64,000 bases of DNA. Origin: Larkinella terrae (GTDB lineage Bacteria; Bacteroidota; Bacteroidia; Cytophagales; Spirosomataceae). Below, piece after piece: positions 1 to 64,000 of the stretch. The position numbers and the translations under genes are program-made. Below the pieces are notes generated by a model, which was given only the letters and a program-made list of their open reading frames with translations, was not told the origin of the DNA and ran no database searches. Location of the stretch: assembly GCF_009668025.1 (NCBI RefSeq), contig NZ_WJXZ01000007.1:62001-126000 (forward strand), in the 5' to 3' direction. The stretch's first letter is position 1. Each line of letters opens with the position of its first letter.

Positions 1-660
1 GAAGATTGTCACTCGCTGGAAATCGAAACCACCACGGAGTTATTTTTTCTGCGGTTCAACGACATTTACATCCAGTCGAACGCGTTTCACACCGGTAACA
101 TCCAGCGCCTGGAGTTTATCCTTCAAAATGCCAATCACCAGCCGGGTTGTATCCTGAAAAACCAGTCGGACAAAAGCCTGGTGCGGCCGGTGGTGGAGGC
201 CATAATTCGGGAGTACGTAAATCGGGATCTGTACAACAAGGAACTGATTCGGCACCTCGTCAATACGCTCATCGTGGTGGTGGCCCGCAATATTGCCAAA
301 TACATGCCCGAGCAGGTGGGCGAAAACACCGACGAAAAAGCGCTCGACATTCTAAATTACATCCAGACGCATATTTACGAGCCGGAAAAAATCCGGGCCG
401 AAGTCGTTAGCGGCCATTTCGGTATTTCGGAAACGTATCTGGGGCGGTATTTCAAGAAGCACACCTCCGAAACCATGCAGCAATACATCACCAATTACCG
501 GGTGAAACTCATTGAAAACCGCCTGCAGCACAGCGACATGCGCATCACCGAAATTGCGCAGGAACTGGGTTTTACGGACGAAAGCCACCTGAACAAATTC
601 TTCCGAAAACAGAAGGGGAGAAGTCCATCGGCGTTTCGGAAAGTCTTAGTGGCAAACTGA
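1..660 (+). CDS. AraC-family transcriptional regulator (5' end outside window)
   Basis: The frame is open from base 1 without a stop, so the gene starts upstream of the window; a GTG at 181 is in frame but codes inside the protein. The last ~100 residues form an AraC/XylS double helix-turn-helix: 'GISETYLGRYFKKHT' is the first recognition region and 'TEIAQELGFTDESHLNKFFR' the second, the latter close to the family signature. The upstream part should be a cupin-like or other ligand-sensing region, but it is incomplete here. It presumably controls a gene to the left or the kinase or isomerase to the right; nothing in the sequence decides this. The family call is firm, the target is not known. 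Confidence 0.9.
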   Translation, partial: EDCHSLEIETTTELFFLRFNDIYIQSNAFHTGNIQRLEFILQNANHQPGCILKNQSDKSLVRPVVEAIIREYVNRDLYNKELIRHLVNTLIVVVARNIAKYMPEQVGENTDEKALDILNYIQTHIYEPEKIRAEVVSGHFGISETYLGRYFKKHTSETMQQYITNYRVKLIENRLQHSDMRITEIAQELGFTDESHLNKFFRKQKGRSPSAFRKVLVAN

Positions 661-691
661 GTTAGGCGGTTTTTTGGTGCAACACGACACG

Positions 692-1774
692 ATGATTAAC
701 GATAAATGGCTACGAATCACTGGAATTACGCTCCTGGTAGCCCTCTCTGTAGCGATCGATGATTTTTACCAGCAACCGCTTACCGGGCTGGTCTTTATCA
801 AGTTTTTGATTGGGGTGGGGGCCATCACGGCGACCTGGCACTTAAACCGGGCGATCCTTTTCCGCTACCGGGCCGCTTTTCCGGCTAAAAATCAATCGGG
901 CAAACGGTTGTTGCTAACGTTTCTGAGCAGCGTTATCGCCACAACCCTGCTCACGTTTGTGTTGCGAATCGTCGAACACCTGGCCCTGGGCGGTAGCTTA
1001 CAGAACTACTTTCCGCGTCATCAGGTGACGTCCTTTACCATCAATCATGTTACGCTGAAGCTGAGCATTTTCGGGCTGGATGTCATGTACGGCATTCAGT
1101 ATGCGGTTTTCTTCATGACGGTTTATGGGGTGCTGTTTTATATCGGGGCTTCCACTTCGTACCGAAACCGGCTTAAACTCGTCGAACAGGAGAAAGAAGA
1201 ACTGCGGGCTGCGCACCTGCAAAGCCAGCTCGATGCGCTGAAGCAGCATGTGAACCCGCACTTTTTGTTTAACGCGCTCAATTCGCTGTCCTCACTGATC
1301 AGCGAAGATCCCAAACAGGCGGAAAAATTTGTGGATAAACTCAGCGAGGTGTATCGTTACTTACTGCGGTCCAATCAGCAGCATCTGACAACCCTGGAAG
1401 CGGAATTGCAGTTTCTGGCGGCCTATTATCACCTGCTGCAAACGCGCCACGGTGCGGCCCTGCAGCTGGAAGTGACCGTGGAAGATTCCTATTATTCGTA
1501 CCAATTACCGCCCCTGAGTCTGCAACTGCTGGTCGAAAATGCCGTCAAACACAATGTGGCCTCCGCCCGTCGGCCCCTGCACATTCAGGTGCTGGTGGAC
1601 AGTCAGAACCGGTTGTTGGTGCGCAATACCCTGCAGCGGAAAACCACCCGGGTTCTGTCGAATGGCGTTGGGTTGACCAATATTGTTACCAAGTACCAGA
1701 TGCTGAATCTGCCTCAACCCATTGTGGACGAAACGGAGACGCAGTTTACGGTAGCGTTGCCGTTGCTGGGCTGA
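692..1774 (+). CDS. LytS-type sensor histidine kinase (orphan)
   Basis: Membrane sensor kinase of about 360 residues. The N-terminal half has four hydrophobic segments (roughly residues 5-25, 35-55, 70-95 and 120-150), followed by a short coiled coil rich in E, K, Q and L. The His_kinase domain (PF06580 type) carries the 'NPHFLFN' box with the likely phospho-acceptor near His190. The C-terminal ATPase shows 'LLVENAVKHN' (N box) and 'SNGVGLTNI' (G box). The frame opens at a TTG at 674; I prefer the ATG at 692. No LytTR response regulator lies next to it, so its partner is elsewhere. Its catalytic half closely resembles the kinase at 27653-29008, so the two are paralogues with different sensors. 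Confidence 0.9.
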   Translation: MINDKWLRITGITLLVALSVAIDDFYQQPLTGLVFIKFLIGVGAITATWHLNRAILFRYRAAFPAKNQSGKRLLLTFLSSVIATTLLTFVLRIVEHLALGGSLQNYFPRHQVTSFTINHVTLKLSIFGLDVMYGIQYAVFFMTVYGVLFYIGASTSYRNRLKLVEQEKEELRAAHLQSQLDALKQHVNPHFLFNALNSLSSLISEDPKQAEKFVDKLSEVYRYLLRSNQQHLTTLEAELQFLAAYYHLLQTRHGAALQLEVTVEDSYYSYQLPPLSLQLLVENAVKHNVASARRPLHIQVLVDSQNRLLVRNTLQRKTTRVLSNGVGLTNIVTKYQMLNLPQPIVDETETQFTVALPLLG

Positions 1775-1796
1775 TGCAAAGATCCGCAAATCCTGG

Positions 1797-3284
1797 TCAA
1801 CAAACCCGAATCACTTCCACATTCAGCAACGCGCCCAGCTTGGTCAGCTTCGAGGCAATGTGACCGATGCCCACTGCGCAGTGGTGCGCCGGGCCGTGGC
1901 TGTTCCAGGTCTGGACAAAGTGGCGGGCCCCCAGCGAAAAACGGTAGCGGCTGTTGGTGTTGCCAATTTGCAGGATCGGTCCGGGCACCGACTCGCCCTC
2001 CGCCACCAGCAGACTGATTTTTCCGTTCCCGTTTTCCACTACCGACAGCAAGGTAACCGGCCCGTTTTTGACCGACATTTCCACCGAAAGCCCTTTGCCG
2101 ACTTTCCCGTGGTAGACATACAGCGGGCGAACTTTGGTTTTTCCCTCCGCAATGCGAATGTGGCCGGGACCGTCGTGGCCCATCAGCACCACGTCATCGG
2201 CAAAGTCCATCGCATAATATTCGGTAAATGAGCCACCTACGCCGAACGTGTCCATGATTTTCATCGCCTGAACATTCTTGACTTCGTATTCGCCCGCCAC
2301 CGGAATGCCGCGCGCCGTCAGCAGCGAATTGCCCAGAATGACCGAACTCATGGTGTCTTCATTGGCCGCGTTCCCGCTGCCTTTGTGGTAATACGCCAGC
2401 GAACCCAAACCGTGCGTGGCCACCAGCTGATCGAGTGCGACCGACGTTCGGGCGGCCCGTTCCAGTTCGGCGGGCAGGCAATCCTCCTGAACATCAAAGG
2501 TTTCGGAAAAAAGTTTGGTCCGTTCCTGAATCTGTTCGGCCGATACGGTTTCGCGCAGGGCCGACAGTTCATCCACTTCCACGATTTTCATGTGGCCGCC
2601 GAAAGTGGCGTTTTGCAGCGTCAGGTCGGAATAAATATCGAGCATGCCGCTGTAATAATTACCCATCAGACCCAGGCAGTTGTGCGCCATCACGTGGGCC
2701 ACGCGCCCGGCTTCGATCCAGTCGTCGATTTCCTGCCAGCCTTCGGGGTCGTTTTCGAGCATACCGGTTACCTGATGAAACGGAATGTGGGCCCGCCGGA
2801 ACACGTTCGCAATTTCGGGCACGGGGCAGGCCGAGCAGTAGGCCAGCCACTCGCCGGTCATTTTGGTGCGGTCGTTCAACTGGTTGAACCACTCGTAGTT
2901 AATGGCCGGTTCGGGTGCGAGGTTCAGGACAATCACCGGCACTTTGGCACGCTGCACCACGGGCAAAACCGTCGCCGACAGGGCGTAGGTTGTCACGTAA
3001 ATAAACAGCAGATCAACGTCGGCCTGCCGAAACCTGTGACCGGCCGTCAGCGCTTTTTCCGGCGAATCGACCAGCCCCAGATTCACCACTTCAACTCCCG
3101 GACGAACAAACCGGGATTCGACGCGGTCGAGGTAGCCTTTCAGGCGGTTTTCCAGCCCGTCAAACTGCGCCCAGTACGTATCCAGCCCGATGCCGAACAG
3201 GCCAATTTTAAAGGGAAATGCGGAGGAAGGCAGGAGCGATGCGGTCAATTCGGGTTCAAAGGCGGTTTCGGGGCGGTTTTGCAT
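1797..3284 (-). CDS. L-arabinose/L-fucose isomerase-like protein
   Basis: A 495-residue cytosolic protein with the length and layout of AraA/FucI-type ketol isomerases. The N-terminal half is a Rossmann-like region ('LLFIYVTTYALSATVLPVVQ', a conserved stretch in this group). Candidate metal and catalytic positions are the Glu in 'NEDTMS', the acidic and His residues around 'FADDVVLMGHDGPGH', and the C-terminal His cluster 'HGPAHHCAVGIGH'. Members of this looser family in Bacteroidota and Planctomycetota are usually annotated only as fucose/arabinose isomerase-like, so the exact sugar is uncertain. It diverges from the sigma factor and nutrient locus at 3485, which suggests it handles a sugar released by that locus. 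Confidence 0.8.
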   Translation of the reverse strand: MQNRPETAFEPELTASLLPSSAFPFKIGLFGIGLDTYWAQFDGLENRLKGYLDRVESRFVRPGVEVVNLGLVDSPEKALTAGHRFRQADVDLLFIYVTTYALSATVLPVVQRAKVPVIVLNLAPEPAINYEWFNQLNDRTKMTGEWLAYCSACPVPEIANVFRRAHIPFHQVTGMLENDPEGWQEIDDWIEAGRVAHVMAHNCLGLMGNYYSGMLDIYSDLTLQNATFGGHMKIVEVDELSALRETVSAEQIQERTKLFSETFDVQEDCLPAELERAARTSVALDQLVATHGLGSLAYYHKGSGNAANEDTMSSVILGNSLLTARGIPVAGEYEVKNVQAMKIMDTFGVGGSFTEYYAMDFADDVVLMGHDGPGHIRIAEGKTKVRPLYVYHGKVGKGLSVEMSVKNGPVTLLSVVENGNGKISLLVAEGESVPGPILQIGNTNSRYRFSLGARHFVQTWNSHGPAHHCAVGIGHIASKLTKLGALLNVEVIRVC

Positions 3285-3391
3285 AAGGGGTATAAAAAAT
3301 TCTGAAACGATAATTTCCTGAAATATTATTGGTACTTAAAAGATCAACTGGTAAAAACGCCAACGTATTTTTCAAATCTGCCAAATAATTC

Positions 3392-3399
3392 CAAAATTA
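3392..3399 (-). promoter_or_regulatory. Candidate -7 element for the isomerase gene
   Basis: On the minus strand the bases read TAATTTTG, matching the Bacteroidota -7 consensus TAnnTTTG. It lies about 110 bases before the isomerase start, in the divergent region with the sigma-factor gene. I see no good TTG -33 element at the usual distance, so this is weak. Confidence 0.3.
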
Positions 3400-3484
3400 C
3401 AGTAAGTGTTTTTCCAGCGTTGAAACGTCTCCCTGTATCGAATCAGCGATTTTGCCTTTTTGACTCATTTTACTCACTATCAGA

Positions 3485-4165
3485 ATGGGAGAGGTTAGAC
3501 GTTTACTACCGGATCCAAGTGCCAAAGAAGGGTATCCCTTTTCGTTCGGGGAGCATCCACCCGCCCATTTTCAGCGCCCCACGGTGGCACTGGATGCGGA
3601 ACTGCTGATTCACAAAGCGTTTGAGCAGAACCCCGACGAAGGCATTGCCCTGCTTTTTCAGCATTATTACCAGTCGCTCTGCAGCCACGTGGTCCGGTTT
3701 GTTTCGTCCAAGGAAATTGCCGAAGACATTGTTTCGGACATTTTCTACGAATTTCACGCCGGTCAGGTGTACCGGACCATCACAACCTCCTACCGCGCCT
3801 TTCTGTTTACCGCCGTTCGAAACCGGGCCTTTGATTACGTGCGGGCCGAGATGAAGCGCAGCACCTCGCTCGATCAGGCCGAGCGGATTTCATTCCCTAC
3901 CGAACAGCAGCCCGACTCTGTTACCCAGTTTGAGGAACTGTATCACGACGTGGAAAAGGCCATCGACGCCATGCCGATGAAGCAACGCCAGGTGTACGTG
4001 ATGCACCGGTTTGAGGGTCGAAAATACACCGAAATTGCGACGGAACTCAACCTCTCCCTGCGAACCGTCGAGGTGCACATGTACCGGGCCATTCACCACG
4101 TCCGAGCATTCCTGAAAGACAAATGGCTGATTTTACTCATCAGCTTCTGCCAGTATACGCAATAA
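3485..4165 (+). CDS. ECF RNA polymerase sigma factor (Bacteroidota SusCD-linked type)
   Basis: Sigma-70 family factor of 226 residues. Region 2 includes 'AEDIVSDIFYEF' (about residues 80-91), the core-binding and -10 recognition segment, followed by 'FTAVRNRAFDYVR'. Region 4 is the helix-turn-helix 'YTEIATELNLSLRTVEVHM'. The first ~40 residues are extra compared with typical family members, so a later start is possible, but ATG 3485 is the first good start in frame. It sits 69 bases before a FecR anti-sigma gene and a SusC with an STN domain, the standard arrangement in which the outer-membrane receptor signals through FecR to release the sigma factor. Its likely targets are the genes that follow. 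Confidence 0.92.
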   Translation: MGEVRRLLPDPSAKEGYPFSFGEHPPAHFQRPTVALDAELLIHKAFEQNPDEGIALLFQHYYQSLCSHVVRFVSSKEIAEDIVSDIFYEFHAGQVYRTITTSYRAFLFTAVRNRAFDYVRAEMKRSTSLDQAERISFPTEQQPDSVTQFEELYHDVEKAIDAMPMKQRQVYVMHRFEGRKYTEIATELNLSLRTVEVHMYRAIHHVRAFLKDKWLILLISFCQYTQ

Positions 4166-4234
4166 AACCACAATCCACTTCCTGAAATGTGTTTTTGGTA
4201 GGGCGGTTTTGCCTTATCGGAACGGGTCTCAATT

Positions 4235-5251
4235 ATGAAAACACAAGTAACCAAAGAATTACTGTTCAACTACTTCGCCGGCCGGACAACGGCTTTTCAG
4301 AAGCAGTTGATTGACGAATGGGCCAAAGATACAGACAACCGGGAACAGTTTTTTATGTGGCTGGAAATCTGGGAAAGCCAGAATCCGCAATACGTGGCCG
4401 ACGTGCAGACCGCGCTCAGTCGGCACCAGAACCGGATGGCCAACAGCATAGAAGAGGAGTCGTCGGAGGATGCGGATGGGCCGAATGAGCGGGTTTGGGG
4501 TCGTCAGAACTGGTTTAAGTGGGTCGCAGCTGCGTCGGTCGCCCTGCTGCTATCGGCGGGCTGGGTTTATCGCGATGATATGCTGAACGAAAAATACGCC
4601 ACGGCTTACGGCGAAACCCGCCGGGTAACACTGGCCGATGGCAGCGAAGTAACCCTCAACGCCAACTCCACGCTGAAAGTGCCCCGGTTTGGCTTCGGCT
4701 ACAACACCCGCGACGTTGCGCTGGTGGGCGAGGCTTCGTTCTCCGTAACGCATACTACAGACGATCAGCGTTTTGTGGTCAAAACCGGGCATAATTTCGA
4801 AGTGGTCGTGCTCGGAACCGAGTTTACGGTGTATAACCGCGAACGGGGCGGCAAGGTCGTGCTGAACAAAGGAAAAGTGCAACTCCGGTATCAGGAAGGC
4901 AAAGCGCCCCGGCAGTTGATGATGAAACCGGGCGACCTCGTAACGCTCAACCGCCGGAGCGGCCACGCCCAGCTCCGCCAGCTCAGTCAGCCCGAAAACG
5001 TATCGGCCTGGCGCGAAAACCGCTTTGTGTTCGAAGAAACGACCCTCGAGGAAATTGCGCATTTATTCAAGGAAAACTACGGCCTGATTCTGGAAATCGC
5101 CGATCCGAAACTGGCTAAATGGACCGTTTCGGGCTCATTTACCGCCCGCAACGCCGAAGAATTGCTGGAGTCGCTGATGGAAGGCGCGGCCCTCACCTAC
5201 AAACGAACCGGTAAACACATTGTCATTACGAATCCCGCCAGCAATCCCTAA
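4235..5251 (+). CDS. FecR-family anti-sigma factor
   Basis: Inner-membrane regulator of 338 residues. The cytosolic N-terminal ~90 residues bind the sigma factor; one membrane segment follows ('WVAAASVALLLSAGWVY', about residues 94-110). The periplasmic FecR domain begins near residue 118 with 'ETRRVTLADGSEVTLNANS', the usual family hallmark, and a C-terminal DUF4974-type domain runs from about 260 ('FEETTLEEIAHLFKENYGL'). In this family the periplasmic part contacts the STN domain of the cognate receptor, here the next gene (41 bases downstream), and substrate binding releases sigma factor activity. The order sigma, FecR, SusC supports one signalling unit. Confidence 0.93.
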   Translation: MKTQVTKELLFNYFAGRTTAFQKQLIDEWAKDTDNREQFFMWLEIWESQNPQYVADVQTALSRHQNRMANSIEEESSEDADGPNERVWGRQNWFKWVAAASVALLLSAGWVYRDDMLNEKYATAYGETRRVTLADGSEVTLNANSTLKVPRFGFGYNTRDVALVGEASFSVTHTTDDQRFVVKTGHNFEVVVLGTEFTVYNRERGGKVVLNKGKVQLRYQEGKAPRQLMMKPGDLVTLNRRSGHAQLRQLSQPENVSAWRENRFVFEETTLEEIAHLFKENYGLILEIADPKLAKWTVSGSFTARNAEELLESLMEGAALTYKRTGKHIVITNPASNP

Positions 5252-5292
5252 CCCGTCAAATTCTGCTTACTAACCCATTATTTCTTACCACC

Positions 5293-8200
5293 ATGAGAAA
5301 AGAAATACCTATCCTGTTCATTCTGCTGCTGGGCGTTGTCAGGCCCGGCGTTGCCCAGATGCTGGCCAAGGCGCAAACCACCAGCCGCCAGCCGGTTTCG
5401 ACCCGGGCCGAAAACCGCCAGTTGAAAGAAACCCTCCGCGAACTGAAAAATTACTACAAGGTAGACCTGCTGTTTTTCGACCGGATTGTGGACGGCTACG
5501 TGGTTTCGGCGGACGCCATTCGCTGGGATGACCGGCTGGAAGCCAATCTGGAAACAGTTTTGAAACCGTTCGGGCTGGGGTATAAAAAAGCGAAAAACGG
5601 CGGGTATGTCATTACCGCCAAAGAACCGCAGCGGAGGACGGAGCCGATTCAGAGCCGATTTCCCGAAGCCGGTTCCAGCCACCAAATCGAAAACCGACTC
5701 GCCCCCGAAGGAGCGCTGACGACTGCGCCGAACGCTATTGTGGCCGAAAAACCGGTCGTTGCCGACATCACTATTCAGGGAAAAGTTACCGACGGTGCCA
5801 AAGGTGATGAGTTGCCGGGGGTGAGCATCGTATTGAAAGGATCGACGCGGGGCACGACCACTGATGTAACCGGAAGTTATAAACTAGTTATTCCGGGACC
5901 GGATGCGGTGCTGGTGTTCAGTTTTGTCGGTTACGAACCACAGGAAGTGCTGGTGGGCGGTCGGACGGACATCAACGTCAGCCTGAAACCGGACATCAAA
6001 GCCTTGAGCGAAGTGGTGGTTGTGGGGTACGGCGTTCAAAAGAAAACCTCGGTGACAGCGGCCGTTTCGACCTTAAAAGGTACCGAGATTGCGTCCGTTC
6101 CGGTTACTAACCTGAGCAACGGGCTGGGCGGTCGGCTGCCGGGCGTCATTGTCAAACAGGCTTCCGGCGAACCCGGTCGCGATGGCTCCAGCATTTTTGT
6201 GCGCGGGATTTCGTCGACGGGTAACAACCAGCCGCTGCTGATCGTGGACGGTATTCCGCGTAATTTCCAGCAACTCGACCCCAATACGATTGAAACCTTT
6301 ACGGTTCTGAAAGATGCCGCAGCGGTGGCGCCTTACGGAGTGGCCGGGGCCAACGGCGTCGTGCTGGTGACGACCAAGCGCGGAAAAACCGGTACGCCTT
6401 CGCTGTCGTACAACGCCTATGTCGGTTTTCAGAATCCGACAGTAATGCCTGATTATCTGTATGGTTACGATTTTGCCATGCTGAAAAATGCGGCTGCCAA
6501 ATACGCCGGTTTGCCCGAACCGTACTCCGCCGATGCGTTACAGAAATTCAGGGACGGTTCCGATAATGATTCGTATCCGGCCAACAATTATGTAAAGGAA
6601 ATCGTCAACCGCAACGCTATTATCACGACGCACAACATTGAGCTTTCGGGCGGGGCCGAGCGGATCAAATACTACGCCAGCCTAGGCTATCAGTATCAGG
6701 CCGGGATGTGGCCGTCGACCAACAACAAACGCTACAATCTGGCGATGAATCTGGATGCGCAGGCCACCAAAACCACCAAGATCTCGTTTGGTCTGAACGG
6801 TCGGATTCAGAAGGCCCAATATCCGTCCATCGGAACCCCGCGGCTTTTTGAATTGATTGCCTATTCCCACCTGCAAAACGGCCCGCTCTTTTTCAGCAAC
6901 GGCATGAACGGTACCTACATCACCGGCAGCATTTACAACAGCGGTTATCAGAAAACCAATACCACCGCCTTGTATTCGCAACTGTCGGTCGAGCAGGAGA
7001 TCCCGTTCATTCCGGGGCTGGTTGCCAAAGGAACGATTGCCTACGATCCAACCATGATCATGGATAAAATCTGGACGGCGCCGGTTCACCTCGCTACGAT
7101 CAATACGACCACAAAAGTGATCACCGACGGGATTTTCGGTCAGGCCAAAGCATCCCTGAATCAGAATTACAACCAGACACAACAACTGACCTACCAGGCC
7201 AGCCTGAATTACATGCGGTCGTTTGGCAAGAGCAGCGTGGGTGCGCTGGCGGTTTTTGAAGCCAAAGCCAACGACGCACTCGTGCTGGGTGCGTCCCGCC
7301 GGAACTACAACCTGGGCATCGACGAGATCGACATGGGGAGTTCGAGCAATGCCGACATGACCACCACCGGAACGTCCAGTTTCGGTCGGCAAATGGGTCT
7401 GGTCTACCGCGTTACGTACGATTACGCCGATAAATACCTGCTGGAAGCCAGCGGTCGCTACGACGGCAGTTACTATTTCGCGCCCGAAAACCGCTTCGGT
7501 TTTTTCCCCGCGTTTTCGCTCGGCTGGCGGTTGTCGGAAGAAAATTTCATGAAGGAGAACGTTCGCTGGGTCGACAACCTGAAACTGCGCGGATCGTACG
7601 GGGAAGTAGGTGCGCTGGCGGGGAGTGCCTTCCAGTTCATGAGTACCTACAGCGTGGCGGGTCCGGCCTACGTGATCGGCGGCAACGCGGTGCAGGCCAT
7701 TCGCGAACGCAACGAGCCGAATCCGAACATTACGTGGGAACGCGCCAAGAAAACCGATGTCGGTATCGAAGGAACGTTCTGGAAAGGGTTGCTGAATATT
7801 GAAGCCGATTATTTCTACGAAAAACGCTCCAACATGCTGGTCAATCCGGACGTGATCGTTCCCGCCGAATACGGAATTGGTCTGAGCCAGGTCAACGCCG
7901 GGATCATGCAGAATCAGGGCATTGATTTGTCCATCGGCTCGTCGCACCGGTTTTCGCAGGACCTGCGCGTATCGCTCAACGGAAACTTTACCTACGCCAA
8001 AAACAAGCTGCTGCAGGTGTTTGAAGCCGGAGCCACCTACAACAACCTGAACCGTCGGCTGACCGGAAAACCGCTCGGCACGCAGTTTGGTTTCCAGGCA
8101 CTGGGCCTGTTCCAGACGACGGATTTTGACGAAACCGGTAAGCTGAAACCGGGGATTGCGGTGCAGCCCTGGGGCGCGGTTCAACCGGGCGACATCCGGT

Positions 8201-8742
8201 ATCAGGACATGAACAACGACGGCAAAATCAACGACGACGACCTGACCCGGATCGGCGACGCCGTGGCGACTCCGCGCATTATTTACGGTATTGCTCCCAC
8301 CGTTCAGTACAAGGGTTTTACGCTGGACATTCTGTTCCAGGGCGCGGCCAAAACCAACTTCTATTACACCGGCAGCGCGGCCTGGGCGTTCAGCAACGGC
8401 ATGGGTGCGGTCCGCGAAACGCTGGATTACTGGACCCCGGAAAATCCGAATGCGACCTATCCGCGCATCACCAACGCCCCGACAACCAACAACACGCAGG
8501 TCTCCTCATTCTGGATCGGCGACGCCAGCTACCTGCGGCTGAAGAGCGCGACCCTGTCGTATTCGCTGCCGTCGGTCATCACGCAAAAGGTTAAAATTCA
8601 GAACGCCCGAGTCTATGTTTCCGGACAAAACATCCTGACCTGGACCAAGTTGCGGAATTTTGATCCTGAAATCACCCAGACCAATGCCTGGAGTTATCCG
8701 CAGCAAAAAGTGATGTCAGTCGGCTTAAATGTTACGTTCTAA
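5293..8742 (+). CDS. SusC/RagA-family TonB-dependent receptor with STN signalling domain
   Basis: Outer-membrane uptake channel of 1149 residues. A signal peptide (about residues 1-21, ending 'GVAQ') is followed by an STN (secretin/TonB N-terminal) domain at about 38-108, a carboxypeptidase-regulatory-like domain near 160-235 ('VTDGAKGDELPGVSIVLKG'), the conserved 'SEVVVVGYG' motif near 238, a plug with 'LGGRLPGV' and 'LLIVDGIPRN', and a long beta barrel ending 'MSVGLNVTF', with a terminal aromatic residue as usual. The STN domain links it to the FecR protein upstream. SusD follows 21 bases later. The imported substrate cannot be read from sequence; the downstream enzymes point to an acylated glycoconjugate rather than a plain polysaccharide. 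Confidence 0.95.
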   Translation: MRKEIPILFILLLGVVRPGVAQMLAKAQTTSRQPVSTRAENRQLKETLRELKNYYKVDLLFFDRIVDGYVVSADAIRWDDRLEANLETVLKPFGLGYKKAKNGGYVITAKEPQRRTEPIQSRFPEAGSSHQIENRLAPEGALTTAPNAIVAEKPVVADITIQGKVTDGAKGDELPGVSIVLKGSTRGTTTDVTGSYKLVIPGPDAVLVFSFVGYEPQEVLVGGRTDINVSLKPDIKALSEVVVVGYGVQKKTSVTAAVSTLKGTEIASVPVTNLSNGLGGRLPGVIVKQASGEPGRDGSSIFVRGISSTGNNQPLLIVDGIPRNFQQLDPNTIETFTVLKDAAAVAPYGVAGANGVVLVTTKRGKTGTPSLSYNAYVGFQNPTVMPDYLYGYDFAMLKNAAAKYAGLPEPYSADALQKFRDGSDNDSYPANNYVKEIVNRNAIITTHNIELSGGAERIKYYASLGYQYQAGMWPSTNNKRYNLAMNLDAQATKTTKISFGLNGRIQKAQYPSIGTPRLFELIAYSHLQNGPLFFSNGMNGTYITGSIYNSGYQKTNTTALYSQLSVEQEIPFIPGLVAKGTIAYDPTMIMDKIWTAPVHLATINTTTKVITDGIFGQAKASLNQNYNQTQQLTYQASLNYMRSFGKSSVGALAVFEAKANDALVLGASRRNYNLGIDEIDMGSSSNADMTTTGTSSFGRQMGLVYRVTYDYADKYLLEASGRYDGSYYFAPENRFGFFPAFSLGWRLSEENFMKENVRWVDNLKLRGSYGEVGALAGSAFQFMSTYSVAGPAYVIGGNAVQAIRERNEPNPNITWERAKKTDVGIEGTFWKGLLNIEADYFYEKRSNMLVNPDVIVPAEYGIGLSQVNAGIMQNQGIDLSIGSSHRFSQDLRVSLNGNFTYAKNKLLQVFEAGATYNNLNRRLTGKPLGTQFGFQALGLFQTTDFDETGKLKPGIAVQPWGAVQPGDIRYQDMNNDGKINDDDLTRIGDAVATPRIIYGIAPTVQYKGFTLDILFQGAAKTNFYYTGSAAWAFSNGMGAVRETLDYWTPENPNATYPRITNAPTTNNTQVSSFWIGDASYLRLKSATLSYSLPSVITQKVKIQNARVYVSGQNILTWTKLRNFDPEITQTNAWSYPQQKVMSVGLNVTF

Positions 8743-8763
8743 TCCCTGCAAAACGATACCCAC

Positions 8764-10410
8764 ATGAACCTGCACAGGCTTACTACATTGAACACCCGGA
8801 TCGTTCTGTTGATCCTGACATTGGGAGTCTTTTCCTGTAAAGATTTCCTGGAAGTACAACCCCGGGACCAGATTTCGGACACGGCCGTCTGGACTGATAC
8901 CGGTACGGCGGATCTCTTTCTGAACAACGTGTATTCGGGAATTGCGGGGCCGTTCAACGGCTTCGATCCCTGGGAGAATTTCACGGACAACGCCATGAAC
9001 GGCGTCAATGGGCTTCCCAGCCGGGTTTTGTATTCGCCCTCGGTCTACACCGCCAGCAACGCGCCCAACTGGTGGGGGCAGTACGCCAATATTCGCCGGG
9101 CCAATTTATTCATCGAGAAAGTAACCGCTTCCACCTTTCCGGATACCTGGAAAAAGCCCAAAATCGCGGAGGCCCGGTTTTTACGCGCCTACTTTTACCA
9201 GTTGCTCTGGACGGCCCACGGCGGGGTGCCCATCATCACCAACACGCTGAACCAGAACGCCCAGGGCGACGCCATTTTCCGGGCGCGCAACACCGATGAG
9301 GAAACCTATAAATTCATTGTCGATGAGTGTGCCGCGATTGTCGACGACCTGCCGCTCAAGGCCGAAGCGGGCCGGGTTTCCAAAGCTTCGGCGCTGACAC
9401 TGAAAGGCTTTTGTGAACTGTTCTGGGCCAGTCCGCTGAAGAATACTACCAACGACAAAGCCCGTTGGGCGCTGGCGGCTGCCACCAACAAGAAAGTAAT
9501 TGACCTGGGCTCTCACAGTCTGTTTTCCAATTACGAAACCCAGTTTTACGAGGACAACAACAACAATGTGGAAGTGATTTTTGCCAAACAATACCTCGGC
9601 GGCACCGCGCTCGGCAGCGGAAAAGAAGGTTTGTGGGGCCCCTGGATGGTGGGCGGGGTGCAAAAAGCCTACGGGGGCGTCGATCCGACGCAGGAACTGG
9701 TGGACGAATATTCGATGGCCAACGGTTTACCGATCACGGACCCGGCTTCGGGCTACGATCCCCAGAATCCGTACGCCAACCGGGAAAAGCGGTTTTATCA
9801 GTCGATTGTGTACGACGGATCGATCTGGGTGGGCGCAGAAATGGTGATGAAACAGGGCGTCGGTAGTCGGAATGCGACCGATTTGAGTAATACCAACGAA
9901 GCCACCAATACCGGCTATTACCTGCGGAAAACGCTCAACCCGAAATACACCGTAAATGGTAACAACCTGTTGAACAGTGGCAGTTTTATTATCTATCGCT
10001 ATGCGGAGGTGTTACTCAGTTATGCCGAAGCACAAAATGAAGCCGTTGGCCCCGATGCGTCGGTGTACGCGGCCGTCAACCAGGTGCGGACGCGGTCGGA
10101 ACTGCCCGGCCTGAAAACCGGCCTGACCCAGGCCGAGATGCGGGTGGCCATTCAGCGGGAGCGTCGGGTCGAGCTGGCGTTTGAAGAACGGCGCTGGTTT
10201 GACCTGATCCGGCTGAAACTGGCGGAAAAGAACCTGAACGGAACGTTGCACGCCATGAAAATCGAGCTGGTGGGCGGTAAACCGGTTTACACCGTCATTC
10301 CGGCGCCGGAAGGTGCCAAAACGTTCTACGCCAACAAGAATTACCTGCTGCCCATTCCGCAGTCGGCCATGAACCAGAACACGAAGCTTACCCAAAACCC
10401 GAATTACTGA
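8764..10410 (+). CDS. SusD/RagB-family surface nutrient-binding lipoprotein
   Basis: A 548-residue outer-membrane lipoprotein. The signal peptide ends in a lipobox 'GVFSC' at about residues 22-26, followed by 'KDFLEVQPRDQ', the typical start of mature SusD proteins. The TPR-like middle ('EARFLRAYFYQLL') and the SusD C-terminal part ('RERRVELAFEERRWFDLIRL' near 460-480, and 'YLLPIPQSAMNQN' near the end) are both clear. It forms the lid of the SusC channel and binds the ligand at the cell surface. The next gene starts 4 bases after its stop, so the two are almost certainly translated from one message. Confidence 0.95.
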   Translation: MNLHRLTTLNTRIVLLILTLGVFSCKDFLEVQPRDQISDTAVWTDTGTADLFLNNVYSGIAGPFNGFDPWENFTDNAMNGVNGLPSRVLYSPSVYTASNAPNWWGQYANIRRANLFIEKVTASTFPDTWKKPKIAEARFLRAYFYQLLWTAHGGVPIITNTLNQNAQGDAIFRARNTDEETYKFIVDECAAIVDDLPLKAEAGRVSKASALTLKGFCELFWASPLKNTTNDKARWALAAATNKKVIDLGSHSLFSNYETQFYEDNNNNVEVIFAKQYLGGTALGSGKEGLWGPWMVGGVQKAYGGVDPTQELVDEYSMANGLPITDPASGYDPQNPYANREKRFYQSIVYDGSIWVGAEMVMKQGVGSRNATDLSNTNEATNTGYYLRKTLNPKYTVNGNNLLNSGSFIIYRYAEVLLSYAEAQNEAVGPDASVYAAVNQVRTRSELPGLKTGLTQAEMRVAIQRERRVELAFEERRWFDLIRLKLAEKNLNGTLHAMKIELVGGKPVYTVIPAPEGAKTFYANKNYLLPIPQSAMNQNTKLTQNPNY

Positions 10411-10414
10411 CCCG

Positions 10415-13400
10415 ATGGGAATACCATTCAGAAATACGCATAAGTGGTTTATTTACAGTTTGATGGCAACGCTGCTGGGTGCCGTTCCGGGTTGCCAGAA
10501 GTCAACGACGAATTCGGCTATTTCGCCCGAAGAAGCCCTCACGACGTTTGAACTCGAACCCGGTTTTCAAATCGAACTGGTCGCCAGCGAACCGCAGGTG
10601 GCCGATCCGGTGGCGATGGAAATTGACGAAAACGGGCGGTTTTATGTGGTGGAAATGCACGGTTATCCGCTCGACAAAACCGGTACCGGAAAAATTAAAC
10701 TGCTGACCGACAAGGACGGCGACGGGCGGATGGACGAGAGTACGGTTTTTGCCGAAGATCTGGTGTTGCCGACCGGCATCATGCGCTGGAAAAAAGGGGT
10801 GCTGGTAACCGACGCGCCCAATGTGTATTACCTGGAAGACACCGACGGCGACGGAAAATCGGACGTGCGCGATACGGTTTTGACCGGTTTTGCTTTATCA
10901 AATCCGCAGCACAACGTCAACAGTCCGCTGCTGGGACTCGACAACTGGATTTACCTGGCCCACGAGTCGGCCGTTACGGCGCAGGTATTCAAGGAAGAGT
11001 TCGGCGACCGGGGCAGCGACATCATGTATCCCAAGCGCCCCGACGGTATCCGCTTGCCTGATAATGCCAGTGGTCGCAGCGTCCGGTTTCGGCCAGATCG
11101 CTACGAACTGGAACCGGTAGCGGGCAATACGCAGTTTGGTCATTCGTTCGATGCCTGGGGAAACCGCCTGCTGGTCAGCAACGCCAACCACGCTTTTCAT
11201 GAAGTCATCACGACGCCGTACCTGAAACGCAATCCGGACCTGCTGGTTTCTAACGTCTCGCAGTCAATTTCGGATCACGGAAATGCCGCCGAGGTGTTCC
11301 CGATTACCAAAAATCCGCAACTTCAACTACTTACCGATGTGGGCGTGATTACCTCAGCCTGCGGCATAACGCATTACCTCGGTGGCGCTTTCCCGGCGAA
11401 ATACGACAGCATTACGTTCGTAGCCGAACCCGTCAGCAACCTGGTTCACTTCGATAAAATTACCGACAAAGGAGCCACGTTTACGGCCAGCCGGGTGCAT
11501 CCTGGAAAAGAGTTTCTGGCGTCGACGGATGCCTGGTTCCGGCCGGTGAACATGTACGTCGGGCCGGACGGTGCGTTGTATGTTGTTGATTATTACCGCC
11601 AGATTGTTGAACACCCGGAGTGGATGTCCGAAGAGGTGACCAAATCCGGAGCGTTGTACAACGGCACGGAACAGGGTCGGATTTACCGCATCACGCCTAC
11701 CGGCAGCAAACCCGCAACCTGGGGAAAAGACCTGCTCGGAAAAGCGACGACTGCGGAACTGATCGAAAAACTGGCTGACCGGAATGTCTGGTGGCGTCGG
11801 AATGCCCAACGGCTTTTGCTCGATCGCGCAACTGCTCAGGATGTTAACGCGCTGGAAGCAATGGCCCGGAATCCGGCCAAACCGCTCGGGCGGCTGCACG
11901 CCCTCTGGACACTCGAAGGACTCGGCAAACTCCGCCCGGACTTGATCACGGCGGCCCTGAAAGATCCCGTAGCGGGCGTACGGACGAACGCGATCAAGCT
12001 GGCGGAAATCCACCTGGAAACCGCTCCGACGCTGGTGCCGTCCTTACTGGCATTGCAGTCCGACGCCGATCCCAAAGTGCGTTTTCAGTTGCTTTGTACG
12101 CTCGGTTTTGTTGACAACGCTGAAGCTTCGGCTGTCCGACAAAAGCTGCTGTTTGCCGACGTCGATGATCCGTGGGTGCAAATTGCCGCATTGTCGGCGC
12201 CGTCTTCGCAAAAAGGCGATTTGCTCAATGCGGTTTTGGCTCGCTACAAATCCAACGATCCGGCCTACGGTTCGCTGGTCGAACGGCTCAGCGCGATGGC
12301 CGGAGCGAGTCAGCCCGCGAAAACCATCAACCAACTGCTTCAAAAAGCCACTGCACCGGTTTCGGAAGAAAAAAATACCTGGCAGGCTTCATTGATCAAA
12401 GGCGTTGCGCAGGGGCTGAAACGCCGGAACAATACGCTGGATTCCAATTTTCAGGCGGAACAGGAACTACTGATCCGTGCCTTTTTCGACCATCCGGCGG
12501 CCTCGGTTCGCTCGGCCTGTCTGCAGGTTTTGCAGGTAACCGGTCTTCCGGAAACCGCCCAGACGACGGCGGCTTGGCAGCGGGCGGTGCAAACGGCAGG
12601 AGACGCCAGACAGTCGCCGGAGAAACGCTCGGAAGCCATCGGTTTTCTGGCCATGCGCGATGCCAAACCGCAGGCTCCGCTCCTGAAAAAGCTGATTGCG
12701 CCCAGCGAACCGCTCTCCGTTCAGGTGGCGGCTTTGCAGGCCCTCGGTTCGATTCCCGACGAAACCGTGAGCGAGTACGTCCTGCAAAAGTGGCCGGTCA
12801 TGACGCCGGATATCCGCCAACCCGCTATTGCTACCTTTTTTACGTCTTCGGAAAAAGCCCGGCCACTGCGCATCAAACTGCTGCTGGATGCCGTCGAGAA
12901 AGGAATCATCGACCAGAACAGCATCGGCTGGCCTCGAACCGTGGGGCTGATGGCGAATTCGGACCCGGACCTGCGCAACCGCGCCCGGGTACTGCTGACG
13001 AAGCGCGACAAACAACGGGATGAGGTGATCAAACAGTATCAGCCCGCGCTGGAGCTATCCGCGACGGCCGAAAAAGGAGCACTGGTTTTCCAGCAAAACT
13101 GCGCACTTTGTCACCAGATCGGTAGCACGGGCGGCATTGCTTTCGGGCCGGATCTGGCGACCATCCGAAACCGGCGTCCGGCGTCCATCATGGGCGACAT
13201 CCTGAACCCGAATCTGTCCATAGCCGATGGCTATGACCTGTGGACCATCACGCTAAAAAACGGCGAAACGCTTCAGGGCCTGATCTCGACCGAAACCCCG
13301 ACCGCGCTGACCCTGCTCAACCAGGGCGGACAGGAAACCACCATTTCCCGCCAGGACATCGAGTCGTTGAAAGCCATGAACATGTCGGCCATGACCGCCG

Positions 13401-13468
13401 GTCTTGAAAAACAGATCAATCCGCAGCAAATGGCTGATCTACTGGCGTATATCAAACAGGCGAAATAA
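10415..13468 (+). CDS. PVC-type membrane-bound dehydrogenase with HEAT region and C-terminal c-haem
   Basis: A 1017-residue exported protein, probably a lipoprotein ('GAVPGC' near residue 27). The N-terminal third is a beta-propeller of the kind named 'putative membrane-bound dehydrogenase' (TIGR02604): 'ENGRFYVVEMHGYP', 'DKDGDGRMDES' and 'GPDGALYVVDYYRQ' are typical. The middle is helical with HEAT-like repeats. The C-terminus is a haem-binding cytochrome c domain (TIGR02603 type) with C-A-L-C-H near residue 895. Such fusions are common in Planctomycetes, Verrucomicrobia and Cytophagales and are thought to oxidise sugars or related compounds in the periplasm; this function is not well proven. 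Its 4-base distance from susD ties it to the uptake system. Confidence 0.87.
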   Translation: MGIPFRNTHKWFIYSLMATLLGAVPGCQKSTTNSAISPEEALTTFELEPGFQIELVASEPQVADPVAMEIDENGRFYVVEMHGYPLDKTGTGKIKLLTDKDGDGRMDESTVFAEDLVLPTGIMRWKKGVLVTDAPNVYYLEDTDGDGKSDVRDTVLTGFALSNPQHNVNSPLLGLDNWIYLAHESAVTAQVFKEEFGDRGSDIMYPKRPDGIRLPDNASGRSVRFRPDRYELEPVAGNTQFGHSFDAWGNRLLVSNANHAFHEVITTPYLKRNPDLLVSNVSQSISDHGNAAEVFPITKNPQLQLLTDVGVITSACGITHYLGGAFPAKYDSITFVAEPVSNLVHFDKITDKGATFTASRVHPGKEFLASTDAWFRPVNMYVGPDGALYVVDYYRQIVEHPEWMSEEVTKSGALYNGTEQGRIYRITPTGSKPATWGKDLLGKATTAELIEKLADRNVWWRRNAQRLLLDRATAQDVNALEAMARNPAKPLGRLHALWTLEGLGKLRPDLITAALKDPVAGVRTNAIKLAEIHLETAPTLVPSLLALQSDADPKVRFQLLCTLGFVDNAEASAVRQKLLFADVDDPWVQIAALSAPSSQKGDLLNAVLARYKSNDPAYGSLVERLSAMAGASQPAKTINQLLQKATAPVSEEKNTWQASLIKGVAQGLKRRNNTLDSNFQAEQELLIRAFFDHPAASVRSACLQVLQVTGLPETAQTTAAWQRAVQTAGDARQSPEKRSEAIGFLAMRDAKPQAPLLKKLIAPSEPLSVQVAALQALGSIPDETVSEYVLQKWPVMTPDIRQPAIATFFTSSEKARPLRIKLLLDAVEKGIIDQNSIGWPRTVGLMANSDPDLRNRARVLLTKRDKQRDEVIKQYQPALELSATAEKGALVFQQNCALCHQIGSTGGIAFGPDLATIRNRRPASIMGDILNPNLSIADGYDLWTITLKNGETLQGLISTETPTALTLLNQGGQETTISRQDIESLKAMNMSAMTAGLEKQINPQQMADLLAYIKQAK

Positions 13469-13476
13469 GATTTCGG

Positions 13477-13604
13477 TATACGGTTTTCAGTTCATGGTAG
13501 GAAGTAACCCGTTCGTTATTCGCTGTTCAATATTCGTTATTCGATATTTTAAAATGGATGCGTCTCCTACCATAAACTGAATACCTTAAACCGAAAACTA
13601 AGCT
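13477..13604. repeat. Imperfect palindromic intergenic element, copy 1
   Basis: About 30 bases starting TTTCGGTATACGGTTTTCAG are repeated as an imperfect inverted copy ending CTTAAACCGAAA; about 26 of 30 positions match. The loop holds two direct copies of CGTTATTCG. The arms resemble those at 30029-30127, so this is a repeat family. It fills the only gap of note between the dehydrogenase and the first ceramidase-like gene and could fold in the mRNA and lower downstream expression. Confidence 0.6.
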
Positions 13605-13608
13605 CTTT

Positions 13609-14901
13609 ATGCAAACCCGGAGACGACTGTTTTTTTTGGCACTGCTGCTCAGTTTATCCCTGAGTGGTTGGGCGGCTACCGGTTTTCGGGCGGCTGTCGT
13701 GAAGGTGGATATCACACCGGAAGGTCACCAGATGTTGCTGGGGTACGGCGCCCGAAAATCCACCGGGGTGAACGACCGGATTTACCACCGGATCGTGGTG
13801 CTGGACGATGGTAAAACGCAGTTTGTTCTTGTGTCGTCGGACATTTGCGTGATGTCGCCCGCCGAATACGACCGGGTGGCGGCCCGCCTGAAAAAGCAGT
13901 TGGGAATCGATCCCGTCAATTTCTGGTGGAACCTGACCCACACGCATTCGGCTCCCGAACTGGGCCCGCCCGGTTTGCCCGCCCTATTTATGGCGAACCG
14001 CTACGAGCATCAATTTGACTCGGATTACGCGGAAGTTACCGAAAAGAAGCTTCTCGACGGCATTGCCGAAGCCCGGAAGAAACTCGTTCCGGCCCGGCTG
14101 GGCGTGGGCTGGGGATTGTCGCAGGCCAACATCAACCGCCGGGCGAAGGACATCGACGGCAAAGCGTATCTGGGCATGGACCCCGATGGCGCGGTCGACC
14201 GGCGGATTGGCGTGCTCCGACTCGACAGGGAGGATGGCAGCCCGATAGCTTTGATTGCCAACTACGCCATTCACGGCACGGTTTTGAGTGGGGAAAACCT
14301 GCAAATCAGCGGGGATGCGCCCGGCGTTGTGGCCGACTATGTGGAGCAGAAACTGGGCGCTCCGATGCTGTTCATCAACGGCGCTGCGGGGAATATTGCC
14401 CCGATTTACAGCGGGTATCCAAACCCGAAAGCCGGAAGAATGAACCAGTTCCGGGTTTTGCTGGGTGATAAAATCCTCGCTGCGAACAAGTCGATAAGCG
14501 CCACAACAAATGACATTCGCCTGAAAACCGCCAGCCTGCTGATTGAAACGCCCCGAAAACCGAATCTGGGCTGGATCGACGAACTCAGGGACTATACCCG
14601 TACGACCAAAGCCGGGGTTAATATGGTGAAACTGCCCGTGCGGTTTTTGCAGATCAACGATGACATTGCGATCTGGAGCGCACCGCTTGAGCTGTTCTGT
14701 GAGGTTTCGAATGAAATCCGCGATCAGTCGCCGTATCCCTACACCTTTTACTTTGGCTACGGCAACGGCTGGCTGGGTTATTTATTGACCGAGGAAGAAA
14801 TCAAACACGGCGGCTACGAGGTAACGGTTTCGCCCTTCACGCCCGAAGCCGCCAAAAATTTAACGCACGCCGTGACTAATCAGTTGCAGGGCAAAAAATA
14901 A
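13609..14901 (+). CDS. Neutral/alkaline non-lysosomal ceramidase-superfamily hydrolase, copy 1
   Basis: A 430-residue secreted protein with a signal peptide (about 1-23, 'SLSGWAA'). It matches the N-terminal catalytic domain of the neutral ceramidase superfamily (PF04734 type): 'NLTHTHSAPE' provides zinc-ligand histidines at about 111 and 113, 'YAIHGTV' a further His near 222, and 'NGAAGNIAP' (about 257-265) matches the nucleophile-region motif of the family. True bacterial ceramidases are longer (over 600 residues) and have a C-terminal Ig-like domain that is absent here, so the substrate may be another amide or ester rather than ceramide. A close paralogue follows 60 bases downstream. Confidence 0.85.
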   Translation: MQTRRRLFFLALLLSLSLSGWAATGFRAAVVKVDITPEGHQMLLGYGARKSTGVNDRIYHRIVVLDDGKTQFVLVSSDICVMSPAEYDRVAARLKKQLGIDPVNFWWNLTHTHSAPELGPPGLPALFMANRYEHQFDSDYAEVTEKKLLDGIAEARKKLVPARLGVGWGLSQANINRRAKDIDGKAYLGMDPDGAVDRRIGVLRLDREDGSPIALIANYAIHGTVLSGENLQISGDAPGVVADYVEQKLGAPMLFINGAAGNIAPIYSGYPNPKAGRMNQFRVLLGDKILAANKSISATTNDIRLKTASLLIETPRKPNLGWIDELRDYTRTTKAGVNMVKLPVRFLQINDDIAIWSAPLELFCEVSNEIRDQSPYPYTFYFGYGNGWLGYLLTEEEIKHGGYEVTVSPFTPEAAKNLTHAVTNQLQGKK

Positions 14902-14961
14902 GCATCATTTCCCGAAAACACCTGCCCTAACCCGATTCAACCATCTTTTTACACCTTGCTT

Positions 14962-16326
14962 ATGTACTTTTCTCCTGAACCAGACACGACCGGTTTTTTC
15001 CGCAACCGATATTTTCTTTCAGCGACTGCCCTTTTTATTACGTTCCTCAACCTGTTGATTACCAGTCAGGTTACAGCATTTCCGGCCAATGAACCGAAAG
15101 CTACCGGTTTTCGGGCGGCTGTCGTGAAGGTGGACGTGACGCCCGAACGGCACCAGATGCTGCTGGGTTACGGCCCCCGCCTGTCCACGGGAATCAACGA
15201 CCGGATTTACCACCGGATTACGGTGCTGGACGATGGCAAAACGCAGTTCGTGCTGGTGTCGTCGGATTTCGCCGTGGTTTCGCCCTCCGAATACGACAAA
15301 GTTGCGGCCAAACTGAAAAGCCAGCTGGGCATCAATCCGGTGAATTTCTGGTGGAACCTGACGCACACGCATTCGGCGCCCGAAGTGGGTCCTCCCGGTT
15401 TGCCGATTATCTTTCTGGGCGAGCGGTATAAACACCAGTTCGACACGGAATACACGGATATGGTGGAAAAAAAGCTCATCGATGGCGTAGCCGAAGCCCG
15501 CAAAAAACTCGAACCGGCGCGGCTGGGCGTGGGCTGGGGCCGGGCGCAGGCCAACATCAACCGCCGGGCGAAAGGCGTCGATGGCAAGGCGTTTCTGGGC
15601 ATGGACCCCGACGGCCCGGTCGACCGCCGGATTGGCCTGATCCGGATTGACAAAGCCGACGGCAGCCCGATGGCGCTGATTGCCAACTATGCCATTCACG
15701 GCACGGTGATGGGGGGCGAATACACGCTCATCAGTGGCGATGCGCCGGGTGTTGTGGCCGAATACGTCGAGGAGAAACTGGGCGTTCCGATGTTGTTCAT
15801 CAACGGCGCTGCGGGAAATATCGCTCCGATTTACAGCCAGTACGCCGACCACAAGCGCGGTCGTCTGCACCAGTTCAAGGTGTTGCTGGGCGATAAAATC
15901 ATCGACGCCAACCAGTCGATCCGGGCGACCACGGATGATGTGACGCTGAAAGCCAGCGGATTAACGGTAGAGACGCCCCGAAAAGCGGGCCTGGGCTGGG
16001 TCGATTACCTGAGCGATTATACCCGCACGACCAAAGCGGGCGTCAACATGGTAAAACTGCCCGTGCGGTTTTTGCAAATCAATGACGACATTGCGATCTG
16101 GAGTGCCCCGCTCGAGCTGTTCTGTGAGATTTCGAATGAAATTCGCGACAAATCGCCCTATCCGTACACCTTTTATTTCGGCTACGGCAACGGCTGGTTG
16201 GGCTATCTGCTGACGGAAGAAGAGATCAAACACGAAGGCTATGAAGTAACGGTTTCGCCCTACACGCCCCAGGCCGCCAAAGACCTGACGGATGCCGTGG
16301 TTAATCAGTTGCAGGGTAAAAAATAA
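14962..16326 (+). CDS. Neutral/alkaline non-lysosomal ceramidase-superfamily hydrolase, copy 2
   Basis: A 454-residue tandem paralogue of the preceding gene. It keeps the same motifs ('NLTHTHSAPE', 'YAIHGTV', 'NGAAGNIAP'), and the last ~110 residues are almost identical between copies. The two differ mainly in the N-terminal signal region and in loops such as 'SDFAVVSPSEYDK' versus 'SDICVMSPAEYDR'. The frame opens at a TTG at 14956; the ATG at 14962 is the better start. A hydrophobic segment at about residues 20-40 is a signal peptide or anchor. The pair probably arose by recent duplication; different loops with a conserved core suggest two related substrates. Confidence 0.85.
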   Translation: MYFSPEPDTTGFFRNRYFLSATALFITFLNLLITSQVTAFPANEPKATGFRAAVVKVDVTPERHQMLLGYGPRLSTGINDRIYHRITVLDDGKTQFVLVSSDFAVVSPSEYDKVAAKLKSQLGINPVNFWWNLTHTHSAPEVGPPGLPIIFLGERYKHQFDTEYTDMVEKKLIDGVAEARKKLEPARLGVGWGRAQANINRRAKGVDGKAFLGMDPDGPVDRRIGLIRIDKADGSPMALIANYAIHGTVMGGEYTLISGDAPGVVAEYVEEKLGVPMLFINGAAGNIAPIYSQYADHKRGRLHQFKVLLGDKIIDANQSIRATTDDVTLKASGLTVETPRKAGLGWVDYLSDYTRTTKAGVNMVKLPVRFLQINDDIAIWSAPLELFCEISNEIRDKSPYPYTFYFGYGNGWLGYLLTEEEIKHEGYEVTVSPYTPQAAKDLTDAVVNQLQGKK

Positions 16327-16348
16327 TTTAAATCAGAACTGTATTCCT

Positions 16349-17173
16349 ATGAAACTTAACCCCATTCTCCGCGCTTCAATTCTGTTTTCCGCTGTACTAA
16401 GTCTGTCGTTTTCGGGCGAAGTACCGCCATCAAAACCGGCACCCGAACCCATTAAATGGCCAGACGGCAAAAAAGTGGCCCTCAGCCTGAGCTTCGACGA
16501 TGCGCGGTTGACCAACGTCGATAAAGGCACGGTTTTACTTGACCAATACGGTGTCAAAGCCACATTTTTCGTCGTGCCGTCTGCCGTAAAAAAACGCCTG
16601 GAAGGCTGGAAAAAAGCCGTTGCCAGCGGCCACGAAATGGGTAATCATTCGGTCAATCACCCGTGCAGCGGCAACTTCACGTGGTCGCGGGAAAAAGCGC
16701 TGGAAGATTACACCCCGGCGAAAATGCGGGCGGAACTGATCGAAGCCAACAAACAGGTGCAGGAACTGCTGGGCGTGAAACCGGAAGTGTTTGCGTATCC
16801 CTGCGGCCAGATGTTTATGAATCGCGGGAAAAATACGCAAAGCTATGTTCCCATTGTGGCCGATCTGTTTCTCAGTGGTCGTGGCTGGCGCAACGAAGCC
16901 CCCAACGACCCCGCGTATTGCGACATGGCACAGATTTACGGGATGGAAATGGACGGCAAGGATTTTGGCGAAATCAAGGAACTGATCGAAACCGCCCGCA
17001 AATCCGGCCAGTGGCTGGTGCTGGCGGGCCACGAAACGGCCGAATCCGGCAACCAGACCACGCGGCTGGCGATGCTGAAACAACTCTGCGAATACGCCAA
17101 AGACCCGGCCAACGGGGTCTGGATCGCGCCGATTGGAACGGTTTCCAAATACGTCCTGAAACAACGGAAATAG
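16349..17173 (+). CDS. Polysaccharide deacetylase (NodB-homology, carbohydrate esterase 4 type)
   Basis: Secreted enzyme of 274 residues with a signal peptide ('SILFSAVLSLSFSG'). The NodB motifs are present: 'SLSFDDAR' near residue 46 supplies the catalytic base and metal Asp, 'HEMGNHSVNHP' near 96 supplies the metal histidines, and 'VFAYPCGQ' follows. The family removes N- or O-acetyl groups from sugars using a divalent metal. I chose ATG 16349 because it starts a proper signal peptide 22 bases after the previous stop; the longer frame from 16292 overlaps the upstream gene. Its place after the ceramidase-like pair fits stepwise removal of acyl and acetyl groups from one substrate. Confidence 0.9.
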   Translation: MKLNPILRASILFSAVLSLSFSGEVPPSKPAPEPIKWPDGKKVALSLSFDDARLTNVDKGTVLLDQYGVKATFFVVPSAVKKRLEGWKKAVASGHEMGNHSVNHPCSGNFTWSREKALEDYTPAKMRAELIEANKQVQELLGVKPEVFAYPCGQMFMNRGKNTQSYVPIVADLFLSGRGWRNEAPNDPAYCDMAQIYGMEMDGKDFGEIKELIETARKSGQWLVLAGHETAESGNQTTRLAMLKQLCEYAKDPANGVWIAPIGTVSKYVLKQRK

Positions 17174-17192
17174 AGATGGTAAGTGGAATCAG

Positions 17193-17222
17193 CCTCCGGT
17201 TTTTAGCCGGAGGTCCTGATTT
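17193..17222 (+). terminator. Hairpin, possible weak terminator
   Basis: CCTCCGG pairs with CCGGAGG around a 7-base loop, with an outer ATCAG/CTGAT pairing and a short run of four T. It lies 20 bases after the deacetylase stop. It may cause partial termination or mark an mRNA processing point inside the locus. Confidence 0.4.
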
Positions 17223-17279
17223 TCAGTTGCCTTTGATTCCAAACAATTAGCCGTTTTACTTTTTTTCCTCCCTTTTCGC

Positions 17280-18437
17280 GTGAATAACTTAGTCGGCCAA
17301 ACTGTACGATATGCGGTTTTTATTGGCTTTACGGTACTTTTTCTGACGGCTTTTTTGGAAAAACCCGCCCTTCGCCGTTTCCGGAAAGCGGTTTTCGGCC
17401 AGACCGCCGATGGAAAAACCGCTCATCTTTTCACGCTCACCAACGCACACGGCATGGTGGTGAAAGTGAGCGATTTTGGTGGCATTATCACGTCCATCCG
17501 CGTTCCCGACCGGAACAACCAACCCGGCGACGTGGTGCTGGGATTCGATAGTTTGAGCCGCTATCTGTCCGGCCAGCCGTATCTGGGCGCGCTCCTGGGC
17601 CGTTACGGCAGCTTTATTGGCAACGGCCGGTTTTCCATTGACGGCAAAGACTACCCACTGGCGACCAACGCCGGAACCAATCACCTCCACGGTGGAAGGA
17701 GTGGTTTTGACAAGAAGCTCTGGCAGGCGGAGGAAGTCCGTTCCGGAAAAAAGGAGGCAGTTTTGCGGCTCACTTACACGAGTGCGGACGGCGAAGAAGG
17801 CTTTCCGGGCAGGCTGGACTGCCGGGTGACATATACGCTCACCGACCAAAATGAACTCCGCATCGACTACGAAGCCCGCACCGATCAGAAAACGCACGTC
17901 AATCTCACCCACCACAATTATTTCGATCTTTCGGCGGGGAAAAATCCGACGATTCTGTCGCACGAAATTTGGATCAATGCCGACCACTACGTGGTTATGG
18001 ACCCCAAGATGGTGCCGACCGGCGAACTGCGCGAAGTGAAAAATACTCCATTGGATTTTACAAAAGCAACGGCCATCGGTTCGCGAATCGACCAGTTGCC
18101 GGGCGCTTACGACCATAATTATCAACTCAATCGATCTCCCGGCCACGCAATCCAGCTAGCGGCAACGGCGTATGAACCGGGAAGCGGTCGGTATCTGGCG
18201 GTTTTTACCACCGAACCGGGCCTTGAGCTGGCGACGGCCAACTGGCTGAACGGAACGCTGAGAGGCAAAGAAAACCGGATTTACGCCAAACAGTCCGGGT
18301 TTCTGCTGTATCCGCAACACCTGCCCGATTCGCCCAATCAACCGACCTTCCCCAGTACGCTCCTGAAACCCGGCGAAGTCTACCACCAGACGACGATCTA
18401 CCAGTTTTCGGTAAAAAGCGCCCGCGTAAACCGCTGA
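17280..18437 (+). CDS. Aldose 1-epimerase (galactose mutarotase family)
   Basis: A 385-residue mutarotase interconverting alpha and beta anomers of an aldose. Family marks include 'GGIITSIRVPDR', 'LGALLGRYGSFIGNGRF', 'NLTHHNYFDLS' (with the catalytic-region histidines), 'GAYDHNYQL' and 'EPGLELATANWLNG' near the C-terminus (catalytic Glu region). The start is a GTG at 17280; a hydrophobic segment at about residues 10-26 suggests export, so it would act in the periplasm, as other exported mutarotases of Bacteroidota do. It follows the deacetylase by 106 bases with a hairpin between. In this locus it would feed released sugars to transport or to the periplasmic dehydrogenase. Confidence 0.9.
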   Translation: MNNLVGQTVRYAVFIGFTVLFLTAFLEKPALRRFRKAVFGQTADGKTAHLFTLTNAHGMVVKVSDFGGIITSIRVPDRNNQPGDVVLGFDSLSRYLSGQPYLGALLGRYGSFIGNGRFSIDGKDYPLATNAGTNHLHGGRSGFDKKLWQAEEVRSGKKEAVLRLTYTSADGEEGFPGRLDCRVTYTLTDQNELRIDYEARTDQKTHVNLTHHNYFDLSAGKNPTILSHEIWINADHYVVMDPKMVPTGELREVKNTPLDFTKATAIGSRIDQLPGAYDHNYQLNRSPGHAIQLAATAYEPGSGRYLAVFTTEPGLELATANWLNGTLRGKENRIYAKQSGFLLYPQHLPDSPNQPTFPSTLLKPGEVYHQTTIYQFSVKSARVNR

Positions 18438-18504
18438 AAATGCGCTGAAAAGAGTAGATCGGCACGGTTTGCAACTTCCGGTTTTGTGTCCTTACTTCTC
18501 CTTT

Positions 18505-20457
18505 ATGCGGTTGCTGTCCATTTTACTCTTCCTTTTTTTTAGTGCCGAATCCCTTGTCCTGCAGGCTCAGCCGAGCGAAAAAAACAGCCTCTGGCACGGT
18601 TTCGACCGGGTCGATTTCACGCTCAACAACGTACCGGCGCGCTACGTAAAACCCCGGAAACCGCTGCCCGGCAATCCGTGGGTCTGGCGGGCGCACTTTC
18701 CCGACTGGCACGTTGAGATGGACAGTATGCTGCTCGAACGCGGTTTTCACATTGCCTACATCAACACGAACGATCTGTATGGCCACCCGAAAGCGATGAT
18801 GATCTGGGATGATTTTTACCAGCACCTCGTCTCGGAAAAAGGATTTTCGCCCAAAGTCGCCCTCGAAGGCGTCAGTCGGGGCGGTTTATACGTGTACGGC
18901 TGGGCCAAACGCAACCCGGCCAAAGTCAGTTGCATTTATGCCGAAGCACCGGTTTGCGACTTCAAAAGCTGGCCGGGCGGCAAGGGAAAAAGCAAAGGCG
19001 ACACTAAATCGTGGCAGCAGTTGCTGGCTGTCTACGGTTTTTCGGAGCAACAGGCGCTGGACTTTGACGACAATCCGATCGACCACCTGGAAGGGCTGGC
19101 GGCTTACAAAATTCCGGTTCTGCACGTCATCAGCCTGAAAGACAAGATTGTACCACCCGACGAAAACACTTTCCCGCTGATCGAAAAATACCAGAAACTG
19201 GGCGGACCGGCCACGGTTTATGCCATGTCGCGGGGAGCGCAAACGCTGGAGGGGCACCATTTCCCGATCGAACATCCGGACTGGTGGGCGGACTTCATTC
19301 AACAGCATTCGGTTCCGGTTCAAAAACCGCTCGACTCTAAATCGTACGTGCAAATCCGGGGTGGCTTGCCCAACTTCTTCCGGACCGCTACGGAACAGAA
19401 AAAGGCCACGGTGGCGTTTCTGGGCGGTTCCATCACGTTCAATCCCGGCTGGCGCGACAAGGTGAGCCAGTATTTGCGGGAGAAATTTCCGCAAACCGAG
19501 TTTACGTTCATCAAAGCCGGTATTCCGTCGCTGGGCAGTTTGCCGCATTCGTTCCGCGTTGAGCAGGACGTGCTGAGCAAGGGCAAAGTGGATCTGCTGT
19601 TTCTGGAAGCCGCCGTCAACGACCGCACGAATGCCACCGACAGCCTGACGCAGATTCGGGCAATGGAAGGCATTGTCCGGCACGCCCGGAAAGCCAATCC
19701 GGCCGTCGATGTGGTGTTGATGGAGTTTGCCGATCCCGACAAATTCGGTGATTTTCGGCAGGGAAAAAAACCGGTGGAACTGTTGAACCACGAGCAGGTA
19801 GCGGCCCATTACCAACTGCCTTCCCTCAATTTAGCGCGCGAAGTATATGACCGGATCGAAGCCGGAGAGTTTTCGGGGGAATACGATTTCAAGGATCTGC
19901 ATCCGTCGCCGTTCGGGCAGGAACTCTATTTTCAGACGATGAAATACCTGCTCAACGCCAGTTGGCAAACCGCCGTGGCCTCCGCCGGAAAACCGGCAAA
20001 ACCGCTGGCGACGATTGCTCCGCTGGAACGCAGCAGTTTTGTCAATGGCCGGTACGTGCCGATTGAGGAAGCCAAACTCGGCGATGGCTGGAAGCTGGTT
20101 GAAAACTGGAAACCGGCCGATGGCGTTTCGACCCGACCCGGTTTTGTCGATCGACCGATGCTCGAAGCCACCACGCCGGGCGCTACCTTGTCGCTGGATT
20201 TTACGGGAACCGCCGTCGGTCTGGCGATTATCTCGGGGCCGGACGCGGGCGAAGTGGAATATCGCATCGACAAAGGCCCGTACCAGAAAATGGACTTGCA
20301 TACCCAGTGGAGCCATTCGCTGCATTTGCCCTGGTATAAGCTCTTTGCCAGTAATTTGCCGGATAAAAAGCACGTTTTGCAATTGCGGGTTGCAGCCACC
20401 AAACATCCCAAAAGCAAGGGAACCGCCTGCCGGATTGTTTATTTTTTAGCGAATTAA
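18505..20457 (+). CDS. Fused alpha/beta hydrolase and SGNH/GDSL esterase, secreted
   Basis: A 650-residue exported protein with two esterase domains. The signal peptide is 'LLSILLFLFFS' ending near 'LQAQ'. Domain 1 (about 25-275) is an alpha/beta hydrolase with nucleophile elbow G-V-S-R-G-G (Ser124), an Asp near 213 ('SLKDKIVP') and 'GHHFP' (His251/252). Domain 2 (about 295-500) is an SGNH hydrolase: 'FLGGSITFNPGW' (Ser309), an Asn/Asp block in 'LEAAVND', and 'DLHPSPFG' with Asp464 and His466. A C-terminal beta-rich segment (about 515-650) may bind carbohydrate. Both families deacylate or deacetylate; the fusion suggests attack on two ester types of one molecule. The longer frame starts with TTG 18469; ATG 18505 begins a good signal peptide. 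Confidence 0.85.
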   Translation: MRLLSILLFLFFSAESLVLQAQPSEKNSLWHGFDRVDFTLNNVPARYVKPRKPLPGNPWVWRAHFPDWHVEMDSMLLERGFHIAYINTNDLYGHPKAMMIWDDFYQHLVSEKGFSPKVALEGVSRGGLYVYGWAKRNPAKVSCIYAEAPVCDFKSWPGGKGKSKGDTKSWQQLLAVYGFSEQQALDFDDNPIDHLEGLAAYKIPVLHVISLKDKIVPPDENTFPLIEKYQKLGGPATVYAMSRGAQTLEGHHFPIEHPDWWADFIQQHSVPVQKPLDSKSYVQIRGGLPNFFRTATEQKKATVAFLGGSITFNPGWRDKVSQYLREKFPQTEFTFIKAGIPSLGSLPHSFRVEQDVLSKGKVDLLFLEAAVNDRTNATDSLTQIRAMEGIVRHARKANPAVDVVLMEFADPDKFGDFRQGKKPVELLNHEQVAAHYQLPSLNLAREVYDRIEAGEFSGEYDFKDLHPSPFGQELYFQTMKYLLNASWQTAVASAGKPAKPLATIAPLERSSFVNGRYVPIEEAKLGDGWKLVENWKPADGVSTRPGFVDRPMLEATTPGATLSLDFTGTAVGLAIISGPDAGEVEYRIDKGPYQKMDLHTQWSHSLHLPWYKLFASNLPDKKHVLQLRVAATKHPKSKGTACRIVYFLAN

Positions 20458-20483
20458 AGCTTCCATTAAGGTCGTTAATCCGA

Positions 20484-20531
20484 TTTTACCTCAAAAACCG
20501 CCCGGACAACCGGGCGGTTTTTGAGGTAAAA
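20484..20531. terminator. Strong bidirectional terminator
   Basis: Perfect inverted repeat with 22-base arms (TTTTACCTCAAAAACCGCCC... and its complement) around the loop ACAA. It has A/T-rich outer arms on both sides, so it can stop transcription from the plus-strand locus and from the minus-strand gene that ends at 20556. Confidence 0.9.
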
Positions 20532-20555
20532 TGCAGAGCAGTACGCGTACTGAAA

Positions 20556-23420
20556 TTAACGTTTCAGAATTTTCAGGGTGCGGTTTTGAGCAGGCGTACT
20601 AACCTGCAAGATCAGAATTCCTGCCGGTTGGTCCTGAACGGAAATCGTCTGTTGCTCAACGGCCTGGGCGGTTTTTACTTGCAACGCCTGAACAAAATTC
20701 CCCGCAGCATTCATCAGTCGGAGTTGTAACGGCTGGCCTGCCGCTCCCCGCACTTCCACCGCAAGCTGACTGCCCACTACCGGATTTCCCAACACCGTTA
20801 CCTGCAAGTCTGAACCGGTGTCGGCCGATAAGCGAACCGGCGCGGGGGATGAACAGGTCAGCGGTTTTCCTGAATCTTTCAGCGCGTAGGTACTGCCCAG
20901 CACCCGGCCGTAAATAATCCGCGTAGTTCCGTCTTTCAACGCATTCGGAACTGTAAAACTGTAAGCGTGAGCGCCATTGCCCTTGCCCGCATTCTTCAGA
21001 TCATCCCGGTAAATATTGGCGACGGTACTGCCCCAAACCATTCCGTCGGTGTAAAACTCAACGGTCACCGGCGTGTTGGGTTTGTTGCGATCCCAGACCC
21101 AGCCGCGAATCGTGCCGCATTCGACTTTGTCGAGATAGCCTTCAAAGCTACCCGTAACTGTCGTCGTGGAAGCCGGATTCACCGTCAGCGGGAAGCTCAC
21201 CGAGTTGGTCAGCACGCCATCGTTTGCCGAGTACGCCAGCGTAAAAGTGCCCGATTCGACCGGTGTTCCCGAAATGATGCGGGTGTTCGGATTGATTGAG
21301 AGGCCGTTTGGCAAACCGCTCAGGGCGTAGGTGAGGGGTTGGCCTTCGGGATCGGTAAATGCCACCAGCGTTCCGGAGAAAGGCACGTTCACCTGCGCGG
21401 CCAGCGGAGCAATCAGGACCGTGGGCGATGGCGGAACGGGCGGTTTATTTTCCGGCGTTCCGGTTCCGACGCAGATTAGCGCCTTGGGTGAATCTTTCAG
21501 AATAAAACCGCTGTCCTTGATTCGGGCGGACAGGTTGTGCGATAAGCCATCTTTCAGACTTTCAGGAATCGGGAAGAAGAAGGCATGTTTGCCGTTGCCT
21601 TTTCCTGCGGTTTGCAGGTCCTGCCGGAACACATCCGCCAGTAGCATACCAATGACGTTGGGGCCGTCCAGAATTTCAACCGAAACGGCGCTATTGGGTT
21701 TATTGCGATCCCAGGCCCAGCCCCGGAAGGTGGAGCAGTCGGCGCCATAGACAAAACCGTCGAACGAACCGGTCGCCGTTGGGGGAGTAACCACTACCGT
21801 GAAGGTGGCCGGTGGACTAACGCAACTTCCCGCCGTGCAGGAGGCCGAGTAAACCAGTGTTCCGGTGACCGAAGTAGGAACGCTCAGGCTGGTGCCACTC
21901 CCTGAACCCGCACCCGACCAGGCAACTGTTCCCGAACAACCACTAGCCATCAAGCTGACAAAGGGCGTGTTTTGCAGCACCGAAACCGTACCCGGACTAC
22001 CGGCAGGCACATTGGCCGTTATCGTCGGTGCTGTTGACGTATTGACCGTCAGACTGACCGAACTGGTGGCCGTTCCACCCCCGGTCGTGACGGTGAGCGT
22101 ATACGATTGAACGCCCGTGCCGCTGCTGGTGAGTGTCTGACTGAAAGCCGCCGTGGTGGCCGTTCCCGACAGCGGACTCCCGACGCCGTTGGAGAGGGTA
22201 TAGCTGTAACTGTCGGATGGGTTGCCGACCGTGGCCGTAAACGTGGCGGTTTGGCCGGGGCAGACTGGATTGGGACTGGCCGAGAACCCTGTCAGCGTGG
22301 GGGTTGGGCAGGCCAGCAACACCGAAACATTGCCAGCGGTTCGATTGGCGGTAACCACATCGGGTTTGCCATCACCATTGAGGTCGCTTACCGCTAGTGC
22401 GACCGGATCTACATTCAGGCCAACATCGAAGATTTTTGCTTCGCCAAAAGTGCCATCACCCTGGCCCGGCAGTGCGAGTAAATTGTCAAAGCTACTGTCA
22501 AGGATAAGCAGATCGTCTTTGCCATCGTCATTGAAATCAACAACGGCCGCATCCGCAATGCCACTCGTCAGGGTATAATTCATTGCAGTGTTAAATGTGC
22601 CATCGCCTTTATTGAGTAAAATCGAAAGCTTGCCACCGGGAGAAAGGATGACGGCCAGATCGGGTTTGGTATCGCCGTTGAAGTTGCCAATTGCAACCCG
22701 GTAGACGTATACATCGTTAGTAACCCCGGCAGCACGAAGATCATAGGGGGCGGCTGTGGCAAAGGTGCCATCACCGTTGTTGAGCAAAACCGAGACCTGA
22801 TTACTCCTTGAATCGGCAGTCACCAGATCAGCATCATTGTCGCCATCAAAATCGCCAACGGCGATGTCGTGAGGCTCGTCGCCCACGGGGTAATTGGTGG
22901 CAAGGCCAAACGTACCATCACCGTTGCCCAGCAACACCGAAACATTGTCGGTTCCTATATTCGCAATGGCCAGATCAAGATTGCCGTCGTTGTTGAAGAA
23001 GCCGGCGACAATAGATTCAGGGAAAGTACCCACCGGATTATTGACCGCATCCTTAAACGTGCCATTGCCATTGCCCAGCAGGACCGATACCGTGTTACTG
23101 TTTGTATTGGCCGTGGCCAGATCGATCTGGCCATCACCATCAAAGTCGCCGGATGTGATGGCATCTGGGAAATTGCCCACCGCATAGTACGTAGGTGAGC
23201 CAAAGGTTCCATCCTCCTGCCGCAGCAACACTGAGATATTGTTACCGATTCTATTGCTTGTGGCTAAATCGGGTTTGTCGTCTTTATTGAAGTCTCCGAC
23301 GACGACAGAATTCGGCCCATTACCGGCAGCAGTTGTGAAATAAGGCAGAAAACACTGACTAAAAGAGGGGGACGCTGCGAGCAAGCCAAGCAGCGTAAAA
23401 ATGTGATAGAGTTTCTTCAT
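20556..23420 (-). CDS. Large secreted FG-GAP/VCBS-repeat protein with duplicated 'RGWxWDRNKPN' module and sorting-type C-terminus
   Basis: A 954-residue surface protein. After a signal peptide come FG-GAP/VCBS repeats to about residue 370 (recurring 'VSVLLGNGNGTF' and 'VGDFDGD' units, each a likely calcium-binding propeller blade). Ig-like regions follow to about 545. A ~100-residue module with 'RGWAWDRNKPN' (about 549-648) is repeated as 'RGWVWDRNKPN' (about 757-852), with a putative Ig/cadherin-like domain ('LPNGLSINPNTRIISGTP') between. The last ~70 residues ('MNAAGNFVQALQVKTAQ' to 'RTLKILKR') look like a type IX secretion sorting domain. A role in adhesion or binding is likely but not shown. 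It converges on the nutrient locus at the shared terminator. Confidence 0.8.
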   Translation of the reverse strand: MKKLYHIFTLLGLLAASPSFSQCFLPYFTTAAGNGPNSVVVGDFNKDDKPDLATSNRIGNNISVLLRQEDGTFGSPTYYAVGNFPDAITSGDFDGDGQIDLATANTNSNTVSVLLGNGNGTFKDAVNNPVGTFPESIVAGFFNNDGNLDLAIANIGTDNVSVLLGNGDGTFGLATNYPVGDEPHDIAVGDFDGDNDADLVTADSRSNQVSVLLNNGDGTFATAAPYDLRAAGVTNDVYVYRVAIGNFNGDTKPDLAVILSPGGKLSILLNKGDGTFNTAMNYTLTSGIADAAVVDFNDDGKDDLLILDSSFDNLLALPGQGDGTFGEAKIFDVGLNVDPVALAVSDLNGDGKPDVVTANRTAGNVSVLLACPTPTLTGFSASPNPVCPGQTATFTATVGNPSDSYSYTLSNGVGSPLSGTATTAAFSQTLTSSGTGVQSYTLTVTTGGGTATSSVSLTVNTSTAPTITANVPAGSPGTVSVLQNTPFVSLMASGCSGTVAWSGAGSGSGTSLSVPTSVTGTLVYSASCTAGSCVSPPATFTVVVTPPTATGSFDGFVYGADCSTFRGWAWDRNKPNSAVSVEILDGPNVIGMLLADVFRQDLQTAGKGNGKHAFFFPIPESLKDGLSHNLSARIKDSGFILKDSPKALICVGTGTPENKPPVPPSPTVLIAPLAAQVNVPFSGTLVAFTDPEGQPLTYALSGLPNGLSINPNTRIISGTPVESGTFTLAYSANDGVLTNSVSFPLTVNPASTTTVTGSFEGYLDKVECGTIRGWVWDRNKPNTPVTVEFYTDGMVWGSTVANIYRDDLKNAGKGNGAHAYSFTVPNALKDGTTRIIYGRVLGSTYALKDSGKPLTCSSPAPVRLSADTGSDLQVTVLGNPVVGSQLAVEVRGAAGQPLQLRLMNAAGNFVQALQVKTAQAVEQQTISVQDQPAGILILQVSTPAQNRTLKILKR

Positions 23421-23590
23421 GGGAATCGGGTTTGACAGGACAAGATTTAAGACATACGGATCTCTTTCAAGATAGCAAAATTCGCATCCAGTCGATCACA
23501 AAAGGGGCTGTAAGATAGGAGATTACCGGGAAGTTCGTAGTTGCTAATCAGTGTTGCCGTTTGACTCTGGCGGATTAATGGAACGGCATC

Positions 23591-23647
23591 GGGACCCTTT
23601 TTTACGTTGCTGTCGATAAAAAGCCTGTTCGGGTAAAAAAGGGTCCC
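23591..23647. repeat. 15-base perfect inverted repeat
   Basis: GGGACCCTTTTTTAC is followed 27 bases later by its exact complement GTAAAAAAGGGTCCC. It lies in the 381-base gap between two divergent genes (20556-23420 minus and 23802-25586 plus). It could be a terminator-like hairpin or a binding site. A second short hairpin, CCACCGG/CCGGTGG, is at 23696-23726. I see no coding remnant in this gap. Confidence 0.6.
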
Positions 23648-23801
23648 AAATTGACTGGAAAATGGCCCTTGTTATTTTTGTGTTACGATTTGATTCCACC
23701 GGTATTGAACGGGTAAAATCCGGTGGTTGACGAGAACCGGACGGTTTTCAGCGGTTTCTTTCTACCTTGCCGATTCGAACGACACCCGTTGCGCTACCTT
23801 T

Positions 23802-25586
23802 ATGAAGAAGATACTATTGACCGCTTTTGTAATGGCTTCCCTGATGGCTTGTAATTCCAACAACAACGGGCAGGAAAATACTGCCAGCAATACGGATTTC
23901 GCAAAAACCGTAGACGATTACTACGAAGAACGGCTGAAGTTGTTTCCCATCGAAGCGACTTATCAGGGCGATAACCGGTATAACGACCAGTTGCCGAACA
24001 GTAATTCGCAGGAGTTTCTCGACCGGACGAAGAATTTCTATGCTGAAAGTCTCAAAAAACTGACCGCTTTTGACCGGGAAAAACTGCCGGATCAGGACAA
24101 AATCTCGTACGACATTCTGAAACGGGAGCTGGAGCTGCAACTGGAGCAGTTCACGTATCACCTCGAATACGTCCCGTTTTCGCAGTTTGAGGGCCTGACG
24201 CTGACGTTCGGGCAACTGGGGAGCGGGGCCGGAGCGCAACCTTTCAAAACCGTCAAAGATTACGACGACTGGCTGAAACGGGTGTCGGCGTTCACGGTTT
24301 GGGGCGATTCGGCGATTGCGAATTTCCGGAAAGGAATGGCCGTCGGGATCGTCTGGCCCAAAAGCCTGGTCGTCAAGATGATTCCGCAGATGACCGATCT
24401 GGTCGTGACCGACGCCACCAAAAGCCTGTTTTACGGACCGATTACCAAACTGCCCGGGGATTTCAGCGAGGTGGACAAAAACCGCCTGACTTCGGCGTAT
24501 AAAATAGCCATTCTGAACGAAATTGTGCCCACGTATAAAAAACTGGGTGATTTTCTGAAAAATGAATACCTGCCCAAAGCGCGCACCACTTCGGGCATCG
24601 ACGCCGTGCCAAAGGGGCTGGAATTGTATCGGTACCTCGTGAAAACCTGGACGACGACGGACAAAACGCCGGAGGAAATTTACCAGACTGGTTTGCGGGA
24701 AGTGACCCGGATTCGGGGCGAAATGGAAAAAGTGAAAGCACAGGTAGGTTTCAAAGGGACGCTGAACGAGTTTTTCACCCACTTGAAAACCGATCCGAAG
24801 TTGTATCCCTACAAACAACCGAAGGAGGTGCTGGATGCCTTCAACGCCATTCTGGCGCGGATCGAGCCGAATCTGAAGAAAATGTTCACTAAAACGCCGA
24901 AGTCGAAATTCGAAATCCGGCAGACCGAGAAGTTCCGCGAAGCGTCGGCCAGCGCGGAGTACAATCCGGCCTCGGCGGATGGCAGTCGGCCCGGCATTTT
25001 CTACGTTCCGATTCCGGACGCCAAAAAATTCAACGTCACCTCGGGCATGGAATCGCTGTTTCTGCACGAAGCCATTCCGGGTCACCACTACCAGTTTTCG
25101 TTGCAGCAGGAAAATACCGATCTGCCCAAATTCCGGCGGTTTTCCTGGTACGGTGCCTACGGCGAAGGTTGGGCGTTGTACTGCGAGTCATTGGGGAAAG
25201 AGCTGGGCATTTACACCGATCCGTATCAGTACATGGGTGCGCTAAGTGACGAAATTCACCGGGCGATCCGGCTGGTGGTCGACGTGGCGATTCATACCAA
25301 ACACATGACCCGCGAAGAGGCCATAAAGTACATGATGGACAACGAACCGATTGCGGAAGACGGCGCTGTGGCCGAAATCGAGCGCTACATGGCCATTCCG
25401 GCGCAGGCGCTGTCGTACAAAATCGGCGCCTTGAAAATTCGGGAACTGCGCACCAAATACGAGGCTCAACTGGGCGATAAATTTAACCTGGCGGCTTTCC
25501 ACGACGAATTTCTGAAAGACGGCTGCATGCCGCTGGACGTTTTGGAACATAAAATGGATGCCTGGGCCGCGCGGCAGAAGGAATAG
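23802..25586 (+). CDS. DUF885-family lipoprotein, peptidase-like
   Basis: A 594-residue lipoprotein; 'VMASLMACNSN' gives a lipobox with Cys near residue 18. It belongs to the DUF885 family, whose members share an HExxxGHH-type motif; here it is 'LHEAIPGHHYQ' near residues 421-431, and 'YGEGWALYCE' follows, as in gluzincin-like metallopeptidases. The function is not established for the family, but a zinc carboxypeptidase or peptidase role is widely assumed. The frame is open from 23727, but ATG 23802 gives the signal peptide. The S1 protein gene begins 22 bases after the stop, so the two may share a message. Confidence 0.87.
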   Translation: MKKILLTAFVMASLMACNSNNNGQENTASNTDFAKTVDDYYEERLKLFPIEATYQGDNRYNDQLPNSNSQEFLDRTKNFYAESLKKLTAFDREKLPDQDKISYDILKRELELQLEQFTYHLEYVPFSQFEGLTLTFGQLGSGAGAQPFKTVKDYDDWLKRVSAFTVWGDSAIANFRKGMAVGIVWPKSLVVKMIPQMTDLVVTDATKSLFYGPITKLPGDFSEVDKNRLTSAYKIAILNEIVPTYKKLGDFLKNEYLPKARTTSGIDAVPKGLELYRYLVKTWTTTDKTPEEIYQTGLREVTRIRGEMEKVKAQVGFKGTLNEFFTHLKTDPKLYPYKQPKEVLDAFNAILARIEPNLKKMFTKTPKSKFEIRQTEKFREASASAEYNPASADGSRPGIFYVPIPDAKKFNVTSGMESLFLHEAIPGHHYQFSLQQENTDLPKFRRFSWYGAYGEGWALYCESLGKELGIYTDPYQYMGALSDEIHRAIRLVVDVAIHTKHMTREEAIKYMMDNEPIAEDGAVAEIERYMAIPAQALSYKIGALKIRELRTKYEAQLGDKFNLAAFHDEFLKDGCMPLDVLEHKMDAWAARQKE

Positions 25587-25608
25587 TTAAGGGCTGAAAA
25601 TCAATAGA

Positions 25609-26439
25609 ATGATACAAATTGGAAAAATAAATACCCTGGTCGCGTTGCGCGATACGAGCGTGGGGGTTTTTCTGGGCGACGATGAGGGAAATGACATTCT
25701 GCTGCCGAACAAATACGTCCCGGATTCGCTGCGGCTCGATGATGAGATCGATGTGTTTGTGTACACCGACTCCGAGGACCGGCTGATTGCGACCACGCTG
25801 ACGCCGAAAATCAAGCGCAACGAGTTCGCGCGTTTGCAGGTGGTTTCTGTCACGAGCGTGGGGGCGTTTCTGGACTGGGGGCTCGAAAAGGATTTGCTGG
25901 TGCCCTACCGCGAACAAAGCCGCCCGATGGAAGTGGGTCGCTGGTACGTGATTTATCTGTACCTCGACCACGAAACCGACCGGCTGGTGGCTTCCAGCCG
26001 ACTCAACCGGTTTCTGGATTCGCAGGTGCCTAATCTGGAAGAAGGCCAGGAGGTTTCGCTGCTGGCCTGGGAGCCCACCGACCTCGGCATTAACGTCATC
26101 ATCAACAACCGCTACCGGGGGCTGGTTTACGCAAACGAAATTTTCCGGCAGGTCTACCCGGGCGATCGCATGACGGGCTACATCAAACAAATCCGCGACG
26201 ACAACCGGATCGATGTCAGTCTGCAAAAACCGGGTTACGAACACGTCGAGCCCAACGCCCAGCGAATTCTGGCTGCGCTGAAAACACAAAAAGGGTTTCT
26301 GCCCCTCAACGATTACAGCGAACCGGATGCCATTTATCGGGAGCTGGAAATGAGCAAGAAAACGTTCAAAAAAGCCGTCGGAGCTTTATTCCGGGAGCGC
26401 AAAATCGTGATTAAGGAGGACGGTATTTACCTGGCGTGA
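25609..26439 (+). CDS. CvfB-like S1 RNA-binding protein
   Basis: A 276-residue cytosolic protein of the CvfB/YitL type. Three to four S1-like OB folds are followed by a winged-helix domain: 'ALRDTSVGVFLGDDEGNDILLP' and 'VTSVGAFLDWGLEKDLLVPY' are the S1 strands, and the C-terminus 'YRELEMSKKTFKKAVGALF' is the winged helix. In Staphylococcus the homologue affects virulence-gene mRNAs; more generally these proteins bind RNA. It directly follows the DUF885 gene. Confidence 0.9.
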   Translation: MIQIGKINTLVALRDTSVGVFLGDDEGNDILLPNKYVPDSLRLDDEIDVFVYTDSEDRLIATTLTPKIKRNEFARLQVVSVTSVGAFLDWGLEKDLLVPYREQSRPMEVGRWYVIYLYLDHETDRLVASSRLNRFLDSQVPNLEEGQEVSLLAWEPTDLGINVIINNRYRGLVYANEIFRQVYPGDRMTGYIKQIRDDNRIDVSLQKPGYEHVEPNAQRILAALKTQKGFLPLNDYSEPDAIYRELEMSKKTFKKAVGALFRERKIVIKEDGIYLA

Positions 26440-26444
26440 GTTAT

Positions 26445-26621
26445 TCAATCCAGTAGCACCCCATTCATCATTGGCAGGCAGGTACCGCGCCCGGTTTCGC
26501 TCCGTTTCGGCGGTTGATTGGCTGTTGTAACCGGTTTTCCAAAGCGATAGGTGAGGCTAAGGTTGAAAGGCGTGCCGCTTTTGTTGTAGTAAAGCCGGTT
26601 GTATTTGTCGCCCGGATACCA
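26445..26621 (-). pseudogene. C-terminal remnant of a TonB-dependent/outer-membrane beta-barrel receptor
   Basis: The minus strand holds an open stretch of about 58 codons preceded by in-frame stops. It includes 'KYNRLYYNKSGTPFNLSLTYRFGK', written here only in part as YYNKSGTPF and NLSLTYRFGK, which is the typical last barrel strand of OMP_b-brl_3 / TonB-type proteins, followed by a Pro/Thr-rich tail and a TGA. The rest of the gene is gone. It lies in the 298-base gap between the CvfB-like gene and an alpha/beta hydrolase. Confidence 0.6.
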
Positions 26622-26737
26622 CTATTTTAAACTTTAGTGCTTACCTTAAACCGGTTATTTCAGGCAACCAGGCATTCTATTCAATTAAGACAAAAGGGCC
26701 TTTCTATTATTCACTATCATCATCAAAACCCAAAAAA

Positions 26738-27559
26738 ATGAGCAAGATTACAGTAAGTGACGGTACCGAAATTTACTACAAAGATTGGGGAACCGGACAA
26801 CCGATTGTTTTTCACCACGGCTGGCCTTTGTCGGGCGACGATTGGGATGGACAAATGATGTTTTTCTTAAATCAGGGATTTCGGGTTATTGCGCACGATC
26901 GCAGGGGTCATGGAAGGTCTAGTCAAACGGCCGATGGGCATGATATGGATACCTATGCCGCTGATGTGGCGGAACTGACCAAAGCGCTTGATTTGAAAGA
27001 TGCCATCCACGTTGGCCACTCAACCGGTGGTGGTGAAGTGATTCGCTACGTCGCGAAATATGACCAGGGACGCGTAGCCAAAGCTGTATTGGTCAGTGCG
27101 GTAACCCCGATCATGGCACAAACCGAAACGAATCCGGATGGCATTCCCATGTCGGTATTCGATGAAATACGGGAAAATACCGCGACCAACCGGCCCCAGT
27201 ATTTTCAGGATTTTACCCTTCCATTTTATGGATACAACCGCGAAGGAGCAAAGGTATCGCAGGGAGTTCGGGATAACTGGTGGCGCCAGGGAATGATGGG
27301 CGGCATAAAAGCCCATCACGATTGCATCAAAGCTTTTTCACAAACCGATTTTACCGAAGATCTGAAAAGTGTGGACGTACCGGTATTGGTTTTGCACGGG
27401 GAAGATGATCAAATCGTTCCGTTTCCGCTTACCGGCGCCAGGGCGGTCAAACTGTTGAAAAATGGAAAACTTATTTCATATCCCGGTTTTCCGCATGGAA
27501 TGCCAACGACCGAAGCGGCAACGATTAATGCCGATCTATTAGCTTTTTTTAAATCCTGA
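26738..27559 (+). CDS. Alpha/beta hydrolase, non-haem chloroperoxidase/arylesterase-like
   Basis: Cytosolic enzyme of 273 residues, the usual length of the cofactor-free haloperoxidase/esterase group. 'FHHGWPLSGDDWDGQM' carries the oxyanion-hole region, 'VGHSTGGGE' the nucleophile (Ser95), 'LHGEDDQIVP' the acid (about Asp226) and 'PGFPHGMP' the His (about 251). Members act as esterases or perhydrolases; the physiological substrate is unknown. No signal peptide. It stands alone and ends in its own terminator. Confidence 0.92.
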   Translation: MSKITVSDGTEIYYKDWGTGQPIVFHHGWPLSGDDWDGQMMFFLNQGFRVIAHDRRGHGRSSQTADGHDMDTYAADVAELTKALDLKDAIHVGHSTGGGEVIRYVAKYDQGRVAKAVLVSAVTPIMAQTETNPDGIPMSVFDEIRENTATNRPQYFQDFTLPFYGYNREGAKVSQGVRDNWWRQGMMGGIKAHHDCIKAFSQTDFTEDLKSVDVPVLVLHGEDDQIVPFPLTGARAVKLLKNGKLISYPGFPHGMPTTEAATINADLLAFFKS

Positions 27560-27584
27560 TCGCGAAAAAGCATCAATCAGAATC

Positions 27585-27613
27585 AAAACCGTCAGCTTGT
27601 TGGCGGTTTTTTT
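27585..27613 (+). terminator. Rho-independent terminator
   Basis: AAAACCGTCA pairs with TGGCGGTTTT (one G-U pair) around a 6-base loop and is followed by more T. It lies 25 bases after the hydrolase stop. Confidence 0.85.
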
Positions 27614-27652
27614 ATGAAACATAGGGGTGCCAACTAAACAATCCGACCTTTT

Positions 27653-29008
27653 CTAGGGCTGATTCACGATAACGTCAGACTGAATGAGCGGTAGCCGAAC
27701 GATAAACCGCCGGTTCTCGGTGACGATTTCCGGGGTGGGCTGGTCGAGCTTCTGGTATTGGGCCAGAATGGTCGACAGGCCGACGCCATTTGACAGAATC
27801 GGTGAGCGCTTGCGTTGCAAATTGTTGCTCACCATCAGATACCCGGCTTCATCGGTCGCGATGTCGATTTGCAGCGGCTCGCTGGCCTGAACAATGTTGT
27901 GCTTGACGGCGTTCTCGACCAGCAACTGAAGCGTCAGCGGAGGCAATAAGCGGTTTTGGTACGCCGGACTGACCTGAATCTGCAGCTGTAAACCGTTGCC
28001 GTGACGGGTTTTAAGCAGGTGATAATACGATTCGATAAAGTGGAGTTCGCTGGACAGGGTGGTAACGGACTGGTCGCGCGTGGTGAGCAGATACCGGTAC
28101 ACCTGGCTGAGCTGATCGACAAACAGGCTGGCCCGCTCCTGATCGACGACGATCAGCGCCGACAACGAGTTGAGGCTGTTGAAGAGAAAATGCGGGTTGA
28201 CCTGCGCCTGCAAGGCCCGCAGTTGAACGTTGGTTTTTTCCTGCTCCAGCCGGCGCATCGACAGTTCATTTTCCAGCCGTTCCTGCTTGATTTGTTCGGT
28301 TAACTGGGTCTGTTCCACCGCTTTAACGACGGCCATGTGGCGTTGGTAAAAGACCAGACAAAGCGAAAAACAGAGCAACTCCAGGATTCGCCCGCCCCAG
28401 AGAACCTGCCGTTGCAGATCGATCGACACGACATGGTCCGGAAAAGGCCAGCGGTGCAACAGCGCATAAATCAGGACATACAGCTCATTCAGGAGCATAA
28501 AAATACTGCCCATGATGAACGTCAGCCCGGTCGCGTGTCGTTTTTGGGCTGCAATCCCGATTCCGACGGCGCTGAGTCCGATCAGGAAACTCCAGTACAA
28601 TCCCGAAACGATATGGCCTGCCAGGGACTGATACCAGTTTTCATCCATCGACAGCAGCAAAACCGTATCGAGCAAAACGAAAGCCGATAGCACGAACTGC
28701 CCCCAACGCCAGCGCTGCCGCGACGAAACGGGCCAGCTAACTCCGTTGAAAAGCAGGAAGATGAGCTCCAGCAGCAGGAGTTTGACCAGCCCCCGGTGCA
28801 ATACGTGAATGACCAGATAACCCGCTTTCGTCAGGACGACGGTTTCGCCGAAGAGGGAAAAGAAAACCGACTGGGCGAACGAAATAAGCACCACCAGCGT
28901 GAAGAGTCCGTCGATCCAGGTCTGGGAAAAACTCCAGCGCACGGCGTTCAGCACCAGAATGGCGCTTACCGCTCCAAAGTAGAAAAACATGACGGTCTCG
29001 CCGGACAT
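27653..29008 (-). CDS. LytS-type sensor histidine kinase with multi-span membrane sensor (orphan)
   Basis: A 451-residue kinase. The N-terminal ~235 residues hold about seven hydrophobic segments, similar to 7TM sensor regions. A coiled coil ('EQIKQERLENELSMRRLEQE') leads to the His_kinase box 'QVNPHFLFNSLNSL' (His about 273), the N box 'LLVENAVKHNIV' and the G box 'SNGVGLSTI'. I use ATG 29008; the longer frame needs a TTG. As with the kinase at 692-1774, no LytTR regulator is adjacent, and the catalytic halves of the two are clearly paralogous. It overlaps nothing and is followed on its strand by no partner. Confidence 0.9.
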   Translation of the reverse strand: MSGETVMFFYFGAVSAILVLNAVRWSFSQTWIDGLFTLVVLISFAQSVFFSLFGETVVLTKAGYLVIHVLHRGLVKLLLLELIFLLFNGVSWPVSSRQRWRWGQFVLSAFVLLDTVLLLSMDENWYQSLAGHIVSGLYWSFLIGLSAVGIGIAAQKRHATGLTFIMGSIFMLLNELYVLIYALLHRWPFPDHVVSIDLQRQVLWGGRILELLCFSLCLVFYQRHMAVVKAVEQTQLTEQIKQERLENELSMRRLEQEKTNVQLRALQAQVNPHFLFNSLNSLSALIVVDQERASLFVDQLSQVYRYLLTTRDQSVTTLSSELHFIESYYHLLKTRHGNGLQLQIQVSPAYQNRLLPPLTLQLLVENAVKHNIVQASEPLQIDIATDEAGYLMVSNNLQRKRSPILSNGVGLSTILAQYQKLDQPTPEIVTENRRFIVRLPLIQSDVIVNQP

Positions 29009-29037
29009 ACGCAAACGGATCGGATTTGCCTGGTGGT

Positions 29038-29997
29038 TTACTTTCCAGTCGTGTAGAATTCGTACGCAATTTTCCAGGTAAATTCCTTACCCGGCTCGAC
29101 GTTAACGGCCACGAAAGGCTCGGGCGACAGGTTCCGGGGATTCGACCAGAACGCCAGTTTCGACAGCGGTCGGTCGCCCCGAATTCGGACGCCCGCACCG
29201 GTTTGGGTATTTTCAACTTTGATGTCGTAATCGTTGGCGCTGGTTCCGTAACCATCCACGAGCGTGTAAATGTTTTCCTTGCTCTGGAGCGGCCGCGCGA
29301 AGGTAAGTGCCTGTCCACTGTTGGACAAAATCCCCCTCAGATCGCCGGTTTTGGCCGTAAAGGGAAACTCAACCTTGAAACCCGGCCCCGAAGGCAACTG
29401 ATCGAACACCAGAAAATTGTGGTTGAAAACCGCCGTTTCGATCCGCTTCTTGCCGGTATTTTTCAGGCGGTGTTCCAACACCATTTCCGGCTTGTTCGGG
29501 ATCAACTTTACGGTTTTTTCGTATTCGTAGGAATAACCGGCGGCATCCTTCAAAACATGCGTAAACCGCACCTGATCGCCCTTTTTCTGCACCGACCATT
29601 TGCCCTTGTCCACGTGCTGGTAGTTCACCATGAATTTATACGTATCATTGTCGATTTTTCGCAGGCTGCCCACGCCCACTTTGACGAACAACTCACCGGG
29701 TTTGGCCTGATCGTAGCCCAGCGGATCAAAGGCTTCGACAGGGCCCGTGATGGCGTCGTGCAGGAACGGATCGTACTTGTCGAACCACTTCCCGAAATAA
29801 CTGTGACCTTTGTATTCCAGATTCGCAATCACGCCCGCCCAGTCGAAGCGGGTTCCCCGGTAGTAACCGGCCGCCGTGTCGGGCAAATACAGCGTCGCTT
29901 TGACGGAACTGTTGGAAATAACCGCCTGAGGAGCCTCATCGACAGTAGCAGCAATTAAAAAAGTGACCAGCAAAAGGGCAAAAAGGGAGGTTTTCAT
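29038..29997 (-). CDS. Secreted protein of unknown function with mutarotase-like beta-sandwich character
   Basis: A 319-residue exported protein (signal peptide 'LFALLLVTFLIAAT'). I do not recognise a named family with certainty. The run 'VISNSSVKATLYLPDTAAGYYRGTRFDWAGV', quoted only in part as YYRGTRFDWAG, and the patterns 'LEHRLKNTGKK', 'TAVFNHNFLVF' and 'PGKEFTWKIAYEF' are similar in style to galactose-mutarotase-like folds and to other periplasmic Bacteroidota proteins of that fold. It could bind or epimerise a sugar. The start ATG 29997 is clear, and the kinase gene begins 30 bases downstream on the same strand. Confidence 0.6.
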   Translation of the reverse strand: MKTSLFALLLVTFLIAATVDEAPQAVISNSSVKATLYLPDTAAGYYRGTRFDWAGVIANLEYKGHSYFGKWFDKYDPFLHDAITGPVEAFDPLGYDQAKPGELFVKVGVGSLRKIDNDTYKFMVNYQHVDKGKWSVQKKGDQVRFTHVLKDAAGYSYEYEKTVKLIPNKPEMVLEHRLKNTGKKRIETAVFNHNFLVFDQLPSGPGFKVEFPFTAKTGDLRGILSNSGQALTFARPLQSKENIYTLVDGYGTSANDYDIKVENTQTGAGVRIRGDRPLSKLAFWSNPRNLSPEPFVAVNVEPGKEFTWKIAYEFYTTGK

Positions 29998-30028
29998 GAA
30001 GGTTTTTGAGTTTAGGATTTCAGGGTTT

Positions 30029-30127
30029 CGGTATACGGTTTGTGGTTTACGGTTTGTGGTTTACGGTGTGGTTCCCTGAAACTGAATAACATGCGCCAGC
30101 CAACCGTAAACTGAAAACCGTAAACCG
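30029..30127. repeat. Imperfect palindromic intergenic element, copy 2
   Basis: The left arm reads CGGTATACGGTTTGTGGTTT and contains a 14-base unit CGGTTTGTGGTTTA repeated in tandem; the right arm AACCGTAAACTGAAAACCG is its imperfect complement. The arms resemble copy 1 (13477-13604). It lies between two minus-strand genes, downstream of the M3-peptidase side. Confidence 0.6.
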
Positions 30128-30130
30128 ATC

Positions 30131-32266
30131 TTACAACACCTTCATCAAGCCTCTCCGGCGGAGCAGCGGTTTGATGTCAGGTTCGGCACCACGGAAGTTT
30201 TTGTACAGCGTCATCGGCTCGTCGGTACCGCCTTTTTCAAGGACATTCTTGCGGAACGACTGGGCCGATTTGGGATCGAAAAGTCCTTTCTGCTTGAACA
30301 CCTCGAACGCGTCGGCGTCGAGCACCGCCGACCAGATGTAGCTGTAATACCCCGCCGAATAACCGCCCGCAAAAATATGCTGGAAATACGTGCTCCGGTA
30401 GCGCGGGGGAATCTGCTCGATCAGGCCGATTTTGTCCATTGATTTCTCCTCGAACGCCAGCACGTCGGTGGGCGTCTGGTCGGGTTTCAGGGTGTGGTAA
30501 TCCATGTCGAGGAGCGAAGCCGCCAGGTACTCGGTGGTTTCAAAACCCTGGTTGAACAGGCTGCTTTTGTTGATTTTCTCGATCAGCGCGTCCGGAATCA
30601 CCTCACCGGTTTTGTAATGTTTGGCGTAGAGCTTCATCATTTGCGCTTCCGTCGACCAGTTTTCCATGATTTGCGACGGCAATTCCACGAAATCGCGCGG
30701 CACCGAGGTTCCCGACAAACTGCCGTAGGTGACGTTGGAAAGCAGACCGTGCAGCGCGTGCCCGAATTCGTGGAAGAACGTCCGGGTTTCGTCCAGACTC
30801 AACAAAGCCGGGGCGTCGCCCGATGGCCGGGAGAAGTTACAGACGATGGAAACTACCGGACTTATTTTCCTGCCATTTTTTACTTCCTGCCGCCGGAAAC
30901 TGGTCATCCAGGCACCCCCGCGTTTGCTGGAGCGCGGGTGAAAATCCATATACATGATACCGATATGCCGTCCGTCGGCTTCCTTAACTTCGTAACCCTG
31001 CACTTCTTCCTGGTAAATCGGCAAATCCGTCCTCCGTTCGAAACGCAGGCCGTAAAGCCGGTTGGTAAGCATGAAAATGCCCTCGCGCACGTTCTCCAGC
31101 GAGAAATACGGTTTCAGTTGCTCGGCATCGAGGGCGTATTTTTGTTTGCGTAGCTTCTCGGCATAATACCGCCAGTCCCAACTCGCGAGTTTTTCGTTTT
31201 TGCCCCGGCGGGGATCCGCATCTTTATCCATCATTGCTTGCAACTCGGCGGCTTCCTGCCGGGTCACCGGCACGGTGGCGGCCCAGAGTTGATTGAGCAG
31301 TTCGCTCACTTTCGCCGGGGTTGACGCCATGCTTTCTTCCAGTACAAAAGCCGCGTGGTTTTCGTAGCCCAGCAATTGCGCCTTTTCGGCCCGAAGCATC
31401 ACCATTTTAGCCATAACCGCCTTGTTGTCGCGGGCGTCGTTGTGATTGCCGCGTTCGAGGTATGCCTTTAATAGTTGTTCGCGGAGCGCCCGGTTATCGG
31501 CATAATGCAAAAACGGCATGATGCTCGGATTTTGGAGCGTGAAAACCCACTTGCCCGACAAGTTCCGCTTTTTGGCTTCGTCGGCGGCCGCGCTCACCAG
31601 CGAAGCGGGCAACCCGCTGAGGTCTTCCTGTTTTTCGATCACCAGCGCGTAGGCGTTGTTTTCCGCCAGCAGGTTTTGCCCGAATTTGATCGTCAGCACC
31701 GAAAGTTCTTCGTTGATTTTCCGGAGCCGTTCCTGTTTTTCGGGCGTTAGCGCGGCCCCACCCCGGACGAAATTCTTGTAGGTTTTTTCGAGCAGCCGTT
31801 GCTGTTCGCCGGTCAGTTTGAGTTGATTACGCTGGTCGTAGACGGTTTTTACCCGCTTGAAAAGCGCTGGATTCAGCGAAATATCGTCGCCGTTTTTTGC
31901 CAGTTTCGGCGCTACCGACTGGGCGATTTTCTGCAGCGCGTCACTGGTGTTGGCATTGTTGAGATTGAAAAATACCGTACTGACCCGGTTCAGCAAATCG
32001 CCACCCGCTTCCAGGGCTTCGATGGTGTTGGCGAAGGTCGGGGCCGATTTTTGACTGGTAATTTTCGTAATGTCGGCCAGTTGTTGTTTAATGCCTTCGT
32101 CGAAAGCCGGTTCGAAGTGTTCGGGCTTGATTTTGTCGAAAGCCGGTACCCCAAACGGCGTGTTGTACGCGCTAAAAAAAGGATTGTCCACGGTAGTTTG
32201 TCCGTGCGCCGGTGCGAGCGCCATCAGCATTAGGGTCGATGCGATAAAAGTAAATGTTGATTTCAT
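30131..32266 (-). CDS. M3-family zinc oligopeptidase (dipeptidyl carboxypeptidase type)
   Basis: A 711-residue metallopeptidase with a signal peptide ('IASTLMLMALAPAHG'). The zinc motif HEFGH is at about residues 499-503 ('FFHEFGHALHGLLSNV'), and the third ligand Glu lies in 'RDFVELPSQIMENW'. The M3 N-terminal part ('NPFFSAYNTPFGVPAFDKI') matches the dipeptidyl carboxypeptidase (Dcp) branch, which removes C-terminal dipeptides. The signal peptide points to the periplasm, as for many Bacteroidota Dcp proteins. A well-formed promoter sits directly upstream. Confidence 0.95.
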   Translation of the reverse strand: MKSTFTFIASTLMLMALAPAHGQTTVDNPFFSAYNTPFGVPAFDKIKPEHFEPAFDEGIKQQLADITKITSQKSAPTFANTIEALEAGGDLLNRVSTVFFNLNNANTSDALQKIAQSVAPKLAKNGDDISLNPALFKRVKTVYDQRNQLKLTGEQQRLLEKTYKNFVRGGAALTPEKQERLRKINEELSVLTIKFGQNLLAENNAYALVIEKQEDLSGLPASLVSAAADEAKKRNLSGKWVFTLQNPSIMPFLHYADNRALREQLLKAYLERGNHNDARDNKAVMAKMVMLRAEKAQLLGYENHAAFVLEESMASTPAKVSELLNQLWAATVPVTRQEAAELQAMMDKDADPRRGKNEKLASWDWRYYAEKLRKQKYALDAEQLKPYFSLENVREGIFMLTNRLYGLRFERRTDLPIYQEEVQGYEVKEADGRHIGIMYMDFHPRSSKRGGAWMTSFRRQEVKNGRKISPVVSIVCNFSRPSGDAPALLSLDETRTFFHEFGHALHGLLSNVTYGSLSGTSVPRDFVELPSQIMENWSTEAQMMKLYAKHYKTGEVIPDALIEKINKSSLFNQGFETTEYLAASLLDMDYHTLKPDQTPTDVLAFEEKSMDKIGLIEQIPPRYRSTYFQHIFAGGYSAGYYSYIWSAVLDADAFEVFKQKGLFDPKSAQSFRKNVLEKGGTDEPMTLYKNFRGAEPDIKPLLRRRGLMKVL

Positions 32267-32291
32267 GAAGAAGGCATTGGATGAAGTAACT

Positions 32292-32322
32292 CAAAACTAC
32301 AGAATCGCGTCGCGAAAGCCAA
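32292..32322 (-). promoter_or_regulatory. Bacteroidota-type promoter for the M3 peptidase gene
   Basis: On the minus strand TTG (32320-32322), a 20-base spacer and TAGTTTTG (32292-32299) match the -33/-7 consensus TTG-N19-21-TAnnTTTG. Transcription would start about 20 bases before the ATG. Confidence 0.6.
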
Positions 32323-32419
32323 ACGGGGCCGCCCGGCGGTCCGTGGGTACGAATCGGCCCATTTAAACGCTGGTTCTGTCAGTTCATGCGGGAGTTTTGT
32401 TGCTTCGGTGTTTATTGTC

Positions 32420-32451
32420 TTGATAGTCAGGCAAGTTGAGCCCTACCTTTG
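32420..32451 (+). promoter_or_regulatory. Bacteroidota-type promoter candidate
   Basis: TTG at 32420-32422, a 21-base spacer and TACCTTTG at 32444-32451. The next plus-strand gene starts at 32708, giving a leader of about 250 bases. The region 32452-32600 shows no coding remnant. Confidence 0.5.
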
Positions 32452-32609
32452 TCCTGTCCAAAGCAGATACCGGTCAAAAAACGGATTGGTATACGGAAAA
32501 GCGTAAAACGTACACTTTTGTCCGCCAGCGAACAGCAACTGTCCGGCATCGTACAGTAAAATTTTTAAGTCTTATTTTTTAGGTGCTGATTATCAGATTG
32601 TTATTGGAT

Positions 32610-32625
32610 TGGCACGGCATTTGGA
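32610..32625 (+). promoter_or_regulatory. Sigma-54-like promoter candidate
   Basis: TGGCACGGCATTTGGA matches the sigma-54 consensus TGGCACG-N4-TTGCW with one change (TTGG for TTGC). It lies about 83 bases before the small gene at 32708. I cannot see whether the genome encodes RpoN. Confidence 0.35.
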
Positions 32626-32707
32626 TTATTGGTAACCGAACACGTAAACAACAACTTTTGAATCATACCAGTACGAACAACAACAAATAATAAACGTAAA
32701 CAACACC

Positions 32708-33094
32708 ATGTTAAACTTCCTGAGTAACCTGATCTGTACCGCGCTGTTGAGCGCCCCTGTCGTTAGCGAACCGGCAACTCCAAAAGCCCTGCCATTCGAA
32801 GTAAGCGCCTATGTAACTACCGAAAACAAGATTCGGGTGGCCGTTGAGAAAACAGCGCCTGAGCCGGTCGTGGTTTTACTGCGCAACAGCAAAAATGAAA
32901 TCCTTTTTCAGGAAATGATTTCGAAAAAAGACTTAAAATACGCGGCCAAGCTGGACATGAAAAACCTGACCGATGGCGCGTATGAACTGGAATTTAAGTC
33001 GGCTCAGGGAGTCATCCGGAAGCAGGTCAACGTGGCTACCCAACCGGTAGCCGAGCCAGCCCGGGTGATTCTGATGAATACCCCCGCAGAATAA
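32708..33094 (+). CDS. Small secreted protein with Ig-like beta-sandwich
   Basis: A 128-residue protein. The first ~22 residues are a signal peptide ('ICTALLSAPVVS'). The mature part alternates strands in the pattern 'PVVVLLRNSKNEILFQEMI' and 'LTDGAYELEFKSAQG', resembling the small beta-sandwich of Bacteroidota surface and sorting domains, but free-standing. No catalytic motif and no named family recognised. Its leader holds two copies of GTAAACAACA (32644, 32696), a motif shared with the receptor gene at 52515. It may have two promoters (32420 and 32610). Confidence 0.7.
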   Translation: MLNFLSNLICTALLSAPVVSEPATPKALPFEVSAYVTTENKIRVAVEKTAPEPVVVLLRNSKNEILFQEMISKKDLKYAAKLDMKNLTDGAYELEFKSAQGVIRKQVNVATQPVAEPARVILMNTPAE

Positions 33095-33121
33095 TTTAGA
33101 ATGTAGATTTAGACAAACTGG

Positions 33122-33155
33122 AAAGCCACTTCTGCTCGACGGAGGTGGCTTTTTC
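33122..33155 (+). terminator. Rho-independent terminator
   Basis: AAAGCCAC pairs with GTGGCTTT around a 15-base loop, followed by TTT. It lies 28 bases after the small secreted gene. Confidence 0.75.
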
Positions 33156-33248
33156 TGTTTTTACCGGAACGGTTTTTCAGGAATATTCGACTAATTCGCA
33201 CTAGTATTACGCGAAACCGGTTGCGGCCTGGAGTCCAACGTACATCCC

Positions 33249-34484
33249 ATGAAATTTGACGATTATCCCATTGCCTCCGAAATCAAGCGGAATCTGAGCG
33301 AGTTAGGGTTTAAAAAACCGACCGATATTCAGTTTAAGTCGATCCCGAACATTCTGAAGGGGGAAGACGTGCTGGCGATTGCCCAAACCGGCACCGGCAA
33401 AACCGCAGCATTTGCCATTCCGGTGATCAATCTGCTGTATGAGCGCAAAACCTCGCGACGCGCCGACGGAATCAAGTGCCTGGTGATGGTGCCGACCCGG
33501 GAGCTGGCGCTCCAGATTGCGGGCGTTTTTGAGCAGATTTCCCGCTATCTGAACCTGAAAGTGTTTTGCGTATTCGGCGGGGTGGAGCAGGGGCCGCAGA
33601 TTGCGCAGCTGGAATCGGGCATCGATATTCTGATTGCCACGCCCGGCCGGATGTTCGATCTGGTGAGTCAGGGGTACATCCGCCTGCAGCGGGTCGAAAT
33701 TCTGATTCTGGACGAAGCCGATCACATGCTCGATCTGGGCTTTATCAAAGACATTCAGGATTTGATGCGGTTTTTGCCCCGAAAACGGCAGACGCTGTTT
33801 TTTTCGGCGACTATCAACGAGAAAATCAAGAAGCTGGCGTATTCGCTGGTGCATAATGCGATCCGGATTCAGATTTCACCGAAAGATCCGGTGGCCAAAA
33901 ACATCGACCATTCCGTGGCTTTCGTGGGGATGGACGACAAGCGTTTTTTTCTGGAACGGCTCATCAACGAGCACGCGGAAAGCAAAATTCTGGTGTTTGT
34001 CCGCACGAAAGTCCGGGCGGAGCGAGTGCAGAAAGCCCTCGAGCGGGTCGGCATCAAAAGCGAGACCATCCACGGCGACAAAGAGCAGCAGGATCGGCTG
34101 AAGGTGCTGAATGCGTTCCGAACCGGAGCTGTTAAGGTGCTGATTGCCACCGATGTCAGCGCGCGCGGCATCGATATTGCCAACGTGGATTACGTCGTCA
34201 ATTACGACCTGCCGGAGCAGCCCGAGAACTACGTCCACCGCGTGGGCCGGACGGGCCGGGGTACGCAGAAAGGCCAGGCCTTTTCGTTTTGCAGTCCCGA
34301 AGAAAAACCGATCCTCGACGAAATCGAAACCTTTCTGGATAAACCCATTCGCGTAACTCAAATCGACCAGATCGACTACACCGAAACCGTCGATGCCAGC
34401 AAGGAATCCAAATTCGATTTGAAGGCCCTGATGCAGGAAGCTGAGGAGTTTGAGAAAGGACGCAGGAAAAAGAAGAAAAAGTAG
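33249..34484 (+). CDS. DEAD-box ATP-dependent RNA helicase
   Basis: A 411-residue helicase of the RhlE-like group. All core motifs are present in order: Q-motif region 'KKPTDIQFKSIP', motif I 'AQTGTGKTA', Ia 'VPTRELALQ', Ib 'TPGRMFD', II 'DEADHMLD', III 'SATI', IV 'ILVFVRTK', V 'ATDVSARGID' and VI 'HRVGRTGR'. The C-terminus is a short lysine-rich tail instead of a long RGG region. It unwinds short RNA duplexes, probably in ribosome assembly or RNA turnover. It stands alone; the next gene converges from the other strand. Confidence 0.97.
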   Translation: MKFDDYPIASEIKRNLSELGFKKPTDIQFKSIPNILKGEDVLAIAQTGTGKTAAFAIPVINLLYERKTSRRADGIKCLVMVPTRELALQIAGVFEQISRYLNLKVFCVFGGVEQGPQIAQLESGIDILIATPGRMFDLVSQGYIRLQRVEILILDEADHMLDLGFIKDIQDLMRFLPRKRQTLFFSATINEKIKKLAYSLVHNAIRIQISPKDPVAKNIDHSVAFVGMDDKRFFLERLINEHAESKILVFVRTKVRAERVQKALERVGIKSETIHGDKEQQDRLKVLNAFRTGAVKVLIATDVSARGIDIANVDYVVNYDLPEQPENYVHRVGRTGRGTQKGQAFSFCSPEEKPILDEIETFLDKPIRVTQIDQIDYTETVDASKESKFDLKALMQEAEEFEKGRRKKKKK

Positions 34485-34565
34485 CCAGAAAACCGCTCCG
34501 CTTTCGCCCGTTTTCCAATGTTGCTGATTTTTAGTATTTGGTTGAAAATGAGCTGAAACCGGTTT

Positions 34566-35996
34566 TTAATACACCACAATTTCCGGTTTGTTCGATGCAA
34601 GTTTCCGGTACGGATTTTCCAGAAACTGCTGCATAAAGCGGGTCATGTCTTCGCCACCGACGCCGTGGGCTTCGTTCCGGAACAACAACCGCTGGCTGTT
34701 GGGCATGTAGTGATGAATCCTATCGATGTACAGCGGGCGGCAGGCATTATCCAGCTCACCATCCGCCAGTAGCGCCGGTTTGTTGGAGTAAAAAGGCTGC
34801 TTGGTTTCCGGTTTGATCGGCGGCACTTTCCAGCAATCACACAGCTCCTGGTAGACGTCGTTGATGTGGTAGCCTTTGAGGTACGGGAACGCATCGTAGA
34901 GTTGCTGGCCAATTTTTTCGCTATGATAAGCGGTTTGGTCAGCACAATAGACCGACAAACGCATGCCCGACGGACCGTTGCCGTATTCAAACGTGCGATC
35001 GAGCAGCTGTTTGATGTACGGATAATGATTGCCTTTGATCATATCGCTAATGACCAACGGAAGGCGTTTGTAATACGTATTCACCAATATTCCCATTAAA
35101 TCACTGCGGGTATATTGAATCCGAACGCTGTCTTTCGTGCCCTTTTCCAGGTACGGAATGGAAAATGGTTTCGTGCCAATGGCCGTAAAATACTGCTGAA
35201 ACCGTTCCTTCAAATTTCCGTAAACCGCTTTGTCGGTCGAGTCGCGGGCGACGCGTTCGAACAGGATGTTGAGGGATTCATTGAAATTGGCCGGTTCGTC
35301 TTCATCGATTGGGACAAAGGTCGGCAGGGGCGAATCCAGAATGAGGGACCGGATGCGGGACGGATCTTTCTTCAAAACCGCCAGCATGAGCCCTCCGCTG
35401 TACGAAATCCCCAACAGGTTGACCGAATCCGCTTTCAAAGTCGCCAGCAGATCGTGAATATCCGATACGGTTTCGTCGGTATTGTAACCCGAGAGATCGA
35501 TTCCGCGCGACTCCAGCGCTTTTTTGTAGCGTTTAACGCCAACTACCATCATGCTGTCTTTATTCAGGTTTTTGCGGTACGATTCTTTAATGGCGTCATC
35601 CAGTTCGGGGCTCGACAGGTGGGGCAGGGCGTAGCGGGTTCCCCGTTGCTCGAAGGCAATGCAATCGCGGTCGTTGATGAGGGGCGAGCGCGACGCTCCT
35701 CTGGCCCAGCCCAGCGAACTGCTACCTGGCCCCCCGCCGGTGAATAAAACCGGGTCTTTCTTTTTATTCGGATTTTTGCTCTCCACCAGCACGAACGGCA
35801 GCTTGATGGTTTTCCCGTTCTTCTTCGACCGGTTTTCGGGAACAATCAGGTACGCGCATCGCGTGCGGAAGCTGCTGTCGATCTCAACGGGGCAGGCGCA
35901 GGGTTCCAGCGGACGGACGGTGCCGGGTTGGGCGCGGGCACAGGTGTAGGACAGGAGGAAAACCGCCTGCATCAGCAAGATCGAAAGCTTGTTCAT
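34566..35996 (-). CDS. Alpha/beta hydrolase, TAP-like / proline-iminopeptidase-type exopeptidase
   Basis: An exported protein of 476 residues. 'GGGPGSSSLGW' is the oxyanion-hole motif of the prolyl aminopeptidase/TAP group, 'GISYSGGLML' the nucleophile elbow, 'LADGELDNACRP' the region with the acid and 'NEAHGVGG' the catalytic His. The TAP-like C-terminal domain is usual for secreted tri/tetrapeptidyl aminopeptidases. The frame extends to 36230, but ATG 35996 begins a clear signal peptide ('LLMQAVFLLSYTCARA') and is the better start. Confidence 0.88.
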   Translation of the reverse strand: MNKLSILLMQAVFLLSYTCARAQPGTVRPLEPCACPVEIDSSFRTRCAYLIVPENRSKKNGKTIKLPFVLVESKNPNKKKDPVLFTGGGPGSSSLGWARGASRSPLINDRDCIAFEQRGTRYALPHLSSPELDDAIKESYRKNLNKDSMMVVGVKRYKKALESRGIDLSGYNTDETVSDIHDLLATLKADSVNLLGISYSGGLMLAVLKKDPSRIRSLILDSPLPTFVPIDEDEPANFNESLNILFERVARDSTDKAVYGNLKERFQQYFTAIGTKPFSIPYLEKGTKDSVRIQYTRSDLMGILVNTYYKRLPLVISDMIKGNHYPYIKQLLDRTFEYGNGPSGMRLSVYCADQTAYHSEKIGQQLYDAFPYLKGYHINDVYQELCDCWKVPPIKPETKQPFYSNKPALLADGELDNACRPLYIDRIHHYMPNSQRLLFRNEAHGVGGEDMTRFMQQFLENPYRKLASNKPEIVVY

Positions 35997-36263
35997 CAGT
36001 TCTTGAAATTCGTTTCGACAAAACAAGGCGGTTTTGGGTCGGGATTTTAGTAAAAAACGGACAATTCTATTCGAGGCTCCCAAGTATTTTCTAATTTTCT
36101 CCCCGAATGAAAAGACAAAAACCGCCTTTATGCGGCTCAGCGAACGACGGCAACAATCACCAACATGACCTACGGCACCGCCCAAAATACAGATCGATGC
36201 AAAAAGAGAAATCAGGTACTGCTGCACCAATACCTGGCGATGGTAGCCCCGCCCGGAGTGCTC

Positions 36264-36569
36264 CTAAGTTTTAAAATTGCTACTCCAGTTATTTCGAACA
36301 ATGAAGGGCATTTCCACGATCGATTCGATTTGCTCGAGTTTCACCTGACCCGGCCGGAAGGCGACCCGACCGGAAAATTCGTAAGGCACGGCCGAGAAAA
36401 TCTTCCGTTTGCCCACGAAAAGCAGGTAGCTGAGAAAGGCGTCATCGGTTTCCGGCAAAGGATCGTGCAGTTTAATGGGCTGAATGAGCGATTCGGCACC
36501 CTTCAGCTTGAGGGTCAGAAAGTGGCTGGAAGCATCCAGATTCAGGGCTGCAAATTCGTCAAGTGTCAT
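36264..36569 (-). CDS. Hypothetical small protein
   Basis: A 101-residue cytosolic protein without a signal peptide; no family recognised. The sequence has a normal globular composition with an alternating pattern ('SSHFLTLKLKG', 'DAFLSYLLFVGKRK', 'VEMPFIVRNNW'). The opposing plus frame at 36165-36626 is open but has a composition typical of antisense frames. A hairpin lies just upstream (36599-36642). Confidence 0.6.
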   Translation of the reverse strand: MTLDEFAALNLDASSHFLTLKLKGAESLIQPIKLHDPLPETDDAFLSYLLFVGKRKIFSAVPYEFSGRVAFRPGQVKLEQIESIVEMPFIVRNNWSSNFKT

Positions 36570-36598
36570 GGTGTGAAGAAGTTAGCCTTATTCACAAA

Positions 36599-36642
36599 TA
36601 TAACTGGCTGGCTTATCGGGCCTTGATCAGCCGGTTATATTT
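36599..36642 (+). terminator. Hairpin with T-tract
   Basis: ATATAACTGGCTG pairs with CAGCCGGTTATAT (one G-U pair) across a loop of about 16 bases, followed on the plus strand by TTTT. It reads as a plus-strand terminator although no plus gene precedes it; it could equally be a 5' structure of the minus-strand gene at 36264. Confidence 0.5.
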
Positions 36643-36670
36643 TTTCAAAACCGCTTTATTGGCAAAATAC

Positions 36671-36699
36671 AGCCCGACTGCAAGGCAATCGGGCTGTGA
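36671..36699. repeat. Short inverted repeat
   Basis: ACAGCCCGA and TCGGGCTGT face each other across 11 bases, with weak T-runs on the minus side. Otherwise 36570-36958 shows nothing I can name; short minus-strand open stretches such as 'FWAFRTIGSIGQAF' are not enough for a call. Confidence 0.5.
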
Positions 36700-36958
36700 A
36701 GAAAGAGGTCGGTAACGCTGATGACCCTAGCTAAATCATCAGCTACTTATTTAAACTGCATAAAGGCCTGTCCGATAGAGCCAATAGTACGAAACGCCCA
36801 AAAAACCACATGAACGGACATTCTGAGAATACAAATGAATAGACATGGATTTATTGGCGAATCCGCATTGAGCGACCGGATCGATCACACATACTAGTGA
36901 ATCATTCTCTGGCTAACTAAAAAACGGTTGGGAGCTTTATTTCTACTAAAAAGGATAT

Positions 36959-38245
36959 TTACAAGATTTCGATTTTTCGTTCAGCGGTTTTGCCAAACTT
37001 GTTCTGGCTGTCGTAGGCCAGTCCCAGCCCGACGCTGGAAAGTTTGTTTTCGTCTGCAATGGCCGCGTTGGGGAACAGGCGTTTGAATTCGGCCTGAACC
37101 AGCGGCACTTCGGTCGAGCCGCCGGTCAGAATAACGAGGTCGATGTCCTGCTGGCGGACGCCCGCGTTCTGCAGACACTCGGTGGCCGAGGCTGTTATTT
37201 TGTCAACTTCAGCACGAATCGACTCTTCAAAGAGCGTGCGTTTGATCGGGATGAAAAAATCCGGTTCCACAAACTCGAACGGGGTTTCGAAGGCATCAGC
37301 GTTGGTGAGGGCAATTTTCGCCCCTTCGGTAGCCGCCAAAACCGTGTGACCGGTTTCGTTTTCTAGTACACTTAACAGCCGCTTATACCGCTTTTTGTCG
37401 TGCGACTGGTGCAGCAACTGCCGCGTCTGCATAATGAGTTTGGGCGTATACAGAAAGTTAACTTTGCTCCATTCCGCCAGGTCGTGATACGGTTTGAGCG
37501 GGACTTCCAGGTTTTTCTCGCCGTAGTGGCTGCGGTAACCGAGTTCGGGCATAATGGCCGTCAGACTCAGGTCTTTATCGAAATCGTTGCCGCCCACGCG
37601 TACCCCGGTATTGGCCAAAATATCCGACGATCGGTCGGTTTTGCGGGCCGATTGATTCGATAACCGGATAACTGTAAAATCAGAAGTTCCCCCGCCCAGA
37701 TCGGCCACAATCGCCAGTTTTTCGCCGGTTAGTTTTGCTTCGTGGGCAAATGCCGCAGCAATGGGCTCGAACTGGAACTCGATGTGTTTGAAACCGATCC
37801 GCCGGGCAATTTCCTGCAGTTCGGCCTGCGCCTGGGCATCCGCTTCCGGCGACTGATCGACGAAGTGAACCGGTCTGCCCATCACCACATGTTCGATTTC
37901 CTGACCTGCTTCGGCGTCGGCTTTGGCCTTCAGCGTTCGCAGAAAGGAGGAAATGATGGTCGAAAAATTCATCGTCGTGCCGTTTACGACGGTTCCGTGT
38001 TTCATGAGGGGCGTGCCCAGCACCCGCTTCAGGCTGCGCATAAACCGCCCCGGTTTACGGTCGAAAAACAGGTTGACCGCATTTCTGCCGTAAAAGGCTT
38101 TGTTGTCGTCGCGCTGGAAAAAGATCGCGCTCGGAATGGTTACCTGACCGTTTTCAACCGGTACGAGACTGATTTCACCATTTTTGTCAATCGCAATGCT
38201 TGAATTGGAGGTACCAAAATCAATTCCGCAGGAAAGTGTTGTCAT
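36959..38245 (-). CDS. Hsp70-family ATPase (YegD-like, no peptide-binding domain)
   Basis: A 428-residue actin-fold ATPase. 'CGIDFGTSNSSIAI' is phosphate-1, 'VADLGGGTSDFTVI' phosphate-2 and 'LTGGSTEVPLVQAEF' the adenosine motif. It lacks the DnaK substrate-binding and lid domains, as in E. coli YegD. The role is not established; such proteins are regarded as chaperone-like. The frame reaches 38347, but the promoter-like element at 38345-38352 and the clear 'MTTLSCGIDFGTS' start favour ATG 38245. Confidence 0.93.
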   Translation of the reverse strand: MTTLSCGIDFGTSNSSIAIDKNGEISLVPVENGQVTIPSAIFFQRDDNKAFYGRNAVNLFFDRKPGRFMRSLKRVLGTPLMKHGTVVNGTTMNFSTIISSFLRTLKAKADAEAGQEIEHVVMGRPVHFVDQSPEADAQAQAELQEIARRIGFKHIEFQFEPIAAAFAHEAKLTGEKLAIVADLGGGTSDFTVIRLSNQSARKTDRSSDILANTGVRVGGNDFDKDLSLTAIMPELGYRSHYGEKNLEVPLKPYHDLAEWSKVNFLYTPKLIMQTRQLLHQSHDKKRYKRLLSVLENETGHTVLAATEGAKIALTNADAFETPFEFVEPDFFIPIKRTLFEESIRAEVDKITASATECLQNAGVRQQDIDLVILTGGSTEVPLVQAEFKRLFPNAAIADENKLSSVGLGLAYDSQNKFGKTAERKIEIL

Positions 38246-38344
38246 TCCGGTTGTGTCGGTTTTAGCGTGCAAAAACCATTCGGCGTCCGAAAAAGGAATC
38301 GGACGAAAATGGTCTGCCACGGCTTCTGGAGGATAAAAGGGGCG

Positions 38345-38352
38345 CAAATGTA
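38345..38352 (-). promoter_or_regulatory. Candidate -7 element for the Hsp70-family gene
   Basis: The minus strand reads TACATTTG, matching TAnnTTTG, about 100 bases before the ATG at 38245. No clear -33 TTG at the normal distance. It makes the longer reading frame starting at 38347 unlikely. Confidence 0.4.
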
Positions 38353-38538
38353 CGTCTAAAATTTGGTTTTTGAGCTGAAAATGTTGTCGCCAATCGGTCG
38401 GAAAGTGAATTTTCTGACAGTCGCTCAGCAGGATTGATTCAATTCCCTGTAATCGGGCCGCAGTCAGGGCGGTTTGTCACAGCGGATTGAGTTTTCGGAA
38501 TATCCGTTGCATCTTTACCCGAAACCAGCGACTACAAA

Positions 38539-39189
38539 ATGGACTTTGAAGCAGTTGCCGCCCAGTTACGCAAACCCGATGGCGAATTCGGCAAACAGGT
38601 TGGGGCCAAAATGAACGAAAGTAACTGGTACATCAATCAGTACCTGATTGAAAACCTGAATCTGAAAAACCACGACAAGCTGCTGGAAATTGGGATGGGC
38701 AACGGTTTTTTTGTCAAGGATATTTTCGCTAAAGAGCCTTCGGTTACGTATACAGGCTGTGATTTTTCGGAGACGATGGTGGAGGAAGCCAGCCAGTTAA
38801 ATCAATCGTTTATTGATAGCGGTCAGGCTCAATTCGATAGGGGTTCTACGACCAATCTCCCGTTTGCGAATGCAACGTTTGACACGGTTTTTACGATCAA
38901 TACGCTGTATTTCTGGGAGAAACCGGTCGACGATCTGGCTGAAATTCACCGGATTCTGAAACCGGAAGGCGAGTTGCTGGTGGCTATTCGACCTGAATCC
39001 CTTATGAAAAAGCTGCCTTTTACGCAGTACGGGTTTACGTTGTACGAGAAAGAAGGCGTCATTGAGCTTCTTACCGGGAACGGTTTTCACATGCTCGGGG
39101 TGTTCGAAAAAGACGAGCCAGTTCATCAGAATGTGCATGGCGATTCCGTCCAGATGGTGACCGTTATTGTGCGGGCCGTAAAACAATAA
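38539..39189 (+). CDS. Class I SAM-dependent methyltransferase
   Basis: A 216-residue cytosolic enzyme. Motif I 'LLEIGMGNGFFV' binds S-adenosylmethionine; 'YTGCDFSETMVEEA' is the acidic loop; 'LPFANATFDTVFTINTLYFW' is motif IV and 'EIHRILKPEGELLVAI' motif VI, as in UbiE/small-molecule methyltransferases (Methyltransf_11 type). The substrate is not known. The next gene starts 31 bases downstream and may be co-transcribed. Confidence 0.92.
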   Translation: MDFEAVAAQLRKPDGEFGKQVGAKMNESNWYINQYLIENLNLKNHDKLLEIGMGNGFFVKDIFAKEPSVTYTGCDFSETMVEEASQLNQSFIDSGQAQFDRGSTTNLPFANATFDTVFTINTLYFWEKPVDDLAEIHRILKPEGELLVAIRPESLMKKLPFTQYGFTLYEKEGVIELLTGNGFHMLGVFEKDEPVHQNVHGDSVQMVTVIVRAVKQ

Positions 39190-39219
39190 TCAACTTGTTT
39201 CTTTCGATTTGGTCGAGCG

Positions 39220-39561
39220 ATGGTAAGTAATGCGGAATTTCGGAAATTGGCCTCGGCACTCCCGGATGTGGTGGAATTGCCGCATTTTGAAAACACGTCA
39301 TTTCGCGTAAAAAAGAAGATTTTCGCCACCTTAGCCGAAAAGCACAACCGGGCCTGTCTGAAGTTTTCTGAAGTGGATCAATCGGTTTTTTCATCGTTCG
39401 ACCAAACCGTTATTTATCCCGTTCCGAACAAATGGGGCAAGCAGGGCTGGACGTTTATCGAACTGGCAAAAGTGGAAGAAGAAACGCTGATCGACGCGCT
39501 GAAAACCGCTCATCAACAGGTAGTTAATTCGTCAAAAGGTCAGCCGAAGAAGAGTCTGTAA
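39220..39561 (+). CDS. MmcQ/YjbR-family protein
   Basis: A 113-residue protein of the MmcQ/YjbR family, which has a double-wing DNA-binding-like fold. The pattern 'ALPDVVELPHFENTSFRVKKKIFATL' (quoted in part: LPHFENTSFRVKKK), 'CLKFSEVDQ', 'PVPNKWGKQGWTFIEL' and 'LIDALKTAH' is characteristic. The function is unknown, and DNA binding is predicted by fold only. It follows the methyltransferase closely. Confidence 0.9.
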   Translation: MVSNAEFRKLASALPDVVELPHFENTSFRVKKKIFATLAEKHNRACLKFSEVDQSVFSSFDQTVIYPVPNKWGKQGWTFIELAKVEEETLIDALKTAHQQVVNSSKGQPKKSL

Positions 39562-39610
39562 TGCATGTTGAGTTTTTATGACCTAATCCCTTACCATATC
39601 GAAAGGATAT

Positions 39611-41497
39611 ATGAAAACGCTAGGGATTATCTTTCTAATCTGGCTTGGAATCCGCCAACCGTCCGCTTACGCGCAAATGGATTCTATCAATGCTACCGTG
39701 ACAATTTCTGATCATCCCAGAATCTTACTTCGTCAAAGTGAGATACAGGCACTCCAAAAGGCAATCCAATTCGATACCTGCCTGCATCTTGTTCACCAAT
39801 CTCTTTTAAATCAATGTGACAGTATATTGCTGAGCAAGCGGACCGCACTAAGTTCTACACGAGTGGGCCGTATCCAACATAGCGACGTCCGGGAAGCGCT
39901 ACGACGGCTTTTTGCCCTTTCCTATGGCTGGCGAATGACGGGAAGGCAGGCCTATTTTGACCGGGCAAAACACGAACTATGGATGGTGCTAATTGTGCAT
40001 TGGCATCGGGAGCAGGTAGAACACCTGGCCGAAATCACCACGGCGGCATCCCTGGCTTACGATTGGCTGTATGGTAACTTGTCGTCCAGAGAACGTGATT
40101 TTGTGCAAAAAACAATCATCAAAAAGGGACTGGAAGCCGCATTAACTCCTCGCGATAGCAGCTGGACCGTTCCCACCGATTATCAAATGCAAGTTATTAA
40201 CACGGGCTTAGTTTTCGGTGCGTTAGCCACTTACGAGTCTCAACCTGCGCTGGCTCGTTCGATTTTAAACCGTTCGATTCGGTCCACCAGGCAAATAATA
40301 GCAATCTACGATCCGGACGGCGCTTATCCGTATGGCTATTCGGCCTGGAGTTACGCGACGGGTTTCACGGCTTTATTGATCAGCGCTTTACAAAACGAAT
40401 TTAGAACCGACTTTGGCTTGCTTGCGCAGCCTGGCTTTTTAAAAACCGCAGATTATGGACTCCATATGCGGGCTCCATCGGGCAACTGCTTCAATTATGG
40501 GAAAACGAATCTGGAAGCCCCGCTTCAACCCGTTCAATTTTGGCTTGCCCATCGGGCGGAGAATCAGTGGGCCGGATGGATAGAACGAAACTGGCTGGTA
40601 AGAAAAAAGGTAAATACCTGGCAAAAAGAAGCGCTTCCACCCGCCCTATTAATTTGGAGTTATCGTCATCCTTTAACTGTTCCCAACCAACCTCCAAGCC
40701 AGGTGTGGGTAGGTCGGGGTAAGGAGCCCGTAGCTTTGCTCCGTAGCTCGTGGAACGACTCAACCGCTTTGTTTATGGGATTAAAAGCGGGTACTCCCTC
40801 CCTGGCGGATGCCCACATGGATGTTGGTTCGTTTGTGGTAGAGGCCCAGGGAGTGCGCTGGGCGATCGATCTGGGTCCTCAAAATATGGACTCTTTACAG
40901 CTCGCCGGTGTAGATATGCAACCAACCCACCAGAATGCCCCGCGCTGGTTAGTTTATCGAAATTCAACCATGGGGCATAACACCTTGGTAGTGAATTATG
41001 GCGCTCAGTTAGTGAACGGATTTGCCCCAATCGTCAGTCATTCCAATCAACCGGCTTTTCGGAATGCGATTACAGATTTGACGTCCCTCTATGCCGAAGA
41101 TTTGGTCAGTGCCAGACGGGGTGTAGCCATTCTTGATGGCCGGTCCATGCTTGTTCAGGATGAGCTGGAAACAGGGGCTAAGGAATCAGTTGTGCGGTGG
41201 GTTTTTGCAACGGGAGCTGAGGTTGAGCTGATCGATTCACATCGAGCCATTCTAAGCCAATCAGACAAGAAGATTCTGGTTGCTTTAGAACCAAATTCGG
41301 GGCTAACGCTGCGTGCCTGGTCGACCGGCCCTCGCTATGAGCACGATTCGGCTAATCCGGGTACGATGCAAGTGGGTTTCGAAACCACGATTCCGCCCCG
41401 AACGAAACGGTCCTGGAAAGTGGAATTCGTTCCCGGAAGCATTTCGCTGGAAACCACCTCACCCATGGTTTCGCTGGCACAATGGCCCCATGAATAA
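39611..41497 (+). CDS. Heparinase II/III-like polysaccharide lyase, secreted
   Basis: A 628-residue exported protein (signal peptide 'IIFLIWLGIRQPSAYAQ'). The N-terminal half is an (alpha/alpha) toroid with 'HPRILLRQSEIQALQKAI', 'AASLAYDWLYG' and 'AYPYGYSAWSYATGF' (Tyr/Trp candidates for catalysis); the C-terminal half is a beta-sandwich with 'HMDVGSFVVEAQGVRWAIDLG' (quoted in part: HMDVGSFVVE), the hallmark of the heparinase II/III-like domain. These enzymes cleave uronate-containing polysaccharides by beta-elimination. No SusCD or sulfatase is nearby, so it is an orphan. Codon use looks more AT-rich than most neighbours, which may mean recent acquisition. The start ATG 39611 follows a weak GAAAGGAT. 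Confidence 0.85.
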   Translation: MKTLGIIFLIWLGIRQPSAYAQMDSINATVTISDHPRILLRQSEIQALQKAIQFDTCLHLVHQSLLNQCDSILLSKRTALSSTRVGRIQHSDVREALRRLFALSYGWRMTGRQAYFDRAKHELWMVLIVHWHREQVEHLAEITTAASLAYDWLYGNLSSRERDFVQKTIIKKGLEAALTPRDSSWTVPTDYQMQVINTGLVFGALATYESQPALARSILNRSIRSTRQIIAIYDPDGAYPYGYSAWSYATGFTALLISALQNEFRTDFGLLAQPGFLKTADYGLHMRAPSGNCFNYGKTNLEAPLQPVQFWLAHRAENQWAGWIERNWLVRKKVNTWQKEALPPALLIWSYRHPLTVPNQPPSQVWVGRGKEPVALLRSSWNDSTALFMGLKAGTPSLADAHMDVGSFVVEAQGVRWAIDLGPQNMDSLQLAGVDMQPTHQNAPRWLVYRNSTMGHNTLVVNYGAQLVNGFAPIVSHSNQPAFRNAITDLTSLYAEDLVSARRGVAILDGRSMLVQDELETGAKESVVRWVFATGAEVELIDSHRAILSQSDKKILVALEPNSGLTLRAWSTGPRYEHDSANPGTMQVGFETTIPPRTKRSWKVEFVPGSISLETTSPMVSLAQWPHE

Positions 41498-41605
41498 GCA
41501 GGTAATTCAATTGATAGTAAATCCAAAATTTGAGCAACTACAAGTTGCCAAATTGTACAAACTTGCTTACAGATCGATAACTACTAAAAATCCTGCCTGC
41601 TAAAG

Positions 41606-42040
41606 ATGGATTTTCCCGCCGGAGAACTGTTCATTCTGCTCTTCTTTTCAGTCGGACTGACGCTCGTCGGCATTGGCTATTTCATCTTTCGTAAGCGCCG
41701 GAACCTGACCCGAAACGGGATTGCCGCCAAAGGCATTGTTATCGGGCTGCACCGGATGGAACGTCACGAATATCCATTGGCGCCTTCCATTCGCTACCAG
41801 ACTACCGACGGTCGGGAGGTGATTTTTCACAGTTCGGAAGGCCGTAATCCGCCGAAATACCGGGTTGGCGATGAAGTAACGCTCTATTACGATCCCAAAG
41901 ACTTCCAGCATGTTCAACTGGCGGGTGATTACCTGATGGTTTATGTATTTGCCGGAATGGGAGCGGTTTTTCTGCTGCTTTCGGTTTGGGATATTGCCGA
42001 TTCCGTGGGAACGATCTGGCAGTGGGCCTGGAGTGAATAA
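41606..42040 (+). CDS. DUF3592-type membrane protein
   Basis: A 144-residue protein with two membrane segments (about residues 5-27 and 108-130) enclosing a small beta-rich domain. That domain has 'ALAPSIRYQTTDGREVIFHSS' style strands (as 'PSIRYQTTDGREV') and 'YRVGDEVTLYYDPKD', the signature of DUF3592. Function unknown. It precedes a small gene by 35 bases. Confidence 0.85.
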   Translation: MDFPAGELFILLFFSVGLTLVGIGYFIFRKRRNLTRNGIAAKGIVIGLHRMERHEYPLAPSIRYQTTDGREVIFHSSEGRNPPKYRVGDEVTLYYDPKDFQHVQLAGDYLMVYVFAGMGAVFLLLSVWDIADSVGTIWQWAWSE

Positions 42041-42075
42041 CCGGTTTTCAACCCATTAATAGCCAGCTAAAAGTA

Positions 42076-42405
42076 ATGAAAGACGACATTTTCTCACCCG
42101 AAGGTACCTACGTCATTCAGTTTGATGTTTTCGAAGTGAAGATGAGCCACTGGATCGAAACCCCGCGCATTTTCCGCGTCGCGGATAACCAGCTTCTGTT
42201 TGATTTGCGGGGCGACGTCTGGAGCGCCATGCGGATCAACTGGCTCAGTGAATCGCGTCTCGAACTACTGGTTGCCAAATACCCCGGCCGGATTTCCTGT
42301 CATTTATTCCTCGATCTGCAGACTGATAGGGGAGCGGGAACTGCTGATAATGACCGGTTTGAAGGAAATTTGTCGGGTCTGGAAAACTGGGTCCGCCAGC
42401 ATTGA
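42076..42405 (+). CDS. Hypothetical small protein
   Basis: A 109-residue cytosolic protein; no family recognised. It begins 'DDIFSPEGTYVIQFDVFEVKM' (first part quoted) and shows a repeated strand pattern 'PRIFRVADNQLLFDLRGDVWSA', like small beta-barrel immunity or lipocalin-like proteins, but this is only an impression. It follows the DUF3592 gene by 35 bases, so they may share a message. Confidence 0.65.
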   Translation: MKDDIFSPEGTYVIQFDVFEVKMSHWIETPRIFRVADNQLLFDLRGDVWSAMRINWLSESRLELLVAKYPGRISCHLFLDLQTDRGAGTADNDRFEGNLSGLENWVRQH

Positions 42406-42452
42406 ATACCGGTTTTTACTTCTGACGGTTAAACTTGAAAGCCACTCGAAAC

Positions 42453-42484
42453 AAAAAAAGCCGACCCTTCTACCAGGTCGGCTC
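42453..42484 (-). terminator. Rho-independent terminator for the 42505 gene
   Basis: On the minus strand AGCCGACC and GGTCGGCT form an 8-base stem with a short loop, followed by seven T. It lies 21 bases after the lipoprotein stop. Confidence 0.85.
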
Positions 42485-42504
42485 TGTGAAAAGAAAAGCA
42501 ATCG

Positions 42505-42960
42505 TTATTTTTTACCGGCAAACCGGATTTCAACTTTGTCGCCATCCGAAGTACCAGACGCTTCGAAAACCAGTTTACCGGCCGTAATTTCGGCAATTTG
42601 TGAACCGCCATCGCTGTAGAGACCGTAGTTGGCACCGTTGGCTTTGACTTCATATTCTCCCAAATCCAGTTCCCGATCGTCTTCACCCGTTGCTTTGAGC
42701 AACAGAACCAGCGAAACGGCACCATCCGATGTTTTTTGCATATCGGCGGAGGCTGAGACGGTTACACCTTTCTGGGTAACTGGTAAGGTTTTGTAGGTTA
42801 CAACGCTTTCGCCGTTGACTTCGTAAGCGAAAGAACTCAACTTGTAGGTTCCGGCCACGGCGCTGGCGGGGTCTTTCGGGCTCACTTCCCCTTTTTCGGA
42901 ATCTTTTTTACAGGCGGCCAGTGTAACCAGCGCAAACAGGAAAATCAGTACTTTTTTCAT
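42505..42960 (-). CDS. Small lipoprotein, unknown function
   Basis: A 151-residue lipoprotein; 'LFALVTLAACKKD' gives a lipobox with Cys near residue 17. The mature part is beta-rich ('VAGTYKLSSFAYEVNGE', 'GVTVSASADMQKT', 'AEITAGKLVFEASG'), in the style of lipocalin-like Bacteroidota lipoproteins. No catalytic motif. It has a promoter upstream and its own terminator. Confidence 0.8.
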   Translation of the reverse strand: MKKVLIFLFALVTLAACKKDSEKGEVSPKDPASAVAGTYKLSSFAYEVNGESVVTYKTLPVTQKGVTVSASADMQKTSDGAVSLVLLLKATGEDDRELDLGEYEVKANGANYGLYSDGGSQIAEITAGKLVFEASGTSDGDKVEIRFAGKK

Positions 42961-42985
42961 CAGTGTAGTTGTTTAATGTTCGATG

Positions 42986-43017
42986 CAAACCTAGCACCAA
43001 ACGTACCCGACAATCAA
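42986..43017 (-). promoter_or_regulatory. Bacteroidota-type promoter for the 42505-42960 lipoprotein
   Basis: On the minus strand TTG (43015-43017), a 21-base spacer and TAGGTTTG (42986-42993). A second TAnnTTTG match, TACGTTTG, is at 42998-43005. Confidence 0.5.
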
Positions 43018-43177
43018 TTACTGGTGACATGAACTGTTACTTTTGATCGCTGAAGTGGTACCAAACCGGATTGATTCTGCTCAATCCATTTTTCGATAGT
43101 GAGATCCGTTGGGGCCAATCAATCTGATTTACGCCCATTCGGCGGGCATTTTTCGAACAAACCGGTCGGAGGGCGGT

Positions 43178-43185
43178 TATTTTTG
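43178..43185 (+). promoter_or_regulatory. Candidate -7 element for the small lipoprotein at 43206
   Basis: TATTTTTG matches TAnnTTTG, 21 bases before the ATG. The -33 region (TTTTTCG) is a poor match. Confidence 0.35.
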
Positions 43186-43205
43186 AAAGCAATGCTGACA
43201 ACGTT

Positions 43206-43442
43206 ATGAAAACGAAACAATGGATTTGGGGACTGTCACTGGCTCTGATCACCGCCATTTCGCAAATGGCCTGTGAGTCCAAAACGGAAAAGAAAGCCGA
43301 GAAAGTCGGAGATGAATACAAGGATGTCATCAAGGCCCAGAAAGAGGGCGACAGCAGTGACGTTCAGGAAGAACAGGCCGAACTGGATTCGGCTCGTCAG
43401 GATTACCGGGAACTGGCGAAAGATTCTACCCAGAAGAAGTAA
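43206..43442 (+). CDS. Very small charged lipoprotein
   Basis: A 78-residue lipoprotein. 'LALITAISQMACESK' gives a lipobox-like Cys near residue 23. The mature ~55 residues are a single highly charged helix ('KAEKVGDEYKDVIKAQKEGD'), likely a coiled coil in the periplasm; no family recognised. Such small proteins are easily missed, but the signal, the promoter-like element and the terminator support it. Confidence 0.75.
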   Translation: MKTKQWIWGLSLALITAISQMACESKTEKKAEKVGDEYKDVIKAQKEGDSSDVQEEQAELDSARQDYRELAKDSTQKK

Positions 43443-43454
43443 GGTTTAGAAAGC

Positions 43455-43499
43455 CAAAAAGCCCGGCACAACCCGAAAGTGGAAGTGCCGGGCTTTTTG
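43455..43499. terminator. Bidirectional terminator
   Basis: CAAAAAGCCCGGCAC and GTGCCGGGCTTTTTG are perfect complements across 15 bases, between the convergent genes ending at 43442 (plus) and 43533 (minus). Confidence 0.9.
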
Positions 43500-43532
43500 A
43501 TGCCCATGGAGCTGATGCAGCCAAGGTAACGA

Positions 43533-44603
<1,071 letters not shown>

Positions 44604-44611
44604 GTTCGATT

Positions 44612-44670
44612 CAGGAATACTTTCGTCCGGCAACTTACTGATAAGTTGGGCAAGGACCAAAGTATTCCTG
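44612..44670. repeat. Inverted repeat upstream of the esterase gene
   Basis: CAGGAATACTTT faces its exact complement AAAGTATTCCTG across about 35 bases, and an inner ACTTACTGATAAGT adds further pairing. It lies just before the esterase ATG and after the end of the SDR gene. It may be an operator or a leader hairpin. Confidence 0.55.
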
Positions 44671-44690
44671 ACCGGAAACCGTAAAAACCG

Positions 44691-45728
44691 TCACCATTTG
44701 AACTGATTATTGGCTTCGGCTGCATCGTCGGTCTTGGTCGTGAAAATCGAACGGGTCAGGGCGGTTTCGCTGTCCTTGCCTTTGACGCGTTGTTCCCCGA
44801 TTCCGCCAGGGGCAGGCAGTAACAAATTGATCACCGACAGAACCTCCGCCGTCAATCCGGGAAACAATCCGTGAACGGCAGCGGCCACTTTGGCGGGCAA
44901 CGAAATGATCAGTTCGGCCCGCCCGTAGCGGCAGGCTTCCAGAATTTGTCGGGCGCTTTCTTCCGCACTTTTCGACAAAACCGGCAGCGAGTCGCCAATC
45001 TTGAACCAGGCATATTCCTTTTCGTTCTGACCTTTGAACAGCGCATTTCGCGGACTACCCGTTCGCATGAGGCCCGGACAAACCGTAGTCACGTAGATAC
45101 CGTCTTTTATCAATTCGGGACGGAGCCCTTCGGAATAACCGACCAGCGCGAATTTACTGGTGGAATACGGCATCAGATGCGGAAAAGCCACTTTCCCGCC
45201 AAATGACGCTATATTAACGATCCGGCCACCCATTTCTTTTCGCGCGCGCATCTGGGGCAAAACCGCATTGATGGCGTAAACCGCCGACCAGAAATTGGTT
45301 TCCATCACTTCCCGAAAGTCATCTTCGGTTGCGTGTTCGAAGGGCGTTACCAGAATGGTCCCGGCGTTGTTGACCAGCACGTCGACCGGCCCGACGGTTT
45401 CCTGGACGGCCTGAATGAAGGCCGTTACCTGGGTTTTATCCGTGATGTCGCAGGCATAGGTAAAAACCGTGCCGCCATTTAATTCCAGATCGGCTTTGGC
45501 GCGTTCCAGTTCGGCTTCGTCGCGGGCGCAAATGGCCAGATTCGCGCCTTCCTGCGCAAACTCCCGCGCCAGCACCAGCCCCAATCCGCGCGAACCGCCG
45601 GTAATGACAACGGTTTTTCCGCGAAAGTCGGTTTTGCGCCATTGATCGAGCAGGGCTTTGGCCGCAACGGCGATGCCAATGCTCGCCAATCCCCAGAGTC
45701 CCAGTTTATTCGTGTTGGATAACCTCAT
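44691..45728 (-). CDS. Short-chain dehydrogenase/reductase (SDR), membrane-anchored
   Basis: A 345-residue oxidoreductase. An N-terminal hydrophobic segment (about residues 9-26) precedes the Rossmann motif 'TGGSRGLG' (43-50), 'NNAG' and the catalytic 'YSTSKFAL' (Tyr about 188, Lys +4). The family uses NAD(P)H; the substrate is unknown. It is longer than the usual 250-residue SDR because of the anchor and a C-terminal tail with a predicted amphipathic helix ('AAAVHGLFPGLTAEVLSVIN'), as in DHRS7-like membrane SDRs. The gap of 87 bases to the esterase gene holds the inverted repeat. Confidence 0.92.
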   Translation of the reverse strand: MRLSNTNKLGLWGLASIGIAVAAKALLDQWRKTDFRGKTVVITGGSRGLGLVLAREFAQEGANLAICARDEAELERAKADLELNGGTVFTYACDITDKTQVTAFIQAVQETVGPVDVLVNNAGTILVTPFEHATEDDFREVMETNFWSAVYAINAVLPQMRARKEMGGRIVNIASFGGKVAFPHLMPYSTSKFALVGYSEGLRPELIKDGIYVTTVCPGLMRTGSPRNALFKGQNEKEYAWFKIGDSLPVLSKSAEESARQILEACRYGRAELIISLPAKVAAAVHGLFPGLTAEVLSVINLLLPAPGGIGEQRVKGKDSETALTRSIFTTKTDDAAEANNQFKW

Positions 45729-45989
45729 CGTTCGTTTGTCTTTCCAGTGAATAAGTATTCAACCGACCAGACGGCAGAATGTTACCGATCGATGCTAGTT
45801 ACCGTGTGAATCGCCTTTCTTAAAGGCCGGGAGCGATCATCCTGCCTCCGGTTTTTTCCGGTTGAAGGATAAAATAGTTCAGTTGACTTCCAATGTCTTA
45901 CCGAAATCCGTCGGAAGAGGAAAACCTTTGCAGCATCAGAAGGCGGTTTTTTCGTCTTTTCGACCAAACAACAAAAACGACTGAACTAC

Positions 45990-47279
45990 ATGAAACGAAT
46001 TGTTTGCCTGCTGGTCTGGATAACCCTGTATGGCCTTTTTATGACGGCCTGTAAACACGACCTCGACCCGACTACTCCCGTACCGGAAAAGCCTGGTACG
46101 AACAATCCCAAGCCTTCAGATCCTGAAACCGGTGCAGTTCAGCCGGTTGGCGTCCCGCAGGGAACGGCGGTGATGCAAACGATTGGCCCGGCGGGCGGTG
46201 CCATTACCTCCGAAGACGACCGCTTTACCGTCACGATTCCGGCCGGAGCGTTAACGAAGGACGTTGCTATTTCGGTCCAGCGCATTACAAACACCAACGG
46301 CGCGGGTATCGGGGACGGCTACCGCATGCTGCCGGACGGTCAGCAGTTTGCCAAACCGGTGACCATGACGGTGAACTATACCGCCGAAGAAGGGCTGCGG
46401 AGCCTGCCGAAAGCCTTTGGAATTGCTTACCAAAACGCCAAAGGGGTCTGGATGGCGGTAGGCGGTACGCAGGTTGATACGACCAATCGTCGGGTTTCAA
46501 TTGACGTAAATCATTTTACCGATTTTACCTTTTTCGAGTATGTTTACCTGGAGCCCGAACTGAGTGCCATTGATCCGGGGCAATCCGTCGACATCAAGCT
46601 CTTTGGGTTGAGTTCGATTAACTGGTTATTGGAAGATTTTCCCAAAGGTGCGGAAAGGCCGTTGCCGAAACCGACCCCCATCGACTACCTCGATGGCTGG
46701 GAAGTACAGGGCGAAGGGCATTTGGTGGGGGCCGGAACAGCAGTGACGTATCAGTCGCCAGGCCAGTTACCAAACACAAACCCGGTTCGCGTTGTCGCGA
46801 AATTAAAGTCGCCGGGAAAAGAAGTTGCCCAACTGATTTCAACGGTATACGTACTTAAAGAAGGCATTTCGCTGCAGCCCGATGGGGGAGACTGGGTTCA
46901 TTTCCCGAAAGCCGGGGCGCATTTGCGGGGAAATATCAAGGGACTCGACGGAGAAAATGGCCAGCAAACGGTGAACATCAAATGGGAAGCTGGTTCCCAG
47001 CCGCGCAATTCCCTCGGCATTTTTCCCTGGGGCAAGGGCGTTCCCGGGATTATCTACCGCCCAAATCCGATTACTGAATATACCCACCTGTATATTGTCG
47101 ATAAGAAAATTTACGTCAGCCCGGGATCACTCAATGCCAACAGTATGCTCTACGGCGTCATTTTTGGAACATTTGATGTAAAGTTAGCGGGTGTTATTGC
47201 CACCACGATTCCGCCAGTGGTTTCCACTTCTTCAATGCGCGGAGTTTTCCGGGTGAAGTGCATGGACTGTGTCCGGTGA
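45990..47279 (+). CDS. Lipoprotein with ZU5-like domain
   Basis: A 429-residue surface or periplasmic lipoprotein. 'LYGLFMTACKHD' gives a lipobox Cys near 21, followed by a Pro-rich linker. 'IGPAGGAITSEDDRFTVTIPAGAL' (quoted in part: GPAGGAITSEDDRFTVTI) opens a ZU5-like domain to about residue 180, seen in many Bacteroidota proteins of unknown function. The remainder is beta-rich without a recognised motif. The leader 'AAACAACAA' lies just before the ATG. Confidence 0.75.
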   Translation: MKRIVCLLVWITLYGLFMTACKHDLDPTTPVPEKPGTNNPKPSDPETGAVQPVGVPQGTAVMQTIGPAGGAITSEDDRFTVTIPAGALTKDVAISVQRITNTNGAGIGDGYRMLPDGQQFAKPVTMTVNYTAEEGLRSLPKAFGIAYQNAKGVWMAVGGTQVDTTNRRVSIDVNHFTDFTFFEYVYLEPELSAIDPGQSVDIKLFGLSSINWLLEDFPKGAERPLPKPTPIDYLDGWEVQGEGHLVGAGTAVTYQSPGQLPNTNPVRVVAKLKSPGKEVAQLISTVYVLKEGISLQPDGGDWVHFPKAGAHLRGNIKGLDGENGQQTVNIKWEAGSQPRNSLGIFPWGKGVPGIIYRPNPITEYTHLYIVDKKIYVSPGSLNANSMLYGVIFGTFDVKLAGVIATTIPPVVSTSSMRGVFRVKCMDCVR

Positions 47280-47331
47280 CCCGCCGAAACCGTACCCGCA
47301 GAAGGGTCTGGCAGTAGCCTTATTTATTCTC

Positions 47332-47376
47332 AAAAAAGCAGATCGCAGCACCGTGTGGCGATCTGCTTTTTTATTA
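47332..47376 (+). terminator. Rho-independent terminator
   Basis: AAAAAAGCAGATCGC pairs with GCGATCTGCTTTTTT across a 12-base loop, ending in T. About 53 bases after the ZU5-like gene. Confidence 0.9.
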
Positions 47377-47534
47377 TTCTGGTACTTATCGAATAAAAAG
47401 TAGAAATAATCGGTAAAAACAGGCCGTTTGTCGATGAATAGCCGGGTTTGAAAGAAAAAAATAAAACCGCATTAAACGCTCGGCGTGGTTGTCCCTCTAA
47501 GAGGCATATTACAACAAATAAACAACAACCAACC

Positions 47535-47951
47535 ATGAAAACGACCATCTTCACTCTCGTCACATTAGCAGTATTAAGCGCCGGAACAGCAATGGCTCAA
47601 CGCGGTTACGACAACGACCGTTACCCGGCTCCCAATCCAAGATATGACGATAATCGATACAACAACCAACGCTATGACGACATCCAGGAAGACATCCGGA
47701 TTGATCGGCTGGACGCCATCGTCGGGTTGTCACGCCATCAGGAACGACAACTGAAACGCATCGAAGACCGCTATGATTTCCGCGAAATGGAAACCGCAAG
47801 ACGCCGGGACCCGCAGGCTTATCAATACACCCTCCGTCGGAAAAATCAGGAAATGATGTCGGTGCTGACACCGTACCAACGGGAAAGACTCTTTGCTTAC
47901 CAACAACAATACCGCCGGAACGATCGGGGTTACTACGGTCGCCGGTACTAA
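47535..47951 (+). CDS. Small secreted Arg/Tyr-rich protein
   Basis: A 138-residue exported protein with signal peptide 'LVTLAVLSAGTAMAQ'. The start region is Asn/Asp/Arg/Tyr-rich ('YDNDRYPAPNPRYDDNRYNN'), the centre forms helices ('LSRHQERQLKRIEDRYDF', 'LTPYQRERLFAYQQQY'), and it ends 'YYGRRY'. This resembles periplasmic Spy/CpxP-like or DUF4890-type LTXXQ proteins ('LTPYQRERL' is close to the LTxxQ motif). The function may be protein quality control, but this is uncertain. The frame is open from 47448; ATG 47535 follows a typical leader 'AAACAACAACCAACC'. Confidence 0.7.
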   Translation: MKTTIFTLVTLAVLSAGTAMAQRGYDNDRYPAPNPRYDDNRYNNQRYDDIQEDIRIDRLDAIVGLSRHQERQLKRIEDRYDFREMETARRRDPQAYQYTLRRKNQEMMSVLTPYQRERLFAYQQQYRRNDRGYYGRRY

Positions 47952-47969
47952 TGAACAGGGTTTCTAAAA

Positions 47970-48000
47970 ACGAAAAAGCGGAGTAATCCGCTTTTTTCGT
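47970..48000. terminator. Bidirectional terminator
   Basis: ACGAAAAAGCGGA and TCCGCTTTTTTCGT form a 13-base stem with loop GTAA. It separates the plus-strand secreted gene from the minus-strand defence cassette and can end both. Confidence 0.85.
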
Positions 48001-48037
48001 TTGAGACTATTCTAACGGGAAAATAAATGAACAAAAA

Positions 48038-48790
48038 CTAATCGAAGAAATCGTCAGGTAAATCCTTTACAGTCTCAATAGATCGCATGAGCATGGTAAA
48101 AGCGCTTCTGCGAGATAATAAACCTTGTAATACCGATTTAGCTTTGAATTCTTCTTCTGCATTACCTTGTTTCTCAGCCACTCTCCATTTATTCATCCAC
48201 CTCAAGACTTCTTCATATTTTTTATAAATAGCAAAACGTAGGTCTTTAGTGCGGTTTATTGTTTCAGGGCTGCTACCATTGTGTAGATGTTTTAACAAAT
48301 TTGCAGTATTGACTGCTTTCTGGTTCTTTCTATCCTGTGCTTGAAAGTGTACTGCCTGACCTCCAAAATCAATAAGATATAATAATTCAGACTCAACATC
48401 ATCTAGTGGATTACATGGATCAAGATATCCTCCAACTGGAGTTCGTCGGGGTTTCATCATGTTTGCTGCATGTTCAGCTGGATATAGATTTGACCAAGTA
48501 TAAGTCAAATTAGGATTTTCGGTACGAGAAACAAAATGTTCTACATCCATTGCCCAGGAGGTAACAAACTTTTGTTCTGTAAGGTAGCATTTAGCGTGAA
48601 ATTCGTTATCAAAACGTTCAAATAAATCCGTACCGCGCCACGACTCTTTAGAGACCGGTTTTGAAATTGTCTGTTGGTCTTTGGGAAGTTGTTGATCTTC
48701 TTTGTAGGCTTCTAATGAGTCCAAATAGTGTTGTATTTCAATAGAAGTTAGAGATTGCGGAGATTCGGGGGTACGGTCAATATTAATCAT
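48038..48790 (-). CDS. HNH-type nuclease, PtuB-like partner of Septu-type defence cassette
   Basis: A 250-residue cytosolic protein. The core looks like the TIGR02646/HNH fold: 'AKCYLTEQ' (Cys68), 'MDVEHFVSR' (Asp82, Glu84, His85), 'TYTWSNLYPAEHAANMMK' (Asn101, Asn110, Lys113) and 'GYLDPCNPLDD' (Asp124, Asn127). The usual zinc-knuckle CxxC pairs are lost; only single Cys remain at 68 and 126. The C-terminal half is helical. It lies 14 bases downstream of the ATPase gene and has the same AT-rich composition, so both form one unit. In Septu the HNH protein (PtuB) is the effector nuclease, controlled by the ATPase (PtuA). I infer that role here from gene order and domain content, not from close identity. 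Confidence 0.75.
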   Translation of the reverse strand: MINIDRTPESPQSLTSIEIQHYLDSLEAYKEDQQLPKDQQTISKPVSKESWRGTDLFERFDNEFHAKCYLTEQKFVTSWAMDVEHFVSRTENPNLTYTWSNLYPAEHAANMMKPRRTPVGGYLDPCNPLDDVESELLYLIDFGGQAVHFQAQDRKNQKAVNTANLLKHLHNGSSPETINRTKDLRFAIYKKYEEVLRWMNKWRVAEKQGNAEEEFKAKSVLQGLLSRRSAFTMLMRSIETVKDLPDDFFD

Positions 48791-48804
48791 TTATAAAAAG
48801 TACC

Positions 48805-50064
48805 TTAAACATTTTGTAAAATCATAGATTCCAATTCAACTCTCAATGTTGGTGAAAGGTATTGTCCATTAACTTCTAAAATTTCTTCTAGTTTTTGGCG
48901 AAGCTTTATCTTATCTTCCTTTAATTCACGTAATGCTAGGTTGACTTGACTTATTATTTCATCCGCAATATTCGAATACTCATTTTCCAAACCAAAGTGC
49001 GTCACCATCAATTCAGAATAGCTTTTTCCTGCTACATCATCCGTTTCTGTAACTTTAGTCGTTAAATCAAAAATTGTTGCCTTTTTAACACTAGATATTA
49101 CTGCCGGAGAATGGGTAGCAGCAATGAATTGAATATTAGGAAAAAGACTCGCTAGTAGCGGAAGAACTTGGTATTGCAGCTCAAGGTGAAGATGTGTTTC
49201 TGGCTCATCAATTAAAACAATTCCGCATGGATTATATGAATAATCACCAACTTGTTTTCTAATTAAATCTACACGCATGAACAAATCCATTAGAATACTT
49301 AACAATGCCGAAAAACCTTCTGATAAAGTATCAAAAGTAAGTTGGCGGCTGTCGGATAATTTTATATAGAATTCGAAACTTTCTTGGACAAATACTAATT
49401 CCAGTGTGTCATCCTCAAAAATTTTACGAAATGTGTCTGTTAGAACAATAAAGAAACGCTCACTATTCTCAATTTTATCCTTATCATTATTTAGTTGATT
49501 GAATGCTTGGTAAACTTTTTGATTGACCAGGTATTGTTTGAATTCTTTTATAAAACTTTCGGTAGTGCTATTACTTAAGAGTTTATCTGTAAAATCAGCT
49601 TCTTTAGTAACAGTATTAACTTCTATTTTATTAGGAATTTCTCGTTTTGCTTGAAGAAATGAATAAATAGTTTCCGATTTATGTACGGGCCAAAAAGTAT
49701 TTGGACGAACTGTGTAACCTAGATTTATTTTTTTAAACTCTATTAATTTTTTTTGCCACGTTTTTACTGTTGAGTCGTCATTCCCTTGTTGAGACGCTCT
49801 ATGTGCGATGTTACTTTCTAATTGATAAATTTGCTTGATAGGGTCTGTTTCTCCTCCTATAAAAGCCGTCTTGCCACGCCAAGAGAGAATGTAATTATCA
49901 ATCGCTCTTAAAATCGTACTCTTTCCCGAACCATTCTTCCCAGTCAAAATCAAATGGCTGAACGGCTGGTAGTCGTGTAAAACAATATCAAAATCCTTGT
50001 ACGCATAACAGTCGTTTACGTGCAAGGATTTGATATAGGGAAATTCTTCTGGCTTAATCATCAT
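48805..50064 (-). CDS. ABC/OLD-like AAA ATPase, PtuA-like subunit of Septu-type defence cassette
   Basis: A 419-residue ATPase. Walker A is 'GKNGSGKST' (residues 42-50); 'LSEGFSALLSIL' has the place of the ABC signature; Walker B with its catalytic acid and the H-loop region are 'VLIDEPETHLHLELQ' (about 281-295) and 'FIAATHSPAVISS' (about 310-322). The middle is a long helical/coiled insert, and no TOPRIM nuclease domain is seen at the C-terminus, unlike OLD. With the HNH gene 14 bases downstream this is the PtuA-PtuB layout. The genes are strikingly AT-rich beside nadE and the receptor, which points to horizontal gain. A TATATTTG element lies upstream in the short gap after nadE. Confidence 0.82.
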   Translation of the reverse strand: MMIKPEEFPYIKSLHVNDCYAYKDFDIVLHDYQPFSHLILTGKNGSGKSTILRAIDNYILSWRGKTAFIGGETDPIKQIYQLESNIAHRASQQGNDDSTVKTWQKKLIEFKKINLGYTVRPNTFWPVHKSETIYSFLQAKREIPNKIEVNTVTKEADFTDKLLSNSTTESFIKEFKQYLVNQKVYQAFNQLNNDKDKIENSERFFIVLTDTFRKIFEDDTLELVFVQESFEFYIKLSDSRQLTFDTLSEGFSALLSILMDLFMRVDLIRKQVGDYSYNPCGIVLIDEPETHLHLELQYQVLPLLASLFPNIQFIAATHSPAVISSVKKATIFDLTTKVTETDDVAGKSYSELMVTHFGLENEYSNIADEIISQVNLALRELKEDKIKLRQKLEEILEVNGQYLSPTLRVELESMILQNV

Positions 50065-50085
50065 TCTGCCTTTCTAGTTCACGTT

Positions 50086-50093
50086 CAAATATA
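50086..50093 (-). promoter_or_regulatory. Candidate -7 promoter element of the ATPase/HNH cassette
   Basis: The minus strand reads TATATTTG (TAnnTTTG consensus) inside the 32-base gap between the nadE stop and the ATPase start, giving a leader of about 15-20 bases. The -33 region falls in the 3' end of nadE and is a poor match. Confidence 0.45.
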
Positions 50094-50096
50094 CGC

Positions 50097-52121
50097 TTAA
50101 AACCCAATTTTCCCCTTTCGCCCCCGGCCTTCGTTGCCTTCGACGTATTCCTTCAGTTCCGCCAGTTCCTTTTCAAAACCACTGCTCAGAATCGGAAAGC
50201 GGCACCAGGTTTTGGGGTCCACGTTTTCGTCGTCGACGTGGAACGAAGGCGCATACCGCTCGCGCTTCCACTGATTGCGGCTCCAGAGTCGGAAAAACCG
50301 GTCGACAGAAGTGTACAACTGATCGCGGCTATACTGGTTTTCAAACACCACTTCGACCTGTTGCATGACTTCCTTCGGCGATAATTTATCCCGGATACCG
50401 AATTTTTCGATGGCGTTCAGGACGTCGTACGGCATCAGGTCTTCCTCATCGGTTTGCTTCTTATCGAGCGGGCGGAGTTCAGCGGTGGGTTGCAGGTTAT
50501 TCACTTTTTGTAAACCCGCCACTTTGATGGTGCCGCCCACGCCCACGGTTTCGAGCCAGCGGAGCCAGCCGCGCAGGTAATGCTTGTCAATTCCGGCGAT
50601 GGGGGAGATGCTGCCCGCCGTGTCGCCGTCCATTGTGGCGTATCCCACCGACGCTTCCGAGCGGTTTGATGTAGAGAGCAGCAGGGCGTTGTTGATATTG
50701 GCAAGGAGCCACGCACTCGGGGCCCGCACCCGCGCCTGAATGTTTTGCAGGGCCACATCGTCGGTTTCCCAGGTGAGCGGACGGCCCAGCTGGTCTTCGA
50801 TCAGTTTGGTGTACGTTTCGACCAAACCGTTGATATTGATGTTGTAGAACGTTGCGCCGATGGATTTCGCCAGCGATTCCGCCGATTCGTAGGTGTCGGT
50901 TGAGCTGTTTTCGGTTCCCTGATAAATGGTGGTCAGCAAGGCCCCGCAGATTTCCTCGACGGTTTTCAGTTTCTGAATCGCCTTAATGTGGCTGAGTTTC
51001 TTCTTGAAGCCGTCCAGGCCGATGCTTTCGTCCGCCATCCGGATCATGAGCGAAACCAAAGCCGCAATGGCCGAGGAGTCGGCACCCCCGCTCAGCGACA
51101 GTACGAAACCGTGCGAGCGGCTTTTGCGCAGGTAATCGAACAGTGCCAGCGCCACGGCCCGCGCAAATTCTTCTTCTTTCAGGTGATTGCCGTTTTCCCA
51201 GTATTCCAGTTCGGCTTTTTGCACGACCGGTTTTACGGCCGGAAAATCAAACTGAGCCGCCACGCGCAGGTTGGGAAACAGGTACGCCAGATTGACCTTG
51301 TTTTGAGTCTGACTTAGCCGCGTGTCATCGATGTCGATTACGGCGGTAATGATCAGCTGGTCGGCGTAGCTGAAACGCGGTCCCGACACCAGCAACTGGC
51401 CGTTGGACGCCACCATGGCATCGCCGTCGAAAATAGCACGACCCGATTCGTTGCCCACCAGGTTGCAGTAGATGTAACTGACTCCGAACGCCCGGGAACC
51501 GTCGATCACAAACCGTTCGCGAACGTGCGATTTATAGAAGGAAAAGTGGCTGGCGCTCGGATTCAGGATAATATCGACACCGCGTTCGTGGAGACTGCGG
51601 CCGGGGCGGTTGGAAATCCAGGCATCTTCGCAAATCTCAAAACCGATCTTCACGCCCGAAACATCGAACAGCAGGTCGCCGACCGGATAGGTAAACTCGC
51701 CGATCTGGATTTCGTCGCGCACGCCGGGTGTCCAGGGCTGGAACCAGCGGGTTTCGTAATGAATGCCGTTGTTGGCCATCACCTGTTTGCAGACGAAGCC
51801 CAGAATCCGCTTGTTGGCGATCAGGCAGGCCGTGTCGTAGGTGCGGTTATTGGCCAGCCGCAATGGCAGACTGACGGCCACGATAATGTCGGCGGTATGC
51901 GGTACAATTTCCAGCAGACTTTGCTTGGCCTGCTCAACTAGTTCGTGCGAAAAGAACATGTCCTCGCAACCGTAGCCGGTAATGCACAATTCGGGCAGAC
52001 ATAAAATACTGACGTTCTGATTTTTCGCTTCTTCAATGGCGTCGATAATATTCCGGCGGTTGTGTTCCCAGGCCATCGGGATCTGGTTGACAACACCGGC
52101 CGCAACTTTTATAAGTTTCAT
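50097..52121 (-). CDS. nadE: NAD(+) synthase, glutamine-hydrolysing
   Basis: A 674-residue enzyme making NAD from deamido-NAD, ATP and glutamine. The N-terminal nitrilase-type amidase carries Glu in 'LCLPELCITGYG' and Cys in 'GFEICEDAW' (about residues 158-166), releasing ammonia. The C-terminal synthase has the PP-loop 'LSGGADSSAIAAL' near 340, 'TSNRSEASVGYATMDGDTAG' (in part), and the C-terminal 'DELYTSVDRF'-like region. The length matches glutaminase-fused NadE. Housekeeping gene; the defence cassette follows only 32 bases downstream on the same strand, which may allow read-through. Confidence 0.97.
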   Translation of the reverse strand: MKLIKVAAGVVNQIPMAWEHNRRNIIDAIEEAKNQNVSILCLPELCITGYGCEDMFFSHELVEQAKQSLLEIVPHTADIIVAVSLPLRLANNRTYDTACLIANKRILGFVCKQVMANNGIHYETRWFQPWTPGVRDEIQIGEFTYPVGDLLFDVSGVKIGFEICEDAWISNRPGRSLHERGVDIILNPSASHFSFYKSHVRERFVIDGSRAFGVSYIYCNLVGNESGRAIFDGDAMVASNGQLLVSGPRFSYADQLIITAVIDIDDTRLSQTQNKVNLAYLFPNLRVAAQFDFPAVKPVVQKAELEYWENGNHLKEEEFARAVALALFDYLRKSRSHGFVLSLSGGADSSAIAALVSLMIRMADESIGLDGFKKKLSHIKAIQKLKTVEEICGALLTTIYQGTENSSTDTYESAESLAKSIGATFYNININGLVETYTKLIEDQLGRPLTWETDDVALQNIQARVRAPSAWLLANINNALLLSTSNRSEASVGYATMDGDTAGSISPIAGIDKHYLRGWLRWLETVGVGGTIKVAGLQKVNNLQPTAELRPLDKKQTDEEDLMPYDVLNAIEKFGIRDKLSPKEVMQQVEVVFENQYSRDQLYTSVDRFFRLWSRNQWKRERYAPSFHVDDENVDPKTWCRFPILSSGFEKELAELKEYVEGNEGRGRKGKIGF

Positions 52122-52514
52122 GTAAGGGATTTTCTGGTTGATCAGTTTTTAATTCAGTCGGCAAACAACAACTTTTTCGGATCAGTATAAAATCCGATCG
52201 GTAATAAAATAACGTCTCCGTCCTTTTTACGGTTCACACGAACGTACGCCCCGTTTAAACCCCAATAACACCCATTTACACCTTTTTGATTGAACGAATG
52301 CAACCTTGTAACCAATCTTTGCATCACACAAACACCAGCAGTAAACAACAAATACGGTTTCCGTGCCAGTCATCACGAAAATAATACCACCTATGTAAGA
52401 TAAGGTTCTATGTAATGCATACTACTTAACTTTGCCACGTACTCCAGGGATAACCGGACAGTAAACAACACTTTTGAATTGTAATACGTAAACAACAACC
52501 TACTAATAGATCTC
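52122..52514. other. Divergent intergenic region between nadE and the beta-barrel receptor gene
   Basis: Contains three copies of GTAAACAACA (52341, 52461, 52488) and a plus-strand promoter element. A minus-strand frame of 65 codons (52154-52351) ends in a plausible-looking 'VILLPIGFYTDPKKLLFAD', but its start overlaps one motif copy; I do not call it a gene. No RNA gene seen. Confidence 0.5.
52427..52434 (+). promoter_or_regulatory. -7 promoter element for the beta-barrel receptor gene
   Basis: TAACTTTG matches TAnnTTTG. Transcription would begin near 52441, giving a leader of about 75 bases that contains two GTAAACAACA copies, one followed by CTTTTGAAT as in the leader at 32644. Confidence 0.5.
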
Positions 52515-54965
52515 ATGAAAACGTTTATCACCGCAGTGTGTACGTGGCTGGTTATGACTTCGGCAATGGCCCAGACTGCTCCGAATGGCAAGGTGCGCGG
52601 ACTGGTTATCGATCCGGCGCAAAAGCCGTCGGAATTCGTCACGATCCTGCTACTCAAAGCCAAAGACTCAACGCTGGTCAAGGGCGTGGTTACCAATGAC
52701 AAGGGCCAATATGAGTTCGACAATGTAGCCGTGGGCGGTTATCGGGTGGCTACTTCGCTGATCGGTTTCAAGAAAGTATATTCAGAACCGTTCGCGATTG
52801 ATGCGGTAACTCCTGAGGTTCAGGTGAAAACGTTAACGATGGTGGAAGAAGCCAAGAGCCTGAATGAGGTGAAAGTGGTGGCTAAAAAACCGTTCATCGA
52901 GCAGGAAATCGACCGGACGATTGTCAATGTTGAAAACAGCATCGTTGCGAGCGGAAGTACTGCCCTCGAAGTGCTGGAAAAAGCGCCGGGTGTGACCATT
53001 GACCGCCAGAGCGACAACATTCAGTTAAAAGGAAAAGGGGGCGTTATCGTTATGATCGACGGCAAACAAACCTACCTGTCGGGCCAGGAAGTGGCCAACC
53101 TGCTGAAAAACACGCCGAGCGACAACATCGAGAAAATCGAGATCATCACCAATCCTTCTTCCAAATACGACGCAGCCGGAAACGTGGGAATTATCAACAT
53201 CCGGATGAAGAAAAACAAGAACTTCGGCACCAACGGAACAGCGATTGCCGGGGTGGGTTACGGCCGGTTTGAAAAAGCCAACGCCAGCCTGAACCTGAAC
53301 CACCGCGTCGGTAAAATCAACGCATTCGGAAACTACAGCTACTTTCACAACCGCCGTTTCCAGGAAAACAGCCTGGACCGGATCATTCCTTACAACGGAA
53401 AAATTACCTATTTCGACCAGTCGTCATACCGCCCAAACCGCTTCGACGGACACACGTTCCGGGGCGGCATCGATTATTTCATCAACAAGAAAAGCACCAT
53501 TGGCGTACTGGCAACCGGTTTTATCAACGACTGGGAACAGCCCAACGGCATCAATCACTCGGTGATCAGCAACGAGCTGCACCAGATTACGCTAAAACCG
53601 ACAACCGAAGTTTCGGTAAAAAACAAGTGGTCGAACGTAACGGGGAACGTAAACTACAAGTATGATTTTGACGGCAAAGGCCGCGAATTCACTAGTGACC
53701 TCGATTATTCCCGGTTCAACGGCCAGTCGTACAACAACCTGAGCACGACCTACACCAACGCCAACGACAGCATCGTTCAGCCGACGGCCATTGTTCGCAA
53801 CAACATGCCTTCGATCATCGATATCTGGGCGTTCAAATCGGATTACGTACATCCGACGAAGATCGGGAAGTTTGAAACCGGTCTAAAAACCAGCTTCGTG
53901 AACTCGGACAATAACCTGACTTACGAAGATTACGTAGACGGTCGCTGGGTGTTCAATCCCAACCAAAGTAACCAGTTCAAGTATACTGAAAATATTAACG
54001 CCGTTTACGCGAATTTTTCGGGCAAGCTCTACAAGAATACCACCATTCAGGCCGGTCTGCGGCTGGAGAATACACACTCGCGGGGTAACTCCGTGACGCT
54101 TAATAAAATTGTGGACCGGAACTATACTAATTTGTTTCCTACGCTGTTTTTATCACAGAAAATCGATACCAACAACGTGCTGAACCTGTCGTACAGCCGT
54201 CGGATCGACCGCCCGAATTATCAGAACCTGAACCCGTTCCGGTTCTATCTGGACCCCTATACGTATCAGCAGGGGAATCCGTATCTGAAACCGCAGTTTA
54301 CCAATTCGTTTCAGTTGACCCACGTGTACAAAGGTAAATTCTCGACTACGCTGGGGTATAGCCGGACGACCGACGTGATTGTGAACGAAGTTCCGGGTCA
54401 GATTCCGGAAGAGAACATCACGTTTGTAACCACTGACAACCTGGCCACGCAGGACAATGTGAACCTGACGATGAGCTTCCCGGTGACGGTGACCAAGTGG
54501 TGGAACATGCAGAATAACATCGGCGTGAATTATAACAAGTATGATTCGCCGTATCTGGGGGCGCAGTACAACGTCAGCTTCGTGTCCTATAACGTGTATA
54601 CGTCGCAGAACTTTGTGTTGCCGAAGGGCTTCAGTGCTGAAGTAGCGGGTTGGTATAATTCAAAAAGTGTCTACGGTTTTTACCGTTCCATTCCGCAGGG
54701 AGCCTTTAGCCTGGGCGTCCAAAAGACGCTGATGAACAGGAAAGCAAGTCTGAAACTGAATGTAAATGACCCGTTCTGGCTGAACCGATTCGAAGGAAGA
54801 GCGACGTATCAGGACATTAATTTCCGGGTTCGGGCGCGTTGGGAAAGCCGCATTGCCCGTCTGACGTTCACGTATCGTTTCGGGAACCAGAACGTAAAAG
54901 CCGCCCGTCAGCGGAGCACCAGCACCGAGGCCGAGCGTAACCGGGCCGGTGGGGGCAATAATTAA
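52515..54965 (+). CDS. TonB-dependent receptor / outer-membrane beta-barrel family protein
   Basis: An 816-residue outer-membrane protein. After a signal peptide ('LVMTSAMAQ') a carboxypeptidase-regulatory-like domain ('KVRGLVIDPAQKPSEFVTI', 'GVVTNDKGQYEFDNV') spans about 25-110. A plug-like domain with 'ALEVLEKAPGVTIDR', 'VIVMIDGKQTYLSGQE' and 'IEKIEIITNPSSKYDAAG' follows to about 235. The barrel (OMP_b-brl_3 type) ends 'RLTFTYRFGNQ', then a polar tail. This subfamily often has no SusD partner; ligand unknown. The last strand resembles that of the remnant at 26445-26621. Confidence 0.92.
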   Translation: MKTFITAVCTWLVMTSAMAQTAPNGKVRGLVIDPAQKPSEFVTILLLKAKDSTLVKGVVTNDKGQYEFDNVAVGGYRVATSLIGFKKVYSEPFAIDAVTPEVQVKTLTMVEEAKSLNEVKVVAKKPFIEQEIDRTIVNVENSIVASGSTALEVLEKAPGVTIDRQSDNIQLKGKGGVIVMIDGKQTYLSGQEVANLLKNTPSDNIEKIEIITNPSSKYDAAGNVGIINIRMKKNKNFGTNGTAIAGVGYGRFEKANASLNLNHRVGKINAFGNYSYFHNRRFQENSLDRIIPYNGKITYFDQSSYRPNRFDGHTFRGGIDYFINKKSTIGVLATGFINDWEQPNGINHSVISNELHQITLKPTTEVSVKNKWSNVTGNVNYKYDFDGKGREFTSDLDYSRFNGQSYNNLSTTYTNANDSIVQPTAIVRNNMPSIIDIWAFKSDYVHPTKIGKFETGLKTSFVNSDNNLTYEDYVDGRWVFNPNQSNQFKYTENINAVYANFSGKLYKNTTIQAGLRLENTHSRGNSVTLNKIVDRNYTNLFPTLFLSQKIDTNNVLNLSYSRRIDRPNYQNLNPFRFYLDPYTYQQGNPYLKPQFTNSFQLTHVYKGKFSTTLGYSRTTDVIVNEVPGQIPEENITFVTTDNLATQDNVNLTMSFPVTVTKWWNMQNNIGVNYNKYDSPYLGAQYNVSFVSYNVYTSQNFVLPKGFSAEVAGWYNSKSVYGFYRSIPQGAFSLGVQKTLMNRKASLKLNVNDPFWLNRFEGRATYQDINFRVRARWESRIARLTFTYRFGNQNVKAARQRSTSTEAERNRAGGGNN

Positions 54966-55052
54966 ATAAAAGTTAAATAAAGCAAACGGCGAATGAATTT
55001 TCGTCCACCCGCCGTTACTTTAATAGATAATTAGTTTAGGTTAAGAAAGCAG

Positions 55053-55085
55053 AAAGCCATTCCCACCTTGAGGAGTGGCTTTTTT
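55053..55085 (+). terminator. Rho-independent terminator
   Basis: AAAGCCATTCC pairs with GGAGTGGCTTT (one G-U pair) and is followed by T. About 87 bases after the receptor stop. Confidence 0.8.
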
Positions 55086-55128
55086 GATTTTTAAAAATAC
55101 GGTAACATTCGACAAATTCAAAATACTA

Positions 55129-55164
55129 TTTGGTGACAAGATGTAGATACATTTAATAAATTTG
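55129..55164 (+). promoter_or_regulatory. Promoter candidate without a normal downstream gene
   Basis: TTTG (55129-55132) and TAAATTTG (55157-55164) resemble -33 and -7 elements, with a spacer of 24 bases that is a little long. The next gene to the right, pgk, is on the other strand. Confidence 0.4.
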
Positions 55165-55226
55165 CATCACATGAAGGTTATTAATTTAAAAGTCATAAAA
55201 AAAGGTCACTTTTTGTGACCTTTTTT
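55165..55226 (+). ncRNA. Candidate small RNA or 15-codon peptide unit
   Basis: A transcript from the promoter above would be about 55-60 bases and end at the hairpin 55198-55226. It contains an ATG at 55171 with 15 codons ending TGA inside the hairpin; the predicted peptide is MKVINLKVIKKGHFL. No known family recognised. Confidence 0.3.
55198..55226. terminator. Bidirectional terminator next to pgk
   Basis: AAAAAAGGTCAC and GTGACCTTTTTT are perfect complements around a five-T loop. It lies 45 bases after the pgk stop (minus strand) and also ends any plus-strand transcript from 55165. Confidence 0.85.
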
Positions 55227-55270
55227 GTGATAATCTAAATGATAATTATAATCCGACTAATTGCGGATTG

Positions 55271-56458
55271 TTAGTCCAAAGCCGCTACGCCGGGCAGGGT
55301 TTTGCCTTCCATGTACTCCAGCAGGGCTCCTCCGCCCGTTGAAACGTAACTCACGCGGTCGCCATACCCGGCGTTGTTGACCGCCGAAGCCGAGTCGCCA
55401 CCGCCGATGAGCGAGAAAGCGCCGTTTTCTTCCGTAGCTTTGACAACAATGTCCGCAATGGCGTTGGTGCCGATGGCAAAATTTGGAAATTCGAATACGC
55501 CCATCGGGCCATTCCAGAGGATGGTTTTCGATTTACTCAACACATCGCTGAACAACGTAACGGTTTCCGGACCAATATCCAATCCCTCCCAGTCGTCCGG
55601 AATTTCACCGGTTTTTACCGTCTGGCGGTTGGCATCGTTGGAAAAACCGTCGGCAATGATGTTGTCAACCGGCAGATAAACCTGAACGCCTTTGGATTTG
55701 GCTTTTTCGAGCAGTTCGAGCGCCAGTTCCTGCTTGTCGGCTTCGAGCAGGGATTTGCCAATTTTACCGCCCTGGGCTTTCGTAAACGTATACGCCATAC
55801 CACCGCCAATGATCAGGTTATCAACTTTGTCGAGTAATTTTTCGATGATCAGAATTTTATCCGAAATTTTGGCACCACCCATGATCGCCGTAAACGGGCG
55901 CTCGGCATCTTCCAGCACGCGCTGGGCGTTGTCGAGTTCGGCCTGCATGACGTAACCGCAGACTTTATCCGTAAAAAACTGCGCAATGACGGCCGTCGAC
56001 GCGTGAGCGCGGTGGGCCGTTCCGAACGCATCGTTAACGTACACATCGCCTAGCTTCGACAATTTTTCGGCAAACGCAACGTCACCTTTCTCTTCTTCTT
56101 TGTAGAAACGCAGATTTTCCAACAACAAAATTTCGCCCGGTTTCAGCGCGTCGGCCAGTTCTTTGGCGGACTCTCCGATGCAATCATCGGCGAATTTTAC
56201 CGGCACACCCAGCATGATTGACAAAGGACCAACCAGGTGTTTCAGCGAAAATTTATCTTCAGGTCCGCCTTTGGGCCGACCCAAATGCGACATCAAAACG
56301 CACGAACCGCCGTCTTTCAGAATTTTATTGATCGTCGGCAGCGTGGCTTTCATACGGGTATCGTCCGTAATTTCAAACTTGCTGTTCAGCGGAACATTGA
56401 AATCCACCCGAATCAGGGCGCGTTTACCGGAAAAATTATAAGAATCTAAAGTTTTCAT
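55271..56458 (-). CDS. pgk: Phosphoglycerate kinase
   Basis: A 395-residue glycolytic enzyme that transfers phosphate from 1,3-bisphosphoglycerate to ADP. Signatures: '[13 protein letters not shown]' at the start, '[11 protein letters not shown]', '[15 protein letters not shown]' , '[10 protein letters not shown]', '[13 protein letters not shown]', 'WNGPMGVFE' and the C-terminal '[10 protein letters not shown]' with '[15 protein letters not shown]'. The length is normal. The frame extends to 56485; ATG 56458 gives the usual start. Single gene with its own terminator. Confidence 0.98.
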
Positions 56459-56602
56459 ACGACAGATTTCCTGATTAGTTGGCAAAATCCGCCCGAACTT
56501 AGGAGTTTTTAGGCAAATGGAACAATCACACGATCAGCTTGTTAGATTAGTGCTAATTTTACGTGTATTGATACAATTTTAGCCTTCATTTCTTACTTGA
56601 AA

Positions 56603-56635
56603 AAAACCGTACCGGGATATATCAGGTACGGTTTT
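56603..56635 (-). terminator. Rho-independent terminator
   Basis: On the minus strand AAAACCGTACC pairs with GGTACGGTTTT around an 11-base loop and is followed by TT. It would end transcripts of the cytochrome gene at 56835 and of the small remnant at 56667. Confidence 0.75.
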
Positions 56636-56666
56636 GCGGTTTTTACGTTGGTTCCGTTTATCAACT

Positions 56667-56790
56667 TCATTGTTTGTTGCCTTCCCGTTTTAAGTAGAAA
56701 TCGATTTCCGGCCTAATAAAGCGTTCATCGGGCCGCGAAAGCGACAATGCTTAATAATGCACTGATAATCAGTACGTTTACTTTTTTATG
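56667..56790 (-). pseudogene. Broken small secreted-protein ORF
   Basis: After a leader AACAACAAATACAATC the minus strand reads CAT-AAAAAA-GTA; a start codon ATG would need one more G. The frame then codes 'KKVNVLIISALLSIVAFAA', a clear signal-peptide pattern, and stops; the adjacent frame continues 'RPDERFIRPEIDFYLKREGNKQ', given in part as RPDERFIRPEIDFYL, to a TGA at 56667. One frameshift and a lost start would explain both. A terminator follows. Sequencing error is an alternative. The rest of 56486-56834 shows nothing else. Confidence 0.4.
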
Positions 56791-56834
56791 ATTGTATTTG
56801 TTGTTACTGACTAAAAGTAGTACGAATCAAACGG

Positions 56835-57434
56835 TCAGGGAGTTGGTGGAATGGCGGCCGGGACCGCATTGGAAATGGGTTTGAGCGACTTCAGATATGC
56901 AAAAACCGCTTTCATATCCGCATCGGCCATGCCAGCGTAATTGGGCCACGGCATCGGGGGCAGCAAGGGCCGACTGTTGTCCACTCCTTTAAATTTCCCC
57001 TGCCGCATGGCCTTGTTAAACTGCCCGAACGACCAGCTGCCGATACCGGTCGCGTCGGGCGTCAAATTAGCTGCGAACGATACGCCCCAGGGACCGATGA
57101 AAGCCGTGTTTTGCCCGTTGAACAACACCCACTGACCGGTTTTGACCAGATTCGGGTCATACGTTCCCAGCGGTATGGCGCTGTTGTAACCGGAAAGAAA
57201 GCGGTCCACATCGGGAACCGGGCCTTGGGGCGTCAGTTTCTTGGGGGCGTGGCAATCGGCGCAACCCATGATGCCAACCAGGTATTCGCCCCGTTTCACC
57301 AATGGGTTCTGGGCGGGGTGTTGGCGGGCCAGGGCGATGGGTTTGTCATTGACCGGTTTTGGGCTCGAAGCTGGGTTTGTAAAGGCACAAATGAGCCAGC
57401 TGGTGACAGATGCCGCCAGATAAATGCGTTTCAT
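56835..57434 (-). CDS. Exported c-type cytochrome (mono-haem)
   Basis: A 199-residue periplasmic protein with an N-terminal hydrophobic signal. The haem site C-A-D-C-H is at residues 58-62 ('GIMGCADCHAPKK'), with a likely Met ligand in 'LLPPMPWPNYAGM' near 170. 'YLVGIMGCADCHAPK' and 'MPWPNYAGMADADMKAVFAYL' match a common Bacteroidota cytochrome c class that serves as an electron shuttle or as a subunit of periplasmic dehydrogenases. The RidA gene begins 39 bases upstream on the same strand. Confidence 0.9.
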   Translation of the reverse strand: MKRIYLAASVTSWLICAFTNPASSPKPVNDKPIALARQHPAQNPLVKRGEYLVGIMGCADCHAPKKLTPQGPVPDVDRFLSGYNSAIPLGTYDPNLVKTGQWVLFNGQNTAFIGPWGVSFAANLTPDATGIGSWSFGQFNKAMRQGKFKGVDNSRPLLPPMPWPNYAGMADADMKAVFAYLKSLKPISNAVPAAIPPTP

Positions 57435-57472
57435 AATGTGTTTAGTTTTTAAAGGATTTTTACGCTGAAGGC

Positions 57473-57865
57473 TTATCTGACCGCCGTTGCCTCGATTTCA
57501 ACCATCAAGTTCGGGAAAGCCAGCGCTTTTACCTCGGTCAGCGTACTGGATGGCACGCAACCGGCTGCGCCCAGTCGGCCCATTACTTCGCCGTAAGCCG
57601 CAAAAAAGGCGTCGATGGAGGTCGTATAATAATTGAGCCGGATCACATTCGATAGTGAGTAACCTGCTTGGTGTAAAACCGTCTCCAGATTGTCGAAACT
57701 AACGCTAATTTGTCCGGCCATATCGGTCGATACGGGTTGGCCATCGGCAGTCATGGCGGCTTGCCCGGCGCAGTATAGCGTGTGGGTTGAATGGGGAACT
57801 TCGACGGCCTGCGCGTAACCCAGTTGGTTTTGCCATTGCCAGGGATTAATGATTGACTTTTGCAT
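57473..57865 (-). CDS. RidA/YjgF-family protein (enamine/imine deaminase-like)
   Basis: A 130-residue protein of the RidA superfamily, which hydrolyses reactive enamine/imine intermediates; members are trimers. 'YAQAVEVPHSTHTLYCAGQ' opens the fold, 'DNLETVLHQAGYSLSNVIRL' is the helix, and 'VPSSTLTEVKALAFPNLMVEIEATAV' (in part: LAFPNLMVEIEATA) is the last strand. The family's catalytic Arg before 'TxxV/GVxxL' is replaced here by Ser-Thr ('CVPSSTLTEVKAL'), so it may belong to the non-deaminase Rid branches. A GTAAACAACA motif lies 7 bases before the ATG. Confidence 0.87.
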   Translation of the reverse strand: MQKSIINPWQWQNQLGYAQAVEVPHSTHTLYCAGQAAMTADGQPVSTDMAGQISVSFDNLETVLHQAGYSLSNVIRLNYYTTSIDAFFAAYGEVMGRLGAAGCVPSSTLTEVKALAFPNLMVEIEATAVR

Positions 57866-57871
57866 GATTTG

Positions 57872-57881
57872 TGTTGTTTAC
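57872..57881 (-). promoter_or_regulatory. GTAAACAACA leader motif before the RidA gene
   Basis: Minus-strand copy of the 10-base leader motif, directly before the start codon. A TACTTTTG -7-like element is further upstream at 57898-57905. Confidence 0.5.
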
Positions 57882-57999
57882 GTTTGTGAATCGAATGCAA
57901 AAGTAATGCGGGCATTCCGGCCGGTATTGAAGAAATGCGACAACTGTAAAAAAGTGACAAAAGAATTTCGGAAAAGCGTTACCCGGTTTTGGGTAACGT

Positions 58000-59169
58000 T
58001 TAATACCGGTCTCCGCTGCCGCCACCACCAAAATCACCACCCCCAAACCGGAGATCGTCTTTGGGGCCTAAATGACCCGAAGTGGTTTGAACGGTGGCTA
58101 ATAATTCGGCATTGAGCAGAAATTCTTTCGGCGAATCTTCATCGGGCTGATCGGTAAAACCATTGCGGGGTACGCGGAGATAGCGTATCAGAAAAACCGC
58201 CACCAGAATCAGTGACAAACCGTTGATGGCAAGATATGCTTCCAGCGAAAACAGCGGGTGGTAATAGCGCCAGGTAGCCAGCGCCAGTCCCCAGCCAATT
58301 GCACTCATAATGAGCATCGGGCGTTCCTTCTGACGATGTCCCAGATAAAACAGAACTACCGGAACGACGATTGTCAGCGTCCAGAACAGACCCGCCCACG
58401 CAATTTCCGGTGCCTCGGTCGGGCGGTTTTCCATGATCCAGAAGTTAAGCTGGCGAACGGCAAAGTAATTGCAACTGATCAATAACAGACTCAGCGACAG
58501 CCATTCCAGCAGAATAAAATTGTCGCGCCAGTACAGCAACGCATCCCGGTTTTCGTACAAACGCGCAGCAATATACAGCCCGACGGATACCGCCATGAGG
58601 ACAAAAGGCAGGAGCTGTTTGCCGGATTGAAAATCCAGCATCCAGTCAAATAAAATCGTGACCAGCGTGCCAAAAGCCGCCATCGTCAGCAACAGGTCAC
58701 TGTAATACCAGACGCCCAGCAGGATAATTGGCAGCGCAAAACACCCATACTGCCAGAGTGAGAGGTTGTTGGGAAAAAGACCGATAATGCCCGTGGTGAC
58801 GAGCGCAACGGCCGCAACCACCATCGCATTGTCGACTCCGGAGCGGTAATATTTCCGGCGGTTGATCAGGTAGCCCGCCAGCAGTCCGACGATTATTCCA
58901 AAACCAATATTGAAGAAATGATAGAAGAGATCAACGCCGAATAATTTCGACAACGAAGTTGCCAGAAGAAAATAACTGCCGCTGATGGCAACAACTGAAA
59001 ACACGAACAAACCAATCTCGATAAAACCGTTGGAACTGCGAAAACCGACCGGAAATTTCGCCCGGATCTGGTCCATTTTCTTTTCATCCAGCAGACCCTG
59101 ACGTTGCCAGCGACCGACCTGCTCGAGGATGTATCTGTTTCGGACCCAGGTTTCGTTGTATGCTTTCAT
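58000..59169 (-). CDS. Polytopic membrane protein with Gly-rich tail, unknown function
   Basis: A 389-residue integral membrane protein with about nine to ten hydrophobic segments from residue 45 to 345 and a cytosolic helical N-terminus ('LEQVGRWQRQGLLDEKKMDQI', resembling the short N-terminal domain of DUF2157 proteins). The C-terminus is 'FGGGDFGGGGSGDRY'. No transport motif recognised. It follows the related membrane gene at 59196 by 26 bases, so the two probably form a complex. The frame reaches 59394; ATG 59169 is the natural start. Confidence 0.75.
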   Translation of the reverse strand: MKAYNETWVRNRYILEQVGRWQRQGLLDEKKMDQIRAKFPVGFRSSNGFIEIGLFVFSVVAISGSYFLLATSLSKLFGVDLFYHFFNIGFGIIVGLLAGYLINRRKYYRSGVDNAMVVAAVALVTTGIIGLFPNNLSLWQYGCFALPIILLGVWYYSDLLLTMAAFGTLVTILFDWMLDFQSGKQLLPFVLMAVSVGLYIAARLYENRDALLYWRDNFILLEWLSLSLLLISCNYFAVRQLNFWIMENRPTEAPEIAWAGLFWTLTIVVPVVLFYLGHRQKERPMLIMSAIGWGLALATWRYYHPLFSLEAYLAINGLSLILVAVFLIRYLRVPRNGFTDQPDEDSPKEFLLNAELLATVQTTSGHLGPKDDLRFGGGDFGGGGSGDRY

Positions 59170-59195
59170 CGGAATGGAGTGGTTTAAAAACCGGT

Positions 59196-60149
59196 TCAGA
59201 TTTTTCGGCTCGTTGTGGATAAGTAAACGGTTATGCCAATGCCGGTTACAATCCAGTACAGATAAGTCGCTTCGTCGTGCCAGTGCATATAGTGAAAAAC
59301 GAGGTACGTTACGCCGATGTAGCCGTAAAAGGTACTCATCAGAATGAAAAGAAAGGAATGTTCGCGCCGGGCGTACCAGTCGAAACCGGCACACGTTATA
59401 GCCAGTGCAACCGTAAAGGCGAGGTGATATTCTTTAAAATTGAACAAACCAGCCACCAGCGCCACCAGTAACAGATTGCCCGCAAACGTGAGCGTCGTTA
59501 TCGTGAAATGCCGCTTAATCCGCTGATGATCAAGAATAAAACCGCCTGCCATCAGCACCAGGCTAAGCGCAACGGCTGAGAGCAAAACCGTCATATCTTT
59601 CAGATTGCCCTTGAAATAAAACTCCAGTGGCCGGACGGTTACACCAATCCACGAAATCAAAGCCGTTAAACCCATTGCCAGAACCCCCCGGTGGTCGAAC
59701 AGATAAGCGAGAGCGATGAAGAGGAGGGCGGGTAGGAAAGTTACCAAACCGTAGCGTGTTCCAAAAAGTGTGTACTGGTATTGTAAATATCCTTCGAGCG
59801 TCAGAAAAAGCAGACAACCCAAGAGCAGTGCATAATCGCCAAATGAGGAGCGGCTGTGGCTGCGGCCCATCGAAAAGGGGCCTTTAAAGTAAATGGCATA
59901 CGCAAAACAGGCCGCGCATACCACCGCCAGCGCCAGAATGAGCAGGTTGTGGCCAATCCGGTCGATGTATTTGTAAATGAGCAGACCCGTTCCGGTCGTA
60001 AACAGCAGGATACCGGCGTAGAGCAGCGAACGTAATTCCCAATGAACCGAAAACAATTTATTGTCTTCAACGGATTGGATTACAGTACGTTGTTTTTCGC
60101 TTAGTAAATGTTGATCGGCAAGTGCCTGCAATACCCTTTTCGGGGACAT
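59196..60149 (-). CDS. DUF2157-like polytopic membrane protein
   Basis: A 317-residue membrane protein. The soluble N-terminal part ('VLQALADQHLLSEKQRTVIQS') and the following ~9 hydrophobic segments are typical of DUF2157 proteins; the function is unknown. It is the first gene of a two-gene minus-strand unit and diverges from the FAN1-like gene by 38 bases. The longer frame from 60242 overlaps that gene, so ATG 60149 is preferred. Confidence 0.75.
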   Translation of the reverse strand: MSPKRVLQALADQHLLSEKQRTVIQSVEDNKLFSVHWELRSLLYAGILLFTTGTGLLIYKYIDRIGHNLLILALAVVCAACFAYAIYFKGPFSMGRSHSRSSFGDYALLLGCLLFLTLEGYLQYQYTLFGTRYGLVTFLPALLFIALAYLFDHRGVLAMGLTALISWIGVTVRPLEFYFKGNLKDMTVLLSAVALSLVLMAGGFILDHQRIKRHFTITTLTFAGNLLLVALVAGLFNFKEYHLAFTVALAITCAGFDWYARREHSFLFILMSTFYGYIGVTYLVFHYMHWHDEATYLYWIVTGIGITVYLSTTSRKI

Positions 60150-60187
60150 ATTGATGAAAAAAAGTGTTATATCTAATAACGGTAAAG

Positions 60188-61900
60188 ATGGGCAAATGGA
60201 TTGAAAAAATGGCAACCAGACCGCAACAGATCGAACTTCCACCTAAATATTACCTCGATTATTTTCGCTACCTGATCGGTTTTGTCCGGCGTATGTACGG
60301 TCATTTACTGAACGACTCCGAGCAGGAATTTATCCGCCGGTTTGAGGCTTTGACCGAAGATGCGCAGTGTATGTATGTGCGTTTCAGCAACCGTCGGGGT
60401 ACTTTCTTTCGGGTTCAAAAACTTCAGTATAAGGAGATTGATGATCTTCCGGCTGCCGTGGGTGAGCTGTTGATCAACGGTTTTATTGAACGGCTGAACT
60501 CGCATCACGAGGTGCTGGGCGACGAGGTGCTGAACACCTTCACCAAGCCGGAACTGCTGGAATTGTTGCCGCTCGAACCGGAAGAGGTGAAGCCGCTGGC
60601 AAAAGCCAAGAAAGAAAATATTGTCCGGTACAGTCTTCACGAACTGGATTTTACCCGGATTATCGAAAGCCTGACGCGGCACGAAACCGTGGTGAAGCCT
60701 AATTTCGATGCGGAGGTCATGATGCTGAAATACCTTTTTTTTGGAACCCGTTCCGGCGACATGACCGAGTTCGTGATTCGGGATCTGGGCATGGTAACTT
60801 TCGAGCGGTACGACGAGTCGAAGCTGACGGCCCGGTTCGCTAACCGCAAAGAGGTGGAAGACAAGCTATTAATTTCGCTTACCAACGAAGAGTTCCACGA
60901 ATTGCGGGATTCGGTAACACCGCCGGAAGATGTTTTCAACTGGTTTATGAACTGGGATGAAACCAAACCGGTGTTGAGTGAAATTGCTTTGCCGGGTTAC
61001 GCCAAGCTGGTGACGCACGTCGGCGGTTTCCTGGAACGGCAGAAAATGCCCGAACAGGCCATGCAGGTCTATCAACTGACCGACCGGGTTCCGGCCCGTG
61101 AACGGCGGGTACGATTGCTGTTCCGGTCGGGGTTGACGGACGAAGCGCTGGCCCTTTGCGACGAAATTGCCCTCAATCCGCAAAACGCCGACGAGCGGTA
61201 TTTTGCCACCGATTTTCGGGAGAAAATGCTGAGTGCCGGTGAGAAAAAACGCAGTCGGAAAGCTACGACACGGTTTTTGTCCGATGCCGAAAGCGTCGGT
61301 ATTCCCGCTATATACCGGCACCACGTTGAGGCCGGGGTGATGAATCATTTTCTGGAAAATGGCTGGGAAGCGGCTTTTACCGAAAATTATCCGTGGCGCG
61401 GTTTGTTCGGGCTGGTATTCTGGGACATCATTTACGACGCCAACGTTCAGGCCATTCATCATCCGCTCCAACGGACACCTTCGGATTTTTACCTGCCCGA
61501 TTTTTACCTGAAGCGGGAAGAACTGCTGAAAAAACGGCTGGCCGATCTGAAAACCCGCGAGGATTGGAAGAAGCACATTGAGACGGTTTTTTTTGAGAAA
61601 TACGGCATAACAAATGTATTGGTCGATTGGAATGAAGAGCTGTTGAGTCTGAACCTTCAGATGGCCGATTTGCTGGAACCGAAGCAATTGGGATTAATCC
61701 TGCTGGAAATGTCCCGGAACCTTCGCGAAAACACGCGCGGTTTTCCGGATTTGCTGATCTGGAATGAGCAGGGAGACTACGAGTTTGTGGAGGTAAAGTC
61801 GCCGACCGACCACCTGGGTGCGCAGCAGCTACACTGGCTGGAATATTTTCAGATTATCGGGGTTCGTTCACGGGTCCTGCGCGTAATCTGGACGGCTTAG
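60188..61900 (+). CDS. FAN1-like VRR-NUC domain structure-specific nuclease
   Basis: A 570-residue protein matching bacterial FAN1 (KIAA1018) homologues. The N-terminal DNA-binding (SAP-like) region holds 'CMYVRFSNRRGTFFRV' and 'ALTEDAQ'; a TPR-like middle follows ('VYQLTDRVPARERRVRLLFR'); the C-terminal VRR-NUC domain has 'NTRGFPDLLIW' and 'YEFVEVKSPTDHLGAQQLHWL', with the PD-(D/E)xK residues Asp (GFPD) and Glu-x-Lys (EVK). FAN1 cuts branched DNA and acts in interstrand cross-link repair. The frame is open from a GTG at 60164; ATG 60188 or 60209 are the likely starts. A MITE-like element follows the stop. Confidence 0.92.
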   Translation: MGKWIEKMATRPQQIELPPKYYLDYFRYLIGFVRRMYGHLLNDSEQEFIRRFEALTEDAQCMYVRFSNRRGTFFRVQKLQYKEIDDLPAAVGELLINGFIERLNSHHEVLGDEVLNTFTKPELLELLPLEPEEVKPLAKAKKENIVRYSLHELDFTRIIESLTRHETVVKPNFDAEVMMLKYLFFGTRSGDMTEFVIRDLGMVTFERYDESKLTARFANRKEVEDKLLISLTNEEFHELRDSVTPPEDVFNWFMNWDETKPVLSEIALPGYAKLVTHVGGFLERQKMPEQAMQVYQLTDRVPARERRVRLLFRSGLTDEALALCDEIALNPQNADERYFATDFREKMLSAGEKKRSRKATTRFLSDAESVGIPAIYRHHVEAGVMNHFLENGWEAAFTENYPWRGLFGLVFWDIIYDANVQAIHHPLQRTPSDFYLPDFYLKREELLKKRLADLKTREDWKKHIETVFFEKYGITNVLVDWNEELLSLNLQMADLLEPKQLGLILLEMSRNLRENTRGFPDLLIWNEQGDYEFVEVKSPTDHLGAQQLHWLEYFQIIGVRSRVLRVIWTA

Positions 61901-61913
61901 GTATCAAGAAGTA

Positions 61914-62056
61914 AGAGACTGTCTAAAATTACAATTTTCCTTCTTTCGCTTTGCCCCCAACCCCCTAAAGGGGGCTTTAGCATACCGATTAAAGCCCCCT
62001 TTAGGGGGTTGGGGGCGGACCTTTACGGTAGAAGATGAGATTTTTGGACAATCTCT
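61914..62056. mobile_element. MITE-like element with inner perfect palindrome
   Basis: The outer ends AGAGACTGTCTAAAA and (inverted) AGAGATTGTCCAAAA match at 13 of 15 positions, like transposon terminal repeats. Inside, 61953-61979 and 61990-62016 are perfect 27-base complements of CCCCCAACCCCCTAAAGG type. No ORF. No clear target duplication was seen. Confidence 0.45.
61953..62016. repeat. Perfect inverted repeat, 27-base arms
   Basis: GCCCCCAACCCCCTAAAGGG... and its complement around the loop GCATACCGAT. This 'GCCCCCTTTAGGGGGTTGGGGG' sort of palindrome is, as far as I recall, widespread in Bacteroidota genomes; it may act as a terminator after the FAN1-like gene. Confidence 0.85.
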
Positions 62057-62159
62057 AACAGTGAATGAAATTTTCACTAGTACTTCTTTAAATTATATTT
62101 ATAATTAGACTAAATAATAATTTGCCGCTAGACTATTCAATTATTTTCAAATTCAAATG

Positions 62160-62167
62160 TACTTTTG
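62160..62167 (+). promoter_or_regulatory. -7 promoter element for the azurin gene
   Basis: TACTTTTG (TAnnTTTG) 55 bases before the azurin ATG, with an AT-rich region upstream. The -33 element is not distinct. Confidence 0.45.
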
Positions 62168-62222
62168 CCCGATCAATGAAGACCATTGATGTGAATTATT
62201 CAAAACAAACCACAGTTTCTCC

Positions 62223-62678
62223 ATGAAAAAAGTACAGTACCGCGTGTTAATGATGGCATTTTTAGGTTTTTTATTTATTTCGGCCTCGGCGAGTTTTGCT
62301 CAGACGAAAGTATTAACCCTAAGTGGAACGGATGCCATGCAGTTTGACACGAAAGAATTTAAAGTAAAAGCCGGACAGAAAATAAAATTAACGTTTAAAC
62401 ATGCCGGGAAATACGCCAAGCAGGCAATGGGCCACAACTTTGTGTTGTTAAAATCCGGGACTGACATTGCGGATTTTGCTTCCAAGGCTAATTTGGCGCG
62501 AGACAATGACTACATTCCAAAGTCGGAAGCATCCAAAATTATTGCCCACACCAAATTGCTGGGGGGCGGAGAGAGTGATACAATTGAATTTACGGCCCCC
62601 AAAAAAGGGGTTTATCCGTACATCTGTAGCTTTCCGGGTCACTACGGTTTAATGCAGGGAAAATTCATTGTCGAGTAA
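62223..62678 (+). CDS. Azurin-type blue copper protein
   Basis: A 151-residue periplasmic electron carrier with signal peptide 'FLFISASASFAQ'. The type-1 copper ligands are visible: His71 ('MGHNFVLL'), Cys135 ('YICSFPGHYGLM'), His140 and Met144. 'LTFKHAGKYAKQAMGHN' is a family signature. It carries electrons between periplasmic redox proteins. The c-type cytochrome gene 244 bases downstream may be a partner. Confidence 0.95.
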   Translation: MKKVQYRVLMMAFLGFLFISASASFAQTKVLTLSGTDAMQFDTKEFKVKAGQKIKLTFKHAGKYAKQAMGHNFVLLKSGTDIADFASKANLARDNDYIPKSEASKIIAHTKLLGGGESDTIEFTAPKKGVYPYICSFPGHYGLMQGKFIVE

Positions 62679-62714
62679 CCCCTTTGAGAGAATAAAACCT
62701 TCGTTTGTTTACTG

Positions 62715-62770
62715 AATAGGGAAATGCTGGGGACTATCCGTTCCGCACAGCATTCCCCTATTTTGTTTTT
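62715..62770 (+). terminator. Rho-independent terminator
   Basis: AATAGGGAAATGCTG pairs with CAGCATTCCCCTATT (one mismatch), followed by TTGTTTTT. About 37 bases after azurin. Confidence 0.8.
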
Positions 62771-62838
62771 GAGGAATTTAAACTTTTTTAAATTAAGGTT
62801 GTCTTACCGTAGCCAGGGTGGAAAAAGCCAGTAGAGTA

Positions 62839-62870
62839 TTGGTGTATATTAACGTAGCCTTTTAACTTTG
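62839..62870 (+). promoter_or_regulatory. Bacteroidota-type promoter for the small cytochrome c gene
   Basis: TTG (62839-62841), a 21-base spacer and TAACTTTG (62863-62870) match the consensus well. Start of transcription near 62877, leader about 46 bases. Confidence 0.65.
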
Positions 62871-62922
62871 CTAGCCCAATACTCGTTGGTCATTTTAACT
62901 CACAGCTTTTAATCGACTTTAC

Positions 62923-63306
62923 ATGAAAAAAACGTTTGGAATGCTTCTCGCGGTTGCTCTTACCGCAGTCATTTCCGCTAGCAACGCCCAGGCTCAGACC
63001 GTGATCCCCGAGGACGTTAAAGCATTACTCCAGAAAAACATCTGTCTGGCTTGCCATAATCCGGACACGCGTTTAGTCGGTCCCCCGTATAAAGAGGTTG
63101 CAAAGAAAAAATATACCGACGCTCAGATTGTTGAACTGATTTATGACCCCAAACCAGAACACTGGCCAGGTTATCCGCCGATGGCTGCGCTGAAAAACGT
63201 TCCGAAAGATGAAGCGTTGAAGATTGCGGCCTGGATCAATTCACTCGATGGTGGTGCAAAAAAAGATGGGGCTAAAAAACCGGCTGCCAAGAAAAAGGCC
63301 ACCTAA
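62923..63306 (+). CDS. Small c-type cytochrome with Lys/Ala-rich tail
   Basis: A 127-residue periplasmic protein with signal peptide 'LAVALTAVISASNAQAQ'. The haem site C-L-A-C-H is at residues 41-45 and the likely Met ligand is in 'GYPPMAALKNV'. 'IAAWINSLDGG' is the C-terminal helix of cytochrome c551/c552-type proteins. The last 20 residues are almost only Lys and Ala ('KKDGAKKPAAKKKAT'), unusual for the class; they could contact acidic partners or the membrane. Confidence 0.93.
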   Translation: MKKTFGMLLAVALTAVISASNAQAQTVIPEDVKALLQKNICLACHNPDTRLVGPPYKEVAKKKYTDAQIVELIYDPKPEHWPGYPPMAALKNVPKDEALKIAAWINSLDGGAKKDGAKKPAAKKKAT

Positions 63307-63323
63307 GGAACGACCGGAAAAAC

Positions 63324-63351
63324 GTAGAGACGCGATTAATCGCGTCTCTAC
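63324..63351. repeat. Perfect 28-base palindrome
   Basis: GTAGAGACGCGATT is followed directly by its complement AATCGCGTCTCTAC. A related 20-base palindrome is at 63431-63450, followed by CTAC. Confidence 0.85.
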
Positions 63352-63379
63352 CCATAAATTTCGAAACTGATTGGAATAA

Positions 63380-63454
63380 ATTAAATCGCGATTATCAGGC
63401 GCGATTAGACTATCAGGCGAATATATTATCAGACGCGATTAATCGCGTCTCTAC
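63380..63454. repeat. Degenerate tandem repeats with palindrome end
   Basis: Units such as TTATCAGGCGCGATTA, CTATCAGGCGAATATA and TTATCAGACGCGATTA repeat every ~17 bases and end in AATCGCGTCTCTAC. They derive from the same element as the palindrome at 63324. Confidence 0.6.
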
Positions 63455-64000
63455 AATTCCCGAATCCGGATGTTCCGGTACCACACCACCTCTTTCGGGC
63501 TGTGGTTTTGCAAGGCGATCTTCCCTTTGGCGTGCGGTTTTACATAAGCCCAATCCTTGAACTTGCTGGCGTTGGCCATTTTCTGCCATTCTTCCCCGCC
63601 ATAATGATATTCGACCACTTTTTTGCCGTTTAGATAGTGCTCGACGTGGTTTTTGTTCACCACAATCCGGCCTTTGTTCCACTCTCCGGCGGGTTTGTTC
63701 ACGGTCAGATCGTTGGGGGCAATCATGTCGTAGTTCGCGCCGGTCAACTGATTCCCTTTCAGTTTGGCACCATCACTCAGCTGATACCCAGTGTCGTCGA
63801 TCACCTGGTATTCCGGGCCGGACCAATACGTTGATTTATTCGCCGGGTCTTCGATGACTTTGTAAACCACTCCGCTGTTGCTCTTGGCAGGTAATTTGAA
63901 CTCGAATTCCAGGTCAAAGTTTTCGTATTCCTTGTCAGTCACGAGGTCACCACCGGTGCCGTCGGGCGACAGGGTTCCGTTTTCTACATTCCAGCCGATG
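63451..64000 (-). CDS. DUF1080 protein (3-keto-disaccharide hydrolase family), 5' end outside window
   Basis: The minus-strand frame is open to the window edge; the in-frame GTG at 63942 is internal, since coding continues upstream with 'GWNVENGTLSPDG', the normal start region of the domain. The visible part 'EYENFDLEFEFKLPAKSNSGV', 'YWSGPEYQVIDD' and 'GKIALQNHSPKEVVWYRNIRI' is characteristic. DUF1080 proteins include 3-keto-glycoside hydrolases and are concanavalin-like. Such enzymes are usually exported, but the signal peptide is not visible here. The last codons overlap the end of the tandem repeats at 63451-63454. Confidence 0.92.
   Translation of the reverse strand, partial: IGWNVENGTLSPDGTGGDLVTDKEYENFDLEFEFKLPAKSNSGVVYKVIEDPANKSTYWSGPEYQVIDDTGYQLSDGAKLKGNQLTGANYDMIAPNDLTVNKPAGEWNKGRIVVNKNHVEHYLNGKKVVEYHYGGEEWQKMANASKFKDWAYVKPHAKGKIALQNHSPKEVVWYRNIRIREL

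Follow-up and report, generated by a model that had tools for sequence, protein, structure and literature searches.

Two genes on the minus strand follow the NAD+ synthetase gene nadE of Larkinella terrae, and they raise the question of what this pair is and how it came to stand directly behind a core gene. We analysed it within a window of 64,000 nucleotides, by which we mean the whole stretch of DNA that was studied. The first gene starts 32 bp behind nadE, whose identity is supported by a TIGR00552 score above the cut-off of that profile, and the second follows after 14 bp (Table 1), an order and spacing that agree with an initial annotation made from the sequence. The ATPase carries Walker A at the residues given there and a Walker B that extends over VLIDEPETHLH (residues about 283-293). 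A Pfam scan returned no TOPRIM family, again as proposed, and the HNH residues Asp82, Glu84, His85, Asn101, Asn110 and Lys113 of the second protein are all as described.

Table 1 Features of the gene pair and its surroundings, with positions in the window
Feature	Position	Strand	Description
ptuA	48805..50064	-	ABC/OLD-type ATPase, 419 aa; PADLOC PtuA1, Pfam PF13304, Foldseek
ptuB	48038..48790	-	HNH-type nuclease, 250 aa; zinc-less branch; PADLOC PtuB1, fold model
Walker A of PtuA	49915..49941	-	GKNGSGKST, residues 42-50; from sequence
Walker B of PtuA	49198..49215	-	LIDEPE, residues 284-289; from sequence
PtuB HNH core	48452..48547	-	Residues 82-113 (D82, E84, H85, N101, N110, K113); alignments
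Bacteroidota-type -7 box TATATTTG	50086..50093	-	Consensus TAnnTTTG
Terminator-like hairpin with T tail	47973..47996	-	Simple scan
nadE	50097..52121	-	Glutamine-dependent NAD+ synthetase; host gene before the cassette, outside the defence unit

Profile searches provided the identity of the pair. The ATPase matched the PADLOC model PtuA1 (PDLC00268) over residues 10-414 with an E-value of 7.7e-77 (257 bits), and Pfam PF13304 with 5.4e-23, while the HNH protein matched PtuB1 (PDLC00331) over residues 45-238 with 4.8e-24; these Septu type I matches were judged by E-value, not by PADLOC's own score thresholds. The similarity is far beyond chance. The components of Septu type I are all there, namely a PtuA-family ATPase, an adjoining PtuB-family HNH protein and the HNH catalytic residues, and adjacent homologous PtuA-PtuB pairs occur in relatives.

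The predicted structures, compared with solved PtuA and PtuB as the initial annotation had suggested, point the same way. The PtuB model, built from a 25-row alignment, had a mean pLDDT of 93.2, and the PtuA model one of 80.1. When PtuB was searched against the PDB with Foldseek, the six best matches were all chains of retron I-A (PtuAB) complexes, three of them with E-values of 0.001 or less, the best being 9u9y_H (E 5.3e-5, probability 1.00, TM 0.52/0.61, 12% identity); the match after these six had an E-value of 1.3. For PtuA, all 50 of the matches listed came from Septu or retron PtuA-containing entries, and the best of those listed was E. coli Septu 8eea_D (E 5.6e-13, TM 0.54/0.50). TM-scores by query length were moderate (0.46-0.52 for PtuB, 0.40-0.56 for PtuA), at 12-21% identity, and the modelled folds thus suggest that both proteins are Septu or retron I-A effectors of moderate similarity to the solved ones. 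Because both proteins match the PADLOC type I profiles and are predicted to fold like solved PtuA and PtuB, the first of the two options left by the initial annotation, a diverged Septu branch, is upheld, and the second, a related ATPase-HNH system not yet typed, is set aside. We assign the gene pair to Septu type I (PtuAB), within a branch in which PtuB is without both zinc-binding cysteine pairs.

The nuclease had been described as degenerate, a description that does not extend to its catalytic core. All 25 aligned PtuB proteins of the clade, which come from several phyla, have H85, N101 and N110, and D82 and F86 are nearly invariant. The corresponding PtuA proteins all share G42, N44, G45, G47, K48 and T50 of Walker A and I285, D286, E287, P288 and E289 of Walker B (25/25 rows; L099, L109 and L110 were left out of both alignments). 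The spacing of H85 and N101, 16 residues, is that of H75 and N91 in Septu EcB88, a system that likewise has a Walker ATPase and in which changes at PtuB H75 or N91, or at PtuA K43 or D316, abolish immunity according to PMC13096335. What has gone is the structural zinc ligands alone. Aligned to CxxC-bearing relatives, the window PtuB does not show the two cysteine pairs of TIGR02646-type proteins: it keeps one of the four zinc cysteines, C68 (in KCYLTE), and has T71, E106 and A109 in the other places. The earlier statement that both CxxC pairs are missing is therefore correct in that neither pair is complete, but the first cysteine is kept. The signature of the branch is KCYLTE...HxANxxKP, and His107 and Cys126, which are conserved in it, might be another candidate site. 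The branch suggests that PtuB can do without the cysteine pairs, H, N and N being retained, and it bears on what the zinc site is for.

The window PtuB, used as query, found matches in 11 of 99 related genomes, its own included. One of the 11, in genome G073 (locus L023, E 9e-4), was rejected, as profiles found neither PtuB nor PtuA in the locus. A wider 11-row PtuB profile, which also picks up CxxC-type PtuBs, matched in 78 of 181 Spirosomataceae genomes and in 38 of 392 genomes sampled across the phylum. Scanning named genomes with the window PtuB alone gave 12 pattern matches, none confirmed as a relative; a search of named genomes with the clade alignment gave 27 loci. Members of the zinc-less branch were seen in Spirosoma, Arcicella, Runella, Emticicia, Hymenobacter and Chitinophaga, and in Treponema, Planctomycetaceae, Lentisphaerae, Desulfobacterales and Nitrosomonas records, a spread which indicates that the branch has moved between phyla. 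The 106 pattern matches in viral contigs included no relative of the branch, and hence no phage carriage was seen with that search.

Studied Septu and retron PtuAB systems suggest how the pair would work. PtuA, an ABC-type ATPase, would assemble with PtuB and keep it inactive; infection would alter the complex, upon which the HNH site of PtuB would cut nucleic acid, and this cutting would stop the phage, probably via cell shutdown. Septu EcB88 cuts tRNA-Tyr (PMC13096335), retron-Eco7 PtuAB depletes tRNA-Tyr (PMC11555353), and the Septu of E. coli ATCC 25922 is reported to target DNA (as cited in PMC11555353). EcB88 differs from the window pair in having an E. coli host and in being a system for which tRNA-Tyr cutting was shown. 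We found no defence assay for the zinc-less branch; by analogy with these systems, we infer anti-phage defence for the window pair, together with its target and trigger.

The PtuA and PtuB of retron I-A (Ec78/Eco7, Ec83) give the best solved folds for the window PtuB and are among the best for its PtuA, but the window PtuA is about 120-130 residues shorter (419 vs 542-552 aa), and neither a reverse transcriptase nor an msr-msd RNA was found at the pair. An Rfam search of the 64-kb window returned no match, so no msr-msd RNA was seen, and the PADLOC reverse transcriptase models had no match in ten flanking proteins, in line with the earlier view that this is not a retron-linked PtuAB. Among the same ten proteins (42505-57865), a search for defence genes gave one weak partial match, to PD-T4-2_B (1.6e-7), and the window pair lies outside any visible defence island. 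The pair resembles Septu type I, as defined by PADLOC, in its two genes, their order, their ATPase and HNH families and their catalytic residues, with no reverse transcriptase seen; it departs from it in its cysteine pairs and in standing behind nadE instead of in a visible defence island. The position behind nadE, with the exchange of cassettes at such junctions, is the most unusual feature of the locus and was absent from the initial annotation.

We read the neighbours of the cassettes at 70 of 72 loci (L023 and L070 gave no ATPase-PtuB pair) and at the 27 named loci, six of which are the same contigs. Neighbours were named by eye, except for nadE, hemL, hisD, hisC and cysN, which have profile support. 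The zinc-less loci of Spirosomataceae number 16, leaving out L016, which belongs to another family of the order, and a second Cys-poor group (L066, L072 and L080). In 15 of them, a same-strand gene ends 31-61 bp before ptuA (L014 being counted by its true ptuA start and L051 by its split ptuA): nadE in 11, hemL in 2, cysN in 1 and a carboxypeptidase-like gene in 1. The remaining locus, L024, has its neighbour on the opposite strand. By eye, the gene before L016 looked like one of MoxR type, a weak assignment, as its NCBIfam matches were all below cut-off, the best being chelatase subunit D. A same-strand upstream gene within 61 bp was found for 98 of 275 background genes, giving p 2e-6 if the loci were independent, which related loci are not. 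Outside Spirosomataceae, such a gene stands before 2 of 19 named zinc-less loci, a count that leaves out L086 (a Flavobacterium record with the same nadE-PtuAB-EamA order as L085, probably mis-titled) and L093, which has no gene upstream within its stretch. Docking is thus a habit of Spirosomataceae, not of the branch.

Sister branches are found at comparable places. They lie between nadA and nadB in six loci (including one in the genome that contains the window), between hisD and hisC in three, between hisH and hisA in two, behind hemL in two, behind uvrA in one and opposite a proC-like gene in five. Three more distant PtuAB pairs lie between a GH3-like gene and dxr, and the remaining loci have other neighbours. 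The hemL site carries members of two different PtuAB branches, which counts for repeated entry.

These junctions do not always hold PtuAB. The nadE gene was present in 181 of 181 Spirosomataceae genomes searched, and what follows it was determined in 28 of 32 Spirosoma genomes (G580, G587, G598 and G601 were left out, and second nadE copies of G046, G588 and G599 stand outside the 28). PtuAB follows in nine, toxin-antitoxin (TA) modules in nine (DUF433-DUF5615, or a small gene with a PIN toxin), neither in seven, where a gap of up to 120 bp leads to eamA, and other cargo in three: a rifampin ADP-ribosyltransferase (arr) in two, profile-confirmed in one of them, and, in the third, 481 bp devoid of any long ORF. 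The next core neighbour is eamA in 21 of the 28 genomes, including 6 of the 9 with PtuAB. At the nadA-nadB junction, in the 30 genomes with the nearest nadB among 151, PtuAB was present in 6 and TA modules in 12, nine junctions were empty (gap up to 153 bp) and three had other content. TA calls rest on Pfam for ten proteins, of which nine matched, three of the nine below the Pfam cut-off, and on inspection by eye for the rest. COG2442(DUF433)-PIN and other type II TA modules (PMC2701414) are a different kind of module that occupies the same nadE and nadA-nadB junctions as PtuAB. At the nadA-nadB site of the window's genus, short antitoxin-like genes still stand before ptuA, and we read them as relics of earlier TA cassettes.

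Within the window's genus, PtuAB stands behind nadE in one of nine genomes. In the eight congeners without it, homology to the window on the nadE side ends at 50,086-50,101, and homology of the left flank reaches 47,997-48,002 in two congeners and about 47,951-47,958 in five; in none of the eight is the left-flank match close to nadE, as it falls on a different contig or at a distance of more than 130 kb. The cassette therefore sits at a break of synteny. The left-flank homology to the two congeners ends at the terminator-like hairpin. This hairpin lies about 40 bp after the ptuB stop and is weak evidence alone, as the scan gave 6 sites and shuffled sequences a mean of 5.3. The GC content of the cassette is 35%, compared with 51% and 55% in its flanks, and all 24 loci checked have a cassette lower in GC than either flank.

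Some loci retain traces of how cassettes may have come and gone. Among 73 loci scanned, five have a piece of the host gene (nadE or nadA) displaced behind the cassette. Four of these copies are the last 57-111 bp of the host gene up to the stop codon (nadE in L033, L037 and L123, nadA in L143), and the fifth, in L146, is a 43-bp nadA piece ending 96 bp before the stop. The arrangement looks as though incoming DNA had brought a new 3' end and pushed the old one aside. Of 61 PtuAB loci, 2 have tail copies; the window lacks both a displaced nadE tail and an eamA gene alongside. Cassettes can also be mosaic. The DNA of L019 and L020 is 87% identical from the middle of ptuA into nadB, while the first half of ptuA is not shared; in L027 and L037, an 85% match extends from nadE into ptuA, and neither the end of ptuA nor ptuB is shared. 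Among the neighbouring genes that were read, no integrase, transposase or mobilisation gene was recognised by eye. Mosaic cassettes and displaced tails fit homologous exchange through conserved flanks. The pair would move as a compact unit that brings a promoter-like box along, and we infer that exchange most likely takes place by homologous recombination in the conserved genes on either side, the 3' end of the preceding gene among them.

A more passive account is that the pair is an operon passenger, served by nadE read-through without a promoter of its own, or a single old insertion, and that the junctions are ordinary places of insertion. Same-strand gaps of 31-61 bp are typical of operons, and a same-strand neighbour this close also precedes 98 of 275 background genes. 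The nadE-linked PtuAs fall into a single group with the cysN-linked one in the PtuA tree (90/96, below the starred level), so the cassette may have arrived behind nadE once and then spread with the family; a single arrival would mean that the 16 zinc-less loci are not independent. The sequence behind nadE argues against this account. The window has a box, TATATTTG, 3 bp after the nadE stop and 29 bp before the ptuA start, that agrees with TAnnTTTG, which we take to be the consensus of the Bacteroidota -7 element. TAnnTTTG lies 3-14 bp after the nadE stop in 11 of 11 PtuAB junctions, whereas within 70 bp of that stop it occurs in 1 of 10 empty junctions, 4 of 10 TA junctions and 1 of 12 others; it is found in the 50 bp before 41 of 350 background gene starts. 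Upstream of the -7 box, at a distance of 17-23 bp, a TTG was seen in 9 of the 16 zinc-less loci of Spirosomataceae, and the window lacks it. Most of the cargo is of two kinds, PtuAB or TA modules accounting for 18 of 21 non-empty junctions at nadA-nadB and 18 of 21 behind nadE in Spirosoma, and no such cassette was recognised by eye directly downstream of nadB in 30 loci (p 2e-7), although many of those junctions are convergent and they differ in geometry. We consider the passive account unlikely.

Another view would make the pair a distinct ATPase-HNH system, related to Septu but with another function. The zinc-less PtuB forms its own group in the alignment, has no match in a Pfam scan and falls below the NCBIfam cut-offs: its TIGR02646 match reaches 27.4 bits over residues 58-105 only (cut-off 52.15), so that of the profile checks first proposed, PADLOC and PF13304 were positive and TIGR02646 was not. 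The retron Ec78 equivalogs NF041760 and NF041761 gave 116.6 bits for PtuA and 17.8 for PtuB, under cut-offs of 500 and 150. Against this, PtuA1 and PtuB1 are the best PADLOC models, with ATPase_I-A (1.4e-33) and AriA (1.1e-21) far behind for the ATPase, and the best fold matches are Septu and retron PtuAB entries. Moreover, half-Cys intermediates connect the branch to CxxC-bearing PtuBs, in a series from CxxC...CxxC (e.g. L017, L018) through Cys-xx-Ser...x-xx-Cys (e.g. L019-L022) to the Cys-xx-Thr...none of the window branch. A separate system is quite improbable on this evidence.

The neighbourhood could also be taken to mean that PtuAB is a housekeeping partner of NadE, sensing or acting on NAD metabolism, as the 11 nadE loci and the six nadA-nadB loci of the sister branch might suggest. 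This is hard to reconcile with the single occurrence behind nadE among nine genomes of the window's genus, with the loci at hemL, cysN, hisD-hisC and (by eye) hisH-hisA, with the unrelated TA modules in the same junctions, and with the Hymenobacter, Treponema and Planctomycetaceae records, where inspection by eye showed no NAD gene next to the branch, and we regard it as very improbable indeed. That the pair is a decayed, inactive remnant is scarcely credible: broken copies are known (ptuA is split in L051, genome G586, and ptuB is short in L052, of the CxxC branch), but both window ORFs are intact with all motifs, and dN/dS was 0.04-0.22 in 13 of 20 gene comparisons among relatives, some from sister branches, the other 7, including the window's own nearest pair, being saturated in dS, so that purifying selection on ptuAB is clear in relatives.

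Hence we favour the reading of the pair as a zinc-less type I Septu with its own promoter-like box, docked behind a core gene and exchanged by recombination, an explanation that we hold to be probable as a whole. A broader proposal is that core-gene junctions in Spirosomataceae (nadE-eamA and nadA-nadB; probably also those behind hemL and at hisD-hisC, hisH-hisA and GH3-dxr) are docking sites for single two-gene defence or TA cassettes, the PtuAB ones with their own promoter and without a mobilisation gene. Recombination in the core genes on either side would exchange the cassettes, sometimes with a substitute 3' end for the host gene, whose former end would stay behind as a direct repeat; we see the chances of this proposal as evenly balanced. 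In the titles and abstracts of the open-licence literature searched, which is only part of the whole literature, we found no description of docking sites of this kind.

A parallel exists in the defence hotspots of E. coli, which are also fixed spots between core genes with changing defence cargo (PMC10121019). That cargo is reported to lie almost always on prophages, ICEs or transposons (PMC10121019), whereas at the junctions described here two-gene cassettes stand singly, inside or at the end of core transcription units, and inspection by eye recognised no mobile-element gene. As defence genes of E. coli are reported to lie almost always on mobile elements (PMC10121019), the contrast is worth testing.

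If the proposal is true, Spirosomataceae would turn over immune genes without a recombinase, in a manner distinct from defence islands and mobile-element hotspots. Defence genes are usually sought in defence islands and mobile elements, and single pairs beside core genes would escape such guilt-by-association searches. The junctions behind nadE and between nadA and nadB can be mined for new systems, genome by genome, and docking makes the spread of small recombinase-less cassettes a testable question.

The window's own genome carries a second PtuAB pair, which belongs to the half-cysteine branch, the sister of the window's zinc-less branch, and lies between nadA and nadB (locus L041). Two short antitoxin-like genes precede it at this junction. 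Within the window itself, the product of a small open reading frame with a PADLOC match appeared by eye to be a RidA-type protein, and this gene probably bears no relation to defence.

Coordinates of the second PtuAB pair, a PtuA-PtuB fusion gene at locus L062 and the small open reading frame
Feature	Source	Position	Remarks
L041 locus	G000:C4	281200-292000	
ptuA	L041	3695-5059	
ptuB	L041	5056-5811	
Fusion protein	L062	5268-7466	732 aa; matches both PtuB and PtuA profiles
Small ORF	window	57473-57865	weak partial PADLOC PD-T4-2_B match, 1.6e-7

A separate PtuB adjoins the fusion protein of locus L062. A hisD operon (L034, G572:C327) carries PtuAB between hisD and hisC, and hisD is preceded there by a gene that was recognised by eye as a RelE-like toxin.

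Two genomes of the genus Spirosoma (L166 and L168) encoded an NAD-using rifampin ADP-ribosyltransferase (arr) behind nadE, an identity that NCBIfam confirmed for L166 only, the gene of L168 being named by eye. In locus L172 (G605), the match to nadE stops about 38 residues short of the usual end, the last stretch of the reading frame up to its stop differs from that of nadE, and a DUF433-DUF5615-like module follows 2 bp behind it, as if a cassette had entered the 3′ end of nadE. A locus titled Flavobacterium sp. SUN052 (L086) displayed a nadE-PtuAB-EamA arrangement closely resembling a Spirosomataceae contig, and may reflect a wrong title or a mixed assembly. Finally, cysN takes the place of nadE in front of the PtuAB-eamA block in L013 (G054:C1), whereas nadE and eamA are still together in L120 (G033), from a genome of the same genus. 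The two arrangements differ by a rearrangement whose breakpoint coincides with the cassette's 5′ end.
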